From Anaerolineae bacterium (lineage in GTDB: Bacteria > Chloroflexota > Anaerolineae > Aggregatilineales > Phototrophicaceae), in the NCBI GenBank assembly GCA_016788965.1, contig JAEUQZ010000003.1, positions 1 through 32,854 on the forward strand: a stretch of DNA of 32,854 bases. Direction: 5' to 3'. Below, in pieces: positions 1-32,854 of this stretch. The position numbers were made by a program, and so were the translations under genes. The stretch's first letter is position 1; every line of letters begins with the position of its first letter. A model generated the notes under the pieces. That model did no database searches. It saw nothing but the letters and a program-made list of their open reading frames with translations, and was not told the origin of the DNA.

Positions 1-1
1 T

Positions 2-1918
2 TACGAACAGACTGTCGCAGAACTTAAAGGGGCAAATGCGCAGCTCAACAGCTTGAACAAACTTACACAGAAACTCCGGCAGATTGCCGAAACCGAGCGA
101 TCAGCGAAAGCGCAGTTTGTGGCGAATGTCAGTCATGAACTGAGGACACCTCTAAACTTGATTGTCGGCTTAAGCGGGATGGTTCTGCGCGACAGCGATG
201 AGAACGACTCGCCGCTGCCCGAAGCAGTCCGAAAAGATGTGGATCGGATACACGCCTATTCCCAACACCTGGGCGGGCTGATTGGCGATGTGCTTGACCT
301 TGCCACCAGCGATGCCGGACAACTCCGCCTGAATAACGACTATGTTGATCTGTCACAGGCTTTACGCATCGTGGCGGAGAGCGGTAGCCAACTGGCCGCC
401 GATAAAGGTTTGGCGTGGGAAGCCAATTTGCCAGAAGCAGGCCCGTGGGTATGGGGCGACCAGACCCGTCTGCGACAGGTTGCGCTCAATCTGATCAACA
501 ATGCGATCAAGTTCACCTCAAGCGGTACTGTAAGCCTCCGACTCGAACCGGATGGCGATTTCGTTACGATATTGGTGCAGGATACGGGTTTGGGCATTCC
601 TCTCGAAGAACAACGGGTAATCTTCGACGAATTCCGGCAATCCGATCGGACAATTGCACAGGGCTATGGCGGTTTAGGGCTTGGGCTGGCGATCAGTAAG
701 CGACTCGTAGAACTGCATGGTGGCAGCATCTCTGTGTACTCGACTGGTGAAGAAGGGCAAGGTTCGTCCTTTTCCTTTAGACTCCCTGTAGCACAGCCAC
801 CACTTGAACAGGCTCGCAGCACGGAGAGACTATCTTCAACACAACAAAGCGTAGCCGTGCTAACCAACAATCCGAGCACGAGTCAAAGGCTTTTTGAGCA
901 TTTACAAGGACGTGGATTCAAAGCTGATGTCGTAGTGATCGAACGAGGCTTTGAATGGCGGGCACAAATGGACAACTGGCGTCCAGATGCGATTGTATTG
1001 GATGTAAGTACAGACACCGCTCTCGGTTGGGATGCTCTAAAAGAAATCAAACGCAGCGAGACGCTAACGGGGATTCCTGTGTTTTTCTTTTCGTCTTCGC
1101 AAATCGATGGAGCCATTCTGGAATTGGATTATCTCACCAAGCCAATCGAAATCTCCGAGTTGACCAAAGCACTCGATCAACATTGGCTGTTCCCGGATGC
1201 CCACCATCCGACCCGGACAATCCTCGTGGTGGATGATGAACCGGGGACACTGGAAATGCATGCCCGAATTGTTCAATCTCATTCCTCAAGCAACCGCGTA
1301 CTGAAGGCACGCGGCGGCAAAGAAGCTCTGGAAATTCTCCACAGGGAGATCGTCGATCTTGTCTTGCTGGATTTGCAAATGCCGGAGATGGATGGATTTG
1401 AAGTCTTGGCGGCAATGCGAACCCTGGAAAGTGTTCGAAATATCCCCGTTATTGTCATTACGGGTAAGGCATTGACTGAAACTGACATGAGCCGACTGGC
1501 TGAGGGTGTCGCGGTTGTTTTGGGCAAAGGCTTGTTCAGCATTGAGGAAACCCTCACACATATCAGCGCGGCACTGGAACACAAACGCAAGCTGAGCGGA
1601 GAGTCGCAGCGATTGGTTCGATCTGCTATGGCTTTTATCCATGAACACTTTGCCGAAACCATATCCCGCCAGGATATTGCACAATATGTAGGTCTTTCCG
1701 AAGATCACCTGACTTTTTGTTTCCGCCGCGAGTTAGGAACAACGCCCATTGCCTATCTCCAGCGATATCGGGTCAATCAGTCCAAGCATTTGTTGAAAGA
1801 AACCCAGCAATCCGTCACTGAGATCGCGTCATATGTTGGCTTTTCGGACAGCGGCTATTTCAGCCGCATCTTCCACCGCGAAACTGGGATGTCCCCCGAA
1901 GCATTCCGGCGTTCCTGA
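2..1918 (+). CDS. Hybrid sensor histidine kinase / double receiver / AraC regulator, 5' truncated by window
   Basis: The reading frame is open from base 2, so the gene starts outside the window; 638 residues are visible. Domains in order are a coiled lead-in; HisKA with the phospho-acceptor His at bases 134-136 (motif SHELRTP); HATPase_c with N box NLINNAIKFT, DTGLGIP and GLGLGLAISK; a degenerate receiver that keeps an Asp (IVLDVSTD) and a late Lys but lacks the acidic pair; a canonical receiver (VVDDE, LLDLQMPEMDG, VITGKA); and a C-terminal AraC-type double helix-turn-helix of about 100 residues. The protein is expected to sense a signal through the missing N-terminus and act directly on DNA. 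Its position upstream of a sugar ABC operon suggests that it controls glucan uptake, which is inference. The gene ends 42 bases before an intrinsic terminator, so the glucan genes downstream are a separate transcription unit. Confidence 0.93.
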   Translation, partial: YEQTVAELKGANAQLNSLNKLTQKLRQIAETERSAKAQFVANVSHELRTPLNLIVGLSGMVLRDSDENDSPLPEAVRKDVDRIHAYSQHLGGLIGDVLDLATSDAGQLRLNNDYVDLSQALRIVAESGSQLAADKGLAWEANLPEAGPWVWGDQTRLRQVALNLINNAIKFTSSGTVSLRLEPDGDFVTILVQDTGLGIPLEEQRVIFDEFRQSDRTIAQGYGGLGLGLAISKRLVELHGGSISVYSTGEEGQGSSFSFRLPVAQPPLEQARSTERLSSTQQSVAVLTNNPSTSQRLFEHLQGRGFKADVVVIERGFEWRAQMDNWRPDAIVLDVSTDTALGWDALKEIKRSETLTGIPVFFFSSSQIDGAILELDYLTKPIEISELTKALDQHWLFPDAHHPTRTILVVDDEPGTLEMHARIVQSHSSSNRVLKARGGKEALEILHREIVDLVLLDLQMPEMDGFEVLAAMRTLESVRNIPVIVITGKALTETDMSRLAEGVAVVLGKGLFSIEETLTHISAALEHKRKLSGESQRLVRSAMAFIHEHFAETISRQDIAQYVGLSEDHLTFCFRRELGTTPIAYLQRYRVNQSKHLLKETQQSVTEIASYVGFSDSGYFSRIFHRETGMSPEAFRRS

Positions 1919-1960
1919 CCCCCTGTACATCAGTGTCACTCTTGAATGAGCCTGCTCTCC

Positions 1961-1984
1961 GCCCTCTTTGACGAGGGCGTTTTT
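1961..1984 (+). terminator. Intrinsic terminator after the hybrid kinase gene
   Basis: Perfect 6-bp stem GCCCTC (1961-1966) / GAGGGC (1973-1978) with a 6-base loop, followed directly by GTTTTC. It lies 42 bases past the kinase stop codon and separates the regulator gene from the LacI-type gene and ABC operon. Confidence 0.75.
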
Positions 1985-2068
1985 CTGCCCACGCTATGAA
2001 TTGTCCAGATTTGACACGCTTTTCTCCATGTCCTGCGGAAGCGCCCTCGATAGACTGAGAATGGGTTT

Positions 2069-2080
2069 GGAAGCGCTTCC
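2069..2080. promoter_or_regulatory. LacI-family operator, perfect palindrome
   Basis: The 12-bp palindrome GGAAGCGCTTCC matches the classical LacI/CcpA-type operator core (central CG, symmetric half-sites). It sits about 20 bases upstream of the probable LacI-type start codon at 2102, the usual place for autoregulation and control of the operon downstream. A TTGACA hexamer lies at 2011-2016, but I could not pair it with a convincing -10 box. Confidence 0.75.
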
Positions 2081-2101
2081 TAAAGTATGCAAAGGCCAAA
2101 T

Positions 2102-2296
2102 ATGGCAATTACTTTAGAGGAGATTGCGAAGCTGGCCGGGGTTTCACGCTCAACTGCTTCGCGGGTTATCAATGGGCGACCCGGTGTGAGTCCGCTTACC
2201 CGTGAACGGGTGTGGCGGATTGTGCGCGAATGTAGTTACCAGCCTGATCCTGCGGCACGCTCCTTAGCCTCACATCGTGTACGCAAAGAATCTTGA
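2102..2296 (+). CDS. LacI-type regulator reduced to the DNA-binding domain (possible pseudogene)
   Basis: The product is only 64 residues (69 if the ATG at 2087 is used). I prefer ATG 2102 because AAAGG lies about 6 bases before it and the protein then starts like a normal LacI member ([15 protein letters not shown]). The helix-turn-helix ([17 protein letters not shown]) and the hinge helix (AARSLAS) are intact. The frame then stops where the effector-binding domain of about 270 residues should begin. Family members are usually 330-350 residues long. Reading the next frame from about base 2284 gives [15 protein letters not shown], which faintly resembles the first strand of a LacI effector domain, so a frameshift followed by deletion is possible. 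Without the core domain the protein should be a poor dimer and blind to sugar. It may be a remnant or a minimal DNA-binding protein acting on the operator at 2069-2080. Confidence 0.75.
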
Positions 2297-2414
2297 CTTT
2301 CAACCTGATGCCTGACAGCAGAGCAGTATTCAAGGAGGGAGAAGAGCGGTTACTTTCCAGCGACTTTTGGTCAGACACTTCCACGCAAGTGGCGAATCAA
2401 TCGAGTAAGGAGAA

Positions 2415-3716
2415 ATGATGATGAGAAAATCGGTATTGCTCTCAGTGGTTGTCCTGCTGCTCCTGAGCGTCGCGCTCCTTCAACCAGTTGCCGCACAGAC
2501 GACGACGCTGCGGGTACTCGTTCACCAGAATCCTCCGATGGTGGCGTTCATGGAGGCGTTTAACCAGCAGTTCCAGGAACAACACCCCGAGATCGTCATT
2601 GATATGTCGGTGGTGAATGCGAATGACCTCAGCACGGTGACGCAGACCCGCCTGAGCGCCAACGACATCGACGTGATCGATATGTTTGGCTTCGCCAATG
2701 GGGTTCAGCCTTACATGAAAAACGTCGATGCGCCCAACTGGCAGCAGTTGGCCGACGCCGGCCTGCTGATGGATTTGACAGACCAGCCCTTTGTTGCCAA
2801 CTACGACGCGGCCACCATTGCTGATGCCGGCACGTACAATGGTAAAGTCTACGCGATCAACCTCGGGCGCGTTTCCTACAGCGGCATTTACTACAACATG
2901 GATCTGTTCACGGCCAATAACGTCACGGTTCCGACGACCTGGAGCGAACTGGTTCTGGCTTGCGAAACTTTCAAAGCCGCTGGAATCCCGTGCATGACGG
3001 CAGGCGGCAAAGATGGTTGGCCCATTTTCGTCGGTGCTTACGGCTTAACCGGTGCTCTGTATCCCGACCAGGCTGCTCTGGTAGAGGGGTTGTGGACCGG
3101 GACGATCACGTGGAACGATGAAAAAGCGCTTGAGATGTGGTCCAAGATGCAGGTTTATACCCGCGACATGATCGAATCAGGCGCGAGTGGGATCGCGGGT
3201 GATGCAGCCCCTGGTCGTTTCGCCTCTGGCGCGGTAGCGATGTTCCCCGGTGGGACGTGGTACGCGCCGGCCATCGAATCGGCTGAACCCGAATTCGAGT
3301 GGGGTTACATCCCCTTCCCCGGCTCGGACAATGCTGAGGACAACCAATACCTGTTCGGTAAATACGACCAGGGTTGGGCTGTTGCCGCCAACACTCCGAA
3401 TGCAGAAGCTGCGCTGCTTTATCTTACGGATTTCTCCGCCCCGGAGAATTACCAGGCGTTTGTCGATGCGGTCGGCTTCATCCCGACGCAAGCCACCGCG
3501 CAGTTGAATACCCGCCTCGGTGAGCAGGTGGCGCCGTATCTCGAAAACTTCCGTGTCGGTTACGAGCAGTATTGGGTTGCGCCGCGCGGCGTCGGTCAGT
3601 ACGCCAACCCCTGGGCGTCGTACTTCCAGCCGTTTGGCACATTTGATGATCCCAAAGCGCTTGCCGATACCGTTCAGGCTGACCTCCAGTCAGGTCTGGA
3701 TGCCGCCGGTAGTTAG
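2415..3716 (+). CDS. ABC transporter sugar-binding protein (family 1)
   Basis: This 433-residue protein has a clear secretion signal (MMMRKSVLLSVVVLLLLSVA, cleavage near PVAAQ at about residue 28) and an extracellular solute-binding fold of the SBP_bac_1/MalE type (TLRVLVHQNPP near the N-terminus; EAALLYLTDF and FVDAVGFIPT late). The start is supported by AAGGAG at 2407-2412; three consecutive ATG codons make the exact Met ambiguous. No lipobox Cys follows the signal, so it would be released or held by the permeases rather than lipid-anchored. It leads an operon with two permeases and beta-1,3-glucan enzymes. The likely ligand is therefore a laminari-oligosaccharide, inferred from context and not from binding-site residues. 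Confidence 0.92.
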   Translation: MMMRKSVLLSVVVLLLLSVALLQPVAAQTTTLRVLVHQNPPMVAFMEAFNQQFQEQHPEIVIDMSVVNANDLSTVTQTRLSANDIDVIDMFGFANGVQPYMKNVDAPNWQQLADAGLLMDLTDQPFVANYDAATIADAGTYNGKVYAINLGRVSYSGIYYNMDLFTANNVTVPTTWSELVLACETFKAAGIPCMTAGGKDGWPIFVGAYGLTGALYPDQAALVEGLWTGTITWNDEKALEMWSKMQVYTRDMIESGASGIAGDAAPGRFASGAVAMFPGGTWYAPAIESAEPEFEWGYIPFPGSDNAEDNQYLFGKYDQGWAVAANTPNAEAALLYLTDFSAPENYQAFVDAVGFIPTQATAQLNTRLGEQVAPYLENFRVGYEQYWVAPRGVGQYANPWASYFQPFGTFDDPKALADTVQADLQSGLDAAGS

Positions 3717-3727
3717 CTCATGATCTT

Positions 3728-3767
3728 GCGTGTGGGCTTCCCTTCAAATCGAGGGAAGTCCACGCGC
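3728..3767 (+). repeat. Strong intercistronic hairpin between binding-protein and permease genes
   Basis: A 16-bp stem with two G-T wobbles (3728-3743 against 3752-3767) closes an 8-base loop. Only TTT follows, so it is a weak terminator at most. Such hairpins after binding-protein genes (malE-malF is the classic case) stabilise the upstream message and reduce read-through, giving much more binding protein than permease. Confidence 0.7.
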
Positions 3768-3794
3768 TTTCAGCCAGAAAGGAGGAGTGACATT

Positions 3795-4721
3795 ATGATG
3801 TATCACTTCGGTCGGGGTCAATCTCGCTGGCTTCCCTACTTATTGCTCTTACCAGGGATTATCGCCTACTTCGTGGTCGCACTAGGCCCCTCGCTGGCGA
3901 CCTCGGTCTACTCTTTTACAGATGCCACTGGCTTGCCGGGAGCGCCCGTAAACTGGGTAGGGCTAGCCAACTACAACGAGTTTCTTTTCCTGGGGCAGGC
4001 TGCCAGAGACAACTTGAATGCGGTCGGGCGGACGCTGGTCTTCTGCTTCTTCGTGACCACAATTCAGTTCGGGTTGGGTCTTGTGGTTGCGCTCGTTCTC
4101 AATCAGAAGTTACGCGGCAGGAACTTCTTCCGCACTCTGTACTTCATGCCCGTGATCCTGGGTGCTGTCATTCAGGGCTTGATCTGGTCTCTCTTCCTGT
4201 ATCCTCTCGGCGGCCCCCTGGCAAAGTTCCTGGAGATTTTTGGCGCTCGCTCCGAATTCCTGGGCGCACAGCCAACCGAAGCGTTCGCATGGGTCATTGT
4301 CGTCCAGATTTGGGCAAACATGGGGACGACCATGATTATCTTCCTGGCTGGTCTCCAGACCATCTCGGAAGAGTATTACGAGGCGGCTCGCATTGATGGC
4401 GCGAACCGCTGGCAGGTCTTCGCCAACGTCACCTGGCCGCTGTTAACCCCGAGCGTGAACACCAATCTGCTGCTGAATGTCATTGGCAGCCTTCAGGCGT
4501 GGCAGCTATTTCTGGTATTGCTCGGCTACCGCAATGGGACACAGGTCTTGGGATACCTGATTTATGCGACTGGCTTTGGACAAACATCCGGCAGTGTGAC
4601 CAGCAGTTTCCGGCAAGGATACGCAGCCGCGGCATCCATCGTCATGTTCGTGATGGTCTTGGTCATCGGCATGGTGGTGCAGACTATTCTGCGGCGCAGA
4701 GAAGCGAGGATAATGGGATGA
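3795..4721 (+). CDS. Sugar ABC transporter permease, MalF/UgpA type
   Basis: This is a 308-residue inner-membrane permease with about six hydrophobic segments and the EAA loop (EEYYEAARIDGANRWQVF, residues about 192-209) that docks the ATPase. The frame is open upstream to 3720, but those 25 residues are not permease-like and fall in the hairpin. The start at ATG 3795 is preceded by AAAGGAGG at the right distance. It overlaps the next permease gene by ATGA (4718-4721), showing translational coupling. No ATPase gene is present in the locus, as is common for this family, where a shared MsmX/UgpC-type ATPase serves several transporters. Confidence 0.93.
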   Translation: MMYHFGRGQSRWLPYLLLLPGIIAYFVVALGPSLATSVYSFTDATGLPGAPVNWVGLANYNEFLFLGQAARDNLNAVGRTLVFCFFVTTIQFGLGLVVALVLNQKLRGRNFFRTLYFMPVILGAVIQGLIWSLFLYPLGGPLAKFLEIFGARSEFLGAQPTEAFAWVIVVQIWANMGTTMIIFLAGLQTISEEYYEAARIDGANRWQVFANVTWPLLTPSVNTNLLLNVIGSLQAWQLFLVLLGYRNGTQVLGYLIYATGFGQTSGSVTSSFRQGYAAAASIVMFVMVLVIGMVVQTILRRREARIMG

Positions 4722-5566
4722 GCGTAACAAGTGGTGCAGCTTCACCCCCCTACAGGCAGATGGAGTGGGGCAAGATTCTGTCTTATGCGTTCCTGTTGCT
4801 GTTGGCGATTGTCTACCTCGGCCCGCTGCTGATGCTCGTCAACACCTCTTTGAAAACGACCCCATCTTTCATGCGAGATGCGACAAGTTTGGCAGCGCAG
4901 CCCAATTTCGGGAACTTCGCCGAGGCGTGGGAAAAAGCCAACTTCCCCAAGTATCTGCTCAATTCGGCGATTTATACGATCTCCGCAACGGCGATCTACG
5001 TCGTGACCGCGGTCTTCGTGGCCTTCCCAATCGCGCGCGGTTACGTCAGATACTCTGGTCTCCTGCTCACGCTGTTCGTGATTGCGCTGTTCTTGCCGCC
5101 CGCCCTGATTCCACAATTCCAGCTTATCCTGCGCCTGGGGTTGTACAATAACCCTGTTGGTTACATCCTGCTTTTCATCGTCAATCCCATTGGCATTATC
5201 ATCCTGGTGAACTACATCAAGACCGTTCCAGTGGAGCTGGATGAGGCGGCTGCTCTGGATGGGTGTGGTTATTTCCGTTTTGTGTGGTCAATCGTCCTGC
5301 CGCTCATTCGCCCCGCCGTTGCGACAGTAGTCGTCCTTCACGCAATCGGCATCTGGAATGAGATCATTCTGCCGACGATCTACCTGACGAACAAAGACTA
5401 TTATCCGATCACGCGTGGTCTGATCGTCTTCCAGGGCGTGTATGGCAGCGACTGGCCTGTCCTGGCCGCCGCTGTGCTGATGCTGACGCTGCCAATGGTC
5501 ATTCTGTTCCTGTTCTTGCAGCGCTACATCGTCTCCGGTTTGACCGCCGGTTCGGTCAAAGGATAA
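4718..5566 (+). CDS. Sugar ABC transporter permease, MalG/UgpE type
   Basis: This is a 282-residue permease beginning MSVTSGAASPPYRQ at ATG 4718, overlapping the stop of the previous permease gene. The longer open frame back to 4499 is out-of-frame overlap with that gene and is not real. It has about six membrane segments; the EAA loop VELDEAAALDGCGYFRFVW lies near residue 172. It should pair with the upstream permease to form the channel for the imported oligosaccharide. It is followed after 54 bases by the GH16 gene, which has its own strong ribosome binding site, so all are probably on one message. Confidence 0.93.
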   Translation: MSVTSGAASPPYRQMEWGKILSYAFLLLLAIVYLGPLLMLVNTSLKTTPSFMRDATSLAAQPNFGNFAEAWEKANFPKYLLNSAIYTISATAIYVVTAVFVAFPIARGYVRYSGLLLTLFVIALFLPPALIPQFQLILRLGLYNNPVGYILLFIVNPIGIIILVNYIKTVPVELDEAAALDGCGYFRFVWSIVLPLIRPAVATVVVLHAIGIWNEIILPTIYLTNKDYYPITRGLIVFQGVYGSDWPVLAAAVLMLTLPMVILFLFLQRYIVSGLTAGSVKG

Positions 5567-5620
5567 CGCTGTAATCGACCACGCCTTACGCCGTCCAAGT
5601 CTACATATGAGGAGACTGTG

Positions 5621-6472
5621 ATGCGAATGTCCTCTAGCCGATGTACTTTGCTGATCGCGCTGGTCCTTATTGGCATGAGCTTGACTGGTCGTGTGATCGC
5701 TCAAGAACAGCCCACCGCCGAGGCAACGCCCGAAGCTGAAGCTACACCGATTGTAGTGCCAGAGGGTTGGGAATTGGTCTGGCATGATGAATTCGATGGC
5801 GACGCGATTGATGAAACCAACTGGACTTATGATCTGGGTGCTGGCGGTTGGGGCAACGGCGAAGCACAACACTATACCAATCGTTCTGAGAATGCACGCC
5901 TGGAAGATGGGATGCTGGTGATCGAGGCGCGGCAGGAAAAATACATGGGGTCCTACTACACCTCGGCACGGCTCACGTCACAGGGCTTGCAGGAATTCCA
6001 GTACGGGCGCATCGAGGCGCGCCTCAAAGTGCCCGCAGGAAAAGGACTGTGGCCGGCGTTCTGGATGTTGGGGTCAAATTTCGCGGAAGTTGGCTGGCCC
6101 GACTGCGGTGAAATCGACATCATGGAATACGTCGGCAGAGAACCTGATCTTATCTTCGGAACAATGCACGGCCCTGGCTACTCCGGGGCGCTGGGGCTGA
6201 GCCACTGGAACCGTCAGGACTATGACATTGCCGATGAGTTCCACACCTATGCCATCGAGTGGGATGAAGACGGGATCACCTGGTTTTACGACGGGGAGGA
6301 ATACGGTTCGTATACCCCCAGCGATGTTGGAGAGCGCGAATGGCCCTTTGACCAACCGTTCTTCATCATCCTCAACCTCGCAATTGGGGGGACGCTGCCG
6401 GGGCCTATCGGGCTGGATACCGTCTTCCCGGCGCAGTATTTGGTGGACTACGTGCGCGTTTTCCAGCAGTAG
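5621..6472 (+). CDS. Secreted GH16 endo-beta-1,3-glucanase (laminarinase-like)
   Basis: The protein is 283 residues from ATG 5621, chosen over the GTG at 5618 because GAGGAG lies at 5609-5614. It carries a signal peptide (residues 1 to about 30, ending RVIAQ), a short PTAEATPEAEATP linker, and one GH16 domain from WELVWHDEFDG to the end. The catalytic motif EIDIME gives nucleophile E164, D166 and acid/base E169; the methionine-containing ExDxME form is typical of laminarinases. WPAFWML and the C-terminal strand VDYVRVFQ are also typical of the family. No carbohydrate-binding module is present. It should cut beta-1,3- or mixed-linkage glucan outside the membrane, making oligosaccharides for the adjacent ABC importer. 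Confidence 0.92.
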   Translation: MRMSSSRCTLLIALVLIGMSLTGRVIAQEQPTAEATPEAEATPIVVPEGWELVWHDEFDGDAIDETNWTYDLGAGGWGNGEAQHYTNRSENARLEDGMLVIEARQEKYMGSYYTSARLTSQGLQEFQYGRIEARLKVPAGKGLWPAFWMLGSNFAEVGWPDCGEIDIMEYVGREPDLIFGTMHGPGYSGALGLSHWNRQDYDIADEFHTYAIEWDEDGITWFYDGEEYGSYTPSDVGEREWPFDQPFFIILNLAIGGTLPGPIGLDTVFPAQYLVDYVRVFQQ

Positions 6473-6488
6473 TGGTTCTTGCCCGAAC

Positions 6489-6523
6489 ATCCCTCGGAGA
6501 TGTAATCTCATGCTCCGAGGGAT
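6489..6523 (+). repeat. Intergenic hairpin between GH16 and phosphorylase genes
   Basis: A perfect 11-bp stem ATCCCTCGGAG (6489-6499) / CTCCGAGGGAT (6513-6523) has a 13-base loop. No T-run follows, so it is more likely an mRNA-stability or processing element than a full terminator. It could lower expression of the phosphorylase relative to the secreted and transport functions. Confidence 0.65.
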
Positions 6524-6553
6524 TATCGACGACCAACCTGCTACAGCGAAAGA

Positions 6554-9500
6554 ATGCAGATGATGAAACGAGACCCGCAATCGATTTTCATTGGCAATAC
6601 ACCCCAGCAGCAGACCGAAAGATCGACTCGCGGTGATTTTGTAACGTTGCTCGGAGAGCCGTTCTATCGGATTCAGAATGTTGACGCCATTGAGCCATTT
6701 TTCGTCAGTGTGGTTAGCAGTTCAGATCACTGGCTCTTCATCTCCTCGACGGGTGGGCTTTCAGCCGGGCGGAGCAGCGTCGAACATGCGCTTTTCCCCT
6801 ATTACACCGTAGACAAACTGACCGAAAACGCTGAACACACAGGCAACAAAGCCATCTTGCTGGTCACGCGCTCTGGCCGCACCAGCCTTTGGGAGCCGTT
6901 CTCAGATCGGCATCAGGGTAGCTATGCCATCGAACGGAATCTGTATAAGAATGTGACCGGAACGGCAGTTGTTTTTGAAGAGATCAACACCGATCTCAGA
7001 TTAGCCTACCAATATGCTTGGCGAACCAGCGAGCGGTTCGGTTTCGTCAAGACGACCTGGTTGAGAAACATGGGGGATTCTGCCTGCCAGGTTGAACTTG
7101 TGGACGGTTTACAGAATATTCTGCCTGCCAATGTGACATCGGGGACACAAAATACACTCAGCAACCTGCTTGACGCTTACAAGCGCAGTGAGCTTCATGT
7201 CGGGACTGGGCTGGCAATGTTCGCGCTCAGTTCGAGGCTGACCGATCTTGCCGAGCCAAGCGAGTCGCTTCTCACTACAACAGTCGTACAGCTCGGTCTA
7301 AAAGATGCATCTTACTTGCTCTCTTCAGCACAGCTTGATCGTTTCCGTTCAGGAGAAGAGATCATTCCGGAGACGGAAGTGCGCGGCAGACGTGGTGCGT
7401 ACTTTGTACACACGAGGCTCGATCTGGCCCCAGAGGAGACACTCACCTGGCATTTGCTGGCAGATGTCCGGCAGGACAGCGCTGCAATTGCCCACAAGCT
7501 GCGCTGGTTGGAAGGTGATCCCCTGACCCTGGCGAAGGAGATAGAGGACGACATTTCAGCCAATCAGTCGAGCCTTTGGAAGATTGTTGCCAGCGCAGAC
7601 GGTGTGCAGCTTTCCAGTTACCCACTCAATGCAGCCCATCATTTTGCCAATGTCATGTTCAACGTGATGCGCGGCGGCATTTTTGCAGATCAATATTGGA
7701 TTCAAGCAGCAGATTTTGTGGACTTTGTGTCTGTTCGTAATCGCGCGGTGCTGCAAGCGAATTCAGATTTCTTCGCCACCTTGCCGGACAGAATCCAGGT
7801 GTCCGATCTACAGTCACGAGCAGAAGCGCACGGCTCTGCTGACCTTATTCGCCTGAGCTATGCCTATCTGCCCTTGACTTTCAGCAGACGGCACGGCGAT
7901 CCCAGCCGCCCCTGGAATCGATTTGCCATAAACGTGAGGAAGCCCGATGGCTCCGTCAACTTGGACTATGAAGGAAACTGGCGCGACATCTTCCAGAACT
8001 GGGAAGCGCTCGCCTATTCGTGTCCAGAATTTGTCGAGAGCATGATCGCGACCTTCCTGAACGCGACAACCGCAGAAGGCTACAATCCCTACCGCATCAC
8101 CTACTATGGTGTCGATTGGGAAGTTCCAGAGCCAGGAAATCCCTGGGCGAACATCGGGTATTGGAGCGATCACCAGATCATCTATCTCCAAAGGCTCATG
8201 GAAATCAGTTCCAGGTTCCACCCTGGCAAACTCCAGGGACTTCTTGCGCGGCTCATGTTTAGTTATGCCAATGTTCCCTATCAGATCAAACCCTACGCTG
8301 ATTTGTTGAAAGACCCCTATAACACGATTAACTTCGACTGGGATCTGGAACGGCAGATCGAATCACAACACAATGAGCGCGGTACAGATGGAAAACTGGT
8401 GCGTTCCCCAAACGGACAGGTTCTCCAGGTCTCATTAGCCGAAAAGCTTCTGACGCTGCTGCTTGCCAAATTGGTCAACTTTGTTCCCGAAGGTGGCATC
8501 TGGATGAATACCCAGCGACCGGAGTGGAACGACGCCAACAATGCGCTTGTCGGCAAGGGATTGTCGGTGGTGACATTGTGCTATATGCGGCGCTATGTCG
8601 TTTTTTGCCGGGAACTGTTCAACAACAGCGGAGTTGCTGCGATTCCCCTCAATGCCGAGGTCCAGAAGCTCTATGCCCGCGTATTCGACATCCTGAATCA
8701 TTTCCAAACGAGCCTGCGAAGCGCTTTCAGCGACGAACACCGGCGGAATATCATGGATGCGCTGGGAGAAGCGGGGAGTGACTATCGTTGGAACTTCTAC
8801 AACAACGGTTTCTCCGGCGAGCTTGTCCATTCACCAGTGAACACAATCGCCGCATTTCTCGATCTGACTTTGGAATACATTGAACATTCCCTGCGCGCCA
8901 ACAAACGCGCCGACAACCTCTACCATTCCTACAACATTCTGCATCTCGACGATGGTTGCGCCTCGATCAGCCACCTTTATGAGATGCTCGAAGGACAGGT
9001 TGCTATCCTCTCATCAGGGCTGTTATCGAGTGCGGAATCGTTGGCGCTGCTGGAAAGCCTTCGGAATAGTGCGCTTTACCAGGCTGAACAGGAGAGTTAC
9101 ATCCTTTACCCAGATCGAAATCTGCCCGGTTTTCTACAGAAGAACTGCCTAACACACGATCAGGTGGCCGATGTAGCGCTCTTTTCGATGCTCATCGAAG
9201 CACAAGATAAATCCCTCATTACCCGCGATGTCAACGGCGTTTATCACTTCAGTGGACACATTCGCAACTTCAACGATGTAAGCCGGGCACTGGATACTCT
9301 AAGAGGACAGCCTCGGTACGCTGAACTCGTAGAAGGTGAGTTCGAGAAGATCAGGGCGTTGTTTGAAGCCACCTTCCACCACAACGAGTTCACCGGACGT
9401 TCGGGAACATTTTTTGCTTACGAGGGACTGGGCAGTGTCTACTGGCACATGGTTGCAAAATTCCTGCTCGCGGCACAAGAGACAGCCAAAAGATTCAGCG

Positions 9501-10027
9501 GCGACTCAAACGCGGATGCATTGATTCAGCGCTACAGGGATATTCGTCAGGGGTTGAGTTTCAACAAGACCCCAGATGCTTATGGGGCATTTCCTACCGA
9601 TCCCTATTCGCACACTCCCAAAGGCCAGGGAGCAAAACAGCCGGGCATGACGGGTTATGTCAAAGAAGTGATCTTATCTCGGCAAGCAGAGTTGGGATTC
9701 TTCGTCGAGAATGGCAAACTGGCGTTTGATACCACCTTGCTGGATCGGCTTGAGTTTCTTACCGACCCCGCCCCATTCTTCTACCTGGATGTCCATGGGC
9801 GTGAACAACACATTGAATTGCAGCCGGGATCGCTCGCATACTCCATTTGCCAGACTCCTGTGGTAGTTCAGTTATCTGACCGGCAGGGTGTTGCGGTACA
9901 TCATGCAGATGGTTCTGTTCACAACATAGATGGACATAGGCTTGATGGCCTCACAAGCAGCAGCATATTCTGCCGCGATGGCCGCGTTGCGCGCGTGATT
10001 GTAGCCGTAATGCTTGATCCAGTGTGA
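6554..10027 (+). CDS. Large GH94/GH149/GH161-type phosphorylase, probable beta-1,3-glucan phosphorylase
   Basis: This is a 1157-residue protein without signal peptide or membrane segments, hence cytoplasmic. Motifs match the disaccharide/oligosaccharide phosphorylase clan that includes GH94: GNWRDIFQNW (474-483, like the RDxxQD sugar-binding motif), IGYWSDHQIIYL (535-546) and PEWNDANNAL (656-665, like the DWNDG motif carrying the catalytic Asp, here D660). Length and the GYNPYRI...DWEVPEP block suggest GH161 or GH149, the families of beta-1,3-glucan phosphorylases, rather than GH94 itself (about 800 residues). It should phosphorolyse beta-1,3-oligoglucosides to glucose-1-phosphate, saving ATP. 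Start codons at 6554, 6560 and 6563 are all possible; the ribosome binding site is weak. The last 54 residues are also found as a remnant at 12,131-12,301. Family placement is by memory of motifs; the clan is secure, the exact family less so. Confidence 0.85.
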   Translation: MQMMKRDPQSIFIGNTPQQQTERSTRGDFVTLLGEPFYRIQNVDAIEPFFVSVVSSSDHWLFISSTGGLSAGRSSVEHALFPYYTVDKLTENAEHTGNKAILLVTRSGRTSLWEPFSDRHQGSYAIERNLYKNVTGTAVVFEEINTDLRLAYQYAWRTSERFGFVKTTWLRNMGDSACQVELVDGLQNILPANVTSGTQNTLSNLLDAYKRSELHVGTGLAMFALSSRLTDLAEPSESLLTTTVVQLGLKDASYLLSSAQLDRFRSGEEIIPETEVRGRRGAYFVHTRLDLAPEETLTWHLLADVRQDSAAIAHKLRWLEGDPLTLAKEIEDDISANQSSLWKIVASADGVQLSSYPLNAAHHFANVMFNVMRGGIFADQYWIQAADFVDFVSVRNRAVLQANSDFFATLPDRIQVSDLQSRAEAHGSADLIRLSYAYLPLTFSRRHGDPSRPWNRFAINVRKPDGSVNLDYEGNWRDIFQNWEALAYSCPEFVESMIATFLNATTAEGYNPYRITYYGVDWEVPEPGNPWANIGYWSDHQIIYLQRLMEISSRFHPGKLQGLLARLMFSYANVPYQIKPYADLLKDPYNTINFDWDLERQIESQHNERGTDGKLVRSPNGQVLQVSLAEKLLTLLLAKLVNFVPEGGIWMNTQRPEWNDANNALVGKGLSVVTLCYMRRYVVFCRELFNNSGVAAIPLNAEVQKLYARVFDILNHFQTSLRSAFSDEHRRNIMDALGEAGSDYRWNFYNNGFSGELVHSPVNTIAAFLDLTLEYIEHSLRANKRADNLYHSYNILHLDDGCASISHLYEMLEGQVAILSSGLLSSAESLALLESLRNSALYQAEQESYILYPDRNLPGFLQKNCLTHDQVADVALFSMLIEAQDKSLITRDVNGVYHFSGHIRNFNDVSRALDTLRGQPRYAELVEGEFEKIRALFEATFHHNEFTGRSGTFFAYEGLGSVYWHMVAKFLLAAQETAKRFSGDSNADALIQRYRDIRQGLSFNKTPDAYGAFPTDPYSHTPKGQGAKQPGMTGYVKEVILSRQAELGFFVENGKLAFDTTLLDRLEFLTDPAPFFYLDVHGREQHIELQPGSLAYSICQTPVVVQLSDRQGVAVHHADGSVHNIDGHRLDGLTSSSIFCRDGRVARVIVAVMLDPV

Positions 10028-10120
10028 TCGCAAGGAAAGACGAACAGCGAAGGTTCTGGCGCTGCCCACGCCGCGCAGTTTTCGCCACGCGGTCGCGCTG
10101 GGCAACCTAACGATGCAGGT

Positions 10121-11065
10121 TTGGTTGAAACGTCCGGGTTAATCCGCCGAGTTGAGACTTTACGAAGGCAGAAGCAAGTGGGAAAAGAACACAGACGGAA
10201 TAAATCATTGGCAGGAGTCGATGTCTCCGCTTACTCCATGGATGAGTTGAAAGCGATTGTTCGCGACATCTTGGCAGAGAAGATTTATGGAATTGCCTTT
10301 AGTCCTTACGTTGAAGGCCAGTCGCCTGGAACGCAAATCTCTGCGTCACAAATAGTCCAACGTCTCAGCATTGTGCAGCCTTATGTCAATTTGGTGCGGA
10401 CATTTTCCTGCACTGACGGGAACGAGCTTATCCCTCAGATCGCTGCCGGACAAGGGCTAAAAACAATGGTAGGCGTGTGGCTGGACGATGATCACGAGCA
10501 TAACGCCATAGAACTCAATAATGCGCTTGAAGTTGCCAGGGCTGGCTACGCTGATGTACTTGCTGTCGGCAACGAGGTGCTGTTACGCAATGAAATGTCT
10601 GAGGCGGAATTAATCGGTTACATCAATCGGGCAAGACAAGGGGCGCCGGGTGTAACCATTGGGTACGTTGATGCTTACTTCAAGTTTGTCGATCACCCAC
10701 AAGTCTGTGATGCCTGCGATGTGATTCTTGCCAATTGCTATCCGTTTTGGGAAGGCATTGCTGCTGAACACTCCCTGATCTACATGAAGGAAATGTACAG
10801 ACTTGCTACCAATGCTGCGAAGGGTAAACCGGTGATTATCAGCGAAACCGGTTGGCCCAACATTGGAACACCGGAACGTCACGCCGTTCCCTCGTTTGCG
10901 AACGCCATCCGCTACTTCATCAACGCATATAAGTGGGCTGAAGAGGAAGATATCGACATCATCTACTTCTCCGCCTTTGATGAAGCCTGGAAGATAGCCA
11001 GTGAGGGGGACGTAGGTGCTTATTGGGGCTTGTGGGACAAGGATGGTGTCCCGAAATATGCCTAG
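10121..11065 (+). CDS. Intracellular GH17 family beta-1,3-glucanase / glucanosyltransferase
   Basis: GH17 TIM-barrel protein of up to 314 residues. The proton donor is E152 in AVGNEVLLR and the nucleophile E242 in ISETGWP, both classical for GH17. There is no signal peptide, so it acts in the cytoplasm beside the phosphorylase. The frame opens with TTG at 10121; a GTG at 10178 (giving MGKEHRRNKS) is an alternative, and the first 30 residues are not part of the fold. Known GH17 enzymes hydrolyse or transfer beta-1,3-glucan; here it may trim or rearrange imported oligosaccharides for phosphorolysis. It overlaps the next gene by 8 bases. Confidence 0.87.
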   Translation: MVETSGLIRRVETLRRQKQVGKEHRRNKSLAGVDVSAYSMDELKAIVRDILAEKIYGIAFSPYVEGQSPGTQISASQIVQRLSIVQPYVNLVRTFSCTDGNELIPQIAAGQGLKTMVGVWLDDDHEHNAIELNNALEVARAGYADVLAVGNEVLLRNEMSEAELIGYINRARQGAPGVTIGYVDAYFKFVDHPQVCDACDVILANCYPFWEGIAAEHSLIYMKEMYRLATNAAKGKPVIISETGWPNIGTPERHAVPSFANAIRYFINAYKWAEEEDIDIIYFSAFDEAWKIASEGDVGAYWGLWDKDGVPKYA

Positions 11066-12020
11066 AAAGTCAGAAAAGCAGCGCACGATTAGGCAGCTTA
11101 TCGAACAGAAGCCGGGCAACGCCATTTGTTACTCTGGCTATCGCAAAGGCCAGGATCCGCGGCAGGGCATTTTCCCAAGTTATCAAGAGATACGGGAAGA
11201 CCTCTTGATTTTGGCTGCGAACTGGTCGTATCTCCGCTTGTATGACCCCAGCCAGCATGCTGAAACAACGCTGGAAGTAATCCGCGACGAAAATCTGGAC
11301 CTGAAGGTGATGCTTGGGGCTGACCTGGCTGCTGAGGTCAGTAATCCAGAATGTCCGTGGGGAGCCAATTTTGATGATGAAACCCTGGCTGCCAATCGTC
11401 AGGCCAACAGCGAAAGTATTGATCGCTTGATCGCGCTCGCCAATCGCTGCCCGGATATCGTCTTCTCCGTATCCGTAGGCAACGAGTCCAGTGTTTCATG
11501 GACAGACCATCTGGTGCCCGTAGATAGAATCATAGCCTACGCTCGTCGGCTCAAAAAAGCGGTAGCTCAGCCAGTTACCTTCTGTGAAAACTATGTTCCT
11601 TGGACTTCTAAACTGGCACCGCTTGCAGCCGAACTAGACTTCATCTCGGTTCATACTTACCCGGTCTGGGAATATCGCACAATTGATGCCGCGCTCGACT
11701 ATACCAAGCAGAACTACTACTCGGTTGCTGACCATTATCCCGATAAACCCGTGGTAATTACCGAAGCAGGTTGGACAACCGTCTCCAACGGGCGGGGCAT
11801 TGAACCCTCGAATGCATCCGAGGCATTACAAGCACGCTACTGCCAGGAGTTGATGACGTGGACTCAGTCCGAAGGAATCTTGGCGTTCGTATTTGAAGCG
11901 TTCGATGAGCCGTGGAAAGGCTCCCCTGATCCAATGGAACCTGAGAAGCATTGGGGGCTGTTCGACGTGAACCGTAAGCCGAAACAGTTCATGCAGCAGC
12001 TATTGAAGTCAGTTGGCTGA
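11058..12020 (+). CDS. Second intracellular GH17 family protein
   Basis: From ATG 11058, inside the end of the previous gene (8-base overlap), this encodes 320 residues; the frame extends back to 11016 but that part only overlaps the first GH17 gene. The likely acid/base is E143 (SVGNESSVS) and the nucleophile E236 (ITEAGWT), matching GH17. HTYPVWEY and FEAFDEPWKG line the predicted cleft. It is clearly diverged from its neighbour, so the pair is not a recent duplication and probably splits substrate or reaction (hydrolase versus transferase). There is no signal peptide. Translational coupling suggests balanced synthesis of the two. Confidence 0.85.
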   Translation: MPRKSEKQRTIRQLIEQKPGNAICYSGYRKGQDPRQGIFPSYQEIREDLLILAANWSYLRLYDPSQHAETTLEVIRDENLDLKVMLGADLAAEVSNPECPWGANFDDETLAANRQANSESIDRLIALANRCPDIVFSVSVGNESSVSWTDHLVPVDRIIAYARRLKKAVAQPVTFCENYVPWTSKLAPLAAELDFISVHTYPVWEYRTIDAALDYTKQNYYSVADHYPDKPVVITEAGWTTVSNGRGIEPSNASEALQARYCQELMTWTQSEGILAFVFEAFDEPWKGSPDPMEPEKHWGLFDVNRKPKQFMQQLLKSVG

Positions 12021-12099
12021 AACCGCAGAAGTAGATTCCACATAGAGCAGCCAGCGCCTGGTAAAGCATCGCTCCGGCAGTTCGAATGATGGCGCGTTG

Positions 12100-12301
12100 C
12101 GGATCGTCAGCATTGGCGGCATCAACCTCAGTAGTGGTCCGGTTGTCAAATCGACAGCAGAGTGCGGTGCATTATGCAGATGGCGCCGTTCAAACCGTGG
12201 ATGGGCACATGCTCGATGCTGTCACGAGCAGATATGTTTTCCAACGTGATGGAACGGTGCGGTTTTTGACCGTGTTCGTGTCGTTCGATCCATTCCACTA
12301 G
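12100..12301 (+). pseudogene. C-terminal remnant of a second beta-glucan phosphorylase
   Basis: A short frame ending at the TAG 12299-12301 encodes VVVRLSNRQQSAVHYADG and following residues. By hand alignment 30 of 54 residues are identical to the last 54 of the phosphorylase at 6554-10027, and both end at the same point (FDPFH against LDPV). Similarity can be followed weakly back to about base 12,100 (GSSALAAS against GSLAYSIC) and then stops; nothing of the other 1,100 residues remains in the 80 bases back to the GH17 gene. A second diverged phosphorylase gene therefore once followed the GH17 genes and was almost entirely deleted. The first ATG (12086) is not a convincing start. Confidence 0.75.
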
Positions 12302-12377
12302 AAAGCCAATATCCACGACATTCGGCGCTCCCATGGATCCATTCCTCTGTCAAAAGGATGAGATTTCGCTACAGGCG

Positions 12378-12728
12378 CTATTTGCCGGCCTTGGCGAGCA
12401 TTTGCGCTACCCGTGTCCAGTGCAGTCCAATCGCATCTGCGATCTGACGATAGCTCAATCCCCATTCTCGCATAGTAGCAACATAAGCCCGAAGTTGCTC
12501 TTTATCAGGGTTACGAAGATCGCTTTCGGTTGATCCTGACAGGGGAATATCGAAGCGGAGCATATGCCTGGTCATCGGAACGCTGCCCCTCAGGTCCAGG
12601 TTTCCATAACCAGGCATAAACCGATCATCCGGGAACGGGAACGGGAACGTGTAGTAAAGCGTTCCCGTTCCTTCTTTTACCACGATCTTCGCCACGAACT
12701 GCTGAATGATCCGCTTCGACAATCCCAA
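12378..12728 (-). pseudogene. C-terminal fragment of a probable serine recombinase
   Basis: The minus-strand frame (116 codons, TTG-initiated) has LSKRIIQQFVAKIVVKEG followed by a beta-rich YYTFPFP segment, which resembles the stretch after the zinc ribbon of large serine recombinases. It ends with a helix-turn-helix-like tail (WGLSYRQIADAIGLHWTRV). A TGA lies in frame a few codons upstream, and no resolvase catalytic domain is nearby. This appears to be the truncated 3' end of a recombinase gene, lying between the phosphorylase remnant and the 3' end of the hydrogenase operon. Identification is from pattern only; a stand-alone small helix-turn-helix protein is the alternative. Confidence 0.5.
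12638..12671. repeat. Perfect 12-bp inverted repeat with hexanucleotide repeats
   Basis: GGAACGGGAACG (12638-12649) and its exact reverse complement CGTTCCCGTTCC (12660-12671) are separated by 10 bases. The left arm belongs to a short run of GGGAAC hexamers from about 12,631. It lies inside the recombinase fragment and encodes part of its YYTFPFPFP stretch on the minus strand. Confidence 0.8.
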
Positions 12729-12802
12729 TTCGGTTGTTCATCTAGCAGGAGGAATCAAGCCTCCGTCACCGGCAGAGCAAGAACCCAGTCAGCCATTCCG
12801 AG

Positions 12803-13270
12803 TCAGCGTGTCGGGGGAGTACCATACAGGTCCAACAACTGTATTCGGGTAAAGTCGAGCGATCTCGTCACCTTGTAGCTAAAGCGTTTCATGAATTCGT
12901 AACCCAACGTGTGATCTTGCTCGCATTTGTTGAGCAGGCTCACGCCATCAAGAACTATGGCTCGTGTGAGTTCCATCGCTCGACAGCTGAAATGCCAGTG
13001 ATAGGGCGAGAACAACCACGACCAACCAATGACTTCGCCCTCATCGTGGGTATACAGCGTGATGGAACCCTGATCGGGGATGGCGGTTTCAATCGCCACT
13101 TTACCGTGCTGGATGACAAAAAACTGGACGGCCTCTTCGCCTTCTCGGAACAGATATTCGCCCTTATTGAAACGCGCATTGGATGCACAGCCGATTACGA
13201 GTTCGAGGTAGGGCTTAGCAAGCCCTTCGAAAAAAGGGTGTTTGCTCAGGATCGATTCGAGCGTTTCCAC
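12803..13270 (-). CDS. Small cyclic-nucleotide-binding-fold protein without DNA-binding domain (CNBD 2)
   Basis: A Crp-type cNMP-binding beta-roll (LSKHPFFEGL, then FNKGEYLFREGEEA, IQHGKVAIE, GEVIGWSWL) followed by about 45 helical residues; no helix-turn-helix. GTG 13270 is chosen because AAGGAG lies 6 bases before it (155 aa); the frame is open to a TTG at 13306 (167 aa). The phosphate-binding cassette reads GEVIGWSWLFSPYHWHFS and lacks the usual Arg, so cAMP or cGMP binding is doubtful. It is the last gene of the hdr-mvh operon and probably a partner or sensor of the hydrogenase complex, an inference from position. Confidence 0.82.
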   Translation of the reverse strand: METLESILSKHPFFEGLAKPYLELVIGCASNARFNKGEYLFREGEEAVQFFVIQHGKVAIETAIPDQGSITLYTHDEGEVIGWSWLFSPYHWHFSCRAMELTRAIVLDGVSLLNKCEQDHTLGYEFMKRFSYKVTRSLDFTRIQLLDLYGTPPTR

Positions 13271-13316
13271 ATCTTGCTCCTTGTCGAGTGATTGTGTTTT
13301 GACCAATCGTCCTATC

Positions 13317-13784
13317 TCAGGCGCGAGCGGCTGCTAATTGAACGCGGGTATCATGCAGTCGTTCCATCGCAGCTTTGGCAGTCTCGCGCATCAGACCATA
13401 TGCCAACTTAAGGTCCTTCGCGCAAAGTTCACGCAGAGGGAACGCCTCGATCTTGATGATGCGGCAGGGGCCACGCGCACGGGCAGTCCCGGTGTATCGA
13501 TAAGGTTCAACCAGGGCTGAAATGCCGAGGATTTCCCCAGGGTTAACATCACTTATGTAAAACTCCTTCCTCGATTCCGGGCGCACTTGATCCGTGACGA
13601 TGGTGCAAAGTTCGGTGCTTCCATCGAGGAGAAAATACAACGCTTCAGCAGGCTGACCGGCCTCCAGAATCAGTTCGCCGGTTTCGACAGCAATTTCCTC
13701 TGCGATCATCGCTACGGCTTTGAGCTGGGTATCATCCAGGAATCCAAAAAACGGATAACGACGCAGAAGTTCGGGAGAAATCAT
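13317..13784 (-). CDS. Small cyclic-nucleotide-binding-fold protein (CNBD 1)
   Basis: This 155-residue protein is nearly all one cNMP-binding domain (RRYPFFGFLDDTQLKAVA, ETGELILEAGQPAEALYFLL, NPGEILGISALVEPYRYTGTA) with a short helical tail and no helix-turn-helix. It is related to the next gene but far from identical. Its cassette keeps an Arg near the expected place, so it may bind a nucleotide where its neighbour cannot. It sits 6 bases after the maturation protease stop, clearly in the same operon. Confidence 0.85.
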   Translation of the reverse strand: MISPELLRRYPFFGFLDDTQLKAVAMIAEEIAVETGELILEAGQPAEALYFLLDGSTELCTIVTDQVRPESRKEFYISDVNPGEILGISALVEPYRYTGTARARGPCRIIKIEAFPLRELCAKDLKLAYGLMRETAKAAMERLHDTRVQLAAARA

Positions 13785-13790
13785 CTTCGC

Positions 13791-14303
13791 TTATTCCTCC
13801 ACAACTGGCTGTTGCAGCATGGTCAGAATCATCTGAGCGGCGAGTGGTACGGCCGCGGCAACTGACGGCGTGAGGTCCTCTGTGAAATCAAACACACGTT
13901 CAGCCTCGACGCCGACAATCCTTATCTTGTCCGGCAGAGGAATACCGAGCGCACGCCCCATTCGGAGCGCCGTTTGCAGTGAGGTGTCGTGAGACGAATT
14001 CAGATGTCCGGCACATAGATCAGGCAATTGTGTCAGAGACACGACCTGCACACTGCCCACCGGACGCAGACCCGTAGTCATGGCGTCAATGAGGATAACC
14101 TGACTGTACCCTGTCAACCGTTCCATCAGGCGCAGCCCGCCTATTGCCAGGCAGTCCACCTCGACCGCGCAGCCCACACTGCTGATGTCGTGCTGAACCT
14201 GCTCCGCGACGCGCCAACCCACGCCATCATCGCCGAGAAGGGGATTGCCCAGGCCGACGATTAGCATCGGTTGTGAGAGGGTTGCGGAATGCCTGCCTGC
14301 CAT
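13791..14303 (-). CDS. [NiFe]-hydrogenase maturation protease (HycI/HoxW/FrcD family)
   Basis: This 170-residue endopeptidase opens with the family signature VGLGNPLLGDDGVGW. Probable nickel ligands are D26, D73 (ILIDAM) and H105 (SSHDTSL), as known for HycI-type proteases. It removes the C-terminal tail of the large subunit after nickel insertion; the gene lies 21 bases after mvhA, whose product has such a tail. ATG 14303 has AAGGA upstream; an inner ATG at 14267 (MLIVGLGNP) is possible. Confidence 0.92.
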   Translation of the reverse strand: MAGRHSATLSQPMLIVGLGNPLLGDDGVGWRVAEQVQHDISSVGCAVEVDCLAIGGLRLMERLTGYSQVILIDAMTTGLRPVGSVQVVSLTQLPDLCAGHLNSSHDTSLQTALRMGRALGIPLPDKIRIVGVEAERVFDFTEDLTPSVAAAVPLAAQMILTMLQQPVVEE

Positions 14304-14324
14304 CTGTTCGCTTCCTTATCCGGC

Positions 14325-15827
14325 TCAACAGAACTGGCGCAGCACGTCTATGGTTTGGCCCTGAACGTCTCGTATCGTCACCTCCAGCGGCATCTGTCCG
14401 GGCAGCGAGTGAGTCGCGCAGCCGAAACACGGATCATAGGCTCGGAAGGCCATCTCGACCTGGTTGAGCAGCCCTTCGCTCAGAATTGTCCCCTTGCGGA
14501 TCAGGCTTTGCGCTGCTTTCTTGATGGACAGACTGATGGGCGCATAGTTATTGGTCGTGCCGACGATCAGGTTGACTCGCGTTAGGACGCCCCGCTCGTC
14601 TGTCCAATAGTGGTGGGTCAGCGTGCCGCGCGGTGCTTCGACACAGCCCACACCTTCAGTTGGCCTTTCGGTTGGAACCGCATGGATGTTAGGCGATGTA
14701 ATTTCCGGGTCGGTCGCCAGTTCTACCCAACGCTCGGCGGCATACAGCAGTTCAATCAGGCGTGCCCAATGCGTCGCCAAACGGTGATGCACGATTTTGG
14801 TCGTCCCGGCTGCGCTAGTGTGTTCATCTGACCCACTGGCGAGCGTGGCATAGAAGCGATCATATTCTTCCTGGGCACGTGGCGTCGCCATGCCATCGGC
14901 GGCATTCAGCCGTGAGAGCGGGGTGGCGCAGTAGATGCCGGATGCTTTGCCGTCCACGAAACCTTTCCAGCCGACCTTCTTGAGGTACGGGAACTTGAGA
15001 TATGTCCATGGCTCGACGTGTTCGGCAATCCAATCCTGGTATTCGTGGGGTGGATATTCGCCCAAAGGTTCACCATCAGGGGCGACCACCCTGATGCGAC
15101 CATCGTAGAAATTGACGTGCCCCTGTTCATCGACCATACCCATGTAGTAGGTGTGGTGGGTGTAGGTATCCCCCACGATCAAGTCAACATAAGCTTTGCT
15201 GCCCAGCACGATGTCGTTGAACAGCTTCAGACTGAATTGGGCAAATTCGATTGCCCAGCGTCCCATCCGTTCGATTTCCTGGCGCTGTTCCTCAGTGATG
15301 CCTTTTGTCAGTCCCCCCGGAATGGATGTGCAGGGATGCACCTTCCGTCCGCCGATCATTTCAACGACGGCATGACCATACTTACGGGCCTGGATGACCT
15401 TGCTGCCGGTCTCCAGACCAACTTTATGGATCACACCCAGGATGTTGCGTTCTGCTACCGGCGCATCTGGCCCCATCACAAAGTCAGGGCCGCCCAGGGC
15501 ATAAAAGTGGGTCGTGTGATCCGTGACATAGAATGCGCTGTACAGCAGTTCGCGCAGCTTTTTGGCTGCTGGCGATGGATCGATGTGGTAGACGGCATCT
15601 GCGGCCTTCGCGGCGGCCATGTGGTGTGCCTCCGGGCACACGCCGCAAATGCGATTAGTCAGGACAGGCATTTCTTCAACTGGGCGACCGACACAGAAGC
15701 GCTCAAAGCCGCGCAGTTCGGGAACCTGGAAGTAGGTGTTGGCGACGTTCCCTTCTTCGTCGAGGAAGATTTCGATTTTGCCGTGGCCTTCCAGTCGGGT
15801 GATGGGATCAATGCTGATGCGCCGCAT
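14325..15827 (-). CDS. mvhA: [NiFe]-hydrogenase large subunit, MvhA-like (group 3c)
   Basis: Catalytic NiFe subunit of 500 residues from ATG 15827 (RISIDPITRLEGHG). The open frame reaches 15968, but that part overlaps the small-subunit gene and GAGGAG precedes 15827. The active-site Cys pairs are RICGVCPEAHH (C61, C64) and DPCFGCATH (C467, C470). A 27-residue tail follows H473 and should be cut off by the adjacent protease. The 20-base overlap with mvhG shows translational coupling. Group 3c assignment rests on its neighbours mvhD and hdrABC. It oxidises H2 (or forms it) and sends electrons through MvhG and MvhD to HdrA. Confidence 0.94.
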   Translation of the reverse strand: MRRISIDPITRLEGHGKIEIFLDEEGNVANTYFQVPELRGFERFCVGRPVEEMPVLTNRICGVCPEAHHMAAAKAADAVYHIDPSPAAKKLRELLYSAFYVTDHTTHFYALGGPDFVMGPDAPVAERNILGVIHKVGLETGSKVIQARKYGHAVVEMIGGRKVHPCTSIPGGLTKGITEEQRQEIERMGRWAIEFAQFSLKLFNDIVLGSKAYVDLIVGDTYTHHTYYMGMVDEQGHVNFYDGRIRVVAPDGEPLGEYPPHEYQDWIAEHVEPWTYLKFPYLKKVGWKGFVDGKASGIYCATPLSRLNAADGMATPRAQEEYDRFYATLASGSDEHTSAAGTTKIVHHRLATHWARLIELLYAAERWVELATDPEITSPNIHAVPTERPTEGVGCVEAPRGTLTHHYWTDERGVLTRVNLIVGTTNNYAPISLSIKKAAQSLIRKGTILSEGLLNQVEMAFRAYDPCFGCATHSLPGQMPLEVTIRDVQGQTIDVLRQFC

Positions 15828-16833
15828 GGCGTTCCTCCTCGTCCTCGACCAGCGCCGGTTTGCTGGCGCGCAGCAGCGACCCTGCCAGATTGAATCGATA
15901 GACCTGTCCAACCGGATCGGGCAGCGTATCGAGTACACGCTCGATTTCCGCAGGTTCGTTGCCATCAATTACCGAAGCAAAGGCGCTGATCAAGCGTGCG
16001 CCGTAGTCCAGTACACCCTGTGCTGGGCCATAACAGCCGATGCACTGCGCCCCAGCTTTCGGGCACAGCGCGCCGCAGCCGCTGCACGTAGCCGGCCCAT
16101 TGCAGGGTATCCCTTGTTCCAGCAGACATAGGTTCGGATCGATACTGGAAACGTCCTGGATGCGCGTAAACTGCTTGATCGACTTCAGGTTCCGCGCACG
16201 TGGACATTCATCGCACACGGTCGAACTGCCTACCCCGATCATGCTTCCTGGCGGCGGTAGTGTTTCTTTTCCGTGCAGCGCCTGGATCACCAGGTCGAGT
16301 ACCGCGGCAATCTGGTGCGACTCCGGCGGGCATCCCGGCATGTAGTAATCCACTGGAACGACCTGATCGAGCGTTTTCAGGATTGGGTGAAATTCCGGGA
16401 TTTGGAGCGTGCCTTCGGGTGCTTTCCAGGTGGGTTGTGGACGGATCTGGTCAGGATTATCCGTCGAGATGCTGTTGTAAGCGGCCTCGAAAATTGATTC
16501 CCTCGTACTGAGATTCGCCAGGCCGGGGATGCAGCCTTCACAGGCACACGAGCCGAAAGCGACCAGTATTTGCGACTTGCGTCGCAGCAGGTGTGCCAGT
16601 TCCTCGTTCTCGCTATTCCGTATCCCGCCGTTGAACAGCGTCAGGGTGATCGCACCGTCCGGCATGGCTTCTACATCTTTGTACTTGGCGTCCATTGCCA
16701 CCGGCCAGAAGACGACCTCGAAATTCGCGTCCACATCCAGGATTTTCTCGTGAATGTTTAGGACAGCGATCTCGCAACCCCCACAGCCGGCGGCCCAGTA
16801 CATGGCGAACTTGGGTTTGCTGTTCACGCTCAT
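15808..16833 (-). CDS. mvhG: [NiFe]-hydrogenase small subunit, MvhG-like
   Basis: Iron-sulfur electron-transfer subunit of 341 residues. The proximal-cluster motif AAGCGGCE (C17, C20) is at the N-terminus, with FGSCACEGC and MPGCPPE further on, then a Cys-rich C-terminal part (CDECPRA, CNGPATCSGCGALCP, CIGCYGP) binding the outer clusters. There is no twin-Arg signal, so it is cytoplasmic as in group 3 enzymes. ATG 16833 overlaps the mvhD stop by ATGA. The C-terminus (EDEEERHAAHQH) is a charged, His-containing tail. Confidence 0.94.
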   Translation of the reverse strand: MSVNSKPKFAMYWAAGCGGCEIAVLNIHEKILDVDANFEVVFWPVAMDAKYKDVEAMPDGAITLTLFNGGIRNSENEELAHLLRRKSQILVAFGSCACEGCIPGLANLSTRESIFEAAYNSISTDNPDQIRPQPTWKAPEGTLQIPEFHPILKTLDQVVPVDYYMPGCPPESHQIAAVLDLVIQALHGKETLPPPGSMIGVGSSTVCDECPRARNLKSIKQFTRIQDVSSIDPNLCLLEQGIPCNGPATCSGCGALCPKAGAQCIGCYGPAQGVLDYGARLISAFASVIDGNEPAEIERVLDTLPDPVGQVYRFNLAGSLLRASKPALVEDEEERHAAHQH

Positions 16834-17312
16834 GTGCTTCCCTCCGCGATCTCAACTGACTTGGAGGATGTGATCAGTGCATCCTGAAACGCGATGGGTC
16901 TGGTGTGCCAGTTGAGCGGCCCAAGCGCACGAGTTTCCTCGACCATGTCGGTAATTGCCTGTGCCAGCCTGACGCCTTCGGCTGCGCTGGCCCACACCAG
17001 TTTGATGCGCTCAGGTTCAACCCCCATCTGTGCCAACACCCGGCGCAGCAGCAAGAAGCGCCGCAGCGCTTTGTAGTTCTGTTCCAGGTAGTGGCATTCG
17101 CCGGGGTGACACCCGGTGATGAGAACGCCGTCCGCGCCGCCGGCCAACGCCTTAAGGACGAAGGTGGGATCCAATCGACCGGAACACATCAGACGGATTA
17201 GCCGGATATTGGGTGGGTATTTCACACGCGCCATCCCGGCCAGATCGGCAGCGCGGTAGCTGCACCAGTTACAGGTGAAGCCGATGACCACGGGTTCAAA
17301 CGAATCGTTCAC
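16830..17312 (-). CDS. mvhD: MvhD/FrhD-type delta subunit linking hydrogenase to HdrA
   Basis: This 160-residue protein carries the MvhD pattern: FTCNWCSYRAADLAG (C14, C17), MCSGRLDP (C43) and GCHPGECHYL (C68, C73), which holds a [2Fe-2S] cluster in known homologs. It shuttles electrons from the hydrogenase to HdrA. It lies 12 bases after hdrA and overlaps mvhG. The C-terminal 20 residues are variable. Confidence 0.95.
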   Translation of the reverse strand: MNDSFEPVVIGFTCNWCSYRAADLAGMARVKYPPNIRLIRLMCSGRLDPTFVLKALAGGADGVLITGCHPGECHYLEQNYKALRRFLLLRRVLAQMGVEPERIKLVWASAAEGVRLAQAITDMVEETRALGPLNWHTRPIAFQDALITSSKSVEIAEGST

Positions 17313-17324
17313 GGTCTGCCTCCC

Positions 17325-19364
17325 TTACGCTGGCGCTAACTCGGCTGGCTGCTTTTCATCCAGGTTGAGCAGAAGCAGCCCTTCGATCTGCGACAGGATT
17401 TGCTCGTTGCTGAAGACAGTGCCGCTGATAGCGCCTGCCGGACAAGCGGCTACGCATGTGCCACATCCCTGACACAACGCTGGGTTGATCTCCGATACCA
17501 TCCGGTCTTCATGGAAAAGAATGGCATGATACGGACACAGGTTGTTGCAGATACGGCAGCCGGAACATTTGCTTTCTTCGATGGATGCCCGTACTGGCTC
17601 CAGCGCGATTTCTTTCTGCTGGATGCGGGACAATACCCGCGCTGCTGCTGCTGCGCCTTGAGCGACACTGGCTGGGATATCCTTCGGGCCTTGGGCACAT
17701 CCGGCAGAGAAGACACCTTCTGTCATCGTGGCAACAGGATCAAGTTTGGGATGTTTTTCAATGATCCAGCCGTCAGAACTGCACGAAATACCGAAGCGTT
17801 TTGCCACCTCTTTAGCATCATGGCGGGGTTGCAGCGATATGGACAGGATCACCATGTCTACTGGGATACGGCGCTGTCGGCCAGCCAATGTATCTTCCAC
17901 CTGGATAATGAGCTTGCCCTCTTCGCCTTCCAGTCGGGCAGCATCGGTCACTTCCGCCGCGCGCCCCCGCACGAAGATCGTGCCTTCTTCCAGCACCCGC
18001 TGGTAGAACTCGTCATAGGCTTTGGCGGTGGTGCGGATGTCGATGTAGAAGTTGTACACCGTCGCGCCGGTACGTTCTTTGACCACGTGGGCGAACTTGA
18101 GGCTTTGCATACAGCAGATGGCCGAGCAGTAATTATTGAAGTTTCGATCTCGGCTGCCAGCACAATGAATAATGCCGACTGTCTTGGGTGTAGTCACACC
18201 ATCGCGCAGAACGATCTTGCCGTTGGTCGGGCCGGCAGCGTTGCTCAAGCGTTCAAACTCCAGGCTGGTGAAGACGTTCGCCAACCGCCCGTAGCCATAC
18301 TGAGCGATGCGCCGCCCATCCATGATGTCAAAGCCCGTCGCCAGGATGATATTGCCCACTTGCAGTGTCAGCAGTTCATCCTGCTGCTCGAAGTCGATGG
18401 CATTGGTCGGACAGAATTTCTCGCAGGCGCGGCAGGTTCCCTTTTGAAAGAAGGTGCAGTTCGGGCGGTCAATGACGGGGTACTTGGGAACCGCTTGCGG
18501 GAAAGGCGTGTAGATGGCTTTGTGATAACCTAACCCCGCCTCGAATACCTCGTCCAGAACCTTCTTGGGGCATTTCTCCTGGCAGATGCCGCAGCCGGTA
18601 CACAGATCAGTCTTGATGTAACGGGCTTTCTTCTTCACCGTCACGGTAAAGTTGCCCACATAGCCCTCTACATTCGTCACTTCGCTCCAGGTCAGCAGTG
18701 TGATGTTGGGATGCGTACCGACCGACACCATTTTCGGCGTCAGGATGCAGGCGGCACAGTCCAGAGTCGGAAACGTCTTGTCAAACTGTGCCATATGCCC
18801 ACCGATGGAGGGTTCCCGCTCGACCAGGTAGACCTGGAAACCGGCGTCGGCAATCTCGAGCGCGGCTTGAATGCCAGCAATCCCTCCGCCAACCACCAGC
18901 GTGGCCGGATGGATGGGGACATGCAGAGCTTCCAGTGGCTCATGATGCAGCACACGCTCAACGCCGCCAGAGATAATTGCCTTCGCTTTCTCTGTAGCTG
19001 CCTCTTTCGCCTCGTGTACCCATGAAGCCTGTTCACGGATTGACACCAGTTCGCACAGGTACGGATTCAGTCCGGCGCGCTGGCAAGCAGTACGAAAAGT
19101 CTGTTCGTGCAAATGTGGCGAACAGGCGGCCACAACCACCCGCGTCAGTCCAAGCTCTTTGATGTCTTTCTCAATGAGTTCCTGCCCCAGACTGGAACAC
19201 ATGAACTTGTAATCGCGCGCGATCACGACGCCGCGCCGGTTAAGTCGTTCTGCTGCCCACTTCGCCACCTGTTCTACGTCGATGACACCGGCAATATTGG
19301 TGCCGCAGTGGCAGACATACACGCCAATGCGTTCCTGTTCCGAACGACCATTTCCTGGAGTCAT
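17325..19364 (-). CDS. hdrA: HdrA-like FAD/iron-sulfur electron-bifurcating subunit
   Basis: This 679-residue HdrA has an N-terminal domain (YVCHCGTNIAG; FMCSSLGQ; AACSPHLHEQTFR), a thioredoxin-reductase-like FAD fold with VVGGGIAGIQAALEIA near residue 157, and four ferredoxin-type or Cys motifs: CTGCGICQEKCP, CRACEKFCP, CSGCRICNNLCP and CQGCGTCVAACP. Its FAD is the known site of electron bifurcation in methanogen HdrA, coupling H2 oxidation to ferredoxin and disulfide reduction. Start ATG 19364 overlaps the hdrB stop by ATGA. Length and domain order match standalone HdrA without fusion to MvhD. Confidence 0.95.
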   Translation of the reverse strand: MTPGNGRSEQERIGVYVCHCGTNIAGVIDVEQVAKWAAERLNRRGVVIARDYKFMCSSLGQELIEKDIKELGLTRVVVAACSPHLHEQTFRTACQRAGLNPYLCELVSIREQASWVHEAKEAATEKAKAIISGGVERVLHHEPLEALHVPIHPATLVVGGGIAGIQAALEIADAGFQVYLVEREPSIGGHMAQFDKTFPTLDCAACILTPKMVSVGTHPNITLLTWSEVTNVEGYVGNFTVTVKKKARYIKTDLCTGCGICQEKCPKKVLDEVFEAGLGYHKAIYTPFPQAVPKYPVIDRPNCTFFQKGTCRACEKFCPTNAIDFEQQDELLTLQVGNIILATGFDIMDGRRIAQYGYGRLANVFTSLEFERLSNAAGPTNGKIVLRDGVTTPKTVGIIHCAGSRDRNFNNYCSAICCMQSLKFAHVVKERTGATVYNFYIDIRTTAKAYDEFYQRVLEEGTIFVRGRAAEVTDAARLEGEEGKLIIQVEDTLAGRQRRIPVDMVILSISLQPRHDAKEVAKRFGISCSSDGWIIEKHPKLDPVATMTEGVFSAGCAQGPKDIPASVAQGAAAAARVLSRIQQKEIALEPVRASIEESKCSGCRICNNLCPYHAILFHEDRMVSEINPALCQGCGTCVAACPAGAISGTVFSNEQILSQIEGLLLLNLDEKQPAELAPA

Positions 19365-20365
19365 TGGCTTTCCTCCTCACGAACAGGCATTCGCGGCATC
19401 GGCAGGCCCTCTTCCTTCTTCTTGCGTGATGGTCTGGGAGCAGCCGTTTCCTGCCCTGGCTCTGATAGGGGCACTGCAATACCGATGCGGCTCAGTGCCG
19501 GTCGAGAATCGACGAATTCTTTGCCGATTCCCAGAACCTCTGGCTCCAGGCCGAAAGCCAACCCCATGAGCTGCGTGAAGTACAGCACCGGCATGTGGTC
19601 ATTCATGTGGAAGTGTCGGTTCACTTCGCCCTGGTAGGCGTCAAGATTGAGCTGGCATATCGGGCAAAGCGTGGTGATGACATCGGCACGGTATTGATCG
19701 GCGCCGTGGATCAGCCGCCGGATCAGTTCGTAGGCCACCGACACATTGATTTGAGTCATGTGCCCGCCGCAGCAGTGAGTCTTCAGTGGGAAGTCAACCA
19801 CTTCTGCTCCCAGGGTCTTGAGCAGCCTGTCCATCGCAACCGGGTGTTCGACGTTGTCCCACCGATTGTCGCGGTCTGGGCGGGCGATCATGCAGCCATA
19901 GTAGGGCGCTACCCGCAGGCCCTTGAGCGGTCGTGTGACCTTGTTTCGGATGGTCTCCAGACCAATGTCATTGACGATGATGTCCAGCAAGTGGCGCACA
20001 CGCACTGAACCAGGGGTATATTGCAGGCCACCCGCGGCCAGCGCGGTGTTGACTTGTTCGGCCAGCCGCGCATCCTTCTGCATGTAGCTGTTTGTCTTGG
20101 CGAGATTGAGGTAGCAGGCGCTGCAAGCAGCCATGACCGTGCGTGTACCATCCACCTGCTGCGCGGCCAGCGCCAGGTTGCGTCCGACCAGCGCGTGAGA
20201 AGCGATCTGGTGAACGGCAATGTATTCGGTCGCTCCGCAGCAGTTCCAGTCCTGTATCTCTTCAAGTTCAATGCCAAGTGGTTCACACACAGCCAGGGTC
20301 GAATCCAGGTAGGCGCGTGCCATGCGATGCAAGGAACAGCCAGGGTAAAGTAGATATTTCGGCAT
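19361..20365 (-). CDS. hdrB: HdrB-like subunit with two CCG domains and an extra C-terminal tail
   Basis: The 334-residue protein has both cysteine-rich CCG motifs complete: C10, C42-C43, C81, C84 and C158, C198-C199, C234, C237. These ligate the noncubane [4Fe-4S] clusters that reduce a disulfide in known HdrB. It is longer than a typical HdrB (about 290 residues) because of a charged, proline-rich tail of about 40 residues (PRPSRKKKEEGLPMPRMP) that looks disordered. The natural substrate in a bacterium without CoM/CoB is unknown. Its start immediately follows hdrC (the stop and start share base 20365). Confidence 0.94.
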   Translation of the reverse strand: MPKYLLYPGCSLHRMARAYLDSTLAVCEPLGIELEEIQDWNCCGATEYIAVHQIASHALVGRNLALAAQQVDGTRTVMAACSACYLNLAKTNSYMQKDARLAEQVNTALAAGGLQYTPGSVRVRHLLDIIVNDIGLETIRNKVTRPLKGLRVAPYYGCMIARPDRDNRWDNVEHPVAMDRLLKTLGAEVVDFPLKTHCCGGHMTQINVSVAYELIRRLIHGADQYRADVITTLCPICQLNLDAYQGEVNRHFHMNDHMPVLYFTQLMGLAFGLEPEVLGIGKEFVDSRPALSRIGIAVPLSEPGQETAAPRPSRKKKEEGLPMPRMPVREEESQ

Positions 20366-20964
20366 CAGCTTGCCTCCAGTTCCCTTGCGCGGGCCAGGAT
20401 CGCTTGGAGCTGCTCGATGTGCTCGATGCGCTGCGGTGTCAGATCCATGCGGCCTTTGGTGAGCATTTCCAGACCGAAAGGAACCATGGACGGCAGTTGA
20501 AACAGGTGATGCCGCAGTTGATGACGAGCCGCGACGCCAAACTCGAAACTGCGCCCGTAGGTTTCAACATAACTGATGAAGGTTTGCGATAGGTCCGGCG
20601 CGGTGGGGTCTTCGTAGCGTTTTTCCCGGATCGCCATCCCCTTGAGCGTATACATCACATCGGTAATGTGGACTTCCTGGGGACATCGGACGGTGCAGTA
20701 GTAACAGGACACGCAGTACCAGGGCGTGTTGCTTCGCAGAACTTCCTCGCGCATATCGGCCCGGATCATGGCGAAAATCTGTCGAGGACTATTATCCATG
20801 TCCGCCGCAGAGGGGCATGACCCTCCACACGTACCGCACTGAATACACATCCCAAGTCGGGAATCTCCGGGTGTGGCATCAATGACTTCTTGCAGAAAAC
20901 TACCGGGGATTGGGGTGGAGGGTGATGGGGATGTATCTTGTCGCTCGAGTAGCTCCTTTTCCAT
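20365..20964 (-). CDS. hdrC: HdrC-like iron-sulfur subunit
   Basis: First gene of the operon; 199 residues. Two [4Fe-4S] motifs are complete: CIQCGTCGGSCP (C40, C43, C46, C50) and CVSCYYCTVRCP (C84, C87, C90, C94). It passes electrons between HdrA and HdrB. ATG 20964 follows AAGGAGG by 9 bases; a TTG one codon upstream is closer to ideal spacing, so either is possible. The N-terminal 20 residues (TSPSPSTPIP) are low complexity. Confidence 0.93.
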   Translation of the reverse strand: MEKELLERQDTSPSPSTPIPGSFLQEVIDATPGDSRLGMCIQCGTCGGSCPSAADMDNSPRQIFAMIRADMREEVLRSNTPWYCVSCYYCTVRCPQEVHITDVMYTLKGMAIREKRYEDPTAPDLSQTFISYVETYGRSFEFGVAARHQLRHHLFQLPSMVPFGLEMLTKGRMDLTPQRIEHIEQLQAILARARELEAS

Positions 20965-20999
20965 CAAGACGAACCTCCTTCAAAACGCAAGGTTTGGAT

Positions 21000-21028
21000 A
21001 CACAATCTGCGTTTGTTCGAGGAGTCAA
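21000..21028 (-). promoter_or_regulatory. Candidate promoter for the hdr-mvh operon
   Basis: On the minus strand TTGACT (21023-21028) and TTGTGT (21000-21005) are spaced by 17 bases, ending about 35 bases before hdrC. The -35 is good and the -10 is poor, so an activator may be needed. Confidence 0.35.
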
Positions 21029-21170
21029 GGGCAGCCTCGTGTTTGCAGTCCCGATCAGTTCAGAAGTAATCGCGTTTCTTCCCTTTTCTCCCATCGATCA
21101 TCCGTCACGTATCTGCGGCTGTGATTCCTTCAAGATACAATGACGCGCATCCCAATTGCTGATCTGTCCA

Positions 21171-21220
21171 AACAAACAAAACGCTGAAAATCGTCCCCTA
21201 CCTTGAGGAGAATTTTCAGC
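21171..21220 (-). terminator. Terminator-like hairpin after the quinone-oxidoreductase operon
   Basis: GCTGAAAAT (21183-21191) and ATTTTCAGC (21212-21220) form a 9-bp stem with a 20-base loop. Read on the minus strand, GTTTTGTTTGTTT follows the stem, a T-rich tract expected of an intrinsic terminator. It lies about 150 bases after the stop of the gene at 21368-22300. Confidence 0.55.
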
Positions 21221-21367
21221 AGTTTCAATGATGCGGTTTTGTTATCTGCCGCTTCGATGACTTCAACGACGGCAGCAATCGCTGTATTTACTTGGTTTCA
21301 TCGTAGAGGGTGTCGATGATGTCTGACCAGTGCAAATCGTCACAGAACCCATTCCCAATTGTCACTG

Positions 21368-22300
21368 CTATCGGCCCGAAAATGCGATGACGACGCTGCC
21401 CTTCTTGTGTCCTCGTTCCACGTAACGGTGCGCTTCAACCATCGCTTCCAGCGGATAACAGCGATCAATGACCGGCTTCAGCGTGCCTGCCTCAAGCAGC
21501 GCCTTGAGGTCGAGCAGGTCTTGCAGCATATTGCGGGCAGGCTCGCTGTGCGAGTCGTGGTGGACGTTCAGATAAACGCCATTGGGCTTGAGGGCGGTCC
21601 TGGCACGTGAGGAGGGGAACTTGGCAACTGCATCGAAGACCACATGGTAGATCGGGCCATCTTCGGTGAAATCCTCACGGGTGTAATCCATGACCCGGTT
21701 GGCGCCGAGTGATTTCACCAGTTCCAGATTGGCGGTGCTGCACACGCCGGTCACATCCGCCCCGTAATGACTGTGGGCAAGCTGCACGGCATTTGTCCCG
21801 ACCGCGCCGGAAGCGCCGTAGATCAGCACCTTCTGTCCAGGCTGGATATGGGCTTTGCGGAGGCAGCGCATGGCCGTGATACCCGCTCCCACGGCGGCAG
21901 CGGCTTCCTCGTAGCTGAGGTTGGCCGGTTTGAGCGCCAGCAGGCCGGTTTCGGGCAGACATTTGTACTCGGCATAGCCGCCGAAATTGGCTTCAAACGT
22001 CGATGCAAAAACCGGATCGCCTACCTTGAAACGGGTGACATGACTGCCCACCGCCTCGATATCTCCGGCCAACTCCATGCCCAGGATTTTTCGCCGGGGT
22101 TTCAGGATGCCCAGGTACAGGCGGGCAAACACCCACTGCTCCCGGGGGACGGTGAAGCTCCGCATCCTCACGTCGCCAATGGTCACGGTGGTCGCCCGGA
22201 CATGAATCCGCACTTCGTTATCTTTCGGAACTGGCTTGGCAAGCTCCACCAGTTGAAGCACTTCCGGCGGGCCGTATTCTGTGTATACAACCGCTTGCAT
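21368..22300 (-). CDS. Zinc-free NAD(P)H quinone oxidoreductase-like MDR protein (paralog 1)
   Basis: Medium-chain dehydrogenase/reductase of 310 residues: GroES-like N-terminal half, then a Rossmann fold with YGASGAVGTNAVQLA. The position that carries the catalytic zinc Cys in alcohol dehydrogenases reads TIGDVR, so it belongs to the zinc-independent quinone-oxidoreductase branch and should use NADPH. AGGAG precedes ATG 22300. It is paralogous to the gene at 23916-24890, sharing CSTANxELVxSLGA and VIDRCYPLEAM, and both seem to belong to one operon. The substrate is unknown; quinones or enones are usual for the family. Confidence 0.9.
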   Translation of the reverse strand: MQAVVYTEYGPPEVLQLVELAKPVPKDNEVRIHVRATTVTIGDVRMRSFTVPREQWVFARLYLGILKPRRKILGMELAGDIEAVGSHVTRFKVGDPVFASTFEANFGGYAEYKCLPETGLLALKPANLSYEEAAAAVGAGITAMRCLRKAHIQPGQKVLIYGASGAVGTNAVQLAHSHYGADVTGVCSTANLELVKSLGANRVMDYTREDFTEDGPIYHVVFDAVAKFPSSRARTALKPNGVYLNVHHDSHSEPARNMLQDLLDLKALLEAGTLKPVIDRCYPLEAMVEAHRYVERGHKKGSVVIAFSGR

Positions 22301-22378
22301 GGGTCTTCTCCTATTCGCGTGACATTTTCTTTCGCAGATTCGGTTGTGATGAGAAACAAGACTAAACGTGTGGTTCTA

Positions 22379-23758
22379 TCATGCCTTCTCGACGATCTTG
22401 CGGTGGCGAAAGCTGACCCCATGCTTCAGCATCTCTTGGATTTGTTTCCTGACCTTGGGGATGCTCATGCCCACAGTGCCCAGATGGGCCATGGCGTGCG
22501 TTGGTATGTCCCGCATGGGAAAGTCATACCATCCCAGTTTGACATAAGCCCGATGGTCAGCCTGGAATACGGTCCGCAAACGACCCCAGACCTCATCCCG
22601 GAACACTTTTTGCGCCCCGACACCGAGGAACGATGACGGCTGTACATAGCCGCTCTTGGCAAATGCCACGCCTTGCCGGGCAAGTGCTTCAAGTTGGGTG
22701 TCGATTGCCTGGCTGTCGCCAACATCGTCACTCACAAAGGCAACGATGTTGGCGTGCTGCCAACCGGCATAACCCTCGAAAAACTCACGCAAATTCTCAT
22801 TGTCATGCAAGGGGCCAGAGATAATGAAGCCGAGTTGCTTGCCATAGAGTGATGGGCGATGCCCCATGAAGAACGAGCGATCAAAATAGGTCTTCCAGAG
22901 TGCTGAGAAATACCGGTCAGTCATTGTGCCCGCAAAGATCAGCAGGTCGGCTTTCAGCACCTTGTCCAGGTAGAAGGCCAGGAAATCATCGCGCTCATCA
23001 AAGACACACTCGTTGTCATAGCCGCACTGTAAGCAACCAATACAACTCGACACGATTTTCAGGTCACGCAGATTGACCACCACAATATCCGAGGCAAACG
23101 CAGCACACAAACGATCCACCATCTGTTGTAAATTGCCGTCCTCTGGCCGTGCGTCGGTGACGACCACCACCTTTTTGCCGCCCACCTCAATCGAATGCGA
23201 ACCTGCGTCTGGCAGGTAGGCAAAGTCGCGCCGTACCAGGGGGCGGTAACGTTTGGCCGTTGGATATTGGTTCTGGATGGTGCATAGAAAGTGTTCACCA
23301 AACTGGACCAACCGAGACCGTTCACGGTCGTCCATCAGGTCCATCATGTCAGCAGAGAACGAAGCCACAAATCTCATATCAAGGTCATCGCATACACCTT
23401 GTATGTAACGATGCGCGATATGGTCATAGAAGTGGATCGAGGTCGAAATCGCCGCCGCATACTTGCCTGAGAAGGTGGCTTCCGCGCCACGTTCATAGAT
23501 CAACTCGATAAAGCGCTTCAATGGCGCTGGAACCATCAACACGTAGAGCGGAAAGGCCCACAACACCCCATCTGCGGCGGCAATTGCCTCCATGATGTGG
23601 TCAAAGGTCACGCGGTTTCGCTCAATGCCCTTGATCCGCTTGGCGATATCTATGATGTTGAAATCATGTTCAGGGAACTTCTTCTGCAAATACTTGACTG
23701 AGTGAATGGTGACGCTGTTATCGCCCTTGGGACTGCCATTCAGGACGACGATCTTCAT
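22379..23758 (-). CDS. Double flavodoxin-fold NAD(P)H-dependent oxidoreductase with Cys cluster
   Basis: The frame is open to 23980, but ATG 23758 with GGAGGGA upstream starts the conserved fold (MKIVVLNGSPKGDNS), giving 459 residues. The first flavodoxin/FMN-reductase domain (about 1-190) has the FMN phosphate loop NGSPKGDNS and WAFPLYVLMVPAPLK. A second flavodoxin-like domain (about 195-375) starts KKVVVVTDARPEDGN and carries CIGCLQCGYDNEC (C239, C242, C245, C251), as in iron-sulfur flavoproteins. A helical C-terminal part follows. The two domains suggest a two-flavin protein passing electrons internally, perhaps to an iron-sulfur centre. It lies between two MDR reductases; its role is unknown. 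Confidence 0.85.
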   Translation of the reverse strand: MKIVVLNGSPKGDNSVTIHSVKYLQKKFPEHDFNIIDIAKRIKGIERNRVTFDHIMEAIAAADGVLWAFPLYVLMVPAPLKRFIELIYERGAEATFSGKYAAAISTSIHFYDHIAHRYIQGVCDDLDMRFVASFSADMMDLMDDRERSRLVQFGEHFLCTIQNQYPTAKRYRPLVRRDFAYLPDAGSHSIEVGGKKVVVVTDARPEDGNLQQMVDRLCAAFASDIVVVNLRDLKIVSSCIGCLQCGYDNECVFDERDDFLAFYLDKVLKADLLIFAGTMTDRYFSALWKTYFDRSFFMGHRPSLYGKQLGFIISGPLHDNENLREFFEGYAGWQHANIVAFVSDDVGDSQAIDTQLEALARQGVAFAKSGYVQPSSFLGVGAQKVFRDEVWGRLRTVFQADHRAYVKLGWYDFPMRDIPTHAMAHLGTVGMSIPKVRKQIQEMLKHGVSFRHRKIVEKA

Positions 23759-23781
23759 GTTATTCCCTCCGATGTTCTTTA

Positions 23782-23895
23782 GGCTATTCCAAAGAAATAA
23801 CTGGTGCATCGTAGGGTAGCGGCGGATTAGGGCGTCTGCGCCCGTATGTGCGCCCGCCAAACCGGGATTTGACGCATTGTTTTCCTGGAATAGCC
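23782..23895. repeat. 114-base intergenic segment bounded by 10-bp inverted repeats
   Basis: GGCTATTCCA (23782-23791) and TGGAATAGCC (23886-23895) are exact reverse complements, enclosing 94 bases in the gap between two co-directional genes. The interior includes GC-rich self-complementary stretches (GGGCGTCTGCGCCC near 23,829). It may be an RNA structure between cistrons or a remnant of a small mobile repeat; no flanking target duplication was evident. Confidence 0.5.
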
Positions 23896-23915
23896 ATAGC
23901 CAAACAGTTACCCCG

Positions 23916-24890
23916 TCAGATGTTATTGTTATGTTCCACCCTGATGACCACATTGCCCCGCTTATGTCCCTGATCCACATAGCGGTGCGCCTCGGCCATT
24001 GCCTCTAACGGGTAACAGCGATCAATGACTGGTTTGAACTGGCCCGCCTCCGCCATTTCCCTGAGCGCGACCAGATATTCCACCCGCGGCCTGGGGCTTC
24101 CGTCATCGACCGATATGGCCTTGCCGTTGGGTGTGAGGGCGCGCAGACACGCCTGCTTCAAGTTTGAGGTTTTCTTTTTCCCTACGGCATCCAGAACGAA
24201 GTCATAAGCCAATTCGTCGCTGAGTGAATCCTGTCGGGTGTAGTCGATGACCTCATCGGCTCCAAGCGACCTAACCAGTTCCACATTAGCGGTACTGCAT
24301 ACCCCGGTCACATGCGCCCCATAGCGGTGTTTGGCGATCTGCACGGCGCTGCTGCCAATCGCGCCAGATGCGCCATAGATGAGGACATGTTGTCCGCGCT
24401 GAATCTGGCCGCGTTCCAGGCAGTGCAGCGCCAGGATGCCGCCATAAGGAAGTGCGGCTGTTTCCTCATCGGTCATGTTAGAAGGTTTCAGCGCTATCAC
24501 GCTGGGAATATGTGCTGGTGAACGCCCCTGATCTGTCTCTGGCAAACAGACATATTCGGCGTAGCAGCCAAAGCGCGTTCCCGTAAAGGCGTAGACCTGT
24601 TCGCCGGGCTTGAAGCGGGTGACATCCCTTCCAACTGCTTCTACTGTGCCTGAAAGCACCAGTCCGAGGATCGGATTTCTTGGCCGGGAGAAACCGACGA
24701 CCACACCCATCAGGAAGCCCAGTGGATGCCATACGGGCAGCTTGAAATCCCGGATGATGACGTCGCTGGCGGTGACTGCCGTCGCGTGAATCCGGATCAG
24801 GACTTCCTGGTTTTTGGGATTGGGCTTTGCGATCTCTGCAAGCTGGAGCACTTCAGGCGAGCCGTATCCGGTGCAAAAGATGCCCTTCAT
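23916..24890 (-). CDS. Zinc-free NAD(P)H quinone oxidoreductase-like MDR protein (paralog 2)
   Basis: This 324-residue MDR protein has a GroES-like half and the nucleotide-binding motif YGASGAIGSSAVQIA. The zinc-ligand position reads TASDVI, so no catalytic zinc is expected. AAGGAG precedes ATG 24890. It is closely similar to the gene at 21368-22300 along its whole length, with an insertion near residue 120 (DQGRSPAHIPSV). The pair flanks the double-flavodoxin gene, implying a duplication followed by divergence within one operon. Confidence 0.9.
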   Translation of the reverse strand: MKGIFCTGYGSPEVLQLAEIAKPNPKNQEVLIRIHATAVTASDVIIRDFKLPVWHPLGFLMGVVVGFSRPRNPILGLVLSGTVEAVGRDVTRFKPGEQVYAFTGTRFGCYAEYVCLPETDQGRSPAHIPSVIALKPSNMTDEETAALPYGGILALHCLERGQIQRGQHVLIYGASGAIGSSAVQIAKHRYGAHVTGVCSTANVELVRSLGADEVIDYTRQDSLSDELAYDFVLDAVGKKKTSNLKQACLRALTPNGKAISVDDGSPRPRVEYLVALREMAEAGQFKPVIDRCYPLEAMAEAHRYVDQGHKRGNVVIRVEHNNNI

Positions 24891-24920
24891 AGGCCGCTCC
24901 TTCGCAGTCTGAAGTTGTGA

Positions 24921-24945
24921 CTGCGTACTGTTCTCCTATACGCAG
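24921..24945. repeat. Short intergenic hairpin between the small unknown gene and MDR paralog 2
   Basis: CTGCGTA (24921-24927) pairs perfectly with TACGCAG (24939-24945) across an 11-base loop. No T-run follows on the minus strand, so it is not a clear terminator. Confidence 0.4.
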
Positions 24946-24979
24946 AGACGCATGTTCATGTTGCTTGGCGATATGCCGC

Positions 24980-25384
24980 TCAATCCCACCACGCCAACAG
25001 GACCGGGGCGTGATGCCGGGCGGCGATTGTCGCCGGAACCTCCGCTGCATCCATCACCTTGACTTCATCGGGCTGCAAGGGTTTCAGAATGCGCTCGATC
25101 TCTTTGGGGGAGGCCGTGCCCACGAACAGGATAACATCGGTGAACGGCCAGCAGCCTTCGCCGGGGTCGATCTCGTTGATCAGCGCATAGACAGCCTCGA
25201 CATCAGGCCGACGCGCGATAGCCGCGAAGGTATCCCGGAAGGCGGGAATGCCGGGATAGTCGATCAGATTGCATCCAATGGAAGCTTCGTCGTCATTGCC
25301 ATCGAAGAACTGCGCGATGGGAATCACCAGATCGGCATGTTGGGAGAGGAACGCTTTCAGTTGATTGCACTTGGAGATATCCAC
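24980..25384 (-). CDS. Small protein of unknown function
   Basis: The product has 134 residues, starts at GTG 25384, and is preceded by AAAGG at 6-base spacing, which supports translation. It has no signal peptide or membrane segment. Notable stretches are AQFFDGNDDEASIGCNL, ARRPDVEAVYALINEID and WPFTDVILFVG. The mix of alternating strands and helices suggests a small alpha/beta fold. I recall similar hypothetical proteins in cyanobacteria and Chloroflexota but can name no function. It probably leads the operon with the MDR and flavodoxin genes, being 90 bases upstream of MDR paralog 2. Confidence 0.75.
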   Translation of the reverse strand: MDISKCNQLKAFLSQHADLVIPIAQFFDGNDDEASIGCNLIDYPGIPAFRDTFAAIARRPDVEAVYALINEIDPGEGCWPFTDVILFVGTASPKEIERILKPLQPDEVKVMDAAEVPATIAARHHAPVLLAWWD

Positions 25385-25438
25385 GTCTGACCTTTCTGAA
25401 TTGTTACATGTCAGCCCGGTGATTAGAACGCATGATCT

Positions 25439-25468
25439 ATTCTACATGACGACATGCGCGCCCCGCAA
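25439..25468 (-). promoter_or_regulatory. Candidate promoter for the minus-strand unknown/MDR/flavodoxin operon
   Basis: On the minus strand TTGCGG (25463-25468) and TAGAAT (25439-25444) are 18 bases apart, ending 54 bases before the GTG start. It diverges from the rho promoter. Confidence 0.35.
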
Positions 25469-25538
25469 CCGATGTCAAACGTATCCAGTCACGACCGCCA
25501 ACGCGATGAATGCTCGCACCGCTGCTCAAAAAACTCTC

Positions 25539-25567
25539 TTGCCGAACGCTCGAACTTATGCTATAGT
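25539..25567 (+). promoter_or_regulatory. Candidate sigma-70-type promoter of rho
   Basis: TTGCCG (25539-25544) and TATAGT (25562-25567) are separated by exactly 17 bases. Transcription would start near 25,574, leaving a leader of about 200 bases before the rho start. Long rho leaders are known to carry attenuation-type self-control in other bacteria. Confidence 0.55.
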
Positions 25568-25774
25568 GCCAAACTAAGGATAGACCACACTCTTCCTTCA
25601 TCAAACGTCTGCACCAGTACTCATTCACTCGAATACGTTTAGGCAGCGGTAGCGAGACGTACCCGACGTGACGGTCGTAAACTCGCCTGGAAGCTCCCCG
25701 GATTCATCCGTAACACCTGTTCGGATTCCTATCCTTTATCGTGAAACGCATCTCACCCTCGGAGTCTCATCAAA

Positions 25775-27064
25775 ATGGATATCGCCCAATTAGAAAAACA
25801 GACGCTGGAAGAACTGCGCCAGATTTCGCGCGAGGCCGGCATCAGCGGCTACAGCCGCCTGAAGAAGCAGGACTTGATCCTGTCGATGCTGCGCTACAAC
25901 GCCGAAAAGCAAGGCTATCAACTGCGCGGCGGTGTGCTGGAAATCGTCGATGATGGCATCGGCTTCCTCCGCGCCGAGCATTATCTGCCCGGCCCCAACG
26001 ACATCTACGTCAGCCAGACGCAGATCAAACGCTTCAACCTGCGTACCGGCGACATGGTGATCGGGCAGGTGCGGTCGCCCAAGGACTCGGAGAAATACTA
26101 CGGGCTGCTGCGGGTGGATGCCGTCAACGGCCTGAACCCCGAAGAAGCCAAGAACCGCCCCAACTTTGAAGACCTCACCCCGATCTATCCGGCAGAACGC
26201 TACAACCTGGAAACCAGCCCGCGCGTCCTTTCGACGCGCCTGCTGAACCTGATCGCGCCGATTGGCCGCGGTCAGCGCGGTTTGATCGTCTCCCCGCCGA
26301 AGGCTGGTAAGACGACCGTGCTGAAGGAAATCGCCAACGCCATCAGCCAGAATTACCCGGAAGTGCATCTGATGATCGCGCTGATCGGTGAGCGGCCAGA
26401 AGAAGTCACCGATATGGATCGCTCGGTCGATGCCGAAGTGATCGCCTCGACTTTCGACGATCCGGTGCAGCATCATGTCCGCGTAGCCGAGATGGCGATC
26501 AACCGCGCCAAGCGGTTGGTCGAGAGCGCCCAGCACGTCGTCGTCATGCTGGACAGCATCACCCGGCTGGCGCGCGCTTATAACCTGGTTGTGCCTAGCA
26601 GCGGCCGCACCCTCTCCGGCGGTTTCGACCCGTCGGCCATTCATCCGCCCAAGCGCATCTTCGGCGCCGGCCGCAATGTGGAAGAGGGTGGCAGCCTGAC
26701 GATCATCGCCACCTGCCTGGTCAACACCGGCAGCAAGATGGATGACCTGATCTACGAAGAGTTCAAGGGCACCGGCAACATGGAACTGATGCTGAACCGC
26801 AAGCTGCAAGAGCGCCGCATCTTCCCGGCTTTCGATATGGAACAATCCTCGACCCGGCGCGAAGAACTCCTGCTCGGCCCAGATGTGATCCAGCGCGTGT
26901 ATACGCTGCGGAACATGATGGCCCACCTTTCCGAGGACGAGGAAACCGGCCCGGTGGGGGCTTACGAGCGCTTCATCAACCAGTTCCGCCAGACGGAAAG
27001 CAACGAAGAGTTCCTCAACTCGCTGCCGGGAACAGGTGGAAATAACTCGCGCAACATGTTCTGA
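25775..27064 (+). CDS. rho: Transcription termination factor Rho
   Basis: The 429-residue length is normal for Rho. It has an N-terminal Rho_N helical domain (about 3-45), a cold-shock-like RNA-binding domain (about 48-125), and a RecA-type ATPase with Walker [10 protein letters not shown] (173-181), the [10 protein letters not shown] block, Walker B region [15 protein letters not shown], and the Q/R-loop region [19 protein letters not shown]. There is no long insertion of the kind found in Actinobacteria. Base composition is visibly richer in GC than the loci to its left. Confidence 0.97.
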
Positions 27065-27069
27065 TCTGT

Positions 27070-27104
27070 GGGCACAGGAGCAATCCGATGGATCGCTCCT
27101 GCCC
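27070..27104 (+). terminator. Strong hairpin just after rho
   Basis: GGGCACAGGAGC (27070-27081) pairs with GCTCCTGCCC (27095-27104) around one A/C mismatch, and an inner ATCC/GGAT stem closes the top. It begins 6 bases after the rho stop. No T-run follows, so it may act as an mRNA 3' end protector or need Rho. Confidence 0.5.
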
Positions 27105-27282
27105 GATGGTCGCGCCGTTCGACAGACGATCCTCACCAAATACTAAACCGCTTGGGCGGCCCGTGCCGCGCCCCTCTAACATGCTTCTTACGCGCAGGGC
27201 GTTAAGCTGGTGCTGGTGGCAGTGCGTCCAATGGCTGAACGCCGCCGCCTGGTGGGTCGCCGACCCTCTCAGCCTTTACTAA

Positions 27283-27663
27283 ATGGAACGGAAAGCGTTT
27301 CTCATGATTCGACCGACACGCGCTTTCACCCCGCCGACGGATGTCATCGAACTGGCCGACCGGATCGTCGTGCTGGTCGAGATCGCCGGGGTGCGTAATC
27401 AGGACGTGAGCATTACTCTATTGGATCGGCATCTGGTCATCAGCGGGACGCGGGAAAAACCGCAGCACCCCAACCCGGCTTTTCATCAGGTCGAGATCGG
27501 CTACGGGGAATTCCGCATCGCGCTGGATATCCCCTGGATCATCGAGCGGGATGCTGTCAGCGCGAGCTACGATGCCGGTTTCCTGCAAGTTGAACTGCCG
27601 CGCAAAGCGGCCCGCACCGTCCCGGTGGTCGATGTGAATGCTGTCGAAGAAGGCGATAACTGA
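27283..27663 (+). CDS. Hsp20/alpha-crystallin family small heat-shock protein
   Basis: This 126-residue protein has an alpha-crystallin domain from about 20 to 115: [43 protein letters not shown], and the closing strand [10 protein letters not shown]. These are standard features of Hsp20 holdases, which keep unfolding proteins soluble. ATG 27304 ([11 protein letters not shown]) is an alternative start with GGAAAG before it. It ends 2 bases before the lon start, so chaperone and protease are co-expressed. Confidence 0.9.
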
Positions 27664-27665
27664 GC

Positions 27666-30212
<2,547 letters not shown>

Positions 30213-30225
30213 TGTATAGTGAGAA

Positions 30226-30252
30226 GCAGGGGTGAATGATCCTTGCCCCTGC
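30226..30252 (+). terminator. Possible weak terminator hairpin after lon
   Basis: GCAGGGG (30226-30232) pairs with CCCCTGC (30246-30252) over a 13-base loop, 13 bases after the lon stop. It is followed by GTTCTGT, only modestly T-rich. Confidence 0.45.
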
Positions 30253-30288
30253 GTTCTGTGCTGGGCGAAACGAAAGTGAGAGACCTGC

Positions 30289-30651
30289 GTGCCCAAAGTC
30301 ATGATCGTAGATGATGATCGCAACACGGTGAAGCTCCTGCAAACGCTGCTGGAACTGGACGGCTTTGAAGTGCTGATCGCCCCGCGCGGCGCGGATGTGA
30401 TCCCGACCGCCGAACAGAATCCGCCGGACATCTTCCTGATGGATTATCACCTGGCCGATATGGACGGCGTGGACATCATCCGCCTGCTGCGCGCCCACGT
30501 CATCTTTGCGAAGTCGCCCATCATCATGACCTCTGGATTGGATGTTTCCGACGAAGCCATGGAAGCGGGCGCGAACAAATTTCTAATCAAACCCTTCGAG
30601 CCGGGCGATCTGCCGGCGCTGTTCGGCAGCCTGCTCGAAGCCAAAGACTGA
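30289..30651 (+). CDS. Single-domain response regulator (receiver only)
   Basis: This is a 120-residue CheY-like receiver: acidic pair D8-D9 (MIVDDD), phospho-acceptor D52 ([11 protein letters not shown]), T81 (IMTSG) and K101 (LIKPF). There is no output domain, so it must act by binding a partner or in a phosphorelay. It starts with GTG at 30289. No kinase gene adjoins it; the PHP-AlbA_2 gene follows 69 bases later. Confidence 0.92.
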
Positions 30652-30720
30652 ACCCATCCGGTTCGTAGATCGATCTCCATCCTGTCAGAACGCTGCATCA
30701 GGACGGTACAACAAGTGTGA

Positions 30721-32496
30721 GTGAGAAACGTGTCCTCCCGTAAAAAATCGCGGCTGCAGTGGTTCCGAATGGACCTGCATCTGCACACCCCTGCCTCTTC
30801 CGACTATCAGGAACCCCACCTGTCCTATCTCGACATCTTGAGGAAAGCCGAACTGCGCGGCGTAGACATCATCGCCTTCACCGACCACAACACGGTCGGC
30901 GGCTATGCGGCCATGCTGCGCGATGTCGAACGGTTGACCTACCTGCAAGGCCTGGGCCGCGCCCAGCCAGATGAAGTCAAGCGGTTGAGCGAATATCGCC
31001 GCCTGCTGGACAAAATCCTGGTGCTGCCCGGCTTCGAGTTCACTGCCACCTTCGGCTTCCATGTGCTGGGCATCTTTTCGCCCCAGACGCCCATCCGTCA
31101 CCTTGAACACATTCTGCTGAGCCTGAACGTGCCCGCGCATGTCCTCGACGAGGGCAGCAGCGAAGTCGGCGCGTCCTCGGATGTGCTGACGGCCTACCAG
31201 ATGATCGACGAAGCCGGTGGAATCTGCATCGCCGCCCATGCCAACAGCAGCCACGGCGTCGCCATGAAGGGCTTCGATTTCGGCGGGCAGACGCGCATTG
31301 CCTATACCCAGGATCGCCACCTCCATGCGCTGGAAGTGACCGACCTGGGCCGCCGCAGCCGCGATACCACCGAACGTTTCTTCAATGGGACGAAATCCGG
31401 CTATACCCGCCGGATGCGCTGCATCCAGGGATCGGACGCGCACCGCCTGAACAGCATCACCGATAAGAGCGGCAAGCACGTCCAGTACGGCGTGGGCGAC
31501 CGCGTGACCGAGGTGCTGCTTGCGGAGCGCAGCTTCGAGGCGCTGCGCGAGATGTTCCTGGGCACGGATTATTCGCGGACGCGCCCCTACAGCGCCAGCC
31601 TTCAGCCCGTTGATTACATCCAGACGGCACGGGAAGAAGGCGCGACGCTGGTGCAGGCTTTCCACGAAAGCATGACCCGTCACGGCGGGCGGCTGTACGC
31701 TATCATCGCCGATGTCTGCGCCTTCGCCAACACCAACGGCGGCACGATCTACGTCGGGGTCGGCACTGATCCGAAGAAAGCGCCTGTCGGGTTGACCAAT
31801 CCGCAGGAAGGCATCGGCCAGCTTCAGCACGAAATCAGCCGGGCGATCACCCCGAAGCTGGATGTCGAGATCGATGTTCAGGAAACGCAGGGCAAAGCGA
31901 TCATCCGCCTGCAAGTGCCTTCCGGCGATGAACGGCCCTATGCTATCGAAGACAACAAAATCTACGTGCGCGACGAGGCCGAGACCAGCCTGGCCGTCCG
32001 CGACGAGATCGTCAGTCTGGTACAGCAGGGTCTCCACATTCAGCAGCGGGCGGTCGAACCCGCACCTGCGCCTGTGCCGATCCCGCCCGCGCGTCCCGCT
32101 CAAACGCCCGCGCCGCGCCTGGAACCCGCCCGCCCACATAGCGTAGCCGCGCCGACCGGCGGCGTCGAGATCATCGACACCGAAGACCGCGATGGCGAAC
32201 GCTACTTCACCATGCGTGACCTGCGGAACGGCAACATCGTCAAGAACGTCACCCGTTCGTCCGCCCGGCGGCTGTGGCACTATGCCATCAAGCAGGCCGA
32301 GGGCAACGCTGTCCGCCCGGATCGCGTCCAGTGGAACGCGGACATCGGCCTGTGGCAGAAGTACCAGAAGAACGGTGAAACCCGTTACGATCTGGTGCAG
32401 CGGGCAGACGGCAAGGTACGGGTGTACTACGGCGTGACCGAAGCCGGAATGCAGGGCGAGTGGCAGCAGTTCCTCTCGCCGGATGACGGCGAGTAG
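30721..32496 (+). CDS. PHP phosphoesterase - AlbA_2 (Schlafen-like) fusion with unknown C-terminal domain
   Basis: This 591-residue protein starts at GTG 30721, directly after an in-frame stop. The N-terminal PHP domain has metal ligands in DLHLHTPASSD (H20, H22), FTDHN (D55, H56), GFEFT (E106), AAHAN (H173) and GSDAHR (D239, H241). An AlbA_2/Schlafen-like domain spans about 305-435 (FHESMTRHGGRLYAIIADVC, FANTNGGTIYVGV, YVRDEAET). A proline-rich linker (about 446-478) leads to a 110-residue C-terminal domain (RYFTMRDLRNGNIVKNVTR, YGVTEAGMQGEWQQF) that I do not recognise. PHP proteins hydrolyse phosphoesters and AlbA_2 domains bind nucleic acid, so a nucleic-acid-directed phosphoesterase is plausible but inferred. 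Confidence 0.88.
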   Translation: MRNVSSRKKSRLQWFRMDLHLHTPASSDYQEPHLSYLDILRKAELRGVDIIAFTDHNTVGGYAAMLRDVERLTYLQGLGRAQPDEVKRLSEYRRLLDKILVLPGFEFTATFGFHVLGIFSPQTPIRHLEHILLSLNVPAHVLDEGSSEVGASSDVLTAYQMIDEAGGICIAAHANSSHGVAMKGFDFGGQTRIAYTQDRHLHALEVTDLGRRSRDTTERFFNGTKSGYTRRMRCIQGSDAHRLNSITDKSGKHVQYGVGDRVTEVLLAERSFEALREMFLGTDYSRTRPYSASLQPVDYIQTAREEGATLVQAFHESMTRHGGRLYAIIADVCAFANTNGGTIYVGVGTDPKKAPVGLTNPQEGIGQLQHEISRAITPKLDVEIDVQETQGKAIIRLQVPSGDERPYAIEDNKIYVRDEAETSLAVRDEIVSLVQQGLHIQQRAVEPAPAPVPIPPARPAQTPAPRLEPARPHSVAAPTGGVEIIDTEDRDGERYFTMRDLRNGNIVKNVTRSSARRLWHYAIKQAEGNAVRPDRVQWNADIGLWQKYQKNGETRYDLVQRADGKVRVYYGVTEAGMQGEWQQFLSPDDGE

Positions 32497-32508
32497 CCGC
32501 GCCGGAGA

Positions 32509-32854
32509 TCACTCCGCCGGAATCACCACGACCGCCCGCACCGGGAAAGTCCCCATCCCCTTGACCGGAGCCGGAACCGCATAGAAGCGGAAGCTCTGAC
32601 GCGGAACCTGCGCCAGATTGCACATATGCTCGACAATCGGAATGTTGGCAGCCAGCAGCGTCGAATGCACCGGGCGTTCGCCGCTGTCAGTGTTATCGAT
32701 GTTATCGGAGTCGATGCCGACCAGCACGAGCCCCGCGCTGCATGCCGCCCATGGCACGTGGCGCGCCTCGATGGCGACGCGCCCTTGGCGATGCGCTGCG
32801 GCCAGGTCGACCGTGGTGCAGGCAAAGCTCAGCGGCCCGGCAACGGCCTGCAGG
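32509..32854 (-). CDS. Cyclase-family protein (kynurenine formamidase-like), 5' truncated by window edge
   Basis: The minus-strand frame is open from the last bases of the window to the stop at 32509; 114 residues are visible. VLVGIDSDNIDNTDSGERPVHS and GMGTFPVRAV are typical of the C-terminal half of the cyclase family, which includes arylformamidases and metal-dependent hydrolases. The metal-binding HxGTHxDxP motif would lie outside the window. The gene converges on the PHP gene with 12 bases between the stops. A GTG at 32757 is an internal codon, not the start. Confidence 0.8.
   Translation of the reverse strand, partial: LQAVAGPLSFACTTVDLAAAHRQGRVAIEARHVPWAACSAGLVLVGIDSDNIDNTDSGERPVHSTLLAANIPIVEHMCNLAQVPRQSFRFYAVPAPVKGMGTFPVRAVVVIPAE

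Follow-up and report, generated by a model that had tools for sequence, protein, structure and literature searches.

The window (the whole stretch of 32,854 nucleotides analysed here) encodes on its plus strand, at 30721..32496, a protein of 591 aa that combines a PHP phosphoesterase domain, a Schlafen-type AlbA_2 domain and an unnamed C-terminal domain (hereafter CTD). The open reading frame has a GTG start, and a second GTG at position 30730 (reading MSSRKKSR) better fits the starts of several relatives in the alignment, so that translation may in fact begin 9 bases further on. The PHP domain covers residues ~13-290 (30757..31590), as delimited by NCBIfam matches, metal ligands and fold, and the AlbA_2 domain was detected by Pfam at residues 324-422 (31690..31986), with a fold match. 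A variable, proline-rich linker, recognizable from the alignment and from low pLDDT values, occupies residues ~441-477 (32041..32151) and leads to the CTD at residues ~478-587 (32152..32481), which is defined by alignment and structural model and has the order βββ-α/ββββ-α. In the full-length AlphaFold2 model (pLDDT 78.4, pTM 0.59), the linker region (residues 435-473) has a pLDDT below 50. Upstream on the same strand lie the genes, both named from sequence, of an Hsp20-type small heat-shock protein (27283..27663) and of a Lon-type protease (27666..30212), the latter a conserved upstream neighbour, followed by a stand-alone response-regulator receiver (REC) of 120 aa (30289..30651; Pfam Response_reg, E 3.8e-21).

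Elsewhere, the window contains a sugar-uptake and glucan cluster (2415-11065) that includes a solute-binding protein (SBP_bac_8) and a GH16 protein (5618-6472), then a protein of 1157 aa that has no Pfam match (6554-10027), and a protein (10121-11065) related to GH17, a family unusual in bacteria. On the minus strand, positions 17325-19364 encode a 679-aa protein with several 4Fe-4S ferredoxin-type segments and a FAD/NAD-binding oxidoreductase domain.

Nine residues of the PHP domain that we take, by homology, to be its metal ligands (H20, H22, D55, H56, E106, H114, H173, D239 and H241) are invariant in all 28 aligned homologues, i.e., the window protein and 27 of the 29 loci recovered by the contig search (the contig-truncated L046 and L052, which is close to L038, were omitted). 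An earlier reading of this DNA made from the sequence alone (the sequence-only reading) had likewise found all PHP ligands in place. The set is complete in 102 of the 110 distinct family proteins of a wider set; the other eight comprise a fragment (L071), a protein with a degraded PHP domain (L074) and six N-terminally cut sequences that lack H20 and H22 because they begin later, where a locus or contig ends. With 17.8 bits, the Pfam PHP family PF02811 stays under its cut-off of 26.4 bits. Matches of NCBIfam PHP families cover residues 13-280, with E-values down to 1.2e-24 but scores that are all below the curated cut-offs: TrlF (NF045780; E 1.2e-24, 87.1 bits against 350, residues 13-280, the PHP part only), Ppl (NF042955; E 1.6e-23, 82.6 bits against 1000, residues 13-246 only), Spaf_1101 (E 2.2e-17) and CehA/McbA (E 9.4e-11). 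For RNase AM / RNM (NF047791), the cut-off of 375 bits is far from the 22.6 bits obtained. The Ppl model of PADLOC (PDLC02208) also matches (E 3e-17), and a PDB sequence search linked the PHP part to the RNase AM structure 9etk (E 6e-5).

The model of residues 13-292, in which residues 178-191 have a pLDDT below 50, has the PHP barrel fold, as judged from its matches to EndoQ, 2anu and RNase AM. With VIA-align, the two best matches are structures of EndoQ (5zb8, Z 19.4, rmsd 3.1, 224 residues aligned; 7k30, Z 19.2; both with 224-230 residues aligned at rmsd 3.1-3.4), some 2 Z units above the next ones (3e38, 17.2; 2anu, 17.0; 7rty, 16.8) and followed by RNase AM (9etk, 16.3; 7ug9, 15.7) and 2yb1 (14.1). 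This lead depends on the aligner, since Foldseek places TM0559 (2anu) first and does not return EndoQ among its best 50 matches. The structural neighbours are thus a mixture of DNA enzymes (EndoQ, Pol III), small-molecule phosphatases and RNase AM. Together, the invariant ligands and the predicted fold point to a multinuclear metal site in the PHP domain.

The AlbA_2 domain, which the sequence-only reading had placed behind the PHP domain, was confirmed by a Pfam match well above the cut-off (PF04326, E 5.6e-18, 66 bits vs 25.3). In the model, the fold extends over residues ~283-419 and resembles 2kyy (Z 12.1), SLFN14 (Z 10.5) and Schlafen folds in general (Z 8.4-10.5). Schlafen nucleases carry a catalytic Glu-x4-Glu ... 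Asp triad, with the two glutamates five residues apart, and the PDB titles among the Schlafen structure matches name E211A and E209A variants. In the family studied here, the E-x4-E motif occurs in the aligned AlbA_2 region of only three of the 110 sequences, the first strand being aligned by sequence only. The second glutamate corresponds to Gln312 by ungapped count from the SLFN12 alignment, a position occupied by glutamine in 94 of 110 sequences, and at D350, the equivalent of the aspartate, 41 of 110 have Asp. Since the Schlafen glutamate pair is not conserved, a non-catalytic role is favoured, in which the domain probably binds but does not cut the substrate. In prokaryotic Argonaute proteins, AlbA_2 is taken as a DNA-binding domain (PMC6299218).

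The C-terminal 119 aa have no match in Pfam, NCBIfam, PADLOC or PHROGs. The sequence-only reading had described a proline-rich linker followed by an unnamed domain of about 110 residues starting at residue 483, close to the boundary at ~478 found here, and its suspicion that this is no known common module is borne out by these searches and by chance-level results against PDB sequences (four matches of the CTD profile, E 0.45-0.79). The window CTD has no Pfam match, and the 28 aligned CTDs give scattered weak ones, the best being to PadR in three members (E 0.0011), which we consider as chance because the other 25 do not match. Modelled alone with AlphaFold2, the CTD has a predicted fold (pLDDT 91.4, pTM 0.83) in which three strands are followed by a helix, a short strand, three long strands and a second helix. 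Comparisons of this structure prediction, which the sequence-only reading had proposed as a check, with the PDB (Foldseek, VIA) and with viral models (BFVD, best E 0.012) retrieved nothing convincing. The best among the weak matches are SsgA/SsgB proteins (SsgA-like 3cm1, Foldseek E 0.021; VIA Z 3.5, rmsd 5.0 over 66 residues) and tandem dsRNA-binding domains (dsRBDs; 7zpk, 5n8l and 5dv7, Foldseek E 0.02-0.06). These are the best matches to solved structures in a comparison that also had Whirly/PUR-like and dsRBD-like folds in view, and we assign the CTD to neither. An internal duplication of the two CTD halves was considered and is unsupported by profile comparison (P 0.79), so that the two lobes resemble each other in topology alone. 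The charge of the domain is about balanced (17 K+R vs 18 D+E over 114 residues); the computed pI is 9.1 for the CTD, 6.6 for the PHP domain and 4.9 for the AlbA_2 part.

The PHP-AlbA_2-CTD architecture is real and conserved, and it has no name of its own. The gene is present in 39 of 41 genomes, i.e., that of the window and 40 relatives; it is missing from G021 and G022 and cut at a contig end in G007. Its recurrence in 38 of the 40 other relatives means that the fusion, which the sequence-only reading had already described, is not a misassembly. A profile search of genome contigs, which reaches close relatives only, yielded 29 loci, all in records labelled Chloroflexi, Chloroflexota, Anaerolineae or Anaerolineales with the exception of L035 (JAPUDW010000134.1), titled Bacteroidetes. 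The gene of this record matches a genome of the window's genus (G009:C134), and the record is probably a mislabelled MAG. Within the class, 192 of the 298 genomes sampled have a match to the CTD profile (127 of the 189 of good quality), mostly a single one, and the gene is single-copy in most genomes. As many members of the class lack it, it is not needed throughout the class. Among genomes drawn from the phylum, the CTD was detected in 28 of 201, and with a wider profile in 63 of 400, these samples overlapping; in this 400-genome sample, none of the 12 genomes listed for family f9 has a CTD. Judged by title or opening of the abstract, none of the papers listed from the literature covered, mainly open-access articles, deals with this fusion.

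The CTD is modular. We examined 88 CTD loci and found 85 CTD ORFs in 83 of them; 75 of these ORFs also encode PHP and AlbA_2 domains. Among the ten ORFs without the full set, seven are pieces that are frameshifted or cut at the edge of a contig or locus (L071, L092, L094, L097, L101, L107 and L113); L093 and L113 are two views of one short CTD fragment, and only L103 has a truly different architecture. The L093/L113 fragment (G290:C37) is a 93-aa ORF with a partial second CTD; it lies on the downstream side of a complete gene and is probably a duplicate that has decayed. In other Chloroflexota, homologues of ~740-880 aa have a second full CTD, most of them with an extra copy of the second half of the domain, and both short and long types are present in four genomes of family f92 (G257, G287, G314 and G354). 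L103 (352-1881, genome G253) encodes a 510-aa NYN protein (NYN E 4.7e-32) with a C-terminal CTD (100 bits); the ~200 aa in the middle of this protein have no Pfam match. Among the matches listed for the 199 class genomes searched, a full-length match to this NYN-CTD protein occurs in G253 only, and no PHP-AlbA_2 gene was found in this genome. The idea that the NYN-CTD gene took over the site of the PHP gene was rejected, as its neighbourhood in G253 differs from the PHP locus of the relatives.

The gene order hsp20-lon-REC-PHP is conserved. Counted over 30 loci (the window and 29 others, some with flanks too short to tell), a homologous REC gene of the same orientation is the immediate upstream neighbour in 19 and sits 1.0-2.1 kb away on the upstream side in three (L034, L035 and L042); lon precedes the PHP gene on the same strand in 21, and hsp20 is found upstream in 16. 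In four loci, lon is directly upstream without REC (L048, L053, L055 and L059), whereas the flank of four others (L037, L039, L040 and L041) contains REC but no lon. The sequence-only reading had proposed that the receiver may regulate the enzyme and that conservation of the pairing be checked: the two genes adjoin in 19 of 30 loci, but the pairing is not universal. The phospho-acceptor Asp is present, by eye, in all 22 aligned receivers. PHP distances correlate with those of REC (Spearman 0.91, n=22) and of Lon (0.78, n=22), with none of 500 permutations as high, which we interpret as shared descent and not interaction because kinship makes such correlations easy. A near-complete genome from another class (G198) has lon directly upstream of the PHP gene. 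Five homologues from other Chloroflexota classes (L166-L170) have neither lon nor hsp20 nearby, which is evidence against a universal link with lon; two of them are followed on the 3' side by a REC gene, the one scanned being of the REC-LuxR type. The position of the PHP gene by hsp20, lon and a receiver gene suggests expression or regulation together with protein-quality-control or stress genes. On the other side of the PHP gene, a convergent minus-strand family of ~190-246 aa is found 3' in 11 of 30 loci (among them L033, L038, L040, L041, L044, L048 and L060), mostly within 100 bases, and the two members scanned have no Pfam match.

The sequence-only reading had also envisaged a role in defence, and an anti-phage effector akin to Ppl and TrlF, in which the Schlafen domain and the CTD would act as sensor instead of an ATPase, has in its favour the PADLOC and NCBIfam matches of the PHP part to these systems, as well as the presence of TrlF genes on enterobacterial plasmids. 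This distant homology of the PHP part is the only link to defence, and the mobility of the gene is not what such a role would lead one to expect. Among 72,556 plasmid records, 452 match but none covers 80% of the query; the matches listed extend at most over residues 13-350 and are mostly TrlF-like proteins, and the CTD alone matches none. The 50,697 phage records include no match over 80% of the query and a single one restricted to AlbA_2, and scans of IMG/VR with the full alignment and the CTD alignment gave no match. The mostly single-copy gene, the lack of a full-length copy in these collections and the conserved hsp20-lon-REC-PHP order therefore favour a vertically inherited cellular role over mobile defence. 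As the divergence of the gene also tracks that of lon and REC, as the protein has no ATPase and as its neighbours are hsp20, lon and REC, we consider a defence effector very unlikely and the protein probably a housekeeping or stress-related enzyme rather than the product of a phage-defence gene.

Its anatomy provides good support for the protein as a metal-dependent phosphoesterase that has two modules probably binding nucleic acid, and fold and domain company agree with the sequence-only reading in pointing to nucleic-acid processing. Its function is a reasoned guess. We tentatively favour, while holding it somewhat short of probable, a Chloroflexota nucleic-acid-processing PHP enzyme whose substrate would most likely be RNA, with AlbA_2 and CTD as binding modules. 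The PHP metal site would hydrolyse phosphoester bonds of the nucleic acid, perhaps at the 5' end as in RNase AM, a 5'-3' exoribonuclease whose activity depends on metal-site residues (PMC9410882). AlbA_2 would hold the substrate without cutting, the CTD could be a detachable module for recognition of substrate or partner, as suggested by its duplication in some homologues and its presence on a NYN protein in one genome, and REC may gate the activity of the enzyme. RNA is preferred to DNA because of the kinship with RNase AM, the kinship with Schlafen proteins and the NYN fusion, each of them weak alone; the occurrence of NYN-CTD in one genome of 199, outside the PHP locus of the relatives, counts against the favoured explanation. 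So do the balanced charge of the CTD, the DNA enzymes and small-molecule phosphatases among the structural neighbours, the separate RNase AM-like protein of many relatives and the lack of the gene in many class members; the high computed pI of the CTD speaks for it.

The likeness to EndoQ, which provides the top two structural matches, and the DNA-binding annotation of AlbA_2 in Argonaute proteins (PMC6299218) pull toward DNA instead, and would suit a DNA-repair nuclease, i.e., an EndoQ-like or end-processing PHP enzyme acting on damaged DNA bound by AlbA_2 and CTD. However, the PHP sequence is nearest to TrlF/Ppl and RNase AM-type PHPs and not to EndoQ, Foldseek prefers TM0559, the EndoQ zinc-finger motif CPxCG (PMC4357722) occurs in none of the 110 family sequences and the identified neighbours include no DNA-repair gene, which makes this alternative rather unlikely. 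The protein could also be a phosphatase of small molecules or nucleotides (cyclic nucleotides or nucleoside bisphosphates, for example) in which AlbA_2 and CTD would serve for regulation or as a scaffold, a role for which the structural match to 2yb1 and weak NCBIfam matches to nucleoside-bisphosphate and cyclic-phosphate phosphatases (NF041577, NF041661) could be cited. We regard it as quite unlikely, as the curated cut-offs are far from reached (22.6 of 400 bits, 15.6 of 500) and as AlbA_2 and the NYN link indicate nucleic acid.

A bolder and decidedly improbable version of the RNA-processing hypothesis would make the protein a Chloroflexota-specific enzyme tied to a stand-alone receiver as well as to the stress locus of hsp20 and lon. 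Its CTD, a two-lobed, previously undescribed fold that binds nucleic acid and is exchangeable onto a NYN ribonuclease, would feed substrates to the PHP nuclease, forming a phosphorylation-gated branch of RNA decay without counterpart in model bacteria. If the preferred reading of a nucleic-acid-processing enzyme were true, a phylum poorly served by genetics would gain a conserved nucleic-acid enzyme with a new binding module, and a connection of a two-component receiver and the Lon/Hsp20 locus with the turnover of RNA or DNA could be put to the test. The CTD would then merit a family model of its own, being unnamed in the copies of Pfam, NCBIfam, PADLOC and PHROGs searched, yet present in nearly two-thirds of the class genomes.

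Compared with known systems, the nearest PHP domain by sequence is that of TrlF / Ppl, which combine PHP with an AAA/SMC-like ATPase; a plasmid TrlF is 26% identical to the window protein over residues 13-305. In contrast to these systems, the window protein contains no ATPase family detectable by Pfam, and its family is chromosomal and, within the tests made, inherited vertically. RNase AM / RNM (YciV), the PHP 5'-3' exoribonuclease, shares the PHP fold and ligand pattern with the window protein, which has AlbA_2 and CTD in addition. The idea that the latter replaces a missing RNase AM was rejected, as 26 of 41 relatives also have a distinct PHP protein of the RNase AM-like kind (E <1e-50). 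EndoQ gives the best VIA-align match of the PHP part, with no match reported at the sequence level, and its C-terminal domains are unlike those of the window protein. Schlafen and other AlbA_2 proteins (SLFN11-14, prokaryotic AlbA_2) have the AlbA_2 domain and fold in common with the window protein, whereas the latter has a single AlbA_2 lobe, located behind a PHP domain, in which the glutamate pair is not conserved. Finally, the NYN ribonuclease-like protein of G253 (L103) ends in the same CTD, with NYN instead of PHP as the catalytic domain.
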